NCBI RefSeq assembly: GCF_003987855.1
Contig: NZ_RXIZ01000004.1
Span: 70,220 to 134,219 of the forward strand
From: Hyphomicrobium sp.
GTDB taxonomy: Bacteria > Pseudomonadota > Alphaproteobacteria > Rhizobiales > Hyphomicrobiaceae
DNA: 64,000 bases
Direction: 5' to 3'
Position 1 is the first letter of the stretch. Every line of letters starts with the position of its first letter. A program made the position numbers and the translations under genes. The notes under the pieces are model-generated. The model did not search any database, was not told where the DNA came from, and saw only the letters and a program-made list of their open reading frames with translations. Positions 1-64,000 of this stretch are shown here, piece after piece.

Positions 1-283
1 ACCCCATGAAGCGGGGATGCAAATTACCGGTCGCGAATGGGACGACGTAGTCGCGGATGCCCGCCAAGAGTTCGTCGATATCCCCAGCATCAGTCGGCAG
101 CTCTTGTGTAAAGTAGGAGAGCGCATCTGGGGTCGGCGGCTGCCAAACAGGCTGACCCCGGATCCCCTCGACATGACTCAGGACAAGATCCAAAGCCGCG
201 TGCGCCTGCTCCCTGAACTGAACCCAATTGGCGGGATCGAGAGACGTTGCCTCGACTGTTTCGCTCGACTCAGCTGGCGTCAC
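1..283 (-). CDS. PLP-dependent group II decarboxylase, N-terminal part (runs off left edge)
   Basis: Reading the minus strand from a GTG at 283 gives 94 codons without a stop to the window edge. The peptide includes a Trp/Pro-rich segment (VWQPPTPDALSYF) and ends in GNLHPRFMG. The HPRF-G motif is typical of the substrate-side N-terminal region of aromatic-L-amino-acid and glutamate-type decarboxylases (pyridoxal-dependent decarboxylase family). The catalytic lysine lies outside the window, so activity cannot be judged. The start overlaps the 3' end of the upstream PLP-enzyme gene by 14 bases in another frame, which implies translational coupling. Family assignment is fairly secure; the substrate is unknown. 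Confidence 0.75.
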   Translation of the reverse strand, partial: MTPAESSETVEATSLDPANWVQFREQAHAALDLVLSHVEGIRGQPVWQPPTPDALSYFTQELPTDAGDIDELLAGIRDYVVPFATGNLHPRFMG

Positions 284-1793
284 TGAGTGCAAGCCCCTGG
301 TGGATTTGTTGCCACTTCTCGAACAAGGTATCGAGTTGGCTGACAAGGGGAGCCATGGCCGCTGGAAGGCCATCCCCAAGCGCGAGACGCTCTGAAACGG
401 CGATGACGTGCGGAGCGGACAAAGCCACGCGCAAGACAGCCCTATTAGCGACACGCACCGGCTGGCCCACGTGGCAAACGGCTCCGGCAGCCTGACGCAA
501 TTGCTCCTGCACGGCTTTGGCTCGGACCATTGATGACTGTTCCTCGCTCGTCACGCTCAAATTCACAATGGCGCGACTTTCAAGATGGCACCCATCATCG
601 TCGGGGTGAATGAAAAATCCATCCTCTCCGAACGCGCGCTTTCGGATGGCATCGACGAATTCGCGTTTGATCTGAGCCGCCATCGTCGGGGGAATCGCGT
701 TGAACCTCTGGAGATTTGCCAATCCCGCCTGCCAACGAAGGCCAAGACCGATATTCATCTCCGTCGTGAAATCGATCTTCAATTCATCCCGCAGTGATGG
801 GCACCAGTCCTGGGCCGCGGTGTAATCAAGAAGTCCAGGGGGAAAACTCGCTCCGCGTAATTGCGCGACGATATCGTCTGGAAGCAGCAGCGCGCCTGCG
901 AAAGGCGGGGCAGCGAAGAACTTCGATACGGTCACAAGAACGATGAAGCCGTTGGCAAGATCGTCACGCAAATCGTCGATCTCACCGCGCAGCTGGCAGG
1001 CATCGATCATAACTCTAACGCGACCCGGCGCGAGTGAAGCGGCGTACTTTGCCGCGTCTCGCGTAACGCCGGTTAAACCCGTCTTCGAGGTGTCGAGCAC
1101 GTGAACGACGACATCGCGCCCCTTTTTGAGTTCGCCTTCGACCGTCGCGATCATATCGGCGTCGATATCGACTGCAGCGCGTTGGCGGCCCGCTTCATCA
1201 CGGATCGCAATCGCGCGCGCTTCGATACGCTCCGCAGCAAGACCTGCAATTTCCTCTCCGGGCTGGACAGCAAGACCAAGCGCAGTGATGTCGGAAAAAT
1301 GCCGGCCTGCGGCTGCCTGGGGAACGCCATTACCTGTTTCGTCGGGAGCGACGAAAACATTCGTCAGCGGTCTCGGCGAAAGAGCCGATACGATTCCAAG
1401 ACCGAGCAACTCCGCGTCCGTTCCCGACGATGCAAGAATCGTCCGCGCGCCTGCGCATCCCAACGCAGCTGCAATATGCTGGTGGAGCTGATTGAACCAG
1501 ACGTCGTAGGTCACGGCACCTGCGGCCGCTGGATTGATCAGCCGCGAAAGCGATTGCGTGGCTGCCGCGAATGCCAAAGCAGACGGACTGCTGGCAGTGG
1601 ATGAGGAAAAGCTGATCTCGTCCTCGGCAGGGCGTGTGAGAGTGCCATAGCGATTTCGGCCACTCACGCTATCGAGCCAGATGCGTTTATCGCCTCCGCT
1701 CGCCATCAGAATGGCGGGAGATGCCGACGCTGCCGCGGCGAGCTTCTGCTGCGATTTCACTGTTGATCGAGCCTTGGCGTCCCGTGTCGGCAT
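270..1793 (-). CDS. PLP-dependent fold-type I enzyme (aminotransferase class V-like)
   Basis: The protein has about 507 residues. The central part looks like fold-type I PLP enzymes: a conserved Asp in MIDACQLRG that would hold the pyridine nitrogen, and about 30 residues later TVSKFFAAPPFAG, whose Lys is the likely Schiff-base residue. The N-terminal half has a Gly/Ser-rich cofactor-phosphate region (ILASSGTDAELLG). I chose the ATG at 1793, 7 bases after the upstream stop. A GTG at 1829 would overlap the upstream gene by 29 bases, and neither start has a good ribosome site. It sits between an ATP-grasp gene and a PLP decarboxylase gene on one strand, suggesting a small-molecule pathway from an amino acid. 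Reaction and substrate are unknown. Confidence 0.72.
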   Translation of the reverse strand: MPTRDAKARSTVKSQQKLAAAASASPAILMASGGDKRIWLDSVSGRNRYGTLTRPAEDEISFSSSTASSPSALAFAAATQSLSRLINPAAAGAVTYDVWFNQLHQHIAAALGCAGARTILASSGTDAELLGLGIVSALSPRPLTNVFVAPDETGNGVPQAAAGRHFSDITALGLAVQPGEEIAGLAAERIEARAIAIRDEAGRQRAAVDIDADMIATVEGELKKGRDVVVHVLDTSKTGLTGVTRDAAKYAASLAPGRVRVMIDACQLRGEIDDLRDDLANGFIVLVTVSKFFAAPPFAGALLLPDDIVAQLRGASFPPGLLDYTAAQDWCPSLRDELKIDFTTEMNIGLGLRWQAGLANLQRFNAIPPTMAAQIKREFVDAIRKRAFGEDGFFIHPDDDGCHLESRAIVNLSVTSEEQSSMVRAKAVQEQLRQAAGAVCHVGQPVRVANRAVLRVALSAPHVIAVSERLALGDGLPAAMAPLVSQLDTLFEKWQQIHQGLALSDAS

Positions 1794-1800
1794 GGACTCG

Positions 1801-3081
1801 TCAGCCAAGCTCCCCGGCCATGGCGGCACTGGCGACGTGCCGTTCCTGCGCCATCGAACCGGTGCGAGCTATGCGTTGGCGCAAAGCCTGTTCGAAGCCC
1901 GCGAACAGCCGCGCCATGGCCAGCTTCTTGTAAGGAAATACGATCTCGCTATCCATCGAATGAACGATCATCGCTACGTCTGCCTCGAACAGCAATAGCC
2001 GGCCGTCCGGCAGCTCCGCGCAATCGATCGCAAAATAGTCGAGGCCGAGTTTGCGATAGAGCGCCTCGAACGCGCGCGCATGGCGTACCGCAAACTTCTT
2101 GTCGAAGTCGCCCATCCAAGCGGCTTCTTCCGCGCGCCGATCTTCATGCTCGGCCATGCCGGCGCTCAGGTAATGGACCATCCAATGATCCGACACCGCG
2201 AGATGACTTGCATAGGCTTTGCCGTCGATGAACGCGATGCGCTGCTTCCGGAATCTGCCGTCGGCACCGCTGTAATCGACGAATGGCGCCACATAGAACT
2301 CGGGGTCGCTATGTCGCTCCAAATAGCTCTCGAGTTCCGCTGGCGAGGAAATCTTCTCCAATCCACCACCAGCATGCGTCCCAACCGGCCGGATGATGAT
2401 CGGCCAGTGCATAAGATCTCTATTCTGCTGCAGATCAGAAATTTGCGACAGGAGATCGGAAGCAGACTGCCTCCTCGTAGCTGGAGCAAGTATCGATGGC
2501 TCATCCTCGAAAGCATCCGAAACGCCATCGCGTGACAACGCCATAATGCGATGTGGCGCATTGTTGAGGATTGGCCCATCCCAGTCCGCGAGCAAATACT
2601 CCAGATGCTGCAATATATCAGCGTTTTCCTCAGATTCCCCGATGCCGACGAAAGCGACGTCATGCTCGGGCACATCACTGAGATCTCTCAGCTGTGGATC
2701 TACGAAATGGAGCAGAATGTTCGCGTCGGAGCGCTCGAGCAGAAACTCGATTGGCGTGTTGGCCATAAAATCTCCGGCCACGACGAAGACCAGGACCGTC
2801 GGCCCTGTGCCCGCACCATTTCGAATGTGAAATGTACGGGTAAGTTCTAGCGCGGCTCTTTGCGACAGAGCGGCCTTTTCCGGCTGCCTCAAGGTGTAGA
2901 GGATCGTGGCGAGATCGAAGAATGCTCCTGCATCCTGCAGGTTTTCCGAAACGCGCTTCATCAAGGCTTCCCAGGTAGGACCGATGTCCCGGCCTTCATA
3001 AAGGGCTCGGACGATTACGGCCTTGCCCAGCACCCGCGGATGCGATTCAGCCTCGAACACGCGAGCGGTAGCGCTTTGCAT
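1801..3081 (-). CDS. TPR-like N-terminus plus ATP-grasp domain protein
   Basis: This 426-residue protein begins with helical, TPR-like sequence (about residues 1-90). A Rossmann-like pre-ATP-grasp part follows, with VLVFVVAGDFMANTP. The C-terminal half looks like an ATP-grasp ligase fold: a glycine-rich loop in RPVGTHAGGGLEK and an acidic metal-site stretch in RLLLFEADVAMIVH near the C-terminus. ATP-grasp enzymes activate a carboxylate as acyl phosphate and join it to an amine. It is the first gene of the left-edge operon, with AGAGGGATGA before the ATG. Its neighbours are two PLP enzymes, so it may ligate an amino-acid-derived amine. That role is inference, and no characterised homologue is recognised. 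Confidence 0.68.
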   Translation of the reverse strand: MQSATARVFEAESHPRVLGKAVIVRALYEGRDIGPTWEALMKRVSENLQDAGAFFDLATILYTLRQPEKAALSQRAALELTRTFHIRNGAGTGPTVLVFVVAGDFMANTPIEFLLERSDANILLHFVDPQLRDLSDVPEHDVAFVGIGESEENADILQHLEYLLADWDGPILNNAPHRIMALSRDGVSDAFEDEPSILAPATRRQSASDLLSQISDLQQNRDLMHWPIIIRPVGTHAGGGLEKISSPAELESYLERHSDPEFYVAPFVDYSGADGRFRKQRIAFIDGKAYASHLAVSDHWMVHYLSAGMAEHEDRRAEEAAWMGDFDKKFAVRHARAFEALYRKLGLDYFAIDCAELPDGRLLLFEADVAMIVHSMDSEIVFPYKKLAMARLFAGFEQALRQRIARTGSMAQERHVASAAMAGELG

Positions 3082-3465
3082 TCATCCCTCTTGATCGACC
3101 GGAAAGCCACGCAAATCGGGTCCGGAATGTCCCCCCACATTCACCCGCGCCGCCTTACGCCAGTCTGACGTCAGCGCGTTCGTATTCCGACGACGGACAA
3201 ATCGACCTCAGATGTAACGACACCCACCCGACCACCACCGGCGGAGCCCGGCCCGATGCAAAGGCGGTCAGCGCCTTCTCGCAATCCCGCGTGGCCTCAC
3301 CAACCACACCTCAAAACGGGCGACGGACAAAATGACGCGAATAAAATCGGGAATTGCCAATTTCAAAACAGCGAATCCGGAAATGAGAACCCATTCTATT
3401 TAATCCAATTTTTAGGGTTAACTCTCACAAAGAGATAAAGGATCTTTTCTCCGGGGATAATCGGA
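3082..3465. other. Divergent promoter region, ATP-grasp operon / chemoreceptor
   Basis: This 384-base stretch contains no convincing gene. It separates two divergently transcribed units, so it must carry both promoters. The part next to the chemoreceptor (about 3340-3440) is clearly AT-rich compared with the flanks. The 11-mer CGACGGACAAA occurs twice in the same orientation, at 3191 and 3321, exactly 130 bases apart. No confident -35/-10 pair was found. Confidence 0.5.
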
Positions 3466-5802
3466 ATGTTTCTTCGTACTCTGCGCTTTCGGATTCCCGC
3501 GGCAATTGTGGGATTGGGGCTTTTTAGCGCTGCTGTCATCGGAGTAATTGGCTGGTCGCAGGCACGGACCGCCCTGACGAACGCCGCATCCGATCGATTG
3601 ATGTTAGCCGCGCAATCACGAAAAACAAGCCTGGAACTTGTGGCCGATAAGCTGCGTGGAGACATGCTGTTCATCGCTGGTCACAAGGAGATCATGACGA
3701 ATATCGAGGATCTCTCGGACACGCTCGCTTCTCCCGACGACACGCAGAAGAATATCTCCTATTTTACCAACGGGCCGGAGTCCGATCGAATGCAGTTGGA
3801 CGGAGCCTCGTCCGGCACGATGTACGGCCTGCGTCATTCGAAGATCCATCCGATAGCCCTCGCGCTGATAAATCAGGCCGGATATGACGATGTCATATTG
3901 ATCGACCGAAATGACCGCGTTGTCTATACGGCCCGCAAAGGAAGTGATTTCGCCGGTAAAGTCGGAGAAGCCGGAACAGATCCGCAATTGGCGAAAATAC
4001 TCCTACTATTGAAGTCTGCAAAAAAGGGCGAGGCGGTATTCCTCGACTTTGCTTCATCTACGAAGAGCCAACCGACTGCATTCGTTGGCACGCCAATATT
4101 CAAGAAAGCCAACGTCGCCATGGACTCGGCCCAGGGCGAAGAGCAGGTTGGTTTCGCGATCATAGAAATTTCGCCCTCCGTGCTCGACCGTGTGTTTGGC
4201 GCGCGCGATGGCCTTGGCAAAACCGGCGAAACGTTCGCAATCGGCAACGATGGCATCGTAAGAACGAATGCGCCGTTGGCGACTGTTAAGACCGCCGGCA
4301 AGCCGAGCTCGGTGATGGGAATCTCGGCCAACGGCGATCAGAACGACCGCCTGTCGGGACACACCGGCGTCGTCTTCCTCGGTGCGCCCTGGAACATTTA
4401 TGCTCAGCAGAGTTCAGACGAAGCCCTGGCAGCTGTGGCGAACATGAGCCGCTCGATGGCGATTGCGGGTATCTGCATCGTCGTTCTCCAATTGCTCATC
4501 GGCGGCTTCGTCGCGCTCAGCATCACTCGTCCGTTGAACAAATTGAAGGACAGCATGCGCCGCCTCGCTGACGGCGACCTCGACACCCCGGTCGAAGGCG
4601 CCTCCCGTGGCGACGAGATCGGCGCGATGGCGTCAGCCGTTCAGGTCTTCAAGGACAATGGCCGCAAAGCCCGCGACCTCGAACTCAGCGCCGAGCTGGA
4701 ACGTCAGCAGCGGGAAATTGAGAAAGAAGCCGAGCGAGCCCACCGAGAAGCGGAAAAGGAAACCGAGCGGCAGTCACGAGAGACCGAGCGTGAGCTTGCT
4801 CAAGCGGCCCGCGACGCGGAGAAAGCCGCGGAAGCTCAGGCTATCACCCAGACAATTCAATCGCTTGGGAAAGGTCTTGATGAACTCGCGAGCGGGAATC
4901 TGGCTTACCGCATCCATACTGCCTTCCGGTCGGAATTCGAGCAGCTCCGCCACGACTTCAACTCGGCCGTCGGCAAGCTCTCGCTCGTTCTGAAAAACGT
5001 GTCGGATAGCTCCCACACCATCAAATCGAGCGGCGGCGAAATTGCCGACGCCTCGCAAGAATTGGCCACCCGCACCGAGCACCAGGCCGCAAACCTTCAG
5101 GAGGCCTCCAGCCGCCTCGACGAGATCACGACGACGGTCAACGCTACGGCAACCGACGTGAAGAGCGCGAGCGAGATCGCCGGCACGGCGCGACGGGAAG
5201 CCGAGGGCGGCGGCCAGATCGTCCGCTCGGCGGTCTCCGCCATGAACGACATCGAGATGTCATCGACCCAGATTCAAACGATTGTGGGTGTCATCGACGA
5301 GATCGCTTTCCAGACGAACCTTCTTGCTCTCAACGCTGGTGTCGAAGCCGCGCGAGCAGGTGATGCAGGCAGAGGCTTTGCGGTCGTCGCCTCCGAGGTC
5401 CGCGCCTTGGCCCAGCGCTCGGCCGAAGCTGCCCGAGAAATCAAACACCTCATCAGCAATTCCAGCGAACTGGTCGCACGCGGCGTCAAGCTCGTGGGCG
5501 AAACGGGCCAGTCGCTGAATTCGATCGTCAACAGTGTCGGAAAAATCGCTTCGATTATTTCCGATATCTCGACGCGCACCCAAGGTCAGGCGGCAAGCCT
5601 ACAGGTTGCCAATACGATGGTTTCCGAGCTGGATAAGGCCACGGTCCAGAACACCGCCATGGCTGAAGAGGCCACCGCGGTAAGCCATGGCCTCGCCGAA
5701 GAGGCTGAACGGCTCGTGCACCTTGTAAGCCAATTCAGCCTCGAGCCATCGATGCAAGCTCGCAGCGCGAACTCGATGGAGACAAAACTCCAGGCCGCCT
5801 AG
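3466..5802 (+). CDS. Methyl-accepting chemotaxis protein
   Basis: This is a 778-residue transmembrane chemoreceptor. TM1 spans about residues 9-30. A large periplasmic Cache-type sensor follows to about 330, with the PAS-like strand pattern [17 protein letters not shown]2 is at about 331-353 and a HAMP domain at 354-405. A highly charged Glu/Arg coiled coil (about 408-455) precedes a second HAMP-like segment ([17 protein letters not shown]). The signalling domain runs to about 745, with the conserved hairpin tip around 610-650 ([20 protein letters not shown]). It would control CheA/CheW from the inner membrane. No other chemotaxis gene is nearby, so it is an orphan receptor. The ligand is unknown. 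Confidence 0.95.
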
Positions 5803-5833
5803 GCAGAATGAAAAGGCGCCGGCTTTCGCGGAG

Positions 5834-6115
5834 TTATTGCGAGATGCTCGCCCACGCACCCACAGGCAGCCCGACGAAGTCGACGAAACGCGTATCCTCG
5901 AAATACGTGACGTAGACGGCCTCATCACGAAGGTACGCCGACGAAAGCACGGCGGCCATGGCCGTAAACGCCCTGGGATCCGTGCTTTCCTCGGTCTTGA
6001 GGTCCATCGGTCCAGCGTCCGTCTCCAAAACGAACTCAAGTTCCGCCGAGCTGGCGAACACGCCCCAGCTCTTGATTTTGCCGACAGCCGATTTCGTCAT
6101 GGTCTGGTTCGTCAT
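5834..6115 (-). CDS. Small conserved-looking protein of unknown function
   Basis: This 93-residue soluble protein has no signal peptide. Its sequence alternates short strands and charged turns (WGVFASSAELEFVLET, DEAVYVTYFEDTRFVDFVG). A GGAGAG ribosome site lies 5-6 bases before the ATG at 6115, and codon use matches the neighbours, which supports a real gene. It ends 31 bases from the chemoreceptor stop (convergent) and lies upstream of and co-directional with nothing except the deaminase 27 bases away, so it may form the second gene of a deaminase transcript. I do not recognise the family. Confidence 0.6.
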   Translation of the reverse strand: MTNQTMTKSAVGKIKSWGVFASSAELEFVLETDAGPMDLKTEESTDPRAFTAMAAVLSSAYLRDEAVYVTYFEDTRFVDFVGLPVGAWASISQ

Positions 6116-6142
6116 GGCACTCTCCGACTGTTCGCTGCGATA

Positions 6143-6664
6143 TCATTTGAATAACTTCATGGCGTCGTCCGCCAGAACACCGCCCGTAATCGTGATCGGC
6201 GCGAACGGCGCATGAGCCGCAACGTCCTCTGCGGACAGCGAGATCTGATCGAGCTTGCTAGCGATCTGCTTTACCGACGCCGCAAACACGAGACGGGAGA
6301 TTCCGCACCAGATGATCGCCCCCATGCACATGCAGCAAGGCTCTCCCGAAGTGTAGAGCGTCGTTCCCTTGAACGCGTCTGGGCCATGCGAAGCGGAAAA
6401 CGCACGAATAGCGACCATCTCTCCATGGGCAGTGGGATCATGGTCTACGCCGGTACGATTGTGACCGCTTGCGAGAACATCGCCGTCTTTGACAATCACC
6501 GCGCCGAACGGGAATGCCGCCTCCGCGGCCTCCTTGAGCGCCAACTTCATGAATTTTTCGTCGTCCGGTAGAACAGTCCCCATTCGCGCATCGGCAGACT
6601 GCGGGAGGGCTATGGCCGATGCGACAAGCGTCATGCCGCCTTTCAGCACTGTTCTGCGGTGCAT
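6143..6664 (-). CDS. Nucleoside/guanine-type deaminase with Tat-like signal peptide
   Basis: This 173-residue member of the zinc-dependent CMP/dCMP deaminase family has a possible zinc site formed by H80 and E82 (TAHGEM) and C110/C113 (GEPCCMCMG). FGAVIVKDG and the DPTAH context resemble bacterial guanine/cytosine deaminases. The usual HAE is HGE here. The start at 6664 is preceded by GAGGAGG. The N-terminus MHRRTVLKGGMTLVASAIAL followed by SADA looks like a twin-arginine export signal, which is odd because these deaminases are normally cytosolic. A longer frame upstream (to 6769) lacks a ribosome site. It diverges from a carbamoylase-like gene, hinting at nucleobase or ureide breakdown. Confidence 0.85.
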   Translation of the reverse strand: MHRRTVLKGGMTLVASAIALPQSADARMGTVLPDDEKFMKLALKEAAEAAFPFGAVIVKDGDVLASGHNRTGVDHDPTAHGEMVAIRAFSASHGPDAFKGTTLYTSGEPCCMCMGAIIWCGISRLVFAASVKQIASKLDQISLSAEDVAAHAPFAPITITGGVLADDAMKLFK

Positions 6665-6914
6665 TACTAATCCCTCCTCATGGGTTTGACCCGGCCCCGT
6701 CCATTGGGCACGCCCGGTGAGTATTCCGCACCTACACGGCAATGGGAATACAAAGGCGATCGAAAGCAATTGATCATCGCGGGCCGGACATTTGGAAGCG
6801 CCCGGCTGATTGGCTTGGATGTTGCTGCGACTACCCGCTAATCATCAGAGGAGGGCAACCTTCCAGACCAGCCCGCCGCTCCCATACCTTCCCTTCCATT
6901 CTCGTTGGACCTCG

Positions 6915-8162
6915 ATGCTGACCAACCTTCAGATCAATTCTCGGCGCCTATGGGATAGCCTGATGGACACCGCCAAGTTCGGCGGCACCGATCGAGGCGG
7001 GATCAAGCGGCTGACGCTGACAGACGAGGACAAACAGGTCCGCGACTGGTTCAAAGCTCAATGCGAAGCCTTGGGATGCACCGTCAGCGTCGACGAGGTC
7101 GGCAACATGTTCGCCACAAGACCGGGGCGCAACGCCAACCTTCCACCGATCGCCATGGGCTCGCATCTCGATACGCAACCGACCGGCGGCAAGTTTGACG
7201 GCATTCTGGGTGTGCTCGCAGGGCTCGAGGTGCTCCGCACGCTGCACGAGCATGAATACGAAACGAACGCTCCGATCGAGGTCGTCAACTGGACGAATGA
7301 GGAAGGATCCCGCTTTCCGCCAGCCATGCTCGCCTCAGGCGTGTTCGCCGGCATCTTCCCACCGGAATATGCCTACGCGCAGACCGACCGGGAGGGCACG
7401 ACGTTCCTGTCCGAGTTGGAGCGCATCGGCTACCGCGGATCGATGAAATCCGGGGACCATCAGCTCTCGGCCATGTTCGAGCTTCATATCGAACAAGGCC
7501 CCATCCTCGAAGACGAAAAGAAGAGCATCGGAATCGTCACGGGCGTGCAGGGCATGCGGTGGTATGAGATCAACATCACCGGACAAGACGCGCATACAGG
7601 CGCAACGCCTATGTATCTCCGCCGGAACGCATTGCTTGGCGCCGCGCGCATCATAGAAGCGGTCGACGCAATCGGACAGCAGCATCAGCCCGGCGTGGCG
7701 ACGGTCGGGCTCATTGAAAATAAGCCGAACAGTCGGAACGTTGTCCCAGGCGAAGTCTTCCTCACCGTCGACCTACGCCATCCCGACGAGACCGCTCTCG
7801 ACAAGATGGAAGCAGAATTGCGCGCGGCGCTGAAGACTATCCTGCCGCCTCTCAAACTGACGTACGACGAGAAGAAGATCTGGGCGTCCGCCGCCGTGAA
7901 TTTCGCGCCAGAGTTGATCGCATGCGTGAGAAGCGCGGCGGCGAAATCCGGCTTCCCCATGCGCGATATGGTTTCCGGCGCCGGACATGACGCGGCCTAC
8001 ATCGCTCGCGTCGCGCCGACCACAATGATCTTCGTGCCCTGCGAGGGCGGCCTCAGCCACAACGAAGCGGAATCGACTAAGCCAGAGGAATGCGCGGCCG
8101 GGGCACAAGTGTTGCTCGACGCGGTGCTTGCGTACGATCAGTCCCTCGCGGGCCACACCTGA
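6915..8162 (+). CDS. M20-family Zn-dependent amidohydrolase (N-carbamoyl amino acid hydrolase / allantoate amidohydrolase type)
   Basis: This 415-residue protein is of normal family length. Metal-binding signatures are visible: [15 protein letters not shown] (His and Asp), NEEGSRF (Glu pair), HIEQGPILE (His), and near the C-terminus [10 protein letters not shown] and SHNEAE. The family cleaves N-carbamoyl-L-amino acids, ureidopropionate or allantoate; sequence alone does not separate these. The ATG at 6915 was chosen because family members begin just before the RRLWDSLMD region; the reading frame is open further upstream to 6810. It is divergent from the exported deaminase, which fits purine or pyrimidine catabolism, but this is inference. 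Confidence 0.88.
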
Positions 8163-8223
8163 CATTCCAATACGCACGTGCGAAACGACGCACCTGCGCC
8201 GAGAACTCTGCTTCTCGTCAGCT

Positions 8224-8249
8224 CTATCACCGCGATAGGCTGAAACTAT
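8224..8249 (+). promoter_or_regulatory. Putative OxyR operator upstream of ahpC
   Basis: CTAT at 8224, ATAG at 8235 and CTAT at 8246 stand in exact 11-base register (N7 spacers). The classical OxyR site is ATAG-N7-CTAT-N7-ATAG-N7-CTAT, so three of four elements are present; the expected flanking elements at 8213 and 8257 do not match. oxyR lies downstream in the same block, which supports the assignment. Confidence 0.6.
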
Positions 8250-8293
8250 TGATGTTGCGACATTTATCCAGATTTTCTATCGCCGGCGCATCC

Positions 8294-8299
8294 TATATT
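8294..8299 (+). promoter_or_regulatory. Possible -10 box of the ahpC promoter
   Basis: TATATT lies 45 bases before the ahpC start. The expected -35 position (8271-8276, GATTTT) is poor, as is common for promoters that need an activator. The OxyR-like site ends about 45 bases upstream of this box. Confidence 0.4.
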
Positions 8300-8344
8300 G
8301 CACCGCAAACGAAATCAGTTCGCAAACACCGACCAGGAAACGCG

Positions 8345-8908
8345 ATGTCTCTCATCAATACCGCAATCAAGCCGTTCAAAGCTCAGGCCTACAAGCAGGG
8401 CAAATTCATCGAAGTCACCGAAGCCGACATCAAAGGCAAATGGGCGATCTTCTTCTTCTACCCCGCTGACTTCACTTTCGTATGCCCGACCGAACTTGGC
8501 GATCTCGCGGACCATTATGCCGAGTTGCAGAAGCTTGGTGTCGAAGTCTTCTCTGTCTCGACCGACACGCACTTCACGCATAAGGCATGGCACGACAGCT
8601 CAGAGACGATCGGCAAGATCAAATACGCGATGATCGGCGATCCGACGGGCGCGATCACGCGCAATTTCGAGGTCATGCGCGAAGGCGAAGGATTGGCCGA
8701 CCGCGGCACCTTCGTCGTGGATCCCGCAGGTATCATCCAGGCCATGGAAGTAACCGCGGAAGGCATCGGCCGCAACGCGGCAGATCTGCTTCGCAAGGTC
8801 AAGGCTGCTCAGTACGTCGCTGCGCATCCGGGTGAGGTGTGCCCCGCGAAGTGGGAAGAGGGGCAGAAGACGCTCGCCCCCTCGTTGCAACTCGTCGGCA
8901 AGATCTAA
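8345..8908 (+). CDS. ahpC: Alkyl hydroperoxide reductase subunit C (typical 2-Cys peroxiredoxin)
   Basis: This 187-residue AhpC reduces hydrogen peroxide and organic hydroperoxides in the cytoplasm. The peroxidatic Cys is C47 in DFTFVCPTE and the resolving Cys is C166 in [10 protein letters not shown], the spacing seen in the enterobacterial enzyme. The ATG at 8345 gives the standard N-terminus ([11 protein letters not shown]); the frame is open upstream but without a family-like sequence. It is followed by its reductase ahpF and by oxyR, and preceded by an OxyR-like operator, so peroxide induction is expected. Confidence 0.97.
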
Positions 8909-8920
8909 AACCGCCCAGTA

Positions 8921-8947
8921 GGCCTCATCTCGGCCCGAGGTGAGGCC
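8921..8947 (+). other. Intercistronic hairpin between ahpC and ahpF
   Basis: GGCCTCA at 8921 pairs with TGAGGCC at 8941, and an inner CTCGG/CCGAG stem extends it to about 12 paired bases. There is no T-tract, so full termination is unlikely. It may stabilise the ahpC 3' end or lower ahpF output, which would suit the excess of AhpC over AhpF usual in cells. Confidence 0.5.
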
Positions 8948-8989
8948 ACCCGGATCACATCCACCGAAGACTTTCGACAGGACACCTTC

Positions 8990-10570
8990 ATGCTCGACGC
9001 TGCTCTCAAATCTCAGCTCAAGGTTTATCTGGAGAAAGTGGTTCGTCCGATCGAAATTCGGGCTGCGGTCGACGCGAGCGCAAAATCCGCCGAGATGGTA
9101 GGCCTCCTGGCAGAGATCGCGAAGCTCTCCGACAAGATCACTCTCGTGGAGGAAAGCAGCAGCCGCGAACGCACGCCGTCATTCTCACTGGCCAGTCCGG
9201 GGCATGATATCTCTCTGCGTTTCGCCGGCATCCCGCTCGGTCACGAGTTCACGTCCCTGGTGCTTGCGCTTTTGCAGGTTGGCGGACATCCACCTCGTGT
9301 CGAGCAAGCGATTATCGATCAGATCCGAGATCTCGAAGGCGACTTCAGCTTCGAAACCTATTTCTCGCTTTCTTGTCAGAACTGCCCCGACGTCGTTCAG
9401 GCACTCAATCTGATGGCCGTCATCAACCCGCGCATCAAGCACGTGGCCATCGACGGCGGCGTGTTTCCGCAGGAGGTCGAGGCGCGCCAGATCATGTCGG
9501 TGCCCGCGATTTATTTGAACGGCGAGGTCTTTGGCCAAGGTCGCATGGATGTCGAGCAGATCCTTGCAAGGCTCGACACCGGCGCAGCAACTCGCGCGGC
9601 TGCAAAGATTCAAGGCCAGGCGCCATTCGACGTTCTCGTCGTCGGAGGTGGCCCGGCCGGCGCAGCCGCCGCCGTATACGCTGCCAGAAAGGGTATTCGC
9701 ACCGGGATCGTTTCGGAGCGCTTCGGCGGACAAGTCCTTGATACCGCCAGCATCGAGAACTTCATTTCCGTCCGTCACACAGAAGGACCGCAGCTCGCGG
9801 CCGCGCTGGAAGAGCACGTCAAGGAATACGACGTCGAGATCATGAACCTGCAACGAGCGGAGAAACTCACCCGCAAGGGAGACTTTCTCGAACTCGCGCT
9901 TGCGAGCGGCGCGTTATTGAAATCGAAGTCGATCATTCTGACGACGGGAGCGCGCTGGCGTCAGCTAGGTGTTCGCGGTGAGCAGGAATACCGGAACAAG
10001 GGCGTGACCTACTGCCCCCATTGTGACGGCCCGTTATTCAAGGGCAAACGGGTCGCCGTGATTGGCGGAGGCAATTCCGGCGTCGAGGCTGCCATAGATC
10101 TTGCGGGCGTCGTCGAACACGTGACCCTCATCGAACTCGACTTCAAACTTCGCGCTGACGACGTCCTACAGCGCAAGCTGCGAAGCCTGGCCAACGTCGA
10201 CGTCCTCACTGGCGTCAAGACAACGGAAGTCGAAGGCGATGGCCAAAAGGTCATTGGCCTCGTCTACGAAACCCGCGCCAACGGCGAGAAGCACACGCTT
10301 CCAGTCAGCGGCATATTTGTTCAAATCGGCCTGCTGCCGAACACCGAATGGCTGAAGGGTACGCTCGAGTTGACCGCACACGGCGAAATCGTCGTTGATG
10401 CGCATGCCCGCACCTCGATGCCTGGCGTGTTCGCGGCCGGCGACTGCACGACCACGCCATACAAGCAAATCGTCATCGCACTTGGCGAAGGCGCCAAAGC
10501 CTCGCTTGCGGCCTTTGACCACCTTATCCGCACCTCGGCGCCGGACGAAAACGAGGCCGAAGCTGCCTAA
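8990..10570 (+). CDS. ahpF: Alkyl hydroperoxide reductase subunit F
   Basis: This 526-residue flavoprotein has the full-length AhpF layout. Two tandem thioredoxin-like folds occupy about residues 1-200, with the CxxC pair C129/C132 (SCQNCPD). A thioredoxin-reductase-like part follows, with an FAD site ([19 protein letters not shown]), an NAD(P)H site ([14 protein letters not shown]) and the redox pair C342/C345 (CPHC). A C-terminal FAD motif ([16 protein letters not shown]) completes it. It passes electrons from NADH to AhpC. It lies 81 bases after ahpC, probably in the same transcript. Confidence 0.97.
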
Positions 10571-10594
10571 CTGGATTGCGGCTCAAGGAATCGC

Positions 10595-11521
10595 ATGACA
10601 CTTCGCGAGCTCGAATATTTGGTCGCGCTTGCGAAGTACCGTCATTTCGGACGCGCGGCGGAAGCTTGCCAGGTCAGCCAGCCGACGCTATCCGCGCAGA
10701 TCAAAAAACTTGAAGAAGAACTCGGGGTGGCGCTGGTCGAGCGAGACTCGCGCGGCGTCTTACTAACCTCCTACGGGCTCGAGGCAGCGGCGCGGGCGCG
10801 CCACATTCTGCACGAGATCACGGAACTCAAGGATAGCGTTCGTCAGAACAAGCACCCCGAGTCTGGGACGATCCGCCTCGGAATTTTCCCGACGCTCGGG
10901 CCTTACTTTTTACCGCATATCGTCCCGCCGACGCGCAAGCGCTTCCCGGATCTGGAACTGCTTCTCGTCGAGGAAAAGAGTTCTCATCTGCTCGCCCGGC
11001 TTCGCGACGGTGAGATCGACGCTGCCATACTCGCGCTGCCTGTCGGCGACAGCCAGCTGCGCACCGAATTCCTATTCGAAGAGCGTTTTCTCCTCGCCGT
11101 TCCAGAACGCCACGTCTTCGGGCGGCGCGCGGCCATCCAGATAAGCGAGCTGATCGACCATGACCTCATGCTCCTTGAGGATGGTCACTGCCTTCGCGAT
11201 CAAGCGCTCGAGGTCTGCAGGTTTGCGGGCGCAGGCGAGCGGTCGTCCTTCCGTGCCACCAGCCTCGAAACGCTGAGGCAGATGGTAAGTGCCGAAGTGG
11301 GAATGACCCTGCTTCCCGAGTTGGCGACACTGAACCAGAATCCGTCCTCGGGCGGCGTCCGGATCCTGGGCTTCAGCGACTCCGAACCCAGCCGCCAGAT
11401 TGCGCTGTGCTGGCGCAAAAGCTCGGCACGCGAACCCCTATTCTTAAGCTTGGCTGAGCTGTTTCAAGCCTGTGCTGCCCAGGTCCTGCGGCGTCCCGCT
11501 GAGGGGAAGCTGGCCTCCTAG
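10595..11521 (+). CDS. oxyR: Hydrogen peroxide-inducible LysR-type regulator OxyR
   Basis: This 308-residue LysR-family regulator has an N-terminal winged HTH (residues 1-60; ACQVSQPTLSAQIKKLEEEL). The peroxide-sensing cysteines are conserved as C199 and C208 in GHCLRDQALEVC, the same positions as in Escherichia coli OxyR. Oxidation to a disulfide would switch it to an activator. It lies 24 bases after ahpF, so it is likely co-transcribed and may be self-regulated through the operator at 8224. The arrangement ahpC-ahpF-oxyR leaves little doubt about function. Confidence 0.95.
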   Translation: MTLRELEYLVALAKYRHFGRAAEACQVSQPTLSAQIKKLEEELGVALVERDSRGVLLTSYGLEAAARARHILHEITELKDSVRQNKHPESGTIRLGIFPTLGPYFLPHIVPPTRKRFPDLELLLVEEKSSHLLARLRDGEIDAAILALPVGDSQLRTEFLFEERFLLAVPERHVFGRRAAIQISELIDHDLMLLEDGHCLRDQALEVCRFAGAGERSSFRATSLETLRQMVSAEVGMTLLPELATLNQNPSSGGVRILGFSDSEPSRQIALCWRKSSAREPLFLSLAELFQACAAQVLRRPAEGKLAS

Positions 11522-11649
11522 GGGGATTACGCGTGCTTCCATGCCACACCCGCACAGTTTTAGCATAACGAACAGTGCGCGCCCGATTTCTGTCTCCGGT
11601 GACTCGATTTAGTGTTGCTCTCGGCAACTCAGTCTGGGGAGATCTGCCG

Positions 11650-11862
11650 ATGATCGAATGGGCAAATCGGGAATTGTCGACCCTCGAGGGTCAGCTGGCG
11701 TTCTGGAAGGGTGGCGTCGCGCGCGTCTTCAACGGCCCCGCTTCCGATGACGAAATAACTGAAGCTGTGATTGCTACTTTGGAAAAGCATGTCGCCGACT
11801 GGCGTGCGCTGATGACCGACCACAATATTCCTGTTCAGAAAATGCTGGTTCAGGACAGCTGA
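11650..11862 (+). CDS. Small hypothetical protein (70 aa)
   Basis: A GGGGAG ribosome site 9 bases before the ATG at 11650 supports this short gene. The predicted protein is helical and acidic (MIEWANRELSTLEGQLAFWKG at the start, VIATLEKHVADWRALMTDH near the end) and has no signal or membrane segment. I do not recognise a family. It is followed by a strong GC-rich hairpin, which fits a single-gene transcript. Confidence 0.6.
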   Translation: MIEWANRELSTLEGQLAFWKGGVARVFNGPASDDEITEAVIATLEKHVADWRALMTDHNIPVQKMLVQDS

Positions 11863-11916
11863 AGTCCGCGGGCAATCTGTCCCCCATCGCGGCGATCGAA
11901 AAGTCGAATCTAGAAA

Positions 11917-11945
11917 GGGCCCGGCTTGGGGGGTAAGCCGGGCCC
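11917..11945 (+). terminator. Perfect 11-bp GC-rich hairpin
   Basis: GGGCCCGGCTT (11917-11927) is followed by a G-rich loop and AAGCCGGGCCC (11935-11945). It lies 54 bases after the 70-residue gene and could end that transcript, but no T-run follows directly, so Rho-independent termination is uncertain. Confidence 0.5.
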
Positions 11946-12276
11946 TGACTATGAAAGCGGCGCTTTTTGGTGGGGTGAGGGACGGCGCACGCTTCCTACA
12001 GAGCGGACCCGCCTAACGTGAGAGACCATGCCGATAGGGCCATGGGTCCGCTTGGCAAACAATGTTTGCGCCTCTTAACTTGGTGAAGCCACTCAGCCCG
12101 GCGACCTAAGTCAACAGCCCCGGCATAGTCCGGATGGCCTATGGCACCCAAACGGCCTAGGACCCCCACGCTCATCGGAGAACGACCCTGACAGGACTTT
12201 AAGAATTCCGCCCTTGCTATCTGCCGCCATTCGGTTCGAGGGTGACCGGGGCGGACATCGAAGTAAGCGGGATCCG
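11946..12276. other. Non-coding stretch upstream of the hybrid kinase gene
   Basis: About 330 bases without a supported gene. It contains a perfect 9-base inverted repeat, AGCGGACCC (12002-12010) and GGGTCCGCT (12044-12052), enclosing 33 bases. Together with the hairpin at 11917 it makes a structured segment that could be an RNA or a regulator site. The rest shows nothing obvious. The kinase promoter must lie here. Confidence 0.4.
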
Positions 12277-14640
12277 ATGCGTCGTGTTTCGTTAAAAGTC
12301 TTGATTGCAGCGGCGATCTCTGTCGTCTCCCTTCTTCTCACGATCGCGGTTTCGTACGTCATCGGACGAGATGCGGTCAGCCGGCTAGAGCAGGAAATCG
12401 GCCAGTCGTTGGCGCTCTTGGCCGACGAGATGCAGGACAAGCTCGACCGCGCTATGTTTGAGCGCCTGCAATCACTCGACAACATGGCGGCTCTCGGGAG
12501 GATTTTGCAGAAGGCCGATTCCCCCGAATCCCTTCGCACGTCACTCGAACGATTTCAGAGCGCTTACGCCGATTATTCCTGGATCGGGTTCGCCAATAAG
12601 GACGGGAAAATCTTAAGTGCGACCGGCGGCGAATACGAAGGTCAGGCCGTAAGGAACCAGGATTGGTTCAAGGAAGGACTGAAGGACGCCTACGTCGGTG
12701 ACGTTCGCCTGCCGAAAGCTAGGCAAGTCCCGCGGCTGCCACACGCCAACAACGGCGCCTCGGACTTCATCGATCTTGCCGTTCCGGTCTCGGACGGAAA
12801 AGAGACGATGGGCGTTATGGGCGCCACTTTGAGTTCGGACTGGGCCGAAGAAGTCCGCGATACGCTTCTCGGCAGTATGAAAGAGGCAATACCTGCGGAC
12901 GTCATCGTTCTTAACGAGGCGCGCCAAGTCCTGTTTGGTCCAGATAATATCGCTGGTCAGACCTTAGATCTTCCAAGCATACGCGCGGCGCGACCCGGCA
13001 ATGCGAGCTTCGCGGTCGAGCGCTGGCCGGATGGAAAATCCTACGTCACCGGCTTCTCCAAAAGTGACGGCTACCGCTCTTACTCCGGCCTGAATTGGAT
13101 CGTGCTCGTCCGCGAAAATCAGCGACAGGCTTTCGCCCCGGTCCGTAGCCTGCAAAAAAATATTCTCATCTCAGGCGGCATCTTTGCAGCGATCGCCGCG
13201 CTGTTGGCGTGGATTCTGGCTGGAAAGCTCTCAAGCCCGTTGCTTCAACTCGCGGACGTTGCCGAACGCCTTCGCCGCGGGCAGCAACTCGAATTTCCGC
13301 AAGTGCGTGGATATCAAGAGGCGAGAGTCCTGTCTGAATCGCTTCGTTCTCTCGTCAAGGAACTCGACGCACAGCGGGCGTCGCTCGCTGCCGCCAATCA
13401 ATCCCTCGAAAGTCAGGTGCGCGAACGCACGCAACGGCTCGCGGAGCAGAATGTCGGCCTGGAACGCGCGAAGGCAGCTGCAGAGAGCGCTACGGAAGCG
13501 AAGTCGCGATTCCTCGCCGCCGCGAGCCACGATCTCCGGCAGCCCTTGCACGCACTGACATTGTTCGCGCGGGCACTGTCAAGACGCGTCAACGGCAACG
13601 AAGCGACGACACTCGTCGCCCAAATGGAAGAAGGTTTGCGCGGGCTCAAAGGCATGTTCGACGCGCTCCTGAATGTCTCTCGTCTCGACGCGAAGCTCAT
13701 CGAGCCGACGACAACGGCTGTGTCGATCGCCGAGATCATTGAGCGCATCTCGGTGGGCTCGCGCGTCGAAGCGGAACAGAACGGTCTCAAGTTTTTGAGC
13801 TACACCCGCGACTGGGTCGTCCTCACCGATGCGGCTCTGCTTGAAACGATCATCCGGAATTTTGTTTCGAACGCGTTGAAGTTCACCAAGCGCGGCGGCG
13901 TTATCCTGGCGGCACGATATCGTAACGGACGCCGCGTGATCGACGTTTGTGATACGGGTCCCGGTCTTTCGGCAGACCGCCGCGAGCAAATTTTCGAAGA
14001 GTTCTCCCGCGCCGATCAGCGCGCATATGGCGTCAATGATGGCCTTGGTCTCGGATTGTCGATCGCTCGGCGATACGCCGAGCTGCTCGACATGGAGATC
14101 GTGGTCACCTCTCGTCCGGGATTTGGCTCGAGGTTCAGCATTGTCCTGCCAGAGAAGGCTTTTGTTGCGCAAATGCCGAGACCCGCGCCCATGCGACAAC
14201 TAGAGACAACCGTCAGGGGCGTCCGCGTGCTGATCCTGGATGATGATCCATTAATCGTCTCTGCACTGACACAGGATCTCGAGGATCGCGGCAACGTCGC
14301 GTTCGGCTATCAGAATGCAGCTGAAGCCGAGACGGCGCTAGACCACGGTCTGGTTATCGATGCGGCTGTCCTTGACTATGATCTTAGAGGATTAGAGTCC
14401 GGTCTTGAATTTATCAAACGGATGGCTGCAAAGTCGGGAAGTGAGATTCCCTGCGTTCTGCTATCAGGCGGCACTGATTCCGCGACGCTGGCTGTTCTTG
14501 CAAAATCTGGACGGCCGTGGCTTACGAAACCCGCCGATCCCGAGCTTATCGCTGCAACGCTCGGTGCCATATTGAAAGATCACAAAGCTGTAAGGTTCGG
14601 CGCTGACGCGGACTTCGGAGCAAATGTAAATGCCGGCTAA
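12277..14640 (+). CDS. Hybrid sensor histidine kinase with C-terminal receiver
   Basis: This is a 787-residue inner-membrane sensor. TM1 is at about 7-29, a periplasmic Cache-like domain at about 30-290 and TM2 at about 296-317, followed by a coiled-coil linker. The phosphoacceptor is His418 in ASHDLRQPLHAL, a variant H-box shared by a family of hybrid kinases. The ATPase boxes are visible as NFVSNALKFT, DTGPGLS and GLGLGLSIARR. A receiver domain at the end carries the acceptor Asp, about D700 (VLDYDLRG). The ATG at 12277 is chosen over 12214 because TM1 then sits at the N-terminus. Its stop overlaps the next regulator gene, so the two form a pair. The signal is unknown. Confidence 0.92.
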   Translation: MRRVSLKVLIAAAISVVSLLLTIAVSYVIGRDAVSRLEQEIGQSLALLADEMQDKLDRAMFERLQSLDNMAALGRILQKADSPESLRTSLERFQSAYADYSWIGFANKDGKILSATGGEYEGQAVRNQDWFKEGLKDAYVGDVRLPKARQVPRLPHANNGASDFIDLAVPVSDGKETMGVMGATLSSDWAEEVRDTLLGSMKEAIPADVIVLNEARQVLFGPDNIAGQTLDLPSIRAARPGNASFAVERWPDGKSYVTGFSKSDGYRSYSGLNWIVLVRENQRQAFAPVRSLQKNILISGGIFAAIAALLAWILAGKLSSPLLQLADVAERLRRGQQLEFPQVRGYQEARVLSESLRSLVKELDAQRASLAAANQSLESQVRERTQRLAEQNVGLERAKAAAESATEAKSRFLAAASHDLRQPLHALTLFARALSRRVNGNEATTLVAQMEEGLRGLKGMFDALLNVSRLDAKLIEPTTTAVSIAEIIERISVGSRVEAEQNGLKFLSYTRDWVVLTDAALLETIIRNFVSNALKFTKRGGVILAARYRNGRRVIDVCDTGPGLSADRREQIFEEFSRADQRAYGVNDGLGLGLSIARRYAELLDMEIVVTSRPGFGSRFSIVLPEKAFVAQMPRPAPMRQLETTVRGVRVLILDDDPLIVSALTQDLEDRGNVAFGYQNAAEAETALDHGLVIDAAVLDYDLRGLESGLEFIKRMAAKSGSEIPCVLLSGGTDSATLAVLAKSGRPWLTKPADPELIAATLGAILKDHKAVRFGADADFGANVNAG

Positions 14641-15322
14641 TCTAGAGAAACCCATGGCGAATAATCAGCACGAAACGGTTCTCGTCGCAGACGATCACGG
14701 TCTCTATCGCTCAGGATTTGGCTTCCTCCTGCGCGACCGTATGGGCTTTCGCTCAGTTATCGAAGCGGCGACGTTCGACGCGGCGCTTGATCGACTAGCA
14801 GAGACACCGAACGTCGAACTCGCGCTGTTCGATCTTGCCATGCCTGGTATCTCGGGTCCTGAAGGCCTCAGCGTCGTAAAAGAAACTTATCCTGGCATTC
14901 GAGTTGCGATCGTGTCCGGCTCCGAAGAGCGAACCGACGTGGTCAAGGCTGTCGCGATGGGCCTGAATGGCTACGTACCCAAATCCCTGGGCGATGATGA
15001 AATTGTCGGCGCGCTGCAGGATATTCTCGACGGTCGCGTTTTCGTTCCACGCTTCATGACATCAGGCGCGAATGCCCCGCCCGCACGCGCTTCCGCTCCA
15101 GAGCAGCCGAACCCGAGCAAGGGGGACCCCGGCGGTGGAGCCACCTACAAATCCATTTCACCGCGCCAGCGCGATGTCCTGGACTGCGTCCGCCGGGGCC
15201 TTTCGAATAAAGAGATCGCGAGGGAGTTGGAAATCGCCGAAGGCACGGTGAAAATCCATCTCGCCGCTCTCTTTTCGCATTTCGGCGCTCGCAATCGCAC
15301 CGAGCTCGCAACCCGGAGCTGA
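14630..15322 (+). CDS. LuxR/NarL-family response regulator
   Basis: The 230-residue protein has a receiver domain (VADDHGLYRSG at the N-terminus, acceptor D68 in ALFDLAMPG, conserved Lys in GYVPKSL). A Pro-rich linker and a C-terminal LuxR HTH follow (SPRQRDVLDCVRRGLSNKEIA). The ATG at 14630 overlaps the kinase gene by 11 bases; a second ATG at 14654 is also possible. It is almost certainly the output partner of the upstream hybrid kinase. Target genes are unknown. Confidence 0.93.
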   Translation: MPANLEKPMANNQHETVLVADDHGLYRSGFGFLLRDRMGFRSVIEAATFDAALDRLAETPNVELALFDLAMPGISGPEGLSVVKETYPGIRVAIVSGSEERTDVVKAVAMGLNGYVPKSLGDDEIVGALQDILDGRVFVPRFMTSGANAPPARASAPEQPNPSKGDPGGGATYKSISPRQRDVLDCVRRGLSNKEIARELEIAEGTVKIHLAALFSHFGARNRTELATRS

Positions 15323-15349
15323 TCGCTCCGGCACCTTCCCCGGCCGGTT

Positions 15350-15778
15350 TCAGCGTTCCGCTGGACCGAGCCTGTGAACGAGCCATCGCTGCAGAATGTC
15401 CGGATCGAACGGCTTACCGATCACCGGGAACGGTGAAGTGGCAGCCGCATAGTCGGAATGTCCGGTCATGATAATTGTCGGCACGGCATGACCGATGGTC
15501 GCTGCAATGGCCAATGCGTCCCGAGCACCACGCATTTGACCGTCGATCTCGATATCGGTGATGATCGCTGCCACCTGACCGAGACGATGGCCCAGGGTGC
15601 GCACCGCCTCACGCGACGAACGCGCGGCGACACAGGAATAGCCCCAATCGTCGATCAGCATCGTCAGGGCCATCGATGAGCGGTAGTCGTCCTCGATGAC
15701 AACAATCAAAGGACGCGCAGACACTGCCGCAGCCAGCGGGGCACGACTCGCCGCCATCGCTGGACTTGGGGTCGTCAT
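15350..15778 (-). CDS. Single-domain response regulator (stand-alone receiver)
   Basis: The 142-residue protein is a receiver domain with a short Ala/Pro-rich N-terminal tail and no output domain. The acidic pair is in VVIEDDYRSS, the phosphoacceptor is D75 in IITDIEIDG, and the conserved Lys is in VIGKPFDP. AGGAGG precedes the chosen ATG at 15778. It is convergent with the LuxR-type regulator, ending 28 bases from it. It may act as a phosphate sink or phosphorelay intermediate for the adjacent hybrid kinase; this is inferred from location only. Confidence 0.88.
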   Translation of the reverse strand: MTTPSPAMAASRAPLAAAVSARPLIVVIEDDYRSSMALTMLIDDWGYSCVAARSSREAVRTLGHRLGQVAAIITDIEIDGQMRGARDALAIAATIGHAVPTIIMTGHSDYAAATSPFPVIGKPFDPDILQRWLVHRLGPAER

Positions 15779-15999
15779 CGCTGCCTCCTGGTTCGTTGAA
15801 CTCAAGCAGCAATGTGGGAGGTTTCGCGGCCGGCTCGCCATTCAGCGGGAGGCCATAGGCTTGTCGGTCTAGGCGTTGAAGGCACGCGCCAAAGTGCTGA
15901 AAATTGTCAACAAGATCAGCTGAAAGCGCCGCATGGATGGTGGCACGACATATGGTAACTTGAGGCCAGAAAAGCCTCAAATGTGAGCGGACACAAGCT

Positions 16000-16734
16000 G
16001 TGGCAGATACGGTGAAGATCGGCACGGTTTCGGCGCGGCGACGGTCGCGCTGGTACAATCCACGATCGATCGGCCGCTCGTTGGTGCTTCATCCCCGAGT
16101 GATTATCGGGGCGATCGTCGGCATCGCGGCGCTCTTTCTCCTGCCGTCGTCCGTTCATGGCGCGGTTCGTGAGGCGCTGGCATGGTGCGCGGGCGGAGCG
16201 GTCTATCTCGCGATGACGATCAGAACGATGATCGGCTGTCGATCCGACAAAATCCGGACGCGGGCCGCGCGCCAGGACGACAGCGGAGTCGTGATTCTGG
16301 TCGTGGTACTCACCGCCATGTTCTCGAGCTTCGCTGCAATATTCGGCCTTCTTGGAGCGGCCAAAGCGGCTTCCAACGAAGGCAAGCTACTGTTCGTAGG
16401 CCTTGCAGCCTTGACGATCGTAATTTCCTGGCTGGTAACTCAGGTCGCATTCACCTTACACTACGCACACGAGTACTACGCTCCGGAACCTTCGCCGGAT
16501 GACAAGAAGTCGGCCCCGCCTCCCGCCCTCGCATTTCCGAACGATTTGACGCCAGATTATTGGGACTTTTTCTATTTTGCGACGTCGTTCGGCGCGGCGT
16601 CCCAAACCTCCGACGTGATGATCAACAGCAAAGAGCTGCGCCGGCTGACCACCCTGCACGCCATCGTCTCGTTCTTCTTCAACACGATGGTCCTGGCGTT
16701 GACCATCAATTTGGCGGCCAGCTTGGCATCCTGA
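16000..16734 (+). CDS. DUF1345 family membrane protein
   Basis: This 244-residue protein has about five hydrophobic segments (around VIIGAIVGIAALFLL, VVILVVVLTAMFSSFAAIF, LLFVGLAALTIVISWLV and the C-terminal VSFFFNTMVLALTINLA). The signature region TPDYWDFFYFATSFGAASQTSDV matches the DUF1345 family. Translation appears to start at GTG (16000), with no in-frame ATG near. The family has no firm biochemical role; the FFYFATSFG region recalls pore segments but is not evidence of a channel. It is followed closely by a convergent KAS III-like gene. Confidence 0.85.
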   Translation: MADTVKIGTVSARRRSRWYNPRSIGRSLVLHPRVIIGAIVGIAALFLLPSSVHGAVREALAWCAGGAVYLAMTIRTMIGCRSDKIRTRAARQDDSGVVILVVVLTAMFSSFAAIFGLLGAAKAASNEGKLLFVGLAALTIVISWLVTQVAFTLHYAHEYYAPEPSPDDKKSAPPPALAFPNDLTPDYWDFFYFATSFGAASQTSDVMINSKELRRLTTLHAIVSFFFNTMVLALTINLAASLAS

Positions 16735-16748
16735 CCAGGTTGTAGGCG

Positions 16749-17876
16749 TCAGCGCTTTCTCACAAAAACGGTTCCCGCCGAATACCCAGCGCCGAATGAG
16801 CAGATGAGTCCCGTTTCGCCCGGCGCGAAATCACTGTTGGAAGAATGAAACGCGATGATCGAGCCCGCAGAACTCGTATTCGCGAAGGCGTCCAGAATAA
16901 TCACGTTCTCCTCGGCTGTCGGCGCGCGGTCGAGCACGCGACGCCCGATCATATCGTTCATGTTGATATTTGCCTGATGCAGCCAGAGACGCTTTAAGCC
17001 CCTCGGATCGACCCCGATGTCTTCGGCATGATCGACGATCATCTCGATCACCATTGGAACGACCTCGCGAAAAACTTTTCGTCCTTCTTGGACGAAGAGC
17101 TTGTCCGGCGCGCCAATTCCCTCCGGCGCGCACCGGTTGAGGAATCCGAAATTGTTGCGGATGTTGTTCGAGAACTCGGTCTTGAGACGCGTTCCAAGAA
17201 TCGCCCAGCCGCCGCTAGCGAGCGTCTCTTCCGTGACGACGACGGCAGTCGCGACATCGCCAAAAATAAAGTGGCTGTCGCGGTCGCGAAAGTTGAGATG
17301 CCCCGAGCAGATTTCCGGATTGACGACGAGCACACCTCGAACCGAGCCGCCCAACACAAAATCGGCGGCCGTCTTGATGCCAAACGTCGCCGACGAACAC
17401 GCTACATTCATGTCGAACGCAAAGCCGGAAATCCCGAGTGCGTTTTGCACTTCTATGGCAATCGCGGGATAGGGGCGCTGCATGTTCGACGCGGCGCAGA
17501 TCACGGCACCGATCTCGACAATGTCGCCGCCCCACGCGGCGAGGGCATCCCTGGCGGCCAATACCGCCATTTCTGCCAATACTGACAATTCGGCGTTCGA
17601 TCGTTCCGGAATGTTGGGCCGCATCACGGCCGGATCGAGAATGCCCGACTTGTTGACCACGTACCTCGACTTGATGCCAGAAGCCTTCTCGATGAATTCC
17701 GCCGATGAGGGTTGGAGCGGGGTAAGCTCGCCCCGTGCAATGGCGGCCGCGTTCTCGGCATTGAAATTCGCGACGTAAGCGTTGAACGCAGAAACGAGTT
17801 CATCGTTCGAGATGCTTTCCGGCGGCACATAGAGTCCGGTGGCGGCAATTATGGGCTGTGGCACGAGCGTTTCCAT
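16749..17876 (-). CDS. 3-oxoacyl-ACP synthase III-like protein (thiolase fold)
   Basis: The 375-residue protein has the complete KAS III catalytic set: C160 in NVACSSATFG, H300 in LHQANINMN and N333 in FANTSSAGS. The C-terminal glycine-rich end (SFGAGYSAGTVFVRK) is also typical. Such enzymes condense an acyl-CoA or acyl-ACP with malonyl-ACP. The ATG at 17876 is chosen because upstream frame sequence is not family-like. The protein is longer than housekeeping FabH (about 320 residues), with an insertion near residues 35-90, so it may serve a specialised lipid or polyketide starter reaction. It diverges from an alpha/beta hydrolase gene. Confidence 0.9.
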   Translation of the reverse strand: METLVPQPIIAATGLYVPPESISNDELVSAFNAYVANFNAENAAAIARGELTPLQPSSAEFIEKASGIKSRYVVNKSGILDPAVMRPNIPERSNAELSVLAEMAVLAARDALAAWGGDIVEIGAVICAASNMQRPYPAIAIEVQNALGISGFAFDMNVACSSATFGIKTAADFVLGGSVRGVLVVNPEICSGHLNFRDRDSHFIFGDVATAVVVTEETLASGGWAILGTRLKTEFSNNIRNNFGFLNRCAPEGIGAPDKLFVQEGRKVFREVVPMVIEMIVDHAEDIGVDPRGLKRLWLHQANINMNDMIGRRVLDRAPTAEENVIILDAFANTSSAGSIIAFHSSNSDFAPGETGLICSFGAGYSAGTVFVRKR

Positions 17877-18099
17877 TCTAAGGCGTTTATCCGCCCTTGG
17901 ATGGCTCCCATAGCGCAGCTTCAGGCCGCCGCCAATCAGACCCGCCAATGGGGACCGATGGGCGCCCTCTGCCATCCTGTTCCATGGGGAACTCTGCGAG
18001 CAAAATCAGGGCGCAACAGCCATGTTGCTGTAGCGAGCGTAACAGCTGCCTTGAACCAAAAACCTGATGGTCGTCTCCGGGCAACGAGGAGACGACGCC

Positions 18100-18984
18100 A
18101 TGTCAGGCAACATCACGACGCTGACGAATTCTTCTAACAGCACGTTCCGCATCGCGGGCGGCAAGACCGGCGTCCTCCTCATTCACGGCCTGTGCGGCAC
18201 CCCGGCAGAAATGCGCTTTGTCGCCACCGGCCTCGCCCGCGCCGGCTACACCGTCCATTGCCCAACACTCGCCGGCCACGGCGGCGGTCGCGCCGAGGTC
18301 GTGAAGACGACGTGGCAGGACTGGTACCGCAGTGCCGAAGTCGCTTTGGACGAGCTTCGCAAGGAGTGCGATACCGTAATTGTGGGTGGCCTCTGCCTTG
18401 GCAGCATCATCGGCCTGCACCTCGCCGCTAATCATCCGGACAAAATTCAGGGTGTTGCGCTCTTCTCTCCCACGCTTTGGATCGATGGCTGGGCTATGCC
18501 GTGGTACACGAAGCTGTTCTCGCTTGTCCGCACTCGTTGGATCGCGAACCTGATGCAGTTTCCTGACGCGGAGTCGCTTGGCATCAAATGCCCACGTGTT
18601 CGCGAATTTGTGCGCGCGGCGCTGGCCTGCTCAGATGGCTCTGACCTCGGGACTGTCGGCACGCCCGGCGCGATGGTTCTTGAGCACCGCCGGCTCACTG
18701 TCGCAGTGCGGCGGCTGCTCGGCAAGGTTCGCCAGCCCACGCTCATCATTCACTCGCGCGAAGATGACTATGCGAGCTTAGAGAATGCCGCGTATCTGCA
18801 GGCAAAACTCGCCGCGCCGGTTGATCTTTGCGTCCTCGACGACAGCTACCACATGATCACGCTCGACAAGCAGCGGCACGTGGTTGTCGAACGTACGTGC
18901 GCGTTCATCGGCCGATTTGCGAAGGACGGAAGAATGGCCACCCCGAAAATCGGTGCGAACTCGATGCCCGTCGGAGCGGCTTAA
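18100..18984 (+). CDS. Alpha/beta hydrolase with cysteine in the nucleophile elbow
   Basis: This 294-residue protein resembles Est30-type carboxylesterases and monoacylglycerol lipases (VLLIHGLCGTPAEMR near the N-terminus). The nucleophile elbow reads GGLCLGS, with C99 where Ser is usual. Likely partners are D222 or D223 (SREDDY) and H251 (DDSYHM). A Cys-Asp-His triad is known from dienelactone hydrolase, so it may still be active but on a different substrate class, for example thioester or acyl transfer. GAGGAG precedes the ATG at 18100. It is divergent from the KAS III-like gene (223 bases apart), so a link to acyl-chain metabolism is plausible. Confidence 0.88.
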   Translation: MSGNITTLTNSSNSTFRIAGGKTGVLLIHGLCGTPAEMRFVATGLARAGYTVHCPTLAGHGGGRAEVVKTTWQDWYRSAEVALDELRKECDTVIVGGLCLGSIIGLHLAANHPDKIQGVALFSPTLWIDGWAMPWYTKLFSLVRTRWIANLMQFPDAESLGIKCPRVREFVRAALACSDGSDLGTVGTPGAMVLEHRRLTVAVRRLLGKVRQPTLIIHSREDDYASLENAAYLQAKLAAPVDLCVLDDSYHMITLDKQRHVVVERTCAFIGRFAKDGRMATPKIGANSMPVGAA

Positions 18985-19214
18985 AAGGAGAGACGGCGGC
19001 AAAAAACGAACGATCGCTGCGCCGGCGTCACATCCCGATTCAGCGCGGCTACGCACGGATTGCCGAGCTCTAGAGAGCCCGAGAGCCGTTGAAGCGCAGC
19101 CGCGTCAGGAAGCTCCGGATACGCAAAACCTTATTCCGGAACCCTCGCGAAACTAACCGGAAATGGTTGCTACAATGCAAACATCCGGAAATATCGTAAA
19201 GGCGCAGCACGAAG

Positions 19215-20108
19215 TTAAGTGTCCCTTAAATTGTCCGGCCTGCGAAGCAGCCAGTACATCATCGGCACCGTAATCGCGTGAGGAAGGATTTTGAGCGCGA
19301 GGAAAAAGAAGGAATTCGATAGTCCCGGCACGATAACGCGATTACCGAACAAAAAGCCGCGGTAAGCGCTGCGCGCCACGCTCTTCGCACTCATGGGCGG
19401 CAGAACATAGCGATAGAGCGATCGTCCGGCACCCATCTCCTCGTGGAATGCAGTGTCGATCGGTCCGGGCAGAAGAGCCGACACGCGCACGCCCATGCCC
19501 GACACTTCGCTTGCGATCGCTTCCGTCAGGGAGACGACATAAGCTTTGCTGGCGTAGTAAGCTGCCTGATTGGGACCCGGCACGCACGCACCGAGCGAGG
19601 CGACGTTCATTACGCCGCCGCGGGCCCGCGCCAACATGTCGGGCAGAGCCGCTCGCGTCAGCCGCGTCAATGCCTCGACGTTAATCGCGAGAAGGCGAGA
19701 TAAGTCGACGTCCGAATGACCAACATATGTGCCCGCTAGCCCGAAGCCGGCGTTATTGACAAGCACATCGAGATAAAGCCCAGCACGCTTGACGTCCGCC
19801 GATATGACATCAAACGCATTGGGTTCAGCGACGTCGCACACGACAGTAACAACTTCAGACCCCGTCGCGGCCCCCAGTTCCCGAGCGGCTTCATCCAATC
19901 GCACCGCGTTGCGCGCGACGATAACGACGCGGTGCCCACCCTCGAGAAAGCGTTGTGCCAGCGCTAAGCCGATACCTCGCGAGCCACCCGTAATGACGAC
20001 CGCGGGCGCAAGGCCCGCGACGTTGAGCATTGCCTTCCGTACGGTCGCCTCATCGGTGGAGAAACGCCACGGCTTGAAGAACCGCCAAGCCGTTCTCTTT
20101 TCCTCCAT
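19215..20108 (-). CDS. Short-chain dehydrogenase/reductase (SDR)
   Basis: A classical SDR. The NAD(P) motif is TGGSRGIG, then VNNAGFG, the catalytic Ser in NVASLGA and the Tyr/Lys pair in AYYASKAYV. A hydrophobic C-terminal tail (SFFFLALKILPHAITVPMMYWLL) suggests membrane association, as in SDRs acting on lipids. The ATG at 20108 is a choice among several: an upstream frame opens at 20177, and an ATG at 20033 directly precedes the core fold. It is convergent with the hydrolase gene and ends a run of lipid-type genes. The substrate is unknown. Confidence 0.87.
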   Translation of the reverse strand: MEEKRTAWRFFKPWRFSTDEATVRKAMLNVAGLAPAVVITGGSRGIGLALAQRFLEGGHRVVIVARNAVRLDEAARELGAATGSEVVTVVCDVAEPNAFDVISADVKRAGLYLDVLVNNAGFGLAGTYVGHSDVDLSRLLAINVEALTRLTRAALPDMLARARGGVMNVASLGACVPGPNQAAYYASKAYVVSLTEAIASEVSGMGVRVSALLPGPIDTAFHEEMGAGRSLYRYVLPPMSAKSVARSAYRGFLFGNRVIVPGLSNSFFFLALKILPHAITVPMMYWLLRRPDNLRDT

Positions 20109-20206
20109 TCCCGAGATGCATCCACTGAAGTTTGCCTCCGCGGAAGGTAGGGAAGAGAGACGAAGGCCGCAAGGCACTTGAGAACAAGCGCTGGCCTATA
20201 ACCGGA

Positions 20207-20695
20207 TCACGCCGCCTTCGTCGGAGCAGTCATTACCCCGCTGCGAAATCGAGGCTGCAGCTTCTGCAGCAAATAATCGAGCGAGATCGGACCAGGTCCC
20301 GCGACGGCTAGCCAGCCGAAGAGGGCCATGTATGACACTTCCTCGAAGCCCGCGAGCGTTTCGAAAGAATCGACTTGGTCCAACTTCGCGCTGATGATTG
20401 CAACGATCATCACGACGACCAGCGGTACAGCAGCAATTCTTGTAAAAAGCCCGACCAGAAGAAAAAGACCGCCGAAGAATTCAATGCCGGAAACGAAAGG
20501 CGTCATGATTTCCGGAAATGGAATGCCCCACGATTCGAAGTTCTTTGTGATCTGCGGCAGGGCGTGCAGCTTTTCCCATCCACTCCACATGAATACCCAG
20601 CCGACGACGATGCGCGCAAATAGCGGCGGCAGCCAGCTAAAATAGCGCGACAGCGATTCTGGAACGTCTATCAACCAGTGCGTTAAAAACTTCAT
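20207..20695 (-). CDS. DoxX-family membrane protein (BufD-like)
   Basis: This 162-residue protein has four hydrophobic segments and the DoxX pattern (RIVVGWVFMWSGWEKL, then GIEFFGGLFLLVGLFTRIAA). DoxX-type proteins accompany bufferin operons (BufD) and are thought to take part in a membrane redox or transport step, but their role is not settled. Here the gene points away from the Cys-rich precursor gene at 20944, sharing a 248-base divergent promoter region with it. A GAGG ribosome site lies 9 bases before the ATG. The -35/-10 pair at 20751-20776 would drive it. Confidence 0.85.
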   Translation of the reverse strand: MKFLTHWLIDVPESLSRYFSWLPPLFARIVVGWVFMWSGWEKLHALPQITKNFESWGIPFPEIMTPFVSGIEFFGGLFLLVGLFTRIAAVPLVVVMIVAIISAKLDQVDSFETLAGFEEVSYMALFGWLAVAGPGPISLDYLLQKLQPRFRSGVMTAPTKAA

Positions 20696-20750
20696 GGCCT
20701 GAACCCTCAGCTCGATTAAGGCGGTTGGTTCCGCCCGACTGATGGGTTGT

Positions 20751-20776
20751 TACGACCCGACCGAGCGTTGGGTTAC
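20751..20776 (-). promoter_or_regulatory. ECF-sigma-like promoter for the DoxX gene
   Basis: On the minus strand GTAACC (20776-20771) is followed, after exactly 16 bases, by CGTA (20754-20751). The form GTAACC-N16-CGnn resembles alphaproteobacterial ECF promoters, including the SigF type reported for Caulobacter bufferin operons. The -10 box lies 55 bases upstream of the DoxX start. Confidence 0.5.
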
Positions 20777-20870
20777 AGCACAAATGGAATAATTCAGGCA
20801 CTCAGCTATCTCCAGAGCCTCGGCCGAACTTTTTTTTCTCATTGGCAGAAACGTCTTCGGCGAAGCGTCC

Positions 20871-20899
20871 GTAACCTCCATCGTGGCCGGCTTGCCGAC
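20871..20899 (+). promoter_or_regulatory. Second GTAACC box facing the precursor gene
   Basis: GTAACC stands at 20871-20876 on the plus strand, facing the precursor start at 20944. The best -10-like CGAC is at 20896, a 19-base spacing, too long for the usual 16-17. It could be a degenerate ECF promoter or chance. No better plus-strand promoter was found in the gap. Confidence 0.25.
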
Positions 20900-20943
20900 C
20901 ACAGACGATGCGTGGAAACAAAACCGATTAAAGGGAACATACC

Positions 20944-21201
20944 ATGAAGATCAGCGTACGGTCCGGTTCGGCCCTCGCCGCAGCTGCGGCGTCCCTCATG
21001 CTTGCAAACGCCGTTGTTTCGAGCGTGGCATATGCCGACGAAGCCATGGGCCACTGCGTTGGCGCCAACGCCTGCAAGGGTCAGAGCGCCTGCAAGAGCG
21101 CCTCGAACGCTTGTAAGGGCCAGAACGCCTGCAAGGGTCAGGGCTTTACCGAGACGACGAAGGAAGGCTGCGCGACGGGCCACTTCGAACCCGCGAAGTA
21201 A
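20944..21201 (+). CDS. Bufferin-type RiPP precursor (BufA2-like, Cys-rich exported peptide)
   Basis: This 85-residue protein has a Sec signal peptide with a likely cut after AYA (residue 31). The mature part holds six cysteines (C38, C44, C50, C57, C63, C76), four of them followed by Lys, in repeated ACKGQ units. This closely matches the BufA2-like precursors whose core cysteines are converted by MNIO enzymes to copper-binding thiooxazole rings. The matching MNIO and partner genes lie 1.2 kb downstream. An AGGGA ribosome site precedes the ATG, and a strong terminator follows. Expected fate: modified in the cytoplasm, exported, and binding copper in the periplasm. Modification and metal are inferred from the family. 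Confidence 0.85.
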   Translation: MKISVRSGSALAAAAASLMLANAVVSSVAYADEAMGHCVGANACKGQSACKSASNACKGQNACKGQGFTETTKEGCATGHFEPAK

Positions 21202-21212
21202 GCACGCCCAGT

Positions 21213-21241
21213 AAAAAACGCCGCTCTTCGCGGCGTTTTTT
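21213..21241 (+). terminator. Strong intrinsic terminator directly after the precursor gene
   Basis: A six-A run, CGCCGC (21219-21224), loop TCTTC, GCGGCG (21230-21235) and a six-T run form a symmetrical Rho-independent terminator 11 bases after the precursor stop. It would let the short precursor mRNA accumulate well above the downstream enzyme mRNA. Confidence 0.9.
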
Positions 21242-21296
21242 CGCTTCGCGGTGACGCAACTGAACAAAGCCCAATTCCATACCGAAGGCGCTATCG

Positions 21297-21692
21297 ATGT
21301 CTCTTAAATCTCTCACCCAAATCGGCTTGGCGGCAGCAATAATAATGTCCACGGCTTTGGGTGCATCGGCGTCCGAGCGCAAGGTTTTTGACGAGAAAAG
21401 CTTTGCCGCCGCTCAAGCTCAGGGCAAGCCCGTTCTCGTTGACGTTTCTGCAAGTTGGTGTCCGACATGCCAGGCTCAAAAGCCGATCATCGACAAGGTT
21501 TCTGCGGATCCGCGATTCAAGGACCTCACAATCTTTGAAGTCGACTTCGACAGCCGCAAAGATGTCCTCCGCAAATTCGACGCCCGCGTACAAAGCACCC
21601 TCATCGTCTTCAAGGGCGGCAAGGAGACCGGCCGCTCAGTCGGTAGCACCAGCGAACAAGCGATAGCTGACCTGCTCGATAAGGCTCTTTGA
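21297..21692 (+). CDS. Periplasmic thioredoxin-like protein
   Basis: This 131-residue protein has an N-terminal signal peptide (LAAAIIMSTALGASASE) and a thioredoxin fold with the active pair C55/C58 in SASWCPTCQ. It resembles the C-terminal domain of DsbD and other reducing periplasmic thioredoxins. A CcdA-like electron transporter starts 11 bases downstream, so together they act like a split DsbD: electrons pass from cytosolic thioredoxin through the membrane to this protein. In this context the likely clients are thiols of the bufferin-type peptide or its copper ligands. This is inference from gene order. Confidence 0.88.
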   Translation: MSLKSLTQIGLAAAIIMSTALGASASERKVFDEKSFAAAQAQGKPVLVDVSASWCPTCQAQKPIIDKVSADPRFKDLTIFEVDFDSRKDVLRKFDARVQSTLIVFKGGKETGRSVGSTSEQAIADLLDKAL

Positions 21693-21702
21693 GGAGGGCT
21701 GA

Positions 21703-22422
21703 ATGCTTGCATCGATTGGCTTGGCATTCATTGCGGGGATTCTTTCCGTGCTCTCTCCGTGCGTGCTGCCGCTCATCCCCATAGTGATGGCGACAGCCTC
21801 GTCGGCCCACCGCTACGGCCCCCTCGCACTGGCAGCCGGCGTCGCGCTATCGTTCGTCGCCTTCAGCATGTTCATCGCCACCATCGGATTCGCTATCGGA
21901 CTGGACGGAACGGTCTTCCGCTTCGTCGCCGCGGCGCTGCTGGTGGTGATCGGCGCGATATTGCTCGTGCCTGTTTTGCAGGAGCGCTTTGCTATCGCCG
22001 CAGGTCCGATTTCGAGCTGGGCCGACCAGACGTTTGGAAGCCAAACGGGGCCCGGTATCCTAGGTCAGTTCGGCGTGGGGCTTGTTCTCGGCGCCGTTTG
22101 GAGCCCCTGCGTTGGTCCGACGCTTGGAGCTGCTTCGCTGCTTGCGGCACAAGGCAAAGATCTCGAACAGGTGGGGCTTACCCTGTTGGCATTCGGCTTG
22201 GGAGCCGCCATGCCGCTGCTGCTGCTTGGAACGCTCTCGCGCGAGATTCTCAACCGCTGGCGTGATAGGCTGACCTCCGCCGGATCCACCGGTAAATATC
22301 TGCTCGGCGGCATGCTGGTCGCCACCGGATTCGCGATCCTGACCGGCCTCGATAAGGCGCTCGAAGCGAAAATCGTGGCAGCGTCGCCGGCCTGGTTGAC
22401 GGAATTGACGACACGGTTCTGA
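21703..22422 (+). CDS. CcdA/DsbD-type transmembrane thiol-disulfide electron transporter
   Basis: This 239-residue membrane protein has about six hydrophobic segments and the paired redox motifs SPCVLPLIP (C20) and SPCVGPTLG (C136), the hallmark of CcdA/DsbD-beta. It moves reducing equivalents across the inner membrane. It is separated by 11 bases from the upstream periplasmic thioredoxin and by 15 from the MNIO gene. No cytochrome c biogenesis genes are nearby, so service to the RiPP system is more likely than to haem attachment. Confidence 0.9.
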   Translation: MLASIGLAFIAGILSVLSPCVLPLIPIVMATASSAHRYGPLALAAGVALSFVAFSMFIATIGFAIGLDGTVFRFVAAALLVVIGAILLVPVLQERFAIAAGPISSWADQTFGSQTGPGILGQFGVGLVLGAVWSPCVGPTLGAASLLAAQGKDLEQVGLTLLAFGLGAAMPLLLLGTLSREILNRWRDRLTSAGSTGKYLLGGMLVATGFAILTGLDKALEAKIVAASPAWLTELTTRF

Positions 22423-22436
22423 GAAGAGGAATTCCT

Positions 22437-23330
22437 ATGTTCGCGGAAGCACCGAGAGAAAGCGAAGCCGGCCGCCCAAAGGCGAATGACAAGCCGCGCT
22501 ATCTCGGCTTTGGCTTGGGACTGCGCGCCCAGCACTACTCCGACATTTTAAATGGCGACCCCGACATCGATTGGTTCGAGGTCATCTCGGAAAATTACAT
22601 GGTCCCCGGAGGTCAGCCGCTGCGCATTCTCGACCAGATACGTGCGCGCTATCCCATCGTCATGCACGGCGTCTCTCTATCGATTGCATCGACCGCGCCG
22701 TTCGACATCAACTATCTCAAGCAGTTGAAGGCTCTCGCCGACCGCACGGAACCGGTATTCGTCTCCGATCACCTGTGCTGGACGGGCGTTCACGGCATCA
22801 ATCTTCACGATCTGTTGCCCTTTCCCTACACGCCGGAAGCTCTTGAGCATGTGGTTGCTCGCATCCATCACGTACAGGATCATCTCAAGCGGCCGTTGGC
22901 GCTCGAGAACGTATCGAGCTACGTTCAATTCAGACATTCCGAAATGCCGGAATGGGAGTTCATCTCTGAGATGGCGAAGCGCACCGGCTGCTGGCTCGTG
23001 TTTGATGTCAACAATGTCTATGTGAGCGCCTTCAATCACGAGTATGACCCGTATGAGTTCATCGCAGGCATTCCAGCTGACCGGGTCGTTCAATTTCACC
23101 TTGCCGGTCATGAGCACAACATGACCCACATCATCGATACGCACGACGCGCTCGTCTGTGACGAAGTTTGGACGCTTTATGAAGCGGCATTGAAACACTT
23201 CGGTCCTGTATCGACCATCATCGAACGCGATGACGACATTCCGCCGTTACCGGTGATGCTGGAAGAACTGGGAAAAGCGCGCCACCTCGCTGAAAATGCG
23301 TTTGCGGCGGCCGCCGCGCGGCACGATTGA
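22437..23330 (+). CDS. MNIO (DUF692) multinuclear non-heme iron oxidase, BufB-like
   Basis: This 297-residue TIM-barrel protein has the family's metal-ligand pattern: MHGVSLSI (His), SDHLCWTG (Asp, His), LENVSSY (Glu, Asn), DVNNVYVS (Asp, Asn), HLAGHEHN (His) and IIERDDD near the C-terminus. MNIO enzymes use two or three iron ions and oxygen to rearrange peptidyl cysteines, for example into 5-thiooxazole. The evident substrate is the Cys-rich precursor at 20944. It overlaps or abuts the DUF2063 gene, its usual partner. The N-terminal 25 residues are polar and look disordered. Confidence 0.93.
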   Translation: MFAEAPRESEAGRPKANDKPRYLGFGLGLRAQHYSDILNGDPDIDWFEVISENYMVPGGQPLRILDQIRARYPIVMHGVSLSIASTAPFDINYLKQLKALADRTEPVFVSDHLCWTGVHGINLHDLLPFPYTPEALEHVVARIHHVQDHLKRPLALENVSSYVQFRHSEMPEWEFISEMAKRTGCWLVFDVNNVYVSAFNHEYDPYEFIAGIPADRVVQFHLAGHEHNMTHIIDTHDALVCDEVWTLYEAALKHFGPVSTIIERDDDIPPLPVMLEELGKARHLAENAFAAAAARHD

Positions 23331-23338
23331 GGCCCTCA

Positions 23339-24160
23339 GTGTCGCCGGTCGAAGTCAAACACGCGCGAGAGGCTGAAAGCTCGAAGCCCTCTTTAAGCGA
23401 GCTGCAGGACGCATTTCAGCGTGCCATCATGCTTGGCGACGACGCCGTCTTGCATAATCTGCTGGACAATTCACGCACCGACCGAAACGTGCTTTTCGGC
23501 GTTTACCGTCACGCGTATGTCTCACGCCTCGTGGAGGTCGTGCGTAACGACCATCCATTCCTCCATCGCTATTTGGCCGATAAGAAGTTCGACGAGTTGG
23601 CGCGTTCCTACGTTGCGGCGCGTCCGTCGCGAAGCCAGAACGCCCGCTGGTTCTCCCACGGCCTGCCAGAATTCATCGAGGAAGCGTATCCAAATGCAAT
23701 ACATATCGCGGAATTGGCCGGGCTAGAGCGTGCCTTGAGCGACGCCTTCGACGCGCCTGATGTGCCACCACTTGAGATGGCCGATCTTGCGGCCGTTCCG
23801 GTTGAAAGCTGGGCCGATCTCATTCTGGAGCCGCATCCTTCCGCCCGGCACCTTGCCCTCAAAACGAACGCTCATGCCCTGTGGCTGGCGCTGAAGAACG
23901 ACGAGACGCCGCCGCCGGTTGAGAGCTATCCCGTCGCAGAAAATATCCTGACGTGGCGAGACGGCTCGACACCAAAAGTCCGCCGCATGTCGGGCGAAGA
24001 AGCCATGATGTGGAAAGAAGCGATAAACAGCGTTCCATTCGGGGCGCTATGCGAGCTTGTTTCGATTTATGACGATCCCGAGACGGCGCCCCTTCGGGCG
24101 GCCCAGCATCTTCAGACCTGGATCACGTCCGGACTTCTCGCCAAATCGGCAAGCGCCTAG
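23339..24160 (+). CDS. DUF2063 / HvfC-BufC family partner of the MNIO enzyme
   Basis: The protein has about 273 residues. The N-terminal helical part (LSELQDAFQRAIMLG, then FGVYRHAYVSRLVEVVRNDHPFL) is typical of DUF2063, which binds the precursor leader and presents it to the MNIO oxidase. A second, less conserved domain follows (SWADLILEPHPSARHLAL onward). The start is ambiguous: a TTG at 23327 overlaps the upstream stop, but the GTG at 23339 has GAGG six bases before it and is preferred. It is the last gene of the bufferin-type unit. Confidence 0.88.
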   Translation: MSPVEVKHAREAESSKPSLSELQDAFQRAIMLGDDAVLHNLLDNSRTDRNVLFGVYRHAYVSRLVEVVRNDHPFLHRYLADKKFDELARSYVAARPSRSQNARWFSHGLPEFIEEAYPNAIHIAELAGLERALSDAFDAPDVPPLEMADLAAVPVESWADLILEPHPSARHLALKTNAHALWLALKNDETPPPVESYPVAENILTWRDGSTPKVRRMSGEEAMMWKEAINSVPFGALCELVSIYDDPETAPLRAAQHLQTWITSGLLAKSASA

Positions 24161-24271
24161 AGCCGCGCCCTACACAAACCAAAATCTTCCGCTTTCTCAC
24201 CCAACCTTATAAAGGTCGCTGCGGGCACAACAGGTTCAAACGCTAGAAACGGCCGAGAGGCGTTTCTCGGC

Positions 24272-26599
24272 GTGGGGATTTATCGACGGGTGGGACAAGT
24301 GAAGTTTGCGGGGCTCTCGTTATCGAACGCGGGAATTGGGCCGGTGCTGCGCCGCATCGCGGCCGCGATCGTGACCCTATTGATGCTGACAATCGGCCCG
24401 AGCGTTCCCGCGGCCGTCAAAACTACCGACGACGCGGAAGCCGCACAGCGCCCGCCCGTCATCATGCCGATCTTTTTCACCTCCAAAAGCGACGATTGCT
24501 ATGACAGCGGCATCGTGACCGCGATCAAACGCATCGCGACGCTTTCGCAAAACTACGTCAACCGTACGGGCGGTATCGCCGGCAGGCAGCTCCTCATCAA
24601 CCTGCTCGATGACAAGCGCGATCCACAACGTGCAACGGCAAACCTCGCGACCGCAATCGGCGATCCACAAACGATAGCGATGGCCGGCTTCACAAGCTCA
24701 AACCGTGCCAAAACCGCCTTCGATGCAAACGGCAAGGATCTCAAAGCCGCAAACATCCCTTTCATCTCGGACATTTCGGTCGCCAAGATCATCGCCGATT
24801 ATCCCTCCGTTTTCACGACGAGACCGTCGGAAGACGAGGAGCGAATGCCGGTCATCGCCGAATTCGTCAAGGAAATGAAATTCGAACGCGTGGCTTTCGT
24901 CGGCCTGCAAGACAATGTCGCGAGCGGAAATCTGGGCGACGCTCTGAAGAGAGTTCTCGCGCCGAATGCGATAATCGCCGACCATCGCTTGGTCTTGAAG
25001 GACGACAAGCTAGATCCCGCCGCCATTTCAGCGATGACGGATGATCTAAAAGCAAAGAATGCCGACATCGTCTTTATCGCCATAGGCAATGATCGCCGCA
25101 ACGATGTCCTCAATCAGTTCAAGTCGGCAGGCTTCACACCGCCCGTCTTTGTCAACGGCCGCATTGACAATCTGGTCTCGAAGTCCGGCGGAGCGATGTA
25201 TCCCAACGATGTCTATCAGCTCGCCTGGGACGGCTTTCCCGATGTTTACAGCGAGCGTCTTCGTGACCTTCTTCTGACCTCGATCCATCCCGAATATTGG
25301 GTCTTTCAAGGAGAAAAGAACGATGCGGCGCCGGGCTGGAAGGACGGCACCTGCAAAGTGCGCGACGACGACGTTCCGCCCAATCCGCTGGATGACGAGA
25401 ACATGCGCGCGCTGCAGACCGGCATGCGCTACGCCGACATGATCCGGCTCGTCGCCGAAGCAGCCCGGTCCGCACCCGCTGCCGCGAGTGTCCCAGACCT
25501 GCGAGAGTTTATCGTCAATGAACTCAACACCACCTATGCCGCTGGCAAGGGCATGTTCAAGGGCCGCTTTGGCGACTGGTCATTCCGGCCAACCTCACGC
25601 GCGGCAGCTACGGCACCGCTGCTCGTCGTGCTTCCGCGAGGCATCGGCCACCCGCAGCTCGCACCGATGCAGTTTCTTCGCCTCCGCAACGATGCCATGC
25701 GCAGGATCGATACGCTCTATGCCGACATAGACCTGATCCGCGCTGACCGTATTGACGACAACGATCAGACGTTTCTCGCCGACTTTTATATTTCCATGAA
25801 CGACAGGAGCGGTGCATCGATCGACCAGATCGAATTCTCCAACGCTTACCTCGATCCTGGCTCAAATAGCCGCCAAATCACGATCACGCCGATCCATGAT
25901 GGCGGCAAGAGCGACGCGTATCCCGATCACATGAAGATCTATCAAGTGACGGGCAAGTTCCTCTATTCGCCCAACCTCAGGAACTATCCATTCGATACGC
26001 AGCGATTCTCGATCGACATTCAGCCCAAGCACGGCTCGGCGGCCTTTATCGTGCAACCTCCGCCGAGAAACTTGCGCGATAAGTCGGTTACCGTGGACGG
26101 CTGGGATCCGAAGGATCAATACGTCAGCTATGACGAGGATTTCGTGCGCACGGTCGACGCTCACACGCTCGAACCCAGCGTCGTTCCATTTTATAAGGCG
26201 AGCTTCGTCTGGCTCATGAAGCGGCAGACCACTGACTACTTCCTTCGCGTTGTCGTTCCTCTGGCCTTCATTTTGTTCATCGCCTATCTCTCGATCTTCA
26301 TCTCGACCCATCACTTCGAAGCGATCGTGACGATCCAGGTGACCGCGCTGCTCTCGGCTGTCGCTCTTTATCTCGCGCTGCCAAAACTCGACGCGAACAT
26401 CGAGACGCTCTCAGATCGACTGTTCCTGTTCACATATTTGGTCTTAAGCATCATCATCGCGATTACCATCGCCCGCGTGAACCGACGCATCGAGCCGATC
26501 GGCTGGCTCAAAAAATCACTCGCGTTGTTGCACATCGCGATCGTGCCGCTGATGGTCGGACTGATGTCTTACTACGTCTATCAAGCGATGACAGCGTGA
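24272..26599 (+). CDS. Periplasmic-binding-protein domain fused to a pentameric ligand-gated ion channel
   Basis: The protein has 775 residues from a GTG (another GTG at 24299 is possible). After a signal peptide, residues about 60-460 resemble the ABC branched-chain amino-acid binding fold (NYVNRTGGIAGRQLLINLL; GFTSSNRAKTAF). Residues about 480-650 look like the beta-sandwich of Cys-loop receptors, with YPFD at 572-575 but no Cys pair, as in prokaryotic members. Four membrane segments follow: M1 about 656-678, M2 683-703, M3 715-735, M4 750-770. M2 begins EAIVTIQVTALLSAVAL, close to the cation channel GLIC, with Glu at -2', Thr at 2' and 6'. A ligand-gated, probably cation-selective channel of the inner membrane is inferred. 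Confidence 0.85.
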   Translation: MGIYRRVGQVKFAGLSLSNAGIGPVLRRIAAAIVTLLMLTIGPSVPAAVKTTDDAEAAQRPPVIMPIFFTSKSDDCYDSGIVTAIKRIATLSQNYVNRTGGIAGRQLLINLLDDKRDPQRATANLATAIGDPQTIAMAGFTSSNRAKTAFDANGKDLKAANIPFISDISVAKIIADYPSVFTTRPSEDEERMPVIAEFVKEMKFERVAFVGLQDNVASGNLGDALKRVLAPNAIIADHRLVLKDDKLDPAAISAMTDDLKAKNADIVFIAIGNDRRNDVLNQFKSAGFTPPVFVNGRIDNLVSKSGGAMYPNDVYQLAWDGFPDVYSERLRDLLLTSIHPEYWVFQGEKNDAAPGWKDGTCKVRDDDVPPNPLDDENMRALQTGMRYADMIRLVAEAARSAPAAASVPDLREFIVNELNTTYAAGKGMFKGRFGDWSFRPTSRAAATAPLLVVLPRGIGHPQLAPMQFLRLRNDAMRRIDTLYADIDLIRADRIDDNDQTFLADFYISMNDRSGASIDQIEFSNAYLDPGSNSRQITITPIHDGGKSDAYPDHMKIYQVTGKFLYSPNLRNYPFDTQRFSIDIQPKHGSAAFIVQPPPRNLRDKSVTVDGWDPKDQYVSYDEDFVRTVDAHTLEPSVVPFYKASFVWLMKRQTTDYFLRVVVPLAFILFIAYLSIFISTHHFEAIVTIQVTALLSAVALYLALPKLDANIETLSDRLFLFTYLVLSIIIAITIARVNRRIEPIGWLKKSLALLHIAIVPLMVGLMSYYVYQAMTA

Positions 26600-26602
26600 G
26601 AC

Positions 26603-27532
26603 TCACGCCGCTATTAGGTCGGTGCGGATGGAATCAAGAAGCTTTGTAAAGGCCGCCACCGCAGGATTGCGAAATTGCGCGGATCCATCGCGACCGCTCA
26701 AGGCCGCAACCAGATCCCATTGAATGCCCGGTTTCCGCAGCTTCACCATCCCAATCTTGGGCGAAGTCGCGGCCGCCGCTCGCGCGCACGCGAACGTCTT
26801 CGGCACCAATGCGATCCCGAATCCTCGGGCGACGAGATCGAGAAGCACCTGGACGTCGCCAACCTCGAGAACCGTCCGGCGCGGAACATTGGCAGCAGCG
26901 AACGCCCGGTCGACAATCCTTCTCGTCCCTTTATCGGGTTGGAAATCTACGAATGTTTCCTCAGCGAGGCTTTCGATAGACACGCACTGCTGCCCCTCAA
27001 GCGCATGTCCGACCGGGTGGGCGATGACCAACGGATCTGACGCGATAGGAATCGTGACGATCTCTTTGCTTTTTTCGTAAAGAGGAAAGAAGGCGAGATC
27101 GACATTTCCTTCCTTCACCGTCTCCATGAGCTTTGTCGCGGTCCCATGGCAAAGTTTGATCTCGACGGAAGGATGAAGCTTGTGGAACTCACCCAACAGC
27201 AGCGGCAGATCGAAGAAAGCATTGACGCTTCCACAGGTCCCGATGCTTAGCGTCCCCCGCTCAAGCCCGGTGATCGCCGCCACGGCGCGACGCGCGTCTT
27301 TCACGCCGGCGATTATTGCTTGTGCCTTCTCGAACAGCACGCGGCCTGCGACCGTAAGCTCGACACGTCGGGTGGTGCGGACGAACAAGGCCGCACCCAT
27401 CTCTTGCTCCAGCGCACGAATGGACGCTGAAAGCCCTGACTGAACGATATTCATTTTCTTGGCCGCGCGGGTGAAGTGCTGCTCCTCCGCGGCGGCCACG
27501 AAATGCTCAAGCTGTTTGAGGTCCATGCTCAA
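26603..27532 (-). CDS. LysR-family transcriptional regulator
   Basis: The protein has 309 residues: an N-terminal HTH (HFTRAAKKMNIVQSGLSASIRAL) and a C-terminal substrate-binding domain. It starts at 27532 or two codons later. It is convergent with the channel gene, ending 4 bases from it, and divergent from the RND pump operon across an AT-rich 257-base gap. LysR proteins often control the divergent gene, so the pump is the likely target. The inducer is unknown. Confidence 0.92.
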   Translation of the reverse strand: MSMDLKQLEHFVAAAEEQHFTRAAKKMNIVQSGLSASIRALEQEMGAALFVRTTRRVELTVAGRVLFEKAQAIIAGVKDARRAVAAITGLERGTLSIGTCGSVNAFFDLPLLLGEFHKLHPSVEIKLCHGTATKLMETVKEGNVDLAFFPLYEKSKEIVTIPIASDPLVIAHPVGHALEGQQCVSIESLAEETFVDFQPDKGTRRIVDRAFAAANVPRRTVLEVGDVQVLLDLVARGFGIALVPKTFACARAAAATSPKIGMVKLRKPGIQWDLVAALSGRDGSAQFRNPAVAAFTKLLDSIRTDLIAA

Positions 27533-27789
27533 TCACCGGATGGAATTAATCTACATTACAGCTTAATAGCATTCGAACATACTATTGGACAGATTGAACC
27601 TTGTCTCGCAAATCTTTCTTGCGAACTTGGGGGAAGAGTTTGGCGCGACGAGGCGTGAACCTTGACGTGCGCTTTGGTCGCTACGGGTAATGGCTCGCGC
27701 GATAAACGGATGTTCGTCGGACCGTGCGTTATCCGGCGGGGCGGTAGCCGGCATTATTCCGAGCCGGCGTCTGGTGGAGAATTCGGTAC
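27533..27789. other. Divergent promoter region, LysR gene / RND operon
   Basis: This gap contains an AT-rich block (about 27540-27600) next to the LysR start, unlike the GC-rich flanks. That is where a LysR operator and both promoters would be expected. No unambiguous T-N11-A palindrome or promoter pair could be fixed by eye. Confidence 0.4.
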
Positions 27790-30700
27790 ATGGCTGCACT
27801 CGTACGCATCGCGCTGCGGCTGCCGTACACGTTCGTCGTGCTTGCGTTGCTCATCCTGCTGACCGGCGGACTGGCAGCCTTTCGTACGCCGATCGATATC
27901 TTTCCCGATATCCGAATCCCCGTAATCGCCACCGTCTGGCAATACACCGGCCTGCCCCCCGATGAACTCGCAGGCCGTATCGTCACGCCGTTCGAGCGCG
28001 CTTTAACAACGACCGTCAACGACATCGAGCACATCGAAGCCAATTCCTTTAATGGCATCGGCGTCGTCAAAATCTTCTTCCAACCGTCGGTCGACATCAG
28101 CGTTGCAAACGCGCAGGTCACCGCGATCGCCCAGACCCTACTGAAGCAGATGCCGCCCGGCGCAACGCCGCCGCTCATCCTGAATTACAGTGCCTCCACC
28201 GTGCCGATTTTGCAGCTGGCGCTCGGCGGGGACGGCCTGACCGAACAGAACCTGTCCGATCTGGGCATGAACATGGTGCGCGTGCGCCTCGTGACCGTGC
28301 CAGGCGCCGCCATACCGTACCCATACGGCGGCAAAACGCGACAAATCCAAATCGACCTCGACACCACTGCATTGCATGCCAAAGGCCTGTCAGCTCAAGA
28401 CGTGCAGAACGCATTTGCGGCTCAGAACCTGATCAATCCGATCGGCACGCAAAAGATTGGCGCCACTGAATATACGATGCAGCTCAACAATGCTCCGTCC
28501 GACCTGGATGCATTGGGCGACCTGCCGATAAAGGCGGTCAACGGCGCGATGGTCTACATCCGCGATGTGGCCCACGTCCGCGACGGCAACCCGCCGCAGC
28601 AGAACATCGTGCACGTCAATGGCAACAGGTCTGTTCTTCTTTCTGTGCTGAAGAACGGCGCCGTCTCGACCCTCGATATCATTCAGGGCATCAAGGACAA
28701 GGTCGATGAGATCAAGCCCGGCCTGCCTGACGCGCTGACGATCTCGTTTCTCGGAGACCAGTCGATCTTCGTCCGCGCCGCTGTTCAGAACGTTATCCAC
28801 GAAGGCGTTCTCGCCGCCGCCCTGACGAGCGTCATGATCTTGCTCTTTCTCGGCAGCATGCGATCGACGATCATCATAGCGACCTCCATTCCGCTTGCCG
28901 TGCTGTCCTCCATCGCCATGCTCTCGGCGATCGGCGAGACGCTGAACATCATGACCCTGGGTGGCTTGGCGCTCGCCGTTGGCATCTTGGTGGATGAAGC
29001 GACGGTCACGATCGAAAATATCAACTACCATCTGGAACAGGGCAAGGACGTCGAAACGGCAATTCTCGACGGCGCCGATCAGATCGCCACGCCGGCGTTC
29101 GTCTCGATGCTCTGCATCTGTATCGTCTTCGTGCCGATGTTCTTCTTGAACGGCGTCGCCCGGTTCCTATTCGTGCCGATGGCTGAAGCCGTGATGTTCG
29201 CGATGGTATCATCCTTCATCCTGTCCCGAACCCTCGTTCCGACGATGGCAAAGTTCCTGCTGAAGCCGCACGATCATGAGGCCCATCAAAGGCCGACGCG
29301 CAATCCGTTCGTGATGTTTCAGCGTGGGTTCGAACTTGGCTTTGAGAAGTTTCGCGTCGCCTATCGTAGTCTGCTCGAAGGCGCCCTTCACCATCGGCCG
29401 ACCGTGCTGATCGTGTCGTTCGCGTTTATCGCCGCGTCCGCTTGCCTCGCGCCGTATCTCGGTCGCAACTTCTTTCCTGCCGTCGACTCCGGCCAGATCT
29501 TGATGCACGTCCGTTTGGCGATAGGAACGCGGGTCGAGGAAAGCGCTCACGAATTCGCGCGCATCCAGGAAGCGATCCGCGACGTCATCGCGCCGCAGGA
29601 TCTGGAAGCGATGGTCGACAACATCGGCTTGCCGATCAGCGGCATCAACACCGCCTATAACAATACCGGCACGATCGGACCGCAGGACGGTGATATTCAG
29701 ATCGCCCTCAATCACGGGCATCGGCCCACGGCCGAATATGTCCGCGAACTTCGCGATGAACTGCCGAAGCGTTTTCCAGGCGCGACCTTCGCGTTTCTAC
29801 CCGCGGATATCGTCAGTCAAATTCTGAACTTCGGCGCTCCGACGCCAATCGACCTGCAGATTCGCGGCCCAAATCTCGACGGCGCCTTCGACTACGCGCA
29901 AAAGATTTTACGGCAGATCAAGCTTATCCCGGGCGTCGCCGATGCACGAATCCAGCAATCGCGCAGCAGCCCAAGCTTTAAGGTCAACGTCGACCGCTCT
30001 CGCGCTCAGTATGTCGGCGTGACCGAGAAGGACGTTACGCAAAGCCTTGCGACGAGCCTCGCCGGCACCAGTCAGGTCAACCCGACGTACTGGCTCAACC
30101 CGAAAAACGGCGTGACCTACCCGATCGTTATACAAACACCGCAGTACGGTCTCGACTCGCTGACGTCGCTGCAAAACCTGCCGATCACCGCGAGTGGCGC
30201 GGCGACGCCTCAGATCTTGGGCGCAGTAGCTAATTTTGACCGCGGCACCATGAACGCCGTCGTATCTCAATACGACATCCAGTCGATGGTACAGATTTTG
30301 ACGACGACGGAAGGCCGCGACATCGGCGCGGTGGCGGCCGACATCCAAAAGATCGTGGACGCCACCAAGCATGATCTTCCCAAAGGCGCCACTGCGGTGC
30401 TCTTGGGCCAAGTAAAGACGATGAATAGCGCCTATGCCGGAATGTTGTACGGCCTGCTCGGCGCGATCGTGCTTATATACCTGCTCATCGTCGTCAATTT
30501 CCAATCCTGGGGCGACCCGCTCGTGATCATCATGGCGCTGCCCTCGGCGCTCATCGGCATCATTTGGATGCTCTTCCTAACCGGCACGACACTGTCGGTT
30601 CCTGCCCTGACCGGCGCCATCATGTGCATGGGCGTTGCCACGGCGAACGCCGTCCTTGTGGTGAGCTTCGCACGCGAGCGACTAGACGATCACGGCGACC

Positions 30701-30981
30701 CGATTCTGGCCGCGCTCGAATCGGGTTTTGTACGAATTCGCCCCGTTCTGATGACCGCACTTGCCATGGTCATCGGTATGGCACCGATGGCCCTTGGGCT
30801 CGGCGAGGGCGGCGAACAGAACGCGCCGCTTGGCCGCGCCGTGATAGGCGGCCTTCTCTTCGCAACCGCCGCAACGCTTTTCCTGGTACCCGTCATCTTC
30901 AGCTTGATGCATAAGCGCAGGGCTGCGAACTCATCGTCGCCGCGAGGCGCCATCCCCGGTGGAGAATTCCATGCAGCCTGA
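27790..30981 (+). CDS. RND efflux transporter, inner-membrane permease
   Basis: This 1063-residue protein of full RND length has an N-terminal TM helix, two large periplasmic loops and two six-helix bundles. FRTPIDIFPDI and the TM4 motif GILVDEATVTIEN are clear. The proton-relay residues differ from AcrB: D402 is kept, the neighbouring Asp is E403, and the TM10 Lys is Ala (A952 in GVATANAVLVV). These changes match a recognised subfamily rather than damage. The adaptor follows with an 11-base overlap; no outer-membrane factor is present here. Substrate unknown. Confidence 0.93.
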   Translation: MAALVRIALRLPYTFVVLALLILLTGGLAAFRTPIDIFPDIRIPVIATVWQYTGLPPDELAGRIVTPFERALTTTVNDIEHIEANSFNGIGVVKIFFQPSVDISVANAQVTAIAQTLLKQMPPGATPPLILNYSASTVPILQLALGGDGLTEQNLSDLGMNMVRVRLVTVPGAAIPYPYGGKTRQIQIDLDTTALHAKGLSAQDVQNAFAAQNLINPIGTQKIGATEYTMQLNNAPSDLDALGDLPIKAVNGAMVYIRDVAHVRDGNPPQQNIVHVNGNRSVLLSVLKNGAVSTLDIIQGIKDKVDEIKPGLPDALTISFLGDQSIFVRAAVQNVIHEGVLAAALTSVMILLFLGSMRSTIIIATSIPLAVLSSIAMLSAIGETLNIMTLGGLALAVGILVDEATVTIENINYHLEQGKDVETAILDGADQIATPAFVSMLCICIVFVPMFFLNGVARFLFVPMAEAVMFAMVSSFILSRTLVPTMAKFLLKPHDHEAHQRPTRNPFVMFQRGFELGFEKFRVAYRSLLEGALHHRPTVLIVSFAFIAASACLAPYLGRNFFPAVDSGQILMHVRLAIGTRVEESAHEFARIQEAIRDVIAPQDLEAMVDNIGLPISGINTAYNNTGTIGPQDGDIQIALNHGHRPTAEYVRELRDELPKRFPGATFAFLPADIVSQILNFGAPTPIDLQIRGPNLDGAFDYAQKILRQIKLIPGVADARIQQSRSSPSFKVNVDRSRAQYVGVTEKDVTQSLATSLAGTSQVNPTYWLNPKNGVTYPIVIQTPQYGLDSLTSLQNLPITASGAATPQILGAVANFDRGTMNAVVSQYDIQSMVQILTTTEGRDIGAVAADIQKIVDATKHDLPKGATAVLLGQVKTMNSAYAGMLYGLLGAIVLIYLLIVVNFQSWGDPLVIIMALPSALIGIIWMLFLTGTTLSVPALTGAIMCMGVATANAVLVVSFARERLDDHGDPILAALESGFVRIRPVLMTALAMVIGMAPMALGLGEGGEQNAPLGRAVIGGLLFATAATLFLVPVIFSLMHKRRAANSSSPRGAIPGGEFHAA

Positions 30982-32185
30982 TTCTCCCCTCAAGCCGCCG
31001 CGGCGCTCGCGCTGGAGGATGCCGCTGGCGACTGCAATTTTCATCGCTGCGGCAGCTGGCGTCGCCTTCCTGGGAATTGAGAGCCGCGAACAGAGCGTCG
31101 CCCAGTTGAAGGACAAGGCTGCTGAACGCGCCGTGCCGACGGTCGCGGTAGCCCCACCTGCCGTCGAGCAGAGTGTTGGCGTGCTCGATCTCCCTGGACG
31201 GCTCGATGCCTTTTACCAGGCAGCGTTGTTCGCACGCGTGAACGGCTATGTTACGTCTCGCAATGCCGACATAGGCTCACGCGTGAAAGCTGGCGACGTC
31301 CTGGCAACGATCGACGCCCCGGATCTCGATCAACAGCTGTCTCAGGCCGAGTCAGATTTGAACAATGCGAAGGCGAACGCCGCCCTCGCCGACGTCACGA
31401 ACCAGCGATATCAGGCGCTGCTGCCGAGCAGCTACGTCACGCATCAGGCGGCCGACGAAAAGAAAGCCGACCTCGACGCCAAGAACGCGCTCGTGAAGTC
31501 GGGCCAAGCAAACGTCGATCGCCTCAAGGCGCTGAGCGAATATAAACGCATCGTCGCGCCATTCGATGGTATCGTCACGGTCCGCAACACCGATGTCGGC
31601 AACCTGATCAATACGGGAAGTTCGACCGGCGCCGAGATGTTTGTCGTCGCCGACGTGCACAAGCTCCGCCTTTACGTGAATGTACCGCAAACCTACGTCC
31701 CCATGATCCCGAAGGGCACAGTCGGCATACTCACCGTGCCCGAGCGGCCGGGCAAGAAATACGAAGCGAAGGTGGAGGCCTCGTCGGGTGCAGTCGACGT
31801 CGCCTCTGGTACGACCCGCATGCAGCTGATCGTCGACAATGCAGCCGGCGAGCTGATGCCGGGCGCCTATGCCAGCGTGCATCTCACCGTCGGCAACAAA
31901 CACGACGTCCTGGTTATTCCTTCAAGCGCCATCATTTTCGACAAGGCGGGCCTGCGTGTTGCCACGGTCGGAACGGATTCCAAAATAGCACTTAAGCCGA
32001 TCACTATCGGGCGCGACCGCGGCGCGACAGTCGAAATCGCGTCGGGGCTATCTCCGGAAGACCGCATCATCGAAAGTCCGCCGGATGGCATTTCGAACGG
32101 CGACAAGGTCAATGTGAAGGAAAAGCCGAACCCGGCCAACGCACCGTCGACGTCGGTTGGTCCGCCAAAGCCAAACAAGGGCTAA
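30971..32185 (+). CDS. RND periplasmic adaptor (membrane fusion protein)
   Basis: The 404-residue protein has an N-terminal membrane anchor (MPLATAIFIAAAAGVAFLG), a biotinyl-lipoyl-like part (VNGYVTSRNADIGSRVKAGDVLATI), a coiled-coil hairpin (LSQAESDLNNAKANAALADV) and C-terminal beta domains (GTVGILTVPERPG; VLVIPSSAIIFD). The ATG at 30971 is preceded by GGTGGAG and overlaps the pump gene. The gene order pump then adaptor is reversed compared with acrAB. It would link the permease to an outer-membrane channel coded elsewhere. Confidence 0.93.
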   Translation: MQPDSPLKPPRRSRWRMPLATAIFIAAAAGVAFLGIESREQSVAQLKDKAAERAVPTVAVAPPAVEQSVGVLDLPGRLDAFYQAALFARVNGYVTSRNADIGSRVKAGDVLATIDAPDLDQQLSQAESDLNNAKANAALADVTNQRYQALLPSSYVTHQAADEKKADLDAKNALVKSGQANVDRLKALSEYKRIVAPFDGIVTVRNTDVGNLINTGSSTGAEMFVVADVHKLRLYVNVPQTYVPMIPKGTVGILTVPERPGKKYEAKVEASSGAVDVASGTTRMQLIVDNAAGELMPGAYASVHLTVGNKHDVLVIPSSAIIFDKAGLRVATVGTDSKIALKPITIGRDRGATVEIASGLSPEDRIIESPPDGISNGDKVNVKEKPNPANAPSTSVGPPKPNKG

Positions 32186-32260
32186 CCGCGCATATTCGTC
32201 GGGGAACAGCCCCCTCGCTCCGCGCGTTCCTCTGCCGAACAGCGGAAGGATGATACTCCC

Positions 32261-32563
32261 ATGAGGACAGTGGCCCCTATTACAGCCGCGATTGCAGCGC
32301 TTTCCCTCGCCCTCGCTATTCCTGCATTCGCTGATCCTTTGCCTACCGGACACGAGCCAAGCGATGCGCACGGCATCGAGCCCGGTAAAGTTGGCCCTGG
32401 CAGCGAGAAAAATTCTCAAGTCTCGCCCACGTCGCCATCAATCCCGATCGATAAACAGCCGCCGCCGGAGATCCCGGCAAACGCGGGCGCTGGTACGGGT
32501 GAAAAAGGCAGTGGACCCGAAGCGACGTCTCCACCGCACAACCCGACGCCGGGCGTCCAGTAA
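32261..32563 (+). CDS. Exported Pro-rich small protein
   Basis: This 100-residue protein has a clear signal peptide (ITAAIAALSLALAIPAFA, cut near residue 24). The remainder is low-complexity, rich in Pro, Gly, Ser and Glu, and probably unstructured. It lies 75 bases after the RND adaptor on the same strand and could share its transcript. No family is recognised. Confidence 0.6.
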   Translation: MRTVAPITAAIAALSLALAIPAFADPLPTGHEPSDAHGIEPGKVGPGSEKNSQVSPTSPSIPIDKQPPPEIPANAGAGTGEKGSGPEATSPPHNPTPGVQ

Positions 32564-32568
32564 TCGAG

Positions 32569-33291
32569 CTACCGCTCTCCGATCAGCTTACAGCTAATAT
32601 CTACCTGCCCGGCTAAAGCGGCATCTCCTTGATAGATGCCGCAGTCGAGCAGGTTTTCTTGAAACACTTTGCGGCTCGTATAGACGTTGATGAGAAGCAT
32701 GGGCCGCCCCTCCTTCGTCTTCCGAAGCTCGCTCTCGGGAATCGAAATACCACCAAGGTTGACCGAGTTGGTACCGTTGGCGAGGTCCAGCGTCTCGTTC
32801 GCTAACCCGATCTCCCCGTCATCTCCTGCTCCCACTCCAGAAGCGGCAGTCCCGTAGTAAGATGCGGAGACCCGGACCGTCTCACCGGAGGATGTCAACT
32901 TGTTCGCCGCGGCGGACGACAGGGAAACTTGAACGACATACTTGGGCAAGACGCGAACACCGTCTGAAGCTGAGGTACTATCTCCCCCGCCGGTGCGCAC
33001 CGGATTCGGTGAACAGCCTTGATGCGCTTCGACATCTCTGATCCGCTGAACGTCAGCTTCTTCCGCCGCGCTGAGTTTGCCGTAGGGCGGGAAGCAACCT
33101 TTTCCGAACAAAGCAACCGCTTCACTGGTTTCGAAGCAGTAACCTTTGTTTGCGAAGATCGCATTGCGCGCTTGCCAGAGTGCCCCGCAAAGGTCGGCTG
33201 CCCGAGTTTCGGGCGCGCTTGCGAAAACGCCGAGCACTCCGGCGAGCAACGTCACGATGCTGTTCGTCTTCACCCGCATTTGGTGCATGGC
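32569..33291 (-). CDS. Exported YARHG-like domain protein
   Basis: The protein has about 240 residues with a signal peptide (SIVTLLAGVLGVFASAPETRA). Directly after it comes LWQARNAIFANKGYCF, followed by FPPYGKLSAAEEADVQRI, the pattern of the YARHG domain (an extracellular domain of unknown role, often in cell-surface proteins). Four cysteines lie in this part. The C-terminal half looks like beta-rich sequence. GAGGAAAA lies before the ATG at 33291; the longer frame to 33423 lacks a signal at its start. Confidence 0.72.
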   Translation of the reverse strand, partial: AMHQMRVKTNSIVTLLAGVLGVFASAPETRAADLCGALWQARNAIFANKGYCFETSEAVALFGKGCFPPYGKLSAAEEADVQRIRDVEAHQGCSPNPVRTGGGDSTSASDGVRVLPKYVVQVSLSSAAANKLTSSGETVRVSASYYGTAASGVGAGDDGEIGLANETLDLANGTNSVNLGGISIPESELRKTKEGRPMLLINVYTSRKVFQENLLDCGIYQGDAALAGQVDISCKLIGER

Positions 33292-33475
33292 GTTTTCCTC
33301 ATACTCCGACCGGCTGATCCCGGCACGAAGCCAAGCTACCGCCAACCAATAGCGTAGGTTTTGATTAAAACGGAACGAGCTTGACGCAACTGCATTTGCC
33401 AAAGCGCGAGTTCCCCGTTGCACTCACGGCCATCGCGGGCGACTGATCAAGAAAGCAACCAACTCGAGGCAACAC

Positions 33476-33748
33476 ATGTCGAAGCTTTTACGCGCCGCTG
33501 GCCTGATGTTCGGACTTGCCGCGCTCATCCCAGCAGCGCAGGCCCACTCCTGGCATCATCACCGGTACGAGAAACAATTCCGGCTGGGGTACCACCGGGC
33601 AGGTCCACCCCATGGCTATCGCTTCGGATTTTACACCTACGCCGGCGATCCCTTCGCGCGCGACGACTATTTCGACGGTAGGTATTGCTATTATCTGCAT
33701 CGCCGCGACTTCTGCCGCGGTCCCCGCCCGATAGAGTGGTTGCGCTAA
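33476..33748 (+). CDS. Exported His/Tyr/Arg-rich small protein
   Basis: A 90-residue protein with a signal peptide ending AAQA. The mature part is rich in His, Tyr, Phe and Arg (HSWHHHRYEKQF; RYCYYLHRRDFCRG) and has two cysteines. GAGG precedes the ATG. It may bind metal through its His cluster, but that is a guess. One of several aromatic-rich exported proteins in this region. Confidence 0.65.
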   Translation: MSKLLRAAGLMFGLAALIPAAQAHSWHHHRYEKQFRLGYHRAGPPHGYRFGFYTYAGDPFARDDYFDGRYCYYLHRRDFCRGPRPIEWLR

Positions 33749-33818
33749 GAATTCTGGAGGGCGCCGGCTGAGCCGGCCCCTCTTTCTACCGGGCATGTCT
33801 TAAAGTCAGACGCCGCTA

Positions 33819-34166
33819 TCAGCCCGCGGGCACGCAAATCTGGCGCGGACGCATATCCCAGCCGTTATCGTAGTAGCAGTAGGCGACGGGGTAGGCCGGA
33901 TACGCCGGAACTGGAACCGGGTACATCCGATAACGCGGCAGCGCATAGTAGCTGCCGGCCGGATAAAATCCGTATGCCGGATAGAAGCCCCAGCCGTCGC
34001 GATAGGCGCGCCGGACATACTTGGGACAACCCCAAAAACTCGGAGGACTGTAGCCGTACGGATCGAAACCGCAGCGGCGGCGGAATGTTGCATCGGCAGC
34101 GGAAGAGAGGACCGCCAGGCTCAACGCACCAGCAATACAAGCAACGAGGAACTTGAAAACAGACAC
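33819..34166 (-). CDS. Exported Tyr/Pro-rich small protein
   Basis: A 115-residue protein starting at GTG (34166) with GGGAG seven bases before it. The signal peptide is followed by a Tyr/Pro/Gly-rich mature part (GFYPAYGFYPAGSYYALP; PVPVPAYPAYPVAYCYY) and four cysteines. The composition suggests a surface or envelope protein. No family is recognised. Confidence 0.65.
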   Translation of the reverse strand: MSVFKFLVACIAGALSLAVLSSAADATFRRRCGFDPYGYSPPSFWGCPKYVRRAYRDGWGFYPAYGFYPAGSYYALPRYRMYPVPVPAYPAYPVAYCYYDNGWDMRPRQICVPAG

Positions 34167-34285
34167 GGGACGTCTCCCAAAGCACTCCTGACCTCAACGG
34201 CCGGAGCGACTTTACGAGACAAGTCCTAATTTCTTGGAACGGGCCGAAGGTACGGTGAACAAATCTTTACCGGCCCCTTCGCCCG

Positions 34286-34801
34286 CTAGTTAACGGGCCC
34301 GCCCGCGGGCTTCAAATTGATTTGGTCGGCGATCGCTTTCATCTGCGCGAGCGATTTCTCGTCGATAGCGAGAAGTTTCGGCAGCCGCGCTTCCATCTTA
34401 GCCTTGAGATCCGCGGAGCACCCGGCGGGAATGGCGGCCAGCGCCTTCACGACTTCCTCTTTCGCTTTCTTTTCGACGTCCGCCCTGTCGACGGACGTGT
34501 CGACACACTCATACAGACTCGCGACCAACGGCGTGGTCTGCTTGTAAAACTTCTCGAGTTTATCCGCTTCGGCATTGAACCCGCACCGGCGCGCCAACTC
34601 GATTTGCTGGAATTGGTCGGCAACCTGCGACTGCATCAAAAGTGAGGTGCAGCCAAATCCCGATGCGATGCCGGGCAGCTGCCGGCACATTCCGATGCGC
34701 GCGTTGGACTTCTCGATCTCGTTCATTGTGCATTCGGCATTTGCCTCGCCAGCACAAACAGACAGACCGAGGACCAAAATTGAAATCAGGCGAAGGTTCA
34801 C
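34286..34801 (-). CDS. Exported helical Cys-containing hypothetical protein
   Basis: The protein has about 171 residues from a GTG at 34801 (GGGGAG nine bases before it); an ATG at 34834 is an alternative. A signal peptide (RLISILVLGLSVCAGEANA) precedes a charged helical mature part with several cysteines (ECTMNEIE, GMCRQLPG, FGCTSLL, ARRCGFN, YECVDTS, AGCSAD). Even numbers of cysteines suggest disulfides. No family is recognised. Confidence 0.68.
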   Translation of the reverse strand: MNLRLISILVLGLSVCAGEANAECTMNEIEKSNARIGMCRQLPGIASGFGCTSLLMQSQVADQFQQIELARRCGFNAEADKLEKFYKQTTPLVASLYECVDTSVDRADVEKKAKEEVVKALAAIPAGCSADLKAKMEARLPKLLAIDEKSLAQMKAIADQINLKPAGGPVN

Positions 34802-35153
34802 GTCGTGCCGCTCCCCAGCAAAAATGACCGCCAAACGTATCAGAGAGAATGTGGCAGACTAGGTTCGCGGAAAGCAATTGTGACCTTATGCGCCGCGCAT
34901 TTTGCCCCGCAAATACTGGAGTATTGGCGCCTCTCGTGTGCACCACTGAATTTTTCCTGAAGGTGTTACGGCGCGGTCACGTTTTGCCTCCCCGCCAAAT
35001 GGTAGCCTCATTCCGAATCTGACGTTTCGAGTAGCGCGGGGATCTGCACAAAACTCAACACGACGGCGCGTTACGCCGCCTCTTCCCCGTATCGTACAAA
35101 GAACGAAAAGTCGGGAGCAACGCGGAGGGCTTTTTCTTCAGGGAGAAGCCAGC
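34802..35153. other. Gene-poor stretch
   Basis: About 350 bases between divergent small genes. I see no supported gene, repeat or clear promoter. The part near 35080-35150 includes the ribosome site (GGGAGAAGCC) of the next gene. Confidence 0.4.
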
Positions 35154-35339
35154 ATGCGAAAATACAAAGTCGTGGTGTGGTGCGAGGTCTGCGGGCTCAA
35201 TCACGAGGGCTGCTTCGGCGGCGGCACCGAAACGATCGGCAGCTCATACGAGACATGGGAAGACGCGCACAAGACGGCCGCCGAATATTGCGGCGACCAT
35301 CCTTACAGCTATCGCGTCGAAGAAGACGACGAATATTGA
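35154..35339 (+). CDS. Small acidic Cys/His-containing protein
   Basis: A 61-residue cytosolic protein with GGGAGAAG before the ATG. It has CEVCGLNHEGC near the N-terminus and a further Cys and His (YCGDHPY), a pattern that could hold a metal ion. The C-terminus is strongly acidic (VEEDDEY). No family is recognised, but the composition and ribosome site support a real gene. Confidence 0.62.
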   Translation: MRKYKVVVWCEVCGLNHEGCFGGGTETIGSSYETWEDAHKTAAEYCGDHPYSYRVEEDDEY

Positions 35340-35726
35340 TCGGCGCGGTATCGAAGGCCGTCGCGGATGAACGTCGTCCGCGAGCGCGCTGAAACGCGTG
35401 ATTTGTTACGTCGTCTGACATGCTTTGTGAATTGTTCATGACACTAGCATTAGCTATCCGTTCCGGTCTCAGCGGGAAGAGTGTCGCTGCCGGTCAGGTC
35501 GGATTAGCGGGACCGAAACCGTTCGGCGCGAGGGCGGCATGATCCTGTAGGCCCTGCCAGTCACATGGCAGGGCCTTCCCGCTGATAGAGATCAGATTTT
35601 CGCCCAGACTTGGCTCACGGCGCGACTTCAAAGGCGCCTGCCCCACGCAAATCCTTTGACAGCCAAACTCAATTGACAGATCGTCGGGCTGCGCTGGACG
35701 GGGCCGGACGATGTCTGGAGTGTCTC
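35340..35726. other. Gene-poor stretch with a terminator-like hairpin
   Basis: This 387-base gap holds an AT-rich block (35400-35460) and then a perfect hairpin at 35549-35576. The remaining part leads to the next exported protein. No supported gene. The block plus hairpin could define a short RNA (see the findings). Confidence 0.4.
35549..35576 (+). terminator. Perfect 11-bp hairpin, terminator-like
   Basis: AGGCCCTGCCA (35549-35559), a six-base loop and TGGCAGGGCCT (35566-35576) pair perfectly. Only TTCCC follows, so the U-tract is weak. It could end the transcript of the 61-residue gene, 210 bases away, or an RNA in between. Confidence 0.45.
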
Positions 35727-36074
35727 ATGCGTAAGGTATTCTTCGCTAACTACTTTTTGGCCGCCGCGCTGGCCGGGTTCGGGTATTCAAGTTCCGCGTC
35801 TGTGGCGTCTGCCGCGGGCTTCAAAGAGCCACTTCCCAAAGTGGAGAGCGCGGTAAAAAACGTCAATCATCGCCGCCGCTACTGGTGGCCCGATGGCTAT
35901 TACCCCTATTATCCGTACGCTGCCTACGCGCCCTATTACTACGTCGCGCCGCCGATCGCCTACGCTCCCCCGGTCGTCTACTATCCCGGTCCGCGCTATT
36001 ACCCCGGACCTGCCGTTTATGGACCGCGGATTTATGTCGGCAGACCATACCGCGACTACTACGACGGCTGGTAA
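35727..36074 (+). CDS. Exported Tyr/Pro-rich protein
   Basis: A 115-residue protein with a signal peptide (FLAAALAGFGYSSSASVASA). The mature part carries an Arg-rich patch (NHRRRYWW) and then a run of Tyr and Pro (YYPYYPYAAYAPYYYVAPP). ATG at 35727 is taken as the start because it directly precedes the signal peptide; the frame is open further upstream. Similar in style to the protein at 33819. Function unknown. Confidence 0.62.
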   Translation: MRKVFFANYFLAAALAGFGYSSSASVASAAGFKEPLPKVESAVKNVNHRRRYWWPDGYYPYYPYAAYAPYYYVAPPIAYAPPVVYYPGPRYYPGPAVYGPRIYVGRPYRDYYDGW

Positions 36075-36619
36075 GCGACCGTCGCCTAAAGCTGCAATCG
36101 CCACGATTGTTTATTGCGCGATTGCCTTAGTGACACCGCGCCTCAGCCGCTAGCTCCGACCCCGCGATGAGGTTGGACGCCGGTCGAATATCGAGATCGA
36201 CTCCCGGTCTTCAGCGCAGCCAGAGACCTAGCGTGTGGGCTCGGTATTTCCCGTTCCATCATTCACCGACGAAAAAAAAGCGTTGGGATGCAGTACGGCA
36301 ATGTCGCCAATGTCCTTCGCGCGTTGTCGGGGGCGGGGCAGGTGACGGTGCGGCCAACAAAGTCTGGAACAGTGATCAAGTTGGCCGCTTAACATCAGAT
36401 GTGGCGAAACAACAAGATTGGGGGGAAACATTCATCTTCCCCGATCTAACTTGTACTTGTCACATTTGAGGCGCTGAATGGCCCTGTCGCTTACAGCAGA
36501 ATATGTATCTCGTAGCGCTGTGCTTGGCCGCTTCAAGGCGGTGACGAACGGAATGATTTGCATTCTGTCAAAGGGCGGTAGCCCAAGGGGAGTGGTGGAA
36601 ACACCGCTCCTCTTTCTTT
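36075..36619. other. Long non-coding stretch
   Basis: About 545 bases with lower coding character than the flanks. Open frames exist (for example 36167-36469 on the plus strand) but lack ribosome sites, signal peptides or family-like sequence. The right end holds a plus-strand terminator-like hairpin at 36589. Otherwise I see nothing convincing. Confidence 0.4.
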
Positions 36620-36620
36620 T
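36589..36620 (+). terminator. Terminator-like hairpin with T-rich tail
   Basis: GGAGTGGTG (36589-36597), a GAAA loop and CACCGCTCC (36602-36610) form a nine-pair stem with one G-T pair, followed by TCTTTCTTTT. It would stop plus-strand transcription, convergent with the small gene to its right. Confidence 0.5.
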
Positions 36621-36838
36621 CATTGTCTATCTTTGCAGCGTCGGTAGCCGTAGTGCCAGTAACAGCGCGGTCGATGGTGGACCCGCGCACGGTCACGTTC
36701 ACTTGCGAATAAAACAGGTGGAGGCGGGTTATTATAGCCGCCTGTATTGCTGACACCGTTTGGATGGTGCGCATATGCCGTGCCTGCACCAGCTACCAAA
36801 GCAAGAACGGCAATCACGGCTGCTGAAATTTTTCTCAT
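36620..36838 (-). CDS. Exported His/Arg-rich small protein (72 aa)
   Basis: A short protein with a good signal peptide (KISAAVIAVLALVAGAGTAYA) and a mature part of about 50 residues rich in His, Asn, Pro and Arg (AHHPNGVSNTGGYNNPPPP; RVHHRPRCYWHYGYRRCKD) with two cysteines. The ATG at 36838 is chosen because the signal peptide starts there. Function unknown. Confidence 0.58.
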   Translation of the reverse strand: MRKISAAVIAVLALVAGAGTAYAHHPNGVSNTGGYNNPPPPVLFASERDRARVHHRPRCYWHYGYRRCKDRQ

Positions 36839-37003
36839 AGTTTCGGCTCTGATCGGTTGTTTTCCAATCGTACGCATCAAAATGCTGTTCGGATCAGTTC
36901 GCTGATACATAACTTGATGCGTTCGAGTTACACCGGTCAGCGTTTTCTAATGTGCGGCGCACCTAATCTTGTCGGGCCTCTCAAGTAGGGATTTGCTCAA
37001 GAA
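36839..37003. other. Upstream part of a gene-poor gap
   Basis: Together with 37004-37180 this makes a 342-base gap without a protein gene. It must hold the promoter of the 72-residue protein gene on the minus strand and, if real, of the RNA at 37004 on the plus strand. No clear promoter boxes could be fixed. Confidence 0.35.
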
Positions 37004-37120
37004 CGTCGCTCGGCTCCGATCTCAAACCCCGGCATCGAGCGACGCCCAACAGGATGCACTTCCGCATTCTGTCCTGCAAAAGCCGGGACCGGTAGCTTCA
37101 CACCTGCCGGTCTTTTCTTT
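37004..37120 (+). ncRNA. Candidate small RNA with three stem-loops and a U-tract
   Basis: Three hairpins stand in line. The first pairs CGTCGCTCG (37004-37012) with CGAGCGACG (37036-37044), nine perfect pairs. The second pairs CAGGATGC (37050-37057) with GCATTCTG (37064-37071). The third pairs GACCGGTAG (37087-37095) with CTGCCGGTC (37104-37112), and is followed by TTTTCTTT. No plus-strand protein gene precedes it. This is the layout of a trans-acting sRNA ending in an intrinsic terminator. The 5' end is not fixed, and no known RNA family is recognised. Confidence 0.45.
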
Positions 37121-37180
37121 GCCGCTCACCGGAGGTTGCTGTCCGCTTAGTCGTCGTGAGCGACGACTGTCCAAGCCTCA

Positions 37181-37360
37181 TCACTCGCGATCCGTCAGCT
37201 TCTTGCCGTTCGCGTTCTTCCCAGTCTTCCACATTCGAACGATGTCGTGTGGAGACGCGTCGTGAAAATAGGCAGCCGATGGCATGCCGTCTCGGTCTTC
37301 GCGTTGCGCCTTCCACTGGTCCGCGAGCGCCTTCGCGCCTTCAGGCGTAATCCGCGACAT
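37181..37360 (-). CDS. Small hypothetical protein (59 aa)
   Basis: The preferred ATG at 37360 has GGGAG seven bases upstream. The protein is basic and soluble, with TPEGAKALADQWKAQRED and a C-terminal MWKTGKNANGKKLTDRE. There is no signal peptide. Codon use is ordinary. No family is recognised. Confidence 0.5.
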   Translation of the reverse strand: MSRITPEGAKALADQWKAQREDRDGMPSAAYFHDASPHDIVRMWKTGKNANGKKLTDRE

Positions 37361-37539
37361 GGCCATGCTCCCGTTTGTTCGAGCGGCAAGCATCAGTGTT
37401 TTGCGCGATTTCAAGAAGCGTCGAACGTGAGGGGGTTCGAACGGCTAATATACCAGGGTGCCAGGAACCGAATTTTGAAGCGCAATTGCGCCATGCCCGA
37501 ACCACGGGCCGCTGCATATAATTATCTGATTTTATTGGA

Positions 37540-37615
37540 TGGTGCCGCTTGAGTGACTCGAACACTCGACCCCGTCATTACGAATGACGTGCTCTACCGG
37601 CTGAGCTAAAGCGGC
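37540..37615 (-). tRNA. tRNA-Thr (anticodon CGU)
   Basis: The minus-strand sequence folds into a complete cloverleaf. The acceptor stem pairs GCCGCTT with AAGCGGC, followed by A and an encoded CCA. The anticodon arm is CGTCA / TTCGTAA / TGACG with CGT at the centre. The T arm has GTTCGAGTC. It reads ACG threonine codons. Confidence 0.95.
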
Positions 37616-37752
37616 ATTGTCCGGTGGAGGGTAAACCTCCAGGAAGGCGCGAGGGATACTCTGGGCGGGGCCGAATTGCAAGCGCCTGCATTTTCAAAAT
37701 GCCTGAGGGTCCGCCGTGGGCTGAAAGGCGCTCGGGGCGCTTCCAGCTTGCG

Positions 37753-39513
37753 CTAATTGACGGCGCGATAGGTTCTCCGTGCGACAGGTTGTTCAAGTTC
37801 GGGCTCGACGGGATCCGTTCCGGGATCGTCGGGGGCCCGCGGCGTAATAAATACATTCTTCTCTCCGCTCGAAGGAGAGGTTCGGTTTCTCGCGCGCGAC
37901 GGCTCGGGCCGGGTCGTCTCGGCGGATTTGGGGGCGACGCTGCTGACTGCGACCGGGTGCGCAGCCACCGCACCGTTTATGGGTGCCGAATCCTTCGCGC
38001 CCTTTGAACCACCTGGTGTGACAGGAACCGTGACAGGCTCTGCGGTGATCACCTCAGGCTCGGGTTCAAGCTCCGCTTGCGCCGAAGGTACTGCGGCCGG
38101 CTCATCGTAAGACCCCGCATGCGTGGTCGCATCTGCTTCGGGAGTCACGGTGGCGGTCGGTGCAGGCGAATGGCTCGGCGCGATCGCAATCAGTTCGTTA
38201 ATGTTAGCCGCGAGGATCTCGCCGCCTTCCCGCGTTTCAACCGGCACCCGCCACTGGAAGGCGTCGAGACGTCCATCGACAGGCGACGTCGCCTCCCAAT
38301 GATCCGAAATGACGCCGTCGGCCATCCACACAGGATCGCGCGCGGCGCTCATCGCGCGCGCCAGCCACTCGCGAACGCGTCCGGTTTCTCCGTTCTCGCC
38401 AGCCTCTACGCGGGCCATCAGCAGAGCCACGCGCTGCGTAAGGCGGTCGGTCAGAAGAGGCTCAAGGGCGCGCCGTGCCTCATCGAACATTCGAGCTTCG
38501 ATCGCCGTGGTGGCAACCGCGATCGGGCTTTCGATGGAATGAGGATTGAGCGCCGCCAACTGACGCACGCGGTCCAGCCGATCTCGCGTGCTGTCGCCAA
38601 CCCGCGCGTGAGCGTAAACAGCGGCAAGGTCGGGATGCGGCGACTTCGTCCACGTCTTCTGCAGCACTTTAGCCGCTTTCGATGTGGCGCCGCGCGACGC
38701 CAGAATCCGCCCGGCGACCACCGCTGCCGGAACAAGATCAGGCGCCAGCCCATGCGCTTCCTGCGCCCAAGCGAGAGCCTTATCGGGCGCGTCCTCTTCG
38801 GATTCTATTGCTTTGGCAGTCAGCAGGACGGCCCGTTTCCGATCGCTGGCGGCCTTGGCCATGTGACCGCTCTTGCGTGCATAATCGAGCGTCGCCAGCG
38901 CCCCGCTCCAGTCCTTTTGTTTGCACTGCTCATCAAACAGCGCATTCGAAGACCATCCGAGCTTCGGATTGGATTTAAGCGCGCGCGCCGCGAACTGACG
39001 GGCAGCCTCGCTCGCCCCCTCGCGCTGTGCCTCAAGGAAGAGGCCACGAAGTCCGAGCTGCTCGGTATCCGGGGAAGCCAGCATGGCTTCGTAGATGCGC
39101 CGCGCCGCAGCGCGATCGCCGGATAGCTCCGCCGATTGCGCTCTTAACAGGTGGGTCAGCGGCTCGTGGGGAAGAGCCTTGCGTGCTTGCAGCGCGTACC
39201 GCGAAGCGAGCGTGCTGTCGCCCGAGCCGATCGCGATGAGACCGCTCGATAGCGCGTCGAAGCCCTTGCGCTGACGCTGACGCATCAGGCGGTGACCGAT
39301 GGTGGCTGGGCCATTCCAAAGCGCACGGAGGAGCGACCAGACGAAGACGACCAGCGCTGCGGCAACCGCAAGCATGACGACGGCACGAAACACGGATGTT
39401 TCGATGTCGTAGCCTTGCCAGACGATCTGCAGCGTTCCCGGCCGGTCCGCAAGCCACGCCAAGCCGGACGCGATGAGGGCGATCGTTAGAAGATAGACGA
39501 CGAGGCGCACCAT
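37753..39513 (-). CDS. hemY: HemY-like TPR membrane protein
   Basis: This 586-residue protein has two N-terminal TM helices (VYLLTIALIASGLAWLA; FRAVVMLAVAAALVVFVW) followed by HemY-type sequence (RQRKGFDALSSGLIAIGSGD) and TPR-like helical repeats to about residue 440. The C-terminal 150 residues are Pro/Glu-rich and disordered, ending with ITPRAPDDPG, common in alphaproteobacterial members. It is the membrane HemY of hemCDXY operons, not the HemY protoporphyrinogen oxidase of Bacillus. It lies 23 bases after the mitofilin-like gene. Confidence 0.88.
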   Translation of the reverse strand: MVRLVVYLLTIALIASGLAWLADRPGTLQIVWQGYDIETSVFRAVVMLAVAAALVVFVWSLLRALWNGPATIGHRLMRQRQRKGFDALSSGLIAIGSGDSTLASRYALQARKALPHEPLTHLLRAQSAELSGDRAAARRIYEAMLASPDTEQLGLRGLFLEAQREGASEAARQFAARALKSNPKLGWSSNALFDEQCKQKDWSGALATLDYARKSGHMAKAASDRKRAVLLTAKAIESEEDAPDKALAWAQEAHGLAPDLVPAAVVAGRILASRGATSKAAKVLQKTWTKSPHPDLAAVYAHARVGDSTRDRLDRVRQLAALNPHSIESPIAVATTAIEARMFDEARRALEPLLTDRLTQRVALLMARVEAGENGETGRVREWLARAMSAARDPVWMADGVISDHWEATSPVDGRLDAFQWRVPVETREGGEILAANINELIAIAPSHSPAPTATVTPEADATTHAGSYDEPAAVPSAQAELEPEPEVITAEPVTVPVTPGGSKGAKDSAPINGAVAAHPVAVSSVAPKSAETTRPEPSRARNRTSPSSGEKNVFITPRAPDDPGTDPVEPELEQPVARRTYRAVN

Positions 39514-39536
39514 GACGCTGACCCTTTGACCGGAAT

Positions 39537-41228
39537 TTATGGCGACGGCTTTGTCGATTGCGGAGACACTCCGGCAATAGACGACTTGAGCTGGGTGTCG
39601 AGATTTGCGAGCGCAGCATCGACGCTCACCCGTGCGGAGACTTTGTCAAGGAACGGCCGGGCAACGTCCTGGCCTTTCGGCGAGAGATCTTTTGCTTCTT
39701 CCAGCACGTCTGTCAGTCGGCCGTCGGCGAGTGCCGTCTGCATGCGACCGACGACAGCTTCCGCGCTCTTGTCATCCGCCTTCAGGTCGATGCGCCGCAC
39801 GCGTACGACCGATTTGGCTCCCGCCCACAGCCGGTCGACGACACTGGCGTCCGCCGGCTCGGTATCGGCATCAATGATCTTATCGGCGACAGCACGAAAA
39901 TCTTTGGTGAGCTCGGCCATTGACGGCACACCGCTCTCTTGCAGCTTTTCGAGCGCCGACAAATCGAACTGCGAACCCGCAACCTTCTTCACGTCGGCCA
40001 GCTGGCTTGAGAAGTTCTGCCCGCTGTCGAGCGCCCGACGCAAGTTCTGCAATTCGAGCGCCAACACGACACGCTGCGCGCTTTGAGCCCGCGCCGCATC
40101 TCCGGCGACCACCTGTTGAACACTTTTTTCCAGCGCCGACGTTTTGTCCGATAGCGGCTGCACGGCGGCAGTTATGTCGCCCGGCTTCGCCGCAGCAGTT
40201 CGCAGTCCATCAAGTTCGGTCTTGAGGCTCGCGATCTGATCCTGCTCAATCTTCAGGTCGGCCGCGACGCGATCCGTCGCCGACTTGATGGAAGCGATCT
40301 GTTCCTGGACCCGGGCCCCGTCGGTCTTTAAGCCCGCCACATCCTTGTCGATGCGTTGCGTACCGGAGCGGGCGGCCTCGCTTGCCTCAGCCGCTGATTG
40401 TATTCGCGCTTCGACATCCTTGGTGACGCTCGAGCGCAGTTCGGTGAGCTGCGTTGCAAGACTCGTTTCAAGATCGGAAACCTTGCCGGTCAGCGCCGCG
40501 ATCTGCTCAATGCGCGTGGCATTGGGATCGTTCACGCCGGCATCCGCCATAGCTTTCAGGCGATCCTCCATCTTGCCGAGCCTCTCGATCAACTGAGGCG
40601 TGCCAGCATCGGATGCGGCTGAGGCCAGCGCCGCTTTTGTTTCGGCGACTAGGCGAGCCTGACCCTCGATGAGACTCGGGATTTTTTGGGTCGCATTCTC
40701 TAGGTCGGCGATACGCGATTGCAATCCGCTGATGTCCGTAGGCGGCGGAGCCGCTTTCTCGTTCTTCTCGACGGCAGTGACCCGTTGAGCGAGATTCGAG
40801 ATCTTCTCCTCGGCGCCGTTCTGCATCTCCAGTTCGGGCAGGGCCCAAACGATGGCGCCAAATGCCAGTGCACCACCTACGACGCCTGCCGCCAAATGAC
40901 TGAGAAAGCCACCGCGTTTCGAGACTGACACCGCCGGCGCCTCCGTATCTGCCGCGTAGCCTTGGGCCGTCGCGCCTGAACCAGTCTTGCTCGCTTTGGT
41001 CGGACCAGGCTGCGCGCCGGATCCAGATCCAGCGTTGGCTTGCTCGCTATCGTCAGCATACGTCCGCGCTGCTGCCGGCCGGGGAACGTCCGCGCTCGCG
41101 CCACCTGAAGACGCCGCATTACCTTTCGAGGGAGCCGCACTGATCTCGGTCGCTTTCAGGTCGATGGTGGCGTAGGGCTTTTTGCCAGCCCCTGAACCAG
41201 AAACTGAACCCTTTTTCTCGTCTGCCAT
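39537..41228 (-). CDS. Mitofilin-like membrane protein
   Basis: The protein has 563 residues: a disordered N-terminal part rich in Ala, Ser and Gly, one TM helix (about 108-130, HLAAGVVGGALAFGAIVWAL), a long coiled coil, and a C-terminal helical domain with SQLADVKKVAGSQFDLSALE. This matches the bacterial mitofilin family (relatives of mitochondrial Mic60), usual between hemD and hemY in alphaproteobacteria. It may shape inner-membrane structure. AAGGAGG lies upstream of the ATG. Confidence 0.88.
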   Translation of the reverse strand: MADEKKGSVSGSGAGKKPYATIDLKATEISAAPSKGNAASSGGASADVPRPAAARTYADDSEQANAGSGSGAQPGPTKASKTGSGATAQGYAADTEAPAVSVSKRGGFLSHLAAGVVGGALAFGAIVWALPELEMQNGAEEKISNLAQRVTAVEKNEKAAPPPTDISGLQSRIADLENATQKIPSLIEGQARLVAETKAALASAASDAGTPQLIERLGKMEDRLKAMADAGVNDPNATRIEQIAALTGKVSDLETSLATQLTELRSSVTKDVEARIQSAAEASEAARSGTQRIDKDVAGLKTDGARVQEQIASIKSATDRVAADLKIEQDQIASLKTELDGLRTAAAKPGDITAAVQPLSDKTSALEKSVQQVVAGDAARAQSAQRVVLALELQNLRRALDSGQNFSSQLADVKKVAGSQFDLSALEKLQESGVPSMAELTKDFRAVADKIIDADTEPADASVVDRLWAGAKSVVRVRRIDLKADDKSAEAVVGRMQTALADGRLTDVLEEAKDLSPKGQDVARPFLDKVSARVSVDAALANLDTQLKSSIAGVSPQSTKPSP

Positions 41229-41357
41229 CGGCGCCTAAGCCTCCTTAACGAACTCGCGTGTGCCCCCAAAGCCCGGTTCAAGATCGGGATTTTTGGACAG
41301 AAATCTATCTTCTTGAGAGCGCCCGGCCAGTGGGGGGAACCGGCCGTCAGCGCTTTG

Positions 41358-42095
41358 TTACTCCGCTTTTGGACTTCCCGCGAGACGTTTTACGACCGCA
41401 AGCATTTCCTCGATATTTGGACGTGCCGGAACCAAGACTTTACTGTCTTTTGCCGCCTCTCCCAAGGCCTCGCGGACGCGCTCCGACATACAGACATAGG
41501 TTAGTCCGGTCGATTGCAACGTTGGCGACAACCCGGCGACCAATCGAGCCCAAATTCGAGCGGTGCGTGGCGACATCAGTGTGACGATATCGATGCCACG
41601 GCTTTGAAGCGCTTTGATGACCTCAGCCGGTAGTGTCTGACACGCTATTGCGCGATAGGCGGGCACTGCAACGATGTTAACGCCTGTCCCTGACAGCGCC
41701 GCTTCCAAGTCATACGCCAGAAGATCGCCGGTCAGATGCACGAGGCTTCGCTCGGTACTTCCCGCCGACATAAGGATTGGGACGAGATCTTCGCCGGTCC
41801 CTCCGCCCTCGATGACCTTCCCAAAGCCCATCGACCGTGCCACGGCCGCCGTGCCGGGCCCGACTGCAAAAAGAGTGAGATGGGTCGCGGTATCCATGGC
41901 CGGCGATGCTGCGAGAGCCGCCAACGCATTCCGGCTCGTCGCGATAACGCCGGTTGCCCCCGCCAGTGCCTGCGCTCCGATTTCGAGGAGTGCGATCTCC
42001 ATCAACGGCGCGAGCATCACCTGACAACCAAGTTCCTCCAAGCGCGTCTTGAGCGGCTCGGCGTCCTGGAGAGGGCGCGTGAGCAGGACGTGCAT
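41358..42095 (-). CDS. hemD: Uroporphyrinogen-III synthase
   Basis: The 245-residue protein has a typical diverged HemD sequence (VLLTRPLQDAEPLKTRLEELG at the N-terminus, AVGPGTAAVARSMGFGKV in the middle, VTLMSPRTARIWARL in the second domain). It cyclises hydroxymethylbilane to uroporphyrinogen III in tetrapyrrole synthesis. Its ATG overlaps the hemC stop by one base (TGATG), so the two are translationally coupled. Confidence 0.92.
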   Translation of the reverse strand: MHVLLTRPLQDAEPLKTRLEELGCQVMLAPLMEIALLEIGAQALAGATGVIATSRNALAALAASPAMDTATHLTLFAVGPGTAAVARSMGFGKVIEGGGTGEDLVPILMSAGSTERSLVHLTGDLLAYDLEAALSGTGVNIVAVPAYRAIACQTLPAEVIKALQSRGIDIVTLMSPRTARIWARLVAGLSPTLQSTGLTYVCMSERVREALGEAAKDSKVLVPARPNIEEMLAVVKRLAGSPKAE

Positions 42096-43027
42096 CAGAG
42101 ATTTGGACGGACGAGGATCGCGGCGTCCGCTTGGCTCAGGATCTCATCGGCGGCCGAAAGACCAATTTCGTAAGCGTCATCCACGCTCCCGGAGCGAGCG
42201 GCTTCATAGCATCTCAACCCGTCCGGCGAGAGCAGTTCGCCTCGGAAATGCAGCTTCCCATCTTCGACAACGCCGTGCCCGGCGATCGGAGTTCGACAAG
42301 AGCCTTCGAGGCGAGCGAGGAACGCCCGTTCCGCTGCAACCGCCCACGCGGTGCGCGCGTCGTTCAAAGGCGCGATAGCGGCAACGCTCGTCTGATCATC
42401 TTCGCGAATTTCAAGCCCAATCACACCTTGGGCAACAGCGGGCAACATGTGCTCCATCGCGACCGGCGACGTGATGCGGTCACTGAGACCCAAGCGATTG
42501 AGGCCTGCAACGGCGAGAAATGTCGCTTCCGCAACCCCCTCCTCGAGCTTCCGCAAACGCGTCTGAACATTGCCGCGAAATTCAATCACGGTGAGGTCGG
42601 GACGCGCGTGTAGCGCTTGGGCTTTCCGGCGCAACGACGAGGTCCCGACGATCGCGTTTTTCGGCAACGAGGAAAAGTCTTTATGCCGGAGCGATATGAA
42701 CGCGTCGCGGGCGTCCTCCCGCGGCAGCAGGGCACCGATGACGAGACCGTCGGGAAGAACGGTCTGCACGTCCTTCATCGAATGCACGGCCAAATCGACC
42801 TCGTTGGCGAGGAGGGCTTCTTCGATTTCCTTTGTGAAAAGCCCCTTGCCGCCGATTTCAGAGAGCGGCCGATCAAGCACGCGGTCACCCGTCGTCTTGA
42901 TAACGTGAATGGTGACGGCATCGTCGCTCAAGCCGTGGGCGGCCCTGAGCCGATCCTTGACTTCATGTGCCTGGGCAAGGGCTAAAGGCGAACCTCGGGT
43001 CCCGATGCGAATGCGGGTCGCTTGCAA
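42095..43027 (-). CDS. hemC: Hydroxymethylbilane synthase (porphobilinogen deaminase)
   Basis: The 310-residue enzyme polymerises four porphobilinogens. It shows RIGTRGSPLALAQAHEV at the N-terminus, the substrate loop TTGDRVLDRPLSEIGGKGLF, VHSMKDV, GTSSLRRKAQ, and the dipyrromethane-cofactor Cys in LEGSCRTPIAGHG. The frame is open further upstream, but a TTG at 43027, with GGAG eight bases before it, gives the normal N-terminus. It is divergent from tsaD, 116 bases apart. Confidence 0.95.
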   Translation of the reverse strand: MQATRIRIGTRGSPLALAQAHEVKDRLRAAHGLSDDAVTIHVIKTTGDRVLDRPLSEIGGKGLFTKEIEEALLANEVDLAVHSMKDVQTVLPDGLVIGALLPREDARDAFISLRHKDFSSLPKNAIVGTSSLRRKAQALHARPDLTVIEFRGNVQTRLRKLEEGVAEATFLAVAGLNRLGLSDRITSPVAMEHMLPAVAQGVIGLEIREDDQTSVAAIAPLNDARTAWAVAAERAFLARLEGSCRTPIAGHGVVEDGKLHFRGELLSPDGLRCYEAARSGSVDDAYEIGLSAADEILSQADAAILVRPNL

Positions 43028-43143
43028 AAAGGTTTCTCCGGATGCTAGGCGGGGCGCTCGGGCCCGGATACCGATACTTCGGGCGACAGTAATGCTCCAA
43101 AGATGCGAGGATTCCAACCTCGCACCGACAAGTTCCTGAACAG

Positions 43144-44247
43144 ATGGCAGAGACTTCGGATTCCGCGCCCCATTCCGCGCTCGTTCTTGGCATTGAGACA
43201 AGCTGCGACGAGACGGCGGCAGCCGTGGTCGCGCGGGACGACACCGGGCGCGGCCGAATTCTGTCTAATGTGGTCCTTTCCCAATTCGACAAGCACGCGC
43301 TCTATGGCGGCGTCGTCCCAGAAATAGCGGCGCGCGCCCACACGGAAAGCCTCGACCGTCTGGTTAAAGCGGCGCTCGAAGGGGCGGACGTCGGGCTCGA
43401 CGATTTGTCAGGTGTCGCTGCCGCAACCGGCCCCGGCCTGATTGGCGGCCTCATTGTCGGGGCAACCACCGCGAAGGCCCTCGCGCTTGCCGCAAGAAAA
43501 CCGTTCCTAGCCGTAAACCATCTCGAGGCTCATGCGCTGACCGTGGGGCTGACCGACCAGTTGCGCCCGCCGTATCTCATGCTCCTTGTGTCTGGCGGTC
43601 ACACCCAACTGCTGCTCGTCGAAGCGGTCGGCCGCTATCGGCGCCTTGCAACCACGATCGACGATGCCCTGGGCGAGGCCTTCGACAAAACTGCGAAGCT
43701 CCTTGGATTGCCAATGCCAGGCGGCCCCGCCGTCGAAAAATGGGCTTTGGCCGGCAACGGCACGCGCTTTCCCCTTCCGCGTCCAATGAAGGGCAGGGAG
43801 GACCCGCACTTTTCATTCGCGGGATTGAAAACGGCAGTCAGGCATGCGGCCATGCATGAAGCGCCGCTCTCGGAAAAAACAATTGCTGATCTCTGCGCGT
43901 CTTTCCAGGCCGCCGTCTGCGACAGCGTCAGCGATCGCGTCCGCCATGCCATGCGCGCCGTCATCACAAATTTCCCAGACAAGGCACATCGCCCGTTCGT
44001 CGTTGCAGGAGGGGTCGCCGCGAATAAGGCGTTGCGCCAAACCCTTGTAGAAGTTGCCAACGAATACGACTTTTCCTTCCATGCTCCGCCGCTAGAACTC
44101 TGCGGGGATAATGGCGTAATGATCGCGTGGGCCGGGGCGGAGCGACTTTCTCAAGGGAAATCAGACATGCTAGATGCGCCAGCAAGACCACGGTGGCCGC
44201 TGGATAGCGATGCGCCCAAAGCCATCGGAGCAGGAGTCAAAGCCTAG
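43144..44247 (+). CDS. tsaD: tRNA N6-threonylcarbamoyladenosine transferase TsaD
   Basis: This 367-residue protein of the Kae1/TsaD family transfers threonylcarbamoyl to A37 of tRNAs that read ANN codons. It shows [15 protein letters not shown] at the N-terminus, the iron-binding H126 and H130 in NHLEAHAL, and [11 protein letters not shown]. It is essential in most bacteria and partners TsaB and TsaE, coded elsewhere. The gpsA gene follows 39 bases later, a usual neighbour in this order. Confidence 0.97.
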
Positions 44248-44286
44248 CGCACGGTAGTCGCATCGACGTGCTAGGTTGATGGTCAG

Positions 44287-45300
44287 TTGTCATCGGGGGC
44301 GACGTTGCAAATTCGTTCGGTCAGTGTTGTCGGTGGCGGCGCGTGGGGAACCGCACTTGCTCAGACATTATCCCATGGGGGCACTCCCGTGACACTCTGG
44401 GCGCGCGAGCCTGAGGTCGTCGAAGATATCAACGCACGCCACGTCAATCGAACGTTCCTGCCTGGCATCGACCTCAATCCAGAGGTCCGCGCAACCTCGG
44501 AGTTGCCAGCGGTCGCCAATGCCGATGCCATCCTCGCCGTGGTACCGGCTCAGCATTTGCGCGAGACGATGACGAAGCTGGGGAGGGTCGTCGCGGCCAA
44601 CACCCCCGTCATTATTTGCGCAAAGGGCATCGAACAGTCGACGAACCGGTTCATGGGCGACGTTCTGGAAGACGTCGCTCCCCACCTGCTACGTGTTGTA
44701 TTGTCCGGCCCAAGCTTCGCGGCCGACGTGGCGCGAGGCCTTCCGTCCGCACTAACGCTGGCCTGCCGGAATGAAACGGTGGGCCGCGCCCTCGCCGCCG
44801 CGCTATCGTCGCGTCAGATGCGGCTCTATTGGACAAGCGATGTGCTCGGTACCGAACTGGGCGGCGCCGTCAAGAACGTGCTCGCCATCGCCGCGGGTAT
44901 CGTTGAAGGTCGAGGCCTTGGCGCGAGTGCCCATGCAGCCATCGTAACCCGTGGCTTCGCCGAGCTTCGCCGCTTTGGTGAAGCTATGGGAGCAAGACCT
45001 GAAACGCTGCTCGGACTATCAGGACTTGGAGATTTGATCCTCACGTGCGGCAGCCCCCAATCGCGCAACATGTCGCTTGGGCGCGCCCTCGGCGAAGGAC
45101 GAAGCCTCGCTGAGATCTTGGGCGCACGTTCCGCTGTGACGGAGGGCGTTTTCACCTCCAAAGCGCTCGTAAAACTCGCTCATGAACGCGGCGTTGATAT
45201 GCCGATCGCGGAAGCCGTCAACGGCATCATCGAGGGACGGCTTCTTGTCGACGAAGCGATCACGGCCCTGATGCAGCGGCCTTTGAAAGCTGAAGATTGA
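44287..45300 (+). CDS. gpsA: Glycerol-3-phosphate dehydrogenase [NAD(P)+]
   Basis: The 337-residue enzyme makes sn-glycerol-3-phosphate for phospholipids. The N-terminal nucleotide motif is VVGGGAWGTALAQ. The catalytic Lys is in GAVKNVLAIAAG, and GLGDLILTC also matches. The start is a TTG at 44287; another TTG at 44305 with a G-rich stretch upstream is equally possible. Its 3' end overlaps the convergent membrane-protein gene by 41 bases. Confidence 0.95.
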   Translation: MSSGATLQIRSVSVVGGGAWGTALAQTLSHGGTPVTLWAREPEVVEDINARHVNRTFLPGIDLNPEVRATSELPAVANADAILAVVPAQHLRETMTKLGRVVAANTPVIICAKGIEQSTNRFMGDVLEDVAPHLLRVVLSGPSFAADVARGLPSALTLACRNETVGRALAAALSSRQMRLYWTSDVLGTELGGAVKNVLAIAAGIVEGRGLGASAHAAIVTRGFAELRRFGEAMGARPETLLGLSGLGDLILTCGSPQSRNMSLGRALGEGRSLAEILGARSAVTEGVFTSKALVKLAHERGVDMPIAEAVNGIIEGRLLVDEAITALMQRPLKAED

Positions 45301-47107
45301 GCGCACTTCGGTCGACCTTCCAAACCCGATAGATCGAATGCGCATTTCCAAGCTGGACCGGAACAAGATAGGCGGGCGCGTGTCCGTTCACCAGGTCCGT
45401 TCGAAACGTGCCGACGGTTGAAGACAGAGGCGTCTCATCGAGGCCTGGGCAGATCACCACATAATCTACGTGCTGAGCTTTCAACACCCCAGCCGCGGCT
45501 GCGGGACCCGGCGCGGAGAAGATCGCATCATTCGCGATGATCGCATTCGGAATGCGATGATACGGCGCAGAGAGAACGCGGTGATGCGTGAGACCGGCGA
45601 TATACGCGCCCATATCGATATGCGACGCGAAAAGTCCTGGTGGCAGATCGGCAAGATCGCGGATGTGTTCAGGCGCCGAGCATGCACCCGCATCCATGAT
45701 TTGCGTCTCGCTGAGCACTTGCGGTTTTCCGAAAGCGCGATCGATCTGCCCGGAAATGAGCACCAGGAACGATTGGCTGACGAGAACAACAGCTGTGGCT
45801 CGTACCGTAGTCGCGCTGATATTCCCGGTCGCTCCGAGACGGCTTATTGCAATGGCGACCGGCACCACCGCGAGACATCCTGCGTAGGAGATGTATTTCA
45901 TCTGCCAGCAAGCTAGGACGACAAAGACGGCGAGCGCCGCAAGAAGAAACACATCGGCCGGACGTCTCGCCTTCCGCACTTCTGCCCATTGAGTTGCAAG
46001 CGCGATTAGAAAGGTTGCAAGGAGCGCCAATGGGTCTTTCAGCTGCCCATCGAACAGGCGGCTGAAAATGCTCTGAGCCTCCGCGACCTTGTCCAGCCAT
46101 ATCGGTTTTAATGCCGGAGGAAGCTGACCCATGGGGCCAGCCAGGCACTTAGGCTCCAAGGCACCGAACGCAACCACTCCCGCTGCCGAGAAAAGAGCGA
46201 TGATCGCGATGCGCGCCGCCATCGGCCAGTTCTGGCCCGGTCCCGCAGTGACGGCCAATGCCGCTGCACCGGCCGTGATCAACACGACCATGTTGAGCGA
46301 GATCGCATCGCAATGAATGTCCATCCATCGCGCGGGCGAGATCGTCGCCAAAAAAGAAAGATCGAAAACGGCAGCGAGCGCTAAAGCGAATGCCGCGGCC
46401 GGTTTGCTCATCGACTTATCGACGAGGGACCATACCGCCGCCAAGACGCCGAGAGCCACCGCGGGAGCCAAGGCTTCGTATCCGACCGCGAAAGCAAGAC
46501 CGGTCAAAGCCCCTGCCAATACCCATTGCGTTGTGCGTTGAGGGCCAGACCACATGAGCAGCGCGGCTGAAACAGTCGCTGCGATCATCACGTTATGATG
46601 GTCAATGCGCCCGACCGAAAACTGGTACCAGTCGCACGGCGCAAGAACCACCAGCGCCAATGCGATGCACGCGGCGAGCTTGCCGGCGACGGCTTGAACG
46701 CAGCGGTAGATGGCGGCAAGCAAGCAACTGAGCACGAGTAACGGCCAGACTATGTGTGTCACCCGCTCGGCATCTTCGACCGGCATAAAGATGCTGAAAA
46801 GCTTGATCAACAGAACGAGCGGTAGATCGATCAGCCGCGACCAATGCGAGAGCATGCCGCCGTCACCGCCCATCTTGAGCGTCGTCGTATCGAACCAGTG
46901 CCCGTATGCGATAAGCTCGCGCACTTGGATAAGGCGCGTCAGATCGTCGGAATCGCCGATATTGCCGTAGATCCCGCCGCCAGAGGTAAAAGAACTCTTT
47001 ACGCCGATGTACGCCAGCGCCAGCCCGCACCACACCCATCCGGGCGCGTCGTGGATAAGCGACACGACGCTCTTCGAGCTTGAAGTTCGAACCGCCGCCG
47101 AAATCAT
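45260..47107 (-). CDS. GT-C-like polytopic membrane glycosyltransferase candidate
   Basis: This 615-residue protein has about ten to twelve membrane helices and a soluble C-terminal part. An early loop contains GDSDDLTRLIQVRELIAYG and LSHWSRLIDLP, an acidic Asp-Asp pair like the catalytic loop of lipid-linked GT-C enzymes (STT3/PMT type). This points to transfer of sugar from a polyprenyl phosphate donor. GtrA and an oxidoreductase of the UDP-galactopyranose mutase/PPO fold are next door, which fits polysaccharide or lipid glycosylation. Acceptor and donor are unknown. Confidence 0.7.
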   Translation of the reverse strand: MISAAVRTSSSKSVVSLIHDAPGWVWCGLALAYIGVKSSFTSGGGIYGNIGDSDDLTRLIQVRELIAYGHWFDTTTLKMGGDGGMLSHWSRLIDLPLVLLIKLFSIFMPVEDAERVTHIVWPLLVLSCLLAAIYRCVQAVAGKLAACIALALVVLAPCDWYQFSVGRIDHHNVMIAATVSAALLMWSGPQRTTQWVLAGALTGLAFAVGYEALAPAVALGVLAAVWSLVDKSMSKPAAAFALALAAVFDLSFLATISPARWMDIHCDAISLNMVVLITAGAAALAVTAGPGQNWPMAARIAIIALFSAAGVVAFGALEPKCLAGPMGQLPPALKPIWLDKVAEAQSIFSRLFDGQLKDPLALLATFLIALATQWAEVRKARRPADVFLLAALAVFVVLACWQMKYISYAGCLAVVPVAIAISRLGATGNISATTVRATAVVLVSQSFLVLISGQIDRAFGKPQVLSETQIMDAGACSAPEHIRDLADLPPGLFASHIDMGAYIAGLTHHRVLSAPYHRIPNAIIANDAIFSAPGPAAAAGVLKAQHVDYVVICPGLDETPLSSTVGTFRTDLVNGHAPAYLVPVQLGNAHSIYRVWKVDRSALNLQLSKAAASGP

Positions 47108-47331
47108 CTGCCAACCCCGAAAAAATCAGAGCATTAGCGCAACGGCGTTAGAAGAGCGTAAAGCGTGATCAGCCGGACCAGCGGGGAACGGGCCAGCTAT
47201 TTCTTCCAATTCGTCGCAAATGTCAGCCTTTGTTTACCCACCCAACATAGGCTGCGGATGAGCGCATCTCGCCTTCGAAAGCGAGGATGCCTTTAAGCGT
47301 TCGTAAGCGTTTGTAAGTGTAGGCGTACCCC
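47108..47331. other. Divergent intergenic region
   Basis: The 224 bases between the GT-C-like gene and the oxidoreductase gene must carry both promoters. The repeated TTCGTAAGCG/TTTGTAAGTG stretch at about 47298-47320 is a small imperfect direct repeat just before the oxidoreductase start. No clear promoter pair. Confidence 0.35.
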
Positions 47332-48852
47332 ATGTCGCACAGCGAAGTGTTCGTCATCGGCGCAGGCCCCGCCGGCCTCACCGCATCATACCTTCTGACC
47401 AAAGAGGGTGTGTCGACCACCGTGATCGAAGCTGATGCGAACTACGTCGGCGGCATCAGCCGGACGGTCAATTACAAGGATTTCCTCTTCGACATCGGCG
47501 GCCATCGCTTTTTCTCGAAGTCGAAAGAGGTTGTGGATCTCTGGAAAGAGATTTTACCGCAGGATTTCATCACCCGTCCGCGCATGAGCCGCATCTACTA
47601 TGACGGCAAGTACTACTCCTATCCCTTGAAGGCGTTCGAAGCGCTCGGCAACCTCGGTGTTGTTGAAAGCGCCATGTGCGTACTTTCCTTCATGTACAAG
47701 CAGGCATTTCCGAACGAAAAGCCGGAAACGTTTCACGATTGGGTCGCCAACCAATTCGGCGAACGCCTGTTCTCGATTTTCTTCAAGACCTACACGGAAA
47801 AAGTCTGGGGCATGAGTTGCGACGAGATTTCGGCCGACTGGGCCGCGCAACGCATTAAAGGCCTCGATCTTTGGTCGGCGATGGCGAACGCGCTGCGCAA
47901 TTCCGTGAAGCCCAAAGGCTTCAAGGATGGCACCGCCGCCAACGATGGCGAAGTGATCAAGACACTGATTGAGAGCTTCGAGTACCCGCGCAAGGGTCCA
48001 GGTATGATGTGGGACGCCGCCGCGGCGAAAACCCGCGCGCAGGGCGGAAAAATCCTGATGGGAACCGCTTTGTCGAGTCTCAGCTATGATGCGAAGCAGA
48101 ACCTTTGGACGATCAAAGCAAGCACGCCCTCGGGCGACCTATCCACGCACACCGCGCGCCATGTGATCTCCTCAGCGCCTATTCGCGAACTGATGAACGC
48201 CTTCGTCCATCAGCCCGCTAGCCTGAGCGCCGCCGACAACCTCCGCTATCGCGACTTCATCACCGTAGCTCTGGTCGTCAACAAGCCAGACCTCTTCCCC
48301 GACAATTGGATTTACATCCACGAACCGAGCGTCAAGGTCGGCCGTATCCAGAATTTCCGTTCCTGGTCGCCAGAGATGGTGCCGGACACCAGCTTCGCGT
48401 GCCTCGGGCTCGAATATTTCTGCTTCGAGGGCGACGGCCTCTGGACTGCCAGCGACGAAGAACTGCTCGCCCTGGCCCGCAAAGAACTCGCAACGATCGG
48501 GCTTGCTTCAGAAGAAGAATGCGTCGACGGCTGCGTTGTCCGCCAGAAGAAGGCGTATCCGGTTTACGACGACGGCTATAAGCGCAACGTCGAAATGATC
48601 CGGGCGGAGCTTGCCGAAAAATATCCGACCCTCCATTTGGTCGGACGCAACGGCATGCACAAGTACAACAACCAAGACCATGCCATGATGACGTCGATGC
48701 TGACCGTCAAGAACATCCTCGCCGGAGAGATGATCTACGACATCTGGAACGTCAACGAAGACGCGGAATATCACGAGGCCGGCGGCTCCGGCGCAGAAGA
48801 AGCGCTCAAAAGCGTTCGCATGGTCCCGGCGAAGCTTCGCAAGGCGAGCTAG
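47332..48852 (+). CDS. FAD-dependent amine oxidase/UGM-like oxidoreductase
   Basis: The 506-residue protein has an N-terminal FAD motif (VIGAGPAGLTASYLL, then GGISRTVNYKDF and DIGGHRFF) and the C-terminal flavin motif GRNGMHKYNNQDHAMMT. The sequence resembles protoporphyrinogen oxidase and UDP-galactopyranose mutase relatives found in glycan clusters. It is followed 3 bases later by GtrA, so the pair is co-transcribed. A role in making or altering a surface sugar is likely; haem synthesis is unlikely because of the context. Confidence 0.85.
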   Translation: MSHSEVFVIGAGPAGLTASYLLTKEGVSTTVIEADANYVGGISRTVNYKDFLFDIGGHRFFSKSKEVVDLWKEILPQDFITRPRMSRIYYDGKYYSYPLKAFEALGNLGVVESAMCVLSFMYKQAFPNEKPETFHDWVANQFGERLFSIFFKTYTEKVWGMSCDEISADWAAQRIKGLDLWSAMANALRNSVKPKGFKDGTAANDGEVIKTLIESFEYPRKGPGMMWDAAAAKTRAQGGKILMGTALSSLSYDAKQNLWTIKASTPSGDLSTHTARHVISSAPIRELMNAFVHQPASLSAADNLRYRDFITVALVVNKPDLFPDNWIYIHEPSVKVGRIQNFRSWSPEMVPDTSFACLGLEYFCFEGDGLWTASDEELLALARKELATIGLASEEECVDGCVVRQKKAYPVYDDGYKRNVEMIRAELAEKYPTLHLVGRNGMHKYNNQDHAMMTSMLTVKNILAGEMIYDIWNVNEDAEYHEAGGSGAEEALKSVRMVPAKLRKAS

Positions 48853-48855
48853 TTC

Positions 48856-49317
48856 ATGGCAATGGCGGCGGTGAAGCTCGATGCCGAAACTACGCATGAA
48901 CGAAGCCTGCAGGCTCCGTCGCGCTTCATTCCGCAGCTGACGCGCTATTTTACGGTCAGCGTCATCGCCTTGGCGTTGGACATGGGAGTCTTCACTGCAC
49001 TCTGTGCCGCCCACGCCGATGCGCCCATAGCTGGCGCGGTCGGATATGCGTTCGGCATGATCGGTAGTTATGTGCTCTCTTCCACGTTCGTCTTCGACGT
49101 CGAACATTCGCGGAAATCTTCTCCACGCCGCGTATTGGAATTCATTTGTTCTGGATTGCTCGGATTGATCCTAACCACGGCCGTCATCTCGGTCCTGACA
49201 ACAGACTTCGCGTTGTCTCCGCTCGCCGCTAAGTCGGCAGCGGTGGCCGTTAGCTTCCTGGTCGTCTTCTTGATGCGCCGGTGGATCGTGTTCGCTCCAG
49301 CACCGACGAACAATTAA
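48856..49317 (+). CDS. GtrA-family membrane protein
   Basis: The 153-residue protein has four membrane helices and the GtrA signature (LTRYFTVSVIALALDMGVF; GYAFGMIGSYVLSSTFVF). GtrA-type proteins are thought to flip polyprenyl-phosphate-linked sugars. Its neighbours support this: an FAD oxidoreductase just upstream and a GT-C-like enzyme beyond it. A terminator follows at 49422. Confidence 0.9.
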   Translation: MAMAAVKLDAETTHERSLQAPSRFIPQLTRYFTVSVIALALDMGVFTALCAAHADAPIAGAVGYAFGMIGSYVLSSTFVFDVEHSRKSSPRRVLEFICSGLLGLILTTAVISVLTTDFALSPLAAKSAAVAVSFLVVFLMRRWIVFAPAPTNN

Positions 49318-49421
49318 TCTGACTGTCGTTTACCTAATAGCAGGAACTCGACCCTAAGTATCAATTCAAGACGGCTCTTTGAGCCGGCTTCAAAAGATTT
49401 CCCAGTTGTCTCGCGTCTGGA

Positions 49422-49459
49422 CCTCCGTGCTTTGCATAGCGCGGAGGTTCTGTTTTTTG
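49422..49459 (+). terminator. Intrinsic terminator after the glycan genes
   Basis: CCTCCGTGC (49422-49430) pairs with GCGCGGAGG (49439-49447), with one G-T pair, followed by TTCTGTTTTTT. It lies 105 bases after the GtrA stop. A further short hairpin (GGCTC-TTT-GAGCC, about 49374-49386) precedes it, so a 3'-UTR-derived or separate RNA is possible. Confidence 0.7.
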
Positions 49460-49520
49460 CGTGCTTGAGATCGATGGCGTTCCGAGCTAGGCACATCCGG
49501 TAGCCGCGGAAATACACCCC

Positions 49521-49958
49521 ATGCAAACTTGGCTGTTCAAATCCGAGCCTGACGTTTTCTCATGGAGCGATCTTGTCGCACGTGGTCCCAAGGGCGAGGC
49601 ATGGGATGGTGTCCGCAACTTCCAAGCGCGCAATAACATGCGCGCGATGAAGATTGGCGACCTCGGCTTTTTCTATCATTCCAACGAGGGAAAAGAGATC
49701 GTCGGCATCATGCGTGTTATCGCGACCGCGCACCCAGAAGCGAAGGACGATACAGGTAAATGGGAGTGCGTCGACGTTGCTGCGGTCACGCCCGTTCCGA
49801 AGCCCGTTACGCTCGACGCGGCAAAGGCCAACCCGAAATTATCCGGCATGGTGTTGGTGAATAACTCGCGCTTGTCCGTGCAGCCCGTCGCGGCTTCGGA
49901 ATGGAAGGAAATTTGCCGATTGGGCGGCGTCGACTTGAAAAAGCTCAAGGTCTCATGA
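49521..49958 (+). CDS. EVE domain protein
   Basis: The 145-residue protein is a single EVE domain, related to the PUA fold: WLFKSEPDVFSW at the N-terminus, WDGVRNFQARNNMRAM and GDLGFFYHSNEGKEIVGI. EVE domains bind modified bases in DNA or RNA. It is of normal length. Its stop overlaps the start of the methyltransferase gene (ATGA), so the two are co-translated. Confidence 0.93.
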   Translation: MQTWLFKSEPDVFSWSDLVARGPKGEAWDGVRNFQARNNMRAMKIGDLGFFYHSNEGKEIVGIMRVIATAHPEAKDDTGKWECVDVAAVTPVPKPVTLDAAKANPKLSGMVLVNNSRLSVQPVAASEWKEICRLGGVDLKKLKVS

Positions 49959-50626
49959 CATCCGGCAAGCTCGATCCTTCCGACACGCGCGCCGCCGAAC
50001 GCTTCATCCTCGAAAATACCAAGCCCCTTGCACCACCCCTCGTGCCCGAGATCACGCTTCGGCTCGCGGAAGAATCTCTGCCGATTTGGCAGAAGACGGA
50101 AGATGAACTCGGCGAACTCAACGTACCACCACCCTATTGGGCGTTTGCCTGGGCGGGCGGTCAAGCAGTGAGCCGCTACATGCTGGATAACCCCGGCATC
50201 TGCCGCGATCAGGCAGTGCTCGACCTGGGCTGTGGCTCTGGCATGTCCGCAATCGCCGCGGCAATGTCTGGAGCCACTCGTGTCACGGCGGCCGACATCG
50301 ACCAGCTTGCCCTCGCGGCTTGCACGCTGAACGCCGCGTCCAACGGCGTGGCTCTCGAAACGACAAGCCGCGATCTCCTGTCCTCCCCACCGCCCAATGG
50401 CGCCGTCATCATCGTGGGTGACCTCTTTTACGAGCGGCAACTCGCGGACCGGGTCCTCCGCTTTATTGCCACCGCGAAAGAGGCGGGCTGTTCGGTCTAC
50501 ATTGGCGATCCTCGGCGTAGTTACTTTCCCGAAGGAAAATTTACGCCGCTGGCCGAATACCAGGTACCGGTTACGCGGGAGCTGGAGGATTACGAGATCA
50601 AGCGGACCACGGTCTGGCGGGCCTGA
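49955..50626 (+). CDS. Class I SAM methyltransferase (ETFB lysine methyltransferase-like)
   Basis: The 223-residue protein has PPYWAFAWAGGQAVSRYML followed by the SAM motif VLDLGCGSGMSAIAAAMSGA and ADIDQLAL. The pattern matches the METTL20/ETFB-KMT family, which methylates lysines of electron transfer flavoprotein beta; bacterial members are known in alphaproteobacteria. The ATG at 49955 overlaps the EVE gene by four bases. Substrate is inferred from family. Confidence 0.85.
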   Translation: MTSGKLDPSDTRAAERFILENTKPLAPPLVPEITLRLAEESLPIWQKTEDELGELNVPPPYWAFAWAGGQAVSRYMLDNPGICRDQAVLDLGCGSGMSAIAAAMSGATRVTAADIDQLALAACTLNAASNGVALETTSRDLLSSPPPNGAVIIVGDLFYERQLADRVLRFIATAKEAGCSVYIGDPRRSYFPEGKFTPLAEYQVPVTRELEDYEIKRTTVWRA

Positions 50627-50772
50627 CGGCTCCCCCGATCCTGCGGTATTGATCTCGATCATTCCCCCGCCAAATGCAGGCCATCCACCATCGGGCATGT
50701 TGTGGAGGCGCGTTCGGCGCAGCATAATGGACGAAATGGCCGCGTTCAGACGGCCAAACGGAGGTGCGCTCG

Positions 50773-52719
50773 ATGTCGGATAAAACCTATGCCGTTCCCC
50801 CTGCGTGGGCGGAGCGTGCTCACGTGAATGCTCAGTCTTATGATGAGATCTACCAGCGCTCGGTCCGCGAGCCGGAAAAGTTCTGGGCGGAAGCCGGAAA
50901 ACGGCTGCACTGGATTTCGCCCTATACGCGCGCCAAGAACACGAGCTTCGCGCCCGGCAACGTCGACATCCGCTGGTTCGAAGACGGAACGCTGAACGTT
51001 TCCGCGAACTGCATCGATCGCCACGTCGAAGAGCGCGGTGACAAAGTCGCGATCATTTGGGAAGGCGACAATCCCAGCGAAAGCGAACAGATCACCTATC
51101 GGCAGCTGCACGAACGGGTTCAGCGCTTCGCCAACGTCCTCAAGAAGCATGGCGTCAAAAAGGGCGATCGCGTCACGATCTATTTGCCGATGATCCCCGA
51201 GGCGGCCTACGCCATGTTGGCCTGCACCCGCATCGGCGCCATCCACTCGATCGTCTTCGGCGGGTTCTCTCCCGATAGCCTGCAGAACCGTATTGAAGAC
51301 GCGGGTTCGAAGTTCATCATCACCGCTGACGAAGGGGTGCGCGGCGGCAAGCCCGTAGCTCTCAAGAAAAACGCCGACGCCGCGCTCGCGAAATGCGCAG
51401 GCGATGAGAAGGTGCTTGTCGTTCGCCGCACAGGCAATCCCGTTCCCTGGACGCCAGGCCGCGATTTCTGGCTTCACGAAGAACTCATAACCGTGCCCGC
51501 CGAATGCGAGCCGGAAGAGATGCGGGCGGAAGATCCACTCTTCATTCTTTACACATCCGGTTCGACGGGAAAACCGAAAGGCGTCGTACACACGACAGGC
51601 GGTTATCTCGTTTACGCCTCTATGACCCACCAATACGTCTTCGACTGCCGCGACGACGACGTCTATTGGTGCACCGCCGACGTGGGTTGGGTAACGGGAC
51701 ACAGCTACATCGTCTACGGTCCGCTGGCCAACGGCGCGACGACACTGATGTTCGAAGGCATCCCGACATATCCATCCGCGTCGCGCTTCTGGGACGTCGT
51801 CGACAAATGGAAGGTGTCGATTTTCTATACCGCTCCGACCGCTATCCGCTCGCTCATGGGCGCGGGCGACTCGCTGGTCAAAAAATCGAGCCGCGCCTCG
51901 CTCCGTCTGTTGGGCTCGGTCGGCGAACCGATCAATCCGGAAGCCTGGGAATGGTATCACAACGTCGTTGGCGAAGGTCGCTGCCCGATCGTCGACACAT
52001 GGTGGCAGACGGAAACAGGCGGCATCCTGATCTCACCGCTTCCCGGCGCCACGACGTTGAAACCCGGTTCGGCGACCAAGCCGTTCTTCGGCGTGCAGCC
52101 CGCGCTCGTCGATGACAAAGGCAAGATCCTCGAGGGCGATACGCAAGGCAACTTGGTGATTCTCGACAGCTGGCCAGGTCAATCTCGCACGGTCTATGGC
52201 GATCACGACCGCTTCGTTCAGACCTACTTTTCGGCGTACCCAGGCATGTATTTCACCGGCGACGGCTGTCGTCGCGACGCCGACGGCTATTACTGGATCA
52301 CCGGGCGCGTCGATGACGTGATCAACGTCTCCGGTCACAGAATGGGTACGGCGGAGGTCGAGAGCGCTCTTGTCTCCCATCCTAAGGTCGCCGAAGCCGC
52401 AGTGGTCGGCTATCCGCACGACCTCAAGGGCCAAGGCATCTATTGCTACGTGACATTGAACTCTGGCGAAGATGGCAGTGACGCCTTGAAAAAGGATCTC
52501 GTCGCTCACGTCAGACGGGAAATCGGGCCGATCGCTTCGCCCGATCTGATCCAGTTCTCGCCCGGTTTGCCCAAGACCCGTTCCGGCAAGATCATGCGCC
52601 GTATCCTTCGCAAGATCGCCGAAGACGATTTTGGCAGCCTGGGTGATACGTCTACCCTCGCGGATCCCGCGGTGGTGGACGATCTGATCACCAACCGGCA
52701 GAACCGGCGAGCGATCTAA
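50773..52719 (+). CDS. acs: Acetyl-CoA synthetase (AMP-forming)
   Basis: The 648-residue enzyme activates acetate to acetyl-CoA through acetyl-AMP. It shows the AMP-loop [44 protein letters not shown] and the C-terminal [12 protein letters not shown] with the catalytic Lys that is commonly acetylated. GGAGG lies eight bases before the ATG at 50773; a GTG at 50764 is less likely. Full length and intact. Confidence 0.97.
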
Positions 52720-52722
52720 GGA

Positions 52723-53193
52723 TCAGCGATCTCTGCTGGCAACGGCGCCGACAATATCGGCCGGCGCCGTTCCTGCCGTATATGTCGCGGGCACGGAGAT
52801 TTCGCTGACGCCGCTAAGGCGGCTAACCGTCATCGCCACGACTCCCTTTGCGGTGACGGTGACTGAGGGAACCGTCCGATCGATGACAATCGCCGGCGTC
52901 TCGATTGTCCCAACTTGACGAGCGAACACCGAACTCTTGTCGAATTGGGACAACCCGAGTGTCCTGATTTGGTCATCCGACAGGCGACGGTCGTCAAGCG
53001 CGCGGAGCGCGACTTCCGAAGCACTACGCACGCCTTGATCGAGGCCCTCGCGCATGTTCACGACCCGCGCAAAATCGACCGCAGCGCCCGCTGCCAAGAG
53101 AAGGGCGATGGTCATCGCCACAAAGATACCTGTCGCTGAAAAGCGTTCATCACACCAGAAAGGCGCTTGAGTCAGCGTTCGCCGCTTGAGCAT
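52723..53193 (-). CDS. TadE/TadG-like pilus assembly protein
   Basis: The 156-residue protein has a short N-terminal charged part, then a TM helix (GIFVAMTIALLLAAGAAVDFAR) with the pattern VVNMREGLDQGVRSAS common to TadG-type pseudopilins. The rest is beta-rich and periplasmic. No other tad/cpa genes are near, so it may be an orphan. The ATG at 53193 has GGAGGGAC upstream. It ends 3 bases from acs (convergent). Confidence 0.78.
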   Translation of the reverse strand: MLKRRTLTQAPFWCDERFSATGIFVAMTIALLLAAGAAVDFARVVNMREGLDQGVRSASEVALRALDDRRLSDDQIRTLGLSQFDKSSVFARQVGTIETPAIVIDRTVPSVTVTAKGVVAMTVSRLSGVSEISVPATYTAGTAPADIVGAVASRDR

Positions 53194-53314
53194 CCGTCCC
53201 TCCATGAAACACCCCGTTTCCTGTGAGAGACGCCATGCAACTCGGATGCCGAAAGCGTGTCATTCCGATGACCGAAAATCCGGCGAAAGATCTCCAGGTC
53301 CCTCGCGGGCTAGT

Positions 53315-53515
53315 CTAGAAATCGGACGTCAGCCCGCCCTTTTCCCAGTCGCCAAATCGAGTTGGTTCGGGTCCATCGCGTCCACCAACTTCAGTCGGTC
53401 GCACCGATTTATCGTTAAGGCGCTTCCGCCTCGCCTCAGCTTCCGCCAGTGCCCGTTGCGCTTCGGGCGTCAGAGCGCGCGCTTCCCCGGGTCCCGCAGT
53501 ATCGTCGCTCATCAT
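53315..53515 (-). CDS. DUF1674 protein (SDHAF4-like)
   Basis: The 66-residue protein ends in the family signature: RPTEVGGRDGPEPTRFGDWE followed by KGGLTSDF. The DUF1674 family includes the mitochondrial succinate dehydrogenase assembly factor SDHAF4 (yeast Sdh8), which protects the flavinated SdhA subunit. The N-terminal half is Ala/Glu-rich and helical. It starts at 53515 or one codon later. Confidence 0.9.
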   Translation of the reverse strand: MMSDDTAGPGEARALTPEAQRALAEAEARRKRLNDKSVRPTEVGGRDGPEPTRFGDWEKGGLTSDF

Positions 53516-53649
53516 CCGATAGCATTCCGCAGCGATAAGAAGTCAGGGCTGAATTTTCGCCCCTCACCTTTATGATCTTTCAGGACACCATATATACGCG
53601 GCTGTAAGGTAGGTTGCCAGATGACGGACCACGTGTCGCGAGTACGCCC

Positions 53650-54624
53650 ATGCCTCTGAACTATCTCAAAACAGCGATGCTCCTGGCATTGCTTACCGGC
53701 ATTTTCCTCGTGCTCGGCGCTCTCGTCGGCGGCAAGACGGGCTTGGTGTTCGCGTTCTTCATCGCCCTCGCGATGAACGCGTTCAGCCTATGGAAATCCG
53801 ATAGCGTTGTCCTTCACATGTTCAACGCCCACGAAGTAACGGATGCGACCGCGCCGGAACTGGTCGGCATCGTCCGCGACTTGGCGCGGCAGGCGGACCT
53901 GCCGATGCCCCGCGTCTACGTCATGAATAATCCGCAACCGAACGCGTTCGCGACAGGCCGCAGTCCTTCGCACGCTGCTGTTTGCGCCTCCACCGGTTTG
54001 CTCGATGCGCTCAACGCCCAAGAGGTCGCAGGCGTGATGGCCCACGAGCTTGCACACATCAAGAACCGTGACACGCTGACAATGGCTGTCGCCGCCACGA
54101 TCGGCGGCGCGGTCTCTATGTTCGCGCAATATATGCAGTTCGGTATGCTGTTTGGCGGCAACCGTGACGGTGACCGCGGCGGGCTCGGCATTATCGGCAC
54201 ACTGGCTGCCGTCATAGTAGCGCCGTTGGCGGCTGGCCTCGTACAGATGGCGATCAGCCGTTCGCGGGAGTATCAGGCTGATCGCATGGGTGCGATGGTA
54301 TGCGGCAATCCGATCTGGCTTGCGTCCGCACTTCGCAAGATCGATAGATCCGCACGACAGATCCCCAACGAAGAGGCCGAAGCCGTGCCGGCAGCAGCGC
54401 ACATGTTCATTATCAATCCGCTGAACGGCCACGGCGTCGACAACCTTTTCTCCACCCACCCGAACGTCGAGAACCGCATCGCAGCTCTTGAAGCGCTAGC
54501 CCGCGAGATGAGCGTGAGCGGTGGGAGCATGGATCAACAGATGCCATCTCGGTCGAGCAGCGCACCGGGCGAAGTCTGGATTGGCGGACGAAATTACACG
54601 AAGCCCCCGAGCCCCTGGGGCTGA
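53650..54624 (+). CDS. htpX: Membrane zinc protease HtpX
   Basis: The 324-residue M48 protease has two N-terminal TM helices ([34 protein letters not shown]), the zinc motif H132-E133-x-x-H136 ([10 protein letters not shown]) and a further TM segment ([21 protein letters not shown]). It degrades misfolded membrane proteins. The ATG at 53650 fits the family start. The region upstream contains TATATA at 53591-53596, which might serve as the -10 box; a heat-shock -35 is not clear. Confidence 0.95.
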
Positions 54625-54646
54625 TGTGCAAGACCATCGAAACCCG

Positions 54647-56038
54647 GTGAGATCCTCACCCCGGTCAGCCAAGTCCAATTCGAAAACTTCTGCTCCAGGC
54701 AAGCGGCCAGCGGGGCGGCGTCCCGTACCCGTGATCGAAGGGCTTAAGACCCGCGATGTGGCCGTCTCAGCCCTTTACACCGTGCTTGTCGAGCACCGGC
54801 CGTTCGACGACGCATTTGCGCGCGCTGCGGCGTCGAGAGATCTGCCGGCTCGCGACCGAGCGTTTGCTCGGCTTATTGCGACCACGGCGCTGCGATATCG
54901 CGGAGCGCTTCAGGCGGTCCTAAGCACCTATATCGCCAAGCCCTTGCCGGAGCGCATGGGCCGCCTCGACGAAATCCTTCTCGCCGCAGCGGCACAGCTT
55001 CTCCTGCTCGGCACCCCGCCGCACGCGGCGATCTCCTTGGCCGTCGACCAGTGCCGCGCAGACACGGCCGCAAAGCGATTTGCCAATCTTGCAAATGCCG
55101 TCCTTCGTCGTGTCAGCGAAAGCGGCCAGGGCCGGTTTGCGGATCTCGACAACGTCGCGTTGACGTTCCCGGGCTGGATACTCTCCCGCTGGACCGAAAC
55201 CTACGGCGCAGGCGCTGCACGTCAGATCGCGCGCGCATCTCTTGTCGAACCCGCGCTCGATCTAACTGTAAAATCGAACCCCGAAGAATGGGCGTCGCGC
55301 ATCGGTGCGGTGGTCCTGCCAACAGGCTCTATCCGATGCGCCGAGGCCGGGCGCGTCGATGAATTGCCGGGCTTTGTCGAAGGCGCTTGGTGGGTGCAAG
55401 ACGCAGCCGCGGCGATTCCAGTGAAGATGCTGGGCGACGTCCGCGGGCTCTCCGTCGTGGATCTCTGCGCCGCGCCCGGCGGGAAGACCGCCCAACTCGC
55501 AGCCGCAGGCGCCGATGTCACTGCGGTCGATAAATCAGCCGGCCGGCTTTCACGCCTGAGCGAGAATCTGGCTCGCCTTAGCCTCACCGCCAGGACCGTC
55601 GTTTCGGATGCGCTGACATTCCGCCCCGAAACTCAATACGATGCCGTCCTGCTCGATGCACCCTGCACCGCGACCGGCACCATCCGCCGTCATCCCGATA
55701 TACTTTATTTGAAGCGCCCTGAGGACGTCGCCGCACTGGCCGCCCTTCAGAAAAACCTACTTGAGAGTGCAGCCGAACTTTTAAAGCCGGGCGGCGTCCT
55801 GGTTTACTGCACCTGCTCGCTTGAACCGGAAGAAGGCGAGAGGCAAGTCTCGGCTTTCCTGGATCGTCATCAAGACTTCACGCGCCGTCCGATCATGCTG
55901 GACCAAGATACTGTCCCCATGTCCTGGCGCACACCCGAGGGCGATCTGCGTACCCTGCCAAGCCATTTCGCCGATCTGCCCGAGGGACTTCGAGGTCTTG
56001 ATGGCTTTTTTGCCGCTTCACTTGTGAAGTCCTGTTGA
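54647..56038 (+). CDS. rsmB: 16S rRNA (cytosine-967-C5)-methyltransferase-like RsmB
   Basis: The protein has about 463 residues from a GTG at 54647 (the frame is open into htpX; a GTG at 54731 would also be possible). An N-terminal NusB-like domain (TRDVAVSALYTVLVEHRPFD) precedes the Rossmann fold with VVDLCAAPGGKTAQLA, and the two catalytic Cys are in LLDAPCTATGT and VYCTCSLEPEEGE. It methylates C967 of 16S rRNA. The unit htpX-rsmB-heparinase-purH is on one strand. Confidence 0.93.
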   Translation: MRSSPRSAKSNSKTSAPGKRPAGRRPVPVIEGLKTRDVAVSALYTVLVEHRPFDDAFARAAASRDLPARDRAFARLIATTALRYRGALQAVLSTYIAKPLPERMGRLDEILLAAAAQLLLLGTPPHAAISLAVDQCRADTAAKRFANLANAVLRRVSESGQGRFADLDNVALTFPGWILSRWTETYGAGAARQIARASLVEPALDLTVKSNPEEWASRIGAVVLPTGSIRCAEAGRVDELPGFVEGAWWVQDAAAAIPVKMLGDVRGLSVVDLCAAPGGKTAQLAAAGADVTAVDKSAGRLSRLSENLARLSLTARTVVSDALTFRPETQYDAVLLDAPCTATGTIRRHPDILYLKRPEDVAALAALQKNLLESAAELLKPGGVLVYCTCSLEPEEGERQVSAFLDRHQDFTRRPIMLDQDTVPMSWRTPEGDLRTLPSHFADLPEGLRGLDGFFAASLVKSC

Positions 56039-56109
56039 GCGAACGGGCTATGGCGGGAGCTTGCCTTGTTTTGGCGCGTCTCGACCGCTAGTCATCCTGT
56101 AATGGCGGC

Positions 56110-57864
56110 ATGCCGAAGGATGGGGAACTGGGCTTGAGCCTCAATGTCTCGGAACGGCTAAAAATTCGCTCGCTCTCCGTCGAACGATTGCGACGTCGCG
56201 CCGTGACGCTTACGCTATCGTCTCCGCTACTGCGCTGGCGCTACGCCGGCAACGGCGCCGATCAAATCCTCATCGTTCCGCAGGAATTGCGTGCTGCCGA
56301 TCCGAGCTTTTGGACCGAGGTGGCTCACGGGCATTTCGGCCTCGCTTCGCAGATTGCCGATCTCAAGGGCGCATCCGCGTTCCGCATCACGCCGCCAAGC
56401 GTCGCGTGGGAACGCGAATTGCATGGCTTCGGCTGGCTGCGCCATCTCGCAGCGACCGAAGAACCCGAAGCCGCAGCCGTGGCCCGAGAGCTGGTTCTCG
56501 AATGGATCTCGCTCAAGAAGATTTCACAGGGTATCGCCTACGAGCCGGACGTCATCGGCCGCCGACTGATCTCCTGGATTTCGCAAGCCAACATGCTGCT
56601 GGATGAGCTCGATGCCCGCTCCTACACGCAGATCATGTCGAGCATCGGCCAGCAGATCGTCGCGTTGCGCACGACATGGCGCAATGCTCCCGACGGCGTG
56701 CCACGGATGGTTTGCCTGATCGCGCTCGTCCTCTCTGGGCTTTCCGTTTCCGGACACGACAAACAATTGAAAGAAGCCGAGGGCGCGCTCGTTGCCGAGT
56801 TGAAGCGGCAAATCCTCGACGATGGCGGTCATATCAGTCGTAGCGCAAGCGTACTGTCCGATCTTGTTCTCGATCTTCTCCCGCTCGGTCAATGTTTCGG
56901 CTCGCGAGCCCTGGCCGCGCCCGAGGAGATCAACATCGCGATCCGCAAATCCCTGAGTTTCCTTCGCTACATGCGCCTTGGCGATGGCATGCTGGCCCGC
57001 TTCAATGGTGTCAGCACGGGATCTCCAGCCGCGCTTGCGACTGTGCTCGGATACGCGAACGATGATCTCGACGTTATGCCAGCGGCCGAGGCCTCTCGCT
57101 ATACGCGGCTGGAGCGCGGCCGGACGATCGTGATCGCCGACGTTGGCTCTCCGCCTCCGTTGGAGCTTTCGACGGAAGCGCAGGCTGGCGCTCTTTCCTT
57201 CGAAATGACGGTTCGTCAGTACCTGATGCTGGCGAACGGAGGCTTCCCTGGCCCTGCCGATCACGATTGGGATTCTGTCGCTCGTGCAACGGCCAGTCAC
57301 AACACCCTCTGCCTAGCGGAAACCTCTTCATCGCGTTTGATCCGTCACGACCAGCTCGAAACGATGGTCGACGGCTTGCCTATCCGCGGGCCCGATACCG
57401 TCACGGCCGAATTCAACGATAGCGCGGCGCACGCCGAGTTGACCGCCGCCCACGACGGCTATCTCAAGCGCTTCGGATTGATCCACGGCCGCAAGCTCGT
57501 GCTGTCAACCGACGGCGAAAAGTTGGAGGGTGTCGACACCCTGGAGCCGCCCAAGGGTACCCTGCGTTTGAAGCAGGACCTTCCCTTCGCCATTCATTTC
57601 CACCTGCATCCTGACTGCCGCTGTCGCTCTGCCGGAACCGGGATCTGCCGGATCACACTTCCCGACGGACAGACGTGGCTCTTCACGTCCAACGAAGAGG
57701 CGCAACTGTCCATCGAAGAGAGCCTTTACTTCGTCGATAGCGCCGGACCACGGCCGAGCCTTCAGATCGTGTTGCGCGGGACCACCTTCGGCCAGACATC
57801 GGTTCAATGGTCGATCAGCGCTGAAAAGCCCGAAAAGGCTGAGATCCAGAGGCTTCCGGGCTAA
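56110..57864 (+). CDS. Heparinase II/III-family protein
   Basis: The 584-residue protein has a helical N-terminal part (about 1-310) and a C-terminal beta-sandwich part ([30 protein letters not shown]), as in heparinase II/III and alginate lyase superfamily members. It lacks an obvious signal peptide. Such genes between rsmB and purH are usual in this order, but their substrate is not known. A role in cell-surface polysaccharide breakdown is only inferred. Confidence 0.88.
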
Positions 57865-57955
57865 GCGCGCGTCAGAATCGCGCGTTGCTGCCCTCGCGGG
57901 ATGGCCACGGCGGATTGAGCATGATAACGGCCACAGCAAGAAAGCTGGGGTGAAT

Positions 57956-59539
<1,584 letters not shown>

Positions 59540-59557
59540 GAACCTTGAGCGGCCGCG

Positions 59558-61012
59558 TTACGAAGCGGACCGCGTGCGCACGAACAACATCATGACCACG
59601 CCTATTGCCAGGAACGCCAGAATGGCTCCCATGCCCATGCGCTGACTACCGGTCTCCTGCGTAATGAGCGCCACGCAGAACGGTGCAAGAAACGCCGTGA
59701 CCTTACCGGAGAAGGCAAACAGACCAAAAAATTGCGTGATCTTATCGGCCGGCGCAAGCCGCGCGAGCAAGGACCGGCTCGCGGCCTGCACAGGCGCCGA
59801 CACGACGCCGACGAGAATAGCGAAGGCCAGGAATACCTGCTCTCCGGGCGACGAGAAGGGTTTCGAGCCGACGACCTTTTCGACGACCTCCGTCGTGAAA
59901 AAAACGTGCGTCTTGTCGACGGAAAGAATTCCGACAGCTCCGACGATGAGCGCCAGAAGCGCGAGGATGATCACGGTCTTCGGCCCGATCGTATCGTCGA
60001 GCCAACCGCCGAAAAGCGCGCCGAACGCACCGACGAGCGTGAGAATGATACCGAACATGCCCAGTTCCAGTGGCCCCCAGCCGAACACGGATGCTCCGTA
60101 AATTCCACCGAAGGCAAAAATTGCCGACAGCCCGTCGGTGTAGAGCATTCTTGCTAGCATGAAGACCAAGAGGCTCGGCATCGACGGCAGCGACCTGATC
60201 GTATCCCATAGCTCCGCTACCGCAGATCGATCCGGATGGGTTGTCGATGCCCGATGCCGGTCGGGTACGAAAAGGAAGAACGGGATGATGAAGATCACAA
60301 ACCAGATGGCCGCAAACGGCCCGGTGATACGGTCGCCTTCATGCGCAACGCCATTGAGCTTCAACAGCGGATCGAGCCCAAGGAGTGTCTTGGCCTCCCC
60401 GGGGATCGGAACCAGCAGACCGGCAACGAGAGCGAGGCTCACAAGCCCACCGAAATAGCCAACGGCCCACCCTGTGCCGGAAAGCCGCCCAAGTTCCTGC
60501 TTTGGCACGAGACCGGTCATGATTGCATTCGAGAAGACCGCCATCAGCTCCGCCGCCAAGGTCGCTGCGATGAACCCGCCAAGCACGATCAGGATCGTCG
60601 TCAAGTTGGCATCTGGAACGCCAAGCCAGAGGGTCGTGAGGCCTGCGAGAAAGACAAGCGACAGGCAGGCCATCCACGGCTTGCGCGAACCCCGACCATC
60701 GGCTGCGGCGCCCAGCAGCGGACTGAGAATGGCAATGAGCAGCCCCGCGATTGCGGCGGCATATCCCCATAGAGACTGACCGCAGGCCGCTTTCTCGCTT
60801 CCCTCCGCAATCATCGAGCCGCAGACCGAATTTTGCACGACGGCATTGGCGAAGTATGGCCCGAACAGAAAAGTCTGAACGAGCGTGTAGTGCGGCTGCA
60901 CCGACCAATCGAAGAGCATCCACGATACGCGGGCTCGTAGCGGTGCGCGACCGCAAGCTCCATCGCTGGCCGCGGCTGACGCGTTTCCCTCGCCGAGTTC
61001 CAACGTCGACAT
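59558..61012 (-). CDS. Atg22/UMF1-type MFS transporter
   Basis: The 484-residue protein has twelve predicted membrane helices and the family's early motif [24 protein letters not shown]. The middle motifs ([20 protein letters not shown]) are also typical of UMF1 (Atg22-like) transporters, which are thought to export amino acids. It is convergent with purH, 18 bases apart. Substrate unknown. Confidence 0.9.
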
Positions 61013-61050
61013 GGCTTTCCCCCGTTTGACCGCGTTTACCGGTCAGTTCA

Positions 61051-61671
61051 TCAGCTTCGTAAGACGATAAGATGATCGGGCAGCTCGTTGGGATCGACAG
61101 CACCCGGGGGAAAGTGCCGCGCTAGGTGTTCGCCAATGCGAGCGATGGCGCGCTCGAAACCTTCGACCGTATGCCCAGCGCTGATCTCCGCGGTGAAATC
61201 ATCGACGATCTTCTGCCACGTGCCCTTCTCAACCAATGCGTCGATACCGCTATCCGCTATGATTTCGACCCGTTGCTCCGCCACCGAGACAAAAATGAGA
61301 ACGCCTGTGCGACCGGTCGTCGTGTGCAGATTCTGGGCCAGGAACTGCTCACTCGCCCGCCGCCGCGTGTTCGCACGAAGGATGGCCTTCGGCACCAGCG
61401 ACATGCGCACCTTCGGATGCCATGAAACTGCCAGAAGCCCCAGAAACACGAGCAGTTGGATCAGGAAGATCAACTGCACGTTCATCCAGGTGAAGTGAAT
61501 GAGCGGCCACGGGATGATGAGCGCAAGCAGCGCCGCCCACATGAATGGGATGTGCTGATAGCGGCTGCTTTGATCGGCGACGACCGCGACGATCTCGCCG
61601 GACGTGCCCCGCTCGGCCTGCGTTATCGCAGCGGAAACACGCTCCGCATCTTTTGCGCTGATGAAGCTCAT
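61051..61671 (-). CDS. TPM-domain membrane protein
   Basis: The 206-residue protein has an N-terminal soluble part (ITQAERGTSGEIVAVVAD), two membrane helices (FMWAALLALIIPWPLIHF; LIFLIQLLVFLGLLAV) and a C-terminal TPM domain (GRTGVLIFVSVAEQRVEII). The TPM fold has weak phosphatase activity in some members. It is third in the lemA-TPM-TPM operon, 37 bases after the previous gene. Confidence 0.85.
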   Translation of the reverse strand: MSFISAKDAERVSAAITQAERGTSGEIVAVVADQSSRYQHIPFMWAALLALIIPWPLIHFTWMNVQLIFLIQLLVFLGLLAVSWHPKVRMSLVPKAILRANTRRRASEQFLAQNLHTTTGRTGVLIFVSVAEQRVEIIADSGIDALVEKGTWQKIVDDFTAEISAGHTVEGFERAIARIGEHLARHFPPGAVDPNELPDHLIVLRS

Positions 61672-61708
61672 GTCCCGGTGTCACCTGCCTGCATTGCTGA
61701 CTTCATAG

Positions 61709-62557
61709 CTACCAGCTTCCCGAGGCGCCGCCACCGCCGAAGTCGCCGCCGCCACCGGACCACCCTCCGCCGCCGCTGTCACTGCTGCCGCTCGACCAGC
61801 CGCCACCACCCCAATCGCTCGATCCTCCCGGAATGACGACAACCCCGCCGCGCCGCCGTGGACCGCCCGGCCCGCCGGCGCGCATCGCTTGCGCGTTTCG
61901 GTAATTGATCCAGATGATGAATGCGAAGATGAGGAGGAAAAGGATGATGTGAATGATCACCGTCGGATCGTTCTCCGGAGTTCGTGGTCCCCCTGCCCGC
62001 CGCTTCACCGCTTCCGCATCGCCGAGCAGCACGGTCTTGATATCGCGCACGCCATCCTTGATGCCGCCTGCATAATCGCCCCGCCGAAATTTCGGCAGGA
62101 TGGCATTCTGAATGATCAGTGCCGACATGGTGTCGGTCATGAAGGGCTCGAGACGGCGTCCCACCTCGATCCGAACTTTGCGATCGTTCGGCGCCACGAT
62201 TAAAAGGATGCCGTTGTCCTTGCCTTTTTGGCCGATGCCCCACTTGCGCGCGAGGCCGATGCCGTAGTCTTCGATGGAATACCCCTGCAGGGATTTCACC
62301 GTCACCACGGCAATCTGGTCCGTCGAGGTTTGTTCGAGCGACGCAAGATCGGCCGCGATGTCGGTCTTCTCGGCAGGCGTCAACAAACCCGCTTCATCGG
62401 TGATGCGTCCCTGAAGCTCGGGATAGGCGGGATCTGCCTTGGCAACCCCGCCAATCACCACGCAGATGAAAGCCAGAAAAAACGCGAAAAAGCGCAGCAA
62501 AGTTTGCACCTCGCTGCGCGGTGTAGAGAACCGAGCGGCGTTTGACGCGCCAAGCAT
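61709..62557 (-). CDS. Exported TPM-domain protein with Gly-rich tail (YgcG-like)
   Basis: The 282-residue protein has a signal/TM part (LLRFFAFFLAFICVVIGGVAKA), a TPM domain (LQGRITDEAGLLTPAEKTDI; GQKGKDNGILLIVAPNDRKV), a TM helix (VIIHIILFLLIFAFIIWI) and a C-terminal tail rich in Gly, Ser and Trp (GGGGWSSGSSDSGGGGW). This is the YgcG layout. AGGAG lies eight bases before the ATG at 62557. It follows lemA by 32 bases and is co-transcribed with it. Confidence 0.9.
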   Translation of the reverse strand: MLGASNAARFSTPRSEVQTLLRFFAFFLAFICVVIGGVAKADPAYPELQGRITDEAGLLTPAEKTDIAADLASLEQTSTDQIAVVTVKSLQGYSIEDYGIGLARKWGIGQKGKDNGILLIVAPNDRKVRIEVGRRLEPFMTDTMSALIIQNAILPKFRRGDYAGGIKDGVRDIKTVLLGDAEAVKRRAGGPRTPENDPTVIIHIILFLLIFAFIIWINYRNAQAMRAGGPGGPRRRGGVVVIPGGSSDWGGGGWSSGSSDSGGGGWSGGGGDFGGGGASGSW

Positions 62558-62589
62558 CGGAGAAACTCCTGCCAGGATCAAGGCCGTGC

Positions 62590-63210
62590 TCAGGGCTTGC
62601 TGAAGTCGACCTTCGGAACCTTCTGCTCCTCGGGCGAGATGTCGAAGGTCGCCATGTCTTTCGCCTGCGGATAGAGCGCCATCTTCCATAGGCGACCCGG
62701 GAATGTATTGATCTCGGTGTTGTAAGCCTGGACCGCTGAAATGTAATCGCGACGCGCAATGGCAATGCGGTTTTCGGTGCCTGCAAGCTCGCTCTGGAGA
62801 GCCAGGAAGTTCTGTCCCGACTTGATGTCCGGATAGCGCTCGACCACCGCCATCAACCGCCCGAGCGCGCCAGAGAGCGTGGCCTGCGCATCCTGAAATT
62901 TCTTCATCGCATCAGGATTGGTCAGGATATCCGCGGGCAACTGCACGTTCGTTGTCTGCTCGCGCGCCTTGGTAACTTCCGTGAGCACACTCTTTTCCTG
63001 GTCGGCGAAACCTTTCACCGTCTCCACAAGATTGGGAATGAGATCCGAACGCCGCTTGTACTGGTTCAGGACCTCGCTCCAGGCGGCTTTCGCTTGCTGC
63101 TCCCTCGTCGGGATCGTGTTGACCCCGCAGCCCGCCAGCGACAGCGCCGCGGCTATGGCCGCGAGGAACATCATTGGACGGACGAAGAGCTTGGACGTTG
63201 TTGCGATCAT
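62590..63210 (-). CDS. lemA: LemA-family lipoprotein
   Basis: The 206-residue protein has an N-terminal signal with the lipobox LAGC (so it is probably a lipoprotein) and LemA motifs (NQYKRRSDLIPNLVETVKGF; DQEKSVLTEVTKAR). The family is helical, with a role in the envelope that is poorly known; it often pairs with TPM-domain genes, as here. First gene of the three-gene operon. Confidence 0.93.
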   Translation of the reverse strand: MIATTSKLFVRPMMFLAAIAAALSLAGCGVNTIPTREQQAKAAWSEVLNQYKRRSDLIPNLVETVKGFADQEKSVLTEVTKAREQTTNVQLPADILTNPDAMKKFQDAQATLSGALGRLMAVVERYPDIKSGQNFLALQSELAGTENRIAIARRDYISAVQAYNTEINTFPGRLWKMALYPQAKDMATFDISPEEQKVPKVDFSKP

Positions 63211-63579
63211 GACGCGTATGCACCCTCGTGGCTGAACCAGACATCTTGCTAGACGGGAGCGGCCCCCAAAGGCCAGCCCTTGAACGATCCGTGCTATGAT
63301 TTTCTTTTCGCCCGTTCAAGCGACGACGAAGTATTCCCGGGACTGGCACACACGAATTGGCCCGGCTGATCTGCTCTGCCGGATCGCGGCCGACCTCCCA
63401 TGCCGGCTCCATTTCGAGACATTAGCCGCAAGTTTCTTAGCTTGATCTCGATCATCTGCTTACGCGTCCCAGATATGCGTAGATGTCAGCGAATTCTTGG
63501 AAACGGCGTTCATTACTCCCAAGTTATGTTTCGCCGGCAGTCGCAGAAAATAAGCGATACGGTTCTGATGGAGCTCAAC
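63211..63579. other. Divergent intergenic region
   Basis: The 369 bases between lemA and the Gly/His-rich protein gene hold both promoters. The frame from 63400 is open into the gene but lacks a signal peptide and a ribosome site, so it is left non-coding. Nothing else is clear. Confidence 0.4.
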
Positions 63580-63957
63580 ATGAACAAATGGAAAAAAGCG
63601 CTTGCCGGAGCCGCCGCGGCGGTTGCCGCCCTTGGCTTCTCGGCGGTCGCAGAAGCCGGTCATCATGGCGGTGGCTTCCATGGAGGCGGCGGCTTCCACG
63701 GCGGTGGTTTTCACGGCGGATGGCACGGCGGTGGCGGCTGGCATGGGGGCGGTGGCTGGCGAGGCGGCCACTACGCCTACGGCGGTCATGGCTGGCACGG
63801 CCGCGGATGGCATGGCCATCGCGGCTGGCGCTATTATGGATGGGGACCAGGATTTTATTACGGTGGTCCTTACTATGCGTACTGGGGTGACTACGACGAC
63901 GGCTACCTTTGTGACGATTACTATTATCGCCGGCGCCATCCCTACTGCTACTACTGA
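63580..63957 (+). CDS. Exported Gly/His/Trp/Tyr-rich protein
   Basis: The 125-residue protein has a signal peptide (KKALAGAAAAVAALGFSAVAEA) and a mature part of repeated GGGFHGG/GGGWHGG units, then a Tyr-rich end (GPGFYYGGPYYAYWGDY) with a short Cys-containing tail. GGAG lies six bases before the ATG at 63580. His- and Gly-rich repeats may bind metals or form a surface layer; there is no direct evidence. A terminator follows at once. Confidence 0.8.
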   Translation: MNKWKKALAGAAAAVAALGFSAVAEAGHHGGGFHGGGGFHGGGFHGGWHGGGGWHGGGGWRGGHYAYGGHGWHGRGWHGHRGWRYYGWGPGFYYGGPYYAYWGDYDDGYLCDDYYYRRRHPYCYY

Positions 63958-63968
63958 GATACGCGATG

Positions 63969-63993
63969 CCGGCCCCTCGCGGGGCCGGTTTTT
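63969..63993 (+). terminator. Intrinsic terminator
   Basis: CCGGCCCC (63969-63976), a TCGC loop, GGGGCCGG (63981-63988) and TTTTT form a classical terminator 11 bases after the Gly/His-rich protein gene. Confidence 0.92.
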
Positions 63994-64000
63994 CGTTCGA

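Follow-up and report, generated by a model that had tools for sequence, protein, structure and literature searches.

A Buf2-type bufferin locus with an internal thioredoxin-CcdA pair and a putative ECF16-type promoter

Bufferin gene clusters have been described as a core of precursor, MNIO, DUF2063 partner and DoxX genes, to which additional conserved genes are added extremely rarely, and the main text of the landscape paper does not mention thioredoxin, DsbD or CcdA (PMC12452194, PMC13097082). Alkylation of the thiooxazole product occurs at its thiols, and the product tends to aggregate. Such peptides bear thiols yet must function in an oxidising compartment, and the passages of the bufferin literature considered here do not discuss how their reduction is maintained.

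The regulation of related operons has been reported for Caulobacter sigma-F and Sinorhizobium RpoE7, where the available parts of the reports place DUF692-DUF2063 operons under ECF16 control, the Caulobacter operon also containing DUF2282 and DoxX genes (PMC3511200, PMC6180224). In Bradyrhizobium the ECF16 factor EcfF (EcfF/OsrA), acting at a GTAAC-type promoter, controls bll1026-bll1027, which encode a periplasmic thioredoxin and a DsbD-beta/CcdA-type protein, together with methionine sulfoxide reductases; in the sections of that study consulted the pair was proposed to supply electrons to the reductase, not to a bufferin, and the target table contains Msr genes and hypothetical proteins with no gene named DUF692 (PMC3420878). 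Bufferins and the thioredoxin-CcdA pair with Msr are two published, separate arms of ECF16 regulons, which sequence evidence joins in one operon in the locus described here. A membrane electron carrier is also paired with a periplasmic thioredoxin-fold protein in ScsB-ScsC, which the excerpted account links to copper tolerance, with Cu(I) binding by ScsC (PMC8900818).

Gene content of the locus

We analysed a 64,000-nucleotide stretch of Hyphomicrobium DNA (the window). A sequence-only reading had placed six genes at positions 20207-24160, doxX on the minus strand and then bufA2, trx, ccdA, bufB and bufC, and all six were found there:

20207..20695, minus strand: doxX, DoxX family, HvfX-like (PF07681, 81.1 bits, over the Pfam gathering cut-off)
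20751..20776, minus strand: ECF16-type promoter motif of doxX, GTAACC-N16-CGTA (kept in four of five orthologous loci, absent from L198)
20848..20873, plus strand: ECF16-type promoter motif of the bufA operon, GAAACG-N16-CGTA (five of five orthologous loci, identical spacing)
20944..21201, plus strand: bufA2 precursor, 85 aa (NF050166, 82.7 bits, cut-off 60)
21213..21241, plus strand: terminator-like hairpin and T tract in the bufA/trx gap (folding, alignment)
21297..21692, plus strand: trx, predicted exported thioredoxin, WCPTC (PF00085, 56.1 bits, over the gathering cut-off; signal peptide assigned by eye)
21703..22422, plus strand: ccdA, DsbD_TM/CcdA-type membrane electron carrier (PF02683, 57.6 bits, over the gathering cut-off)
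22437..23330, plus strand: bufB, MNIO bufferin maturase (NF050167, 381.2 bits, cut-off 310)
23339..24160, plus strand: bufC, DUF2063 partner protein (PF09836, 66.2 bits, over the gathering cut-off)

In the profile searches MNIO, DUF2063, DoxX, BufA2 and BufB all exceeded their cut-offs. BufB also matched PF05114 (MbnB_TglH_ChrH) at 376.1 bits, over the gathering cut-off. DoxX scored 71.4 bits against the NCBIfam HvfX model (NF050144), under its cut-off of 80, and BufC gave no NCBIfam match at E<=1. The longest bufC reading frame begins at TTG 23327, with GTG 23339 the likelier start.

The locus is almost certainly a bufferin locus, and the suggested identity can be specified further as the Buf2 (Cys-Lys) type, because BufA2 and BufB pass the curated cut-offs, the precursor has the Cys-Lys pattern and BufB contains an Asp substitution. 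The substituted residue comes after the Asp presumed to be catalytic (ERDDD, starting at residue 263) and is Phe in the solved relative 3bww; Asp at this position is reported for Cys-Lys MNIOs. The BufA2 cysteines, at positions 38, 44, 50, 57, 63 and 76, have the proposed 6-6-7-6-13 spacing. The description of all six as lying in ACKGQ repeats was only partly accurate: four stand in A-C-K, three of those in ACKGQ, and the outer two in neither. None of the six varies among 62 distinct sequences, in which Lys follows the inner four in 62, 60, 52 and 62 cases. By eye, the hydrophobic N-terminus with its AYA-DE cleavage-like site resembles a Sec-type signal peptide. Thiooxazole rings and copper binding would be expected of BufA2 from its characterised relatives.

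The precursor, MNIO, DUF2063 partner and DoxX are shared with the described Buf2 clusters of Cys-Lys captophorins (PMC12452194, PMC13097082); unlike in those, a thioredoxin and a CcdA gene here separate precursor from maturase. That separation, noted from the sequence, is real, and the extra genes are the point of interest. The divergent doxX had been considered a peculiarity of this version, but relatives without the pair share it (L055, L056, L215), which rules it out as a novelty. Compared with the available Caulobacter and Sinorhizobium regulon tables, the locus differs in having the pair, and the Caulobacter precursors are Buf1-type (DUF2282) rather than BufA2.

The CcdA protein (239 aa) matches only the membrane domain; its profile matches the CcdA structures 5vkv (4.6e-18) and 2n4x, i.e. 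the CcdA fold, and the alignment shows Cys20 and Cys136 to be invariant. The thioredoxin, modelled with a pLDDT of 89, has Ser100 at the cis-Pro position when aligned to solved thioredoxins, and Ser replaces cis-Pro in 112 of 116 relatives. As described in the excerpts, ScsB has two extra periplasmic domains, whereas here we find a bare CcdA with a classical thioredoxin fold lacking cis-Pro (PMC8900818). Without the periplasmic alpha and gamma domains the CcdA is not a member of the Scs group, although it may work like one.

Recurrence of the thioredoxin-CcdA pair beside MNIO genes

The same six-gene order is present in five genomes of the genus, and its recurrence in four besides the window argues that the arrangement is not due to chance. 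All six genes are under purifying selection, with mean pN/pS of 0.09-0.27 at mean pS of 0.46-0.71. In another genome of the genus (G301) a different thioredoxin-CcdA pair lies divergent from bufABC, with the motif on both sides.

A neighbourhood survey of thioredoxin/CcdA with MNIO, proposed with the original reading, found that the linkage recurs. Nine of the best 80 of 289 confirmed candidate loci with window-type CcdA, some on short contigs, had an MNIO gene within 10 kb, against roughly 0.27-0.28 expected, an estimate that takes 180 MNIO matches over 249 genomes of an assumed 4.5 Mb and ignores kinship. Around the remaining 71 of these 80 there was no MNIO in the DNA examined. The commonest neighbour clusters within 5 kb of CcdA, after CcdA, thioredoxin and antisense shadow ORFs, were ECF sigma (10 loci), DoxX (9), DUF2063 (9) and MNIO (8). 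On a CcdA tree that includes only the window from the five-genome group, the MNIO-linked pairs fall on several branches. They cluster somewhat, requiring 9 changes where shuffled labels average 11.6 (4 of 500 as low), so the linkages are not all independent.

The pair is not required for bufferins, because most BufA2 places are without it: in the stretches examined, some of them on short contigs, 21 of 27 places within the family had no window-type pair, nor had 35 of 36 elsewhere in the order. Nor does window-type CcdA mark bufferin genomes, since MNIO occurs in 39 of 66 genomes with it and 102 of 183 without (p 0.67).

An ECF16-type promoter motif at bufA, doxX, sigma-nrsF and msrA

The doxX motif is one mismatch from GTAACC-N16-CGAA and that of bufA three (GAAACG, CGTA). 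The motif also occurs at the genome's own sigma-nrsF pair, where the sigma gene and NrsF (185 bits) adjoin each other at L229, and at all three msrA loci, one product of which has a signal- or anchor-like N-terminus. NrsF was present in 22 of 22 genomes of the genus.

From 132 loci, 123 had thioredoxin beside CcdA and 115 gave distinct upstream regions of sufficient length. The motif lay upstream of 41 of these 115 pairs; in antisense orientation it occurred at 6 of the 115, and among random windows in 1.6%. Clustering at 70% thioredoxin identity left 65 clusters, of which 24 had the motif and 5 had it antisense. It also precedes 37 of 99 pairs without an MNIO link. Genome-wide the motif is not over-represented: it has 34 sites and its reversed control 42, which gives single occurrences elsewhere little weight. 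When two mismatches were allowed, the published sigma-F pattern matched the window 43 times, about as often as shuffles (44.8), and the claim for the motif consequently rests on position, spacing and conservation. No sigma-70 promoter was found in 20600-24400. On this evidence the locus is very probably under ECF16 (sigma-F/EcfF)-type control, and its parts seem to be governed by one common stress switch.

The hairpin after bufA folds at -19.2 kcal/mol (z -4.2) and aligns in five of five loci; it is missing from the output of a consensus terminator scan.

Candidate clients of the predicted reductant pair

We think it on balance probable that the locus is a Buf2 operon that has taken in the periplasmic-reductant arm of its own ECF16 (sigma-F/NrsF, EcfF/OsrA) stress regulon. 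An ECF16-type factor would turn on bufA-trx-ccdA-bufB-bufC together with doxX, and the hairpin may allow the precursor to be made in excess. If BufA2 behaves like its characterised relatives, BufB and BufC would oxidise its four Cys-Lys cysteines to 5-thiooxazoles in the cytoplasm, after which the peptide would be exported by Sec. From its family, CcdA would pass electrons from cytoplasmic thioredoxin across the membrane to the exported thioredoxin, which may hold periplasmic thiols reduced during metal or oxidant stress. The sequences directly show the content and order of the genes, their conservation and purifying selection, the promoter motifs, the hairpin and the recurring linkage; we infer the chemistry, electron flow, client and copper as the metal.

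That the pair is a periplasmic reductant is highly likely. The reductase pair within the operon and the apparently common stress switch suggest that the exported peptide or the surrounding proteins are kept reduced. The most likely clients are the free thiols of the thiooxazoles with the bufferin's two unmodified cysteines, and probably also exported MsrA, whose gene bears the same promoter motif. The reducing power of the pair, then, most likely goes to bufferin thiols, exported MsrA, or both; direct action on the bufferin itself is a tentative proposal. The locus thus names a concrete candidate for keeping thiooxazole peptides reduced.

It is possible, though we consider it unlikely, that the client is periplasmic methionine sulfoxide reductase, along with general disulfide repair, and not the bufferin; the pair would then lie in the operon because it shares the ECF16 regulon with the bufferin and a single promoter is enough for both. 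The Bradyrhizobium precedent, with the electron route its authors proposed (PMC3420878), points this way, as do the motif at the msrA loci and before lone pairs, the lack of correlation between pair and MNIO across genomes, and streptococci, described in part of the literature as having CcdA, surface thioredoxin-fold proteins and MsrAB. Unlike bll1026-bll1027 in the available account, the pair here sits inside a bufferin operon. None of the genome's three msrA genes adjoins it, and service to Msr alone would explain neither why five genomes keep it between the precursor and maturase genes nor why its neighbours are most often MNIO, DUF2063, DoxX and sigma/NrsF.

A more specialised possibility, which we regard as improbable, is that the thioredoxin, without the cis-Pro that is otherwise almost universal, acts specifically on the bufferin as reductase and Cu(I) shuttle; supplied by CcdA, it would reduce thiooxazole-thiol disulfides and load or unload copper. 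If true, the bufferin would be a rechargeable metal buffer maintained by an enzyme.

The accidental arrival of a housekeeping pair, such as one for cytochrome c maturation, unrelated to bufferin or metal stress, would fit the public label of such CcdA as cytochrome c biogenesis protein and a five-genome arrangement that is probably a single event in related genomes, but is very improbable given the genome's two further DsbD_TM proteins over cut-off, the linkage in other families and arrangements, the differing G301 pair and purifying selection across near-saturated silent distances.

Thioredoxin-CcdA pairs also occur in plasmid records, where the three stretches examined had no MNIO (two by annotation and one, unannotated, by scan), and the thioredoxin family without cis-Pro offers an additional lead.

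Layout and predicted product of the bufferin locus

The locus at 20207-24160 carries six genes, with the plus-strand genes listed in order.

doxX, minus strand, divergent from bufA2 across an intergenic region
bufA2, plus strand, bufferin precursor
trx, plus strand, thioredoxin
ccdA, plus strand, CcdA
bufB, plus strand, MNIO maturase
bufC, plus strand, DUF2063 partner

The sequence-only reading had recognised the parts of a bufferin-type locus here, and profile searches bore this out. With curated NCBIfam models BufA2 scored 82.7 bits against a cut-off of 60 and BufB 381.2 bits against 310, and the DoxX, Thioredoxin, DsbD_TM, MbnB_TglH_ChrH and DUF2063 profiles all matched above their Pfam cut-offs. 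The gaps between trx, ccdA, bufB and bufC are 10, 14 and 8 nt, taking bufC from the GTG at 23339. The bufA-trx spacer is 95 nt long and contains a hairpin and T tract (-19.2 kcal/mol, z -4.2), the hairpin aligning across all five orthologous loci (the window and L196-L199, of the same genus). The six-gene arrangement is old in the genus and under purifying selection, with silent differences near saturation between these loci (mean pS 0.46-0.71) and mean pN/pS values of 0.11 for DoxX, 0.12 for BufA, 0.22 for Trx, 0.14 for CcdA, 0.09 for BufB and 0.27 for BufC. The source assembly comprises 3.78 Mb in 23 contigs. Positions 24272-26599 (+) of the window encode a protein of 775 aa whose N-terminal part matches a periplasmic binding domain (Peripla_BP_6, 57.8 bits); its C-terminal part, which gave no match in Pfam and NCBIfam searches, looks by eye like a ligand-gated channel, with an extracellular sandwich and four membrane helices.

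Across 62 distinct BufA2 sequences of the family and order none of the six cysteines varies; lysine follows the four inner ones in 62, 60, 52 and 62 of them. From residue 263 BufB reads ERDDD, aligned with ERDF of the solved relative 3bww. An aspartate at this place was reported for Cys-Lys MNIOs by Gadgil et al. (PMC13097082), and on our reading of the alignment FonB Phe250 would correspond to the Asp of ERDDD and the Phe of 3bww. The natural prediction for the BufA2 product is thiooxazole formation at Cys44, 50, 57 and 63, four rings in all, with a disulfide joining Cys38 to Cys76. A disulfide between the outer pair is stated for Buf1 by Antoine et al. (PMC12452194), and its presence in Buf2 would be our extension; that paper describes the modification of Buf2 itself as not yet identified.

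An ECF16-type motif at the locus and at Trx-CcdA pairs

Two motifs of the same form, G[TA]AACn-N16-CGTA, face away from each other in the doxX-bufA intergenic region; both keep their spacing, the one at bufA in 5/5 orthologous loci and the one at doxX in 4/5. They resemble GTAACC-N16-CGAA, the motif of Caulobacter sigma-F (PMC3511200), as well as GTAAC(g,a)-N14-15-(c,t)CG(t,a), reported for EcfF (PMC3420878). On contig C23 of the source genome (L229) nrsF follows an ECF sigma gene that has the motif directly upstream, and NrsF was found in each of the genus's 22 genomes. The three msrA loci of the source genome each carry the motif as well, 64-97 nt ahead of the probable first start. The two msrB-msrA operons have it with CGTA; at L290:1321-2064 (+), on contig C2, it lies 64 nt upstream with CGAA, a site found only with a looser pattern, and the encoded MsrA has a signal- or anchor-like N-terminus. 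The motif is not enriched genome-wide, with 34 sites versus 42 for a reversed control, and the ECF16 argument therefore rests on the location of the sites.

If Trx-CcdA belongs to the ECF16 regulon generally, pairs without MNIO linkage would be expected to carry the motif as well. Among 115 distinct upstream regions GWAAC-N17-CGWA occurred in 41 in the sense orientation and 6 in antisense; its frequency in random 330-nt windows was 1.6%, and spacings of 10-16 and 18-24 gave 0-9 regions of 115 (9 at N16). The motif preceded 37 of the 99 pairs without MNIO linkage and 4 of the 16 MNIO-linked pairs, where trx is often internal to a longer operon. In Bradyrhizobium EcfF controls a Trx-CcdA pair (bll1026-bll1027), which its authors suggested supplies electrons to a periplasmic MetSO reductase (PMC3420878). 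For the second arm, a DUF692-DUF2063 operon is under RpoE7 (ECF16) in Sinorhizobium (PMC6180224), and Caulobacter sigma-F controls DUF2282-DUF692-DUF2063-DoxX (PMC3511200), genes that increase under copper (PMC8224329). In the window these two ECF16 arms, Trx-CcdA and the bufferin-type DUF692-DUF2063 genes, are united in a single operon.

Recurrence of Trx-CcdA at bufferin loci

A neighbourhood survey, for which genome contigs were scanned with a CcdA alignment and the best 80 of 289 confirmed loci analysed, showed the association elsewhere. Trx was a neighbour cluster at 70 of these 80 loci, and an MNIO gene lay within 10 kb of CcdA at 9, against about 0.27 expected from a rough density estimate that ignores relatedness. 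Leaving out CcdA, Trx and antisense shadow ORFs, the ranking of neighbour clusters within 5 kb at the same 80 loci, made with no target set beforehand, was led by ECF sigma (10), DoxX (9), DUF2063 (9), MNIO (8) and an SDR protein (7), followed by several clusters of 6 loci, NrsF among them. Gene order varied: a Hyphomonadaceae genome (L131) has DUF2282 precursor-MNIO-DUF2063-DoxX-Trx-CcdA; Phyllobacterium and Aminobacter (L142, L160) have MNIO-DUF2063-DoxX-sigma-NrsF-Trx-CcdA. At L182:8094-9842 (-), ccdA and bufB are separated by Sco-like and PCuAC-like genes of opposite strand, recognised by eye, another copper context for Trx-CcdA.

A CcdA tree with 114 rows explains its 12 MNIO-linked rows with no fewer than 9 changes, of which well-supported branches force 6, against a mean of 11.6 with shuffled labels (as few as 9 in 4/500), so the linkage is part inherited and part repeated. 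Such a CcdA did not predict MNIO at genome level (39/66 genomes with it versus 102/183 without, p 0.67), which speaks against a tight functional tie. Trx-CcdA is a recurrent yet optional partner of bufferin loci.

Sampling of the family (103 genomes) gave 27 BufA2 places above the cut-off in 26 genomes. Trx-CcdA sits between bufA and bufB at five of these, the window and L196-L199; at one (L200, genome G301) a more distant pair is divergent from bufABC; and at 21, including same-genus G053, the surrounding DNA held no Trx-CcdA, a few contigs being short. Elsewhere in the order a window-type pair lay in the stretch at 1 of 36 places, the Methylobacterium-like L054. A large WCHWC (DUF255/DsbH-type) protein is encoded at L054:6477-8507, upstream of bufA2. 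In the Bradyrhizobium-like L060, L061 and L066, of one family, two tandem bufA2 genes are preceded by doxX, another CcdA and a WCHWC gene; the DUF255 assignment comes from Pfam for the L054 copy and was made by eye for these three. The DUF255-type WCHWC protein and CcdA of L060, L061 and L066 make up another thioredoxin-fold/CcdA combination at bufferin loci, distinct from Trx-CcdA. Hypothetical proteins with a HEMVH zinc-protease-like motif, seen by eye, lie 3' of bufC at L054:3099-4268 (-), where a Pfam search gave no match, L061:2403-3389 (-) and L066:7240-8856 (+).

A possible role for the pair

The predicted structure of Trx (pLDDT 89) is a thioredoxin fold with Ser100 just before strand 101-106, at the cis-proline position in alignment to solved thioredoxins. 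Of 116 distinct family members 112 have serine at this position, and all 116 keep both active-site cysteines. Cis-proline was reported to prevent metals from binding the CxxC (Su et al. 2007, as cited in PMC2757866), which makes metal binding by this Trx a possibility. The serine occurs throughout the family, also in lone pairs, and so is no bufferin-specific adaptation.

Among the matches listed in the main texts of non-subscription literature, no paper linked Trx-CcdA with bufferins; the topics were bufferin, MNIO, DUF2282, DUF692, EcfF, NrsF or ECF16 with thioredoxin, DsbD, CcdA or Msr, and bufferin with Caulobacter or thiooxazole. Modified BufA2 would be exported into an oxidising compartment. 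Thiooxazoles retain an alkylatable thiol, and a thiooxazole peptide was aggregation-prone, for which the authors blamed possible disulfides (PMC13097082). On the most likely reading, a thioredoxin fed by CcdA and translated from the bufferin's own message would reverse disulfide formation or aggregation. It could also serve exported MsrA, and the L290 protein is a likely second client. A precedent for such a couple is ScsB-ScsC, a membrane carrier and thioredoxin-fold protein in copper tolerance, in which Cu(I) binding is a feature of ScsC (PMC8900818).
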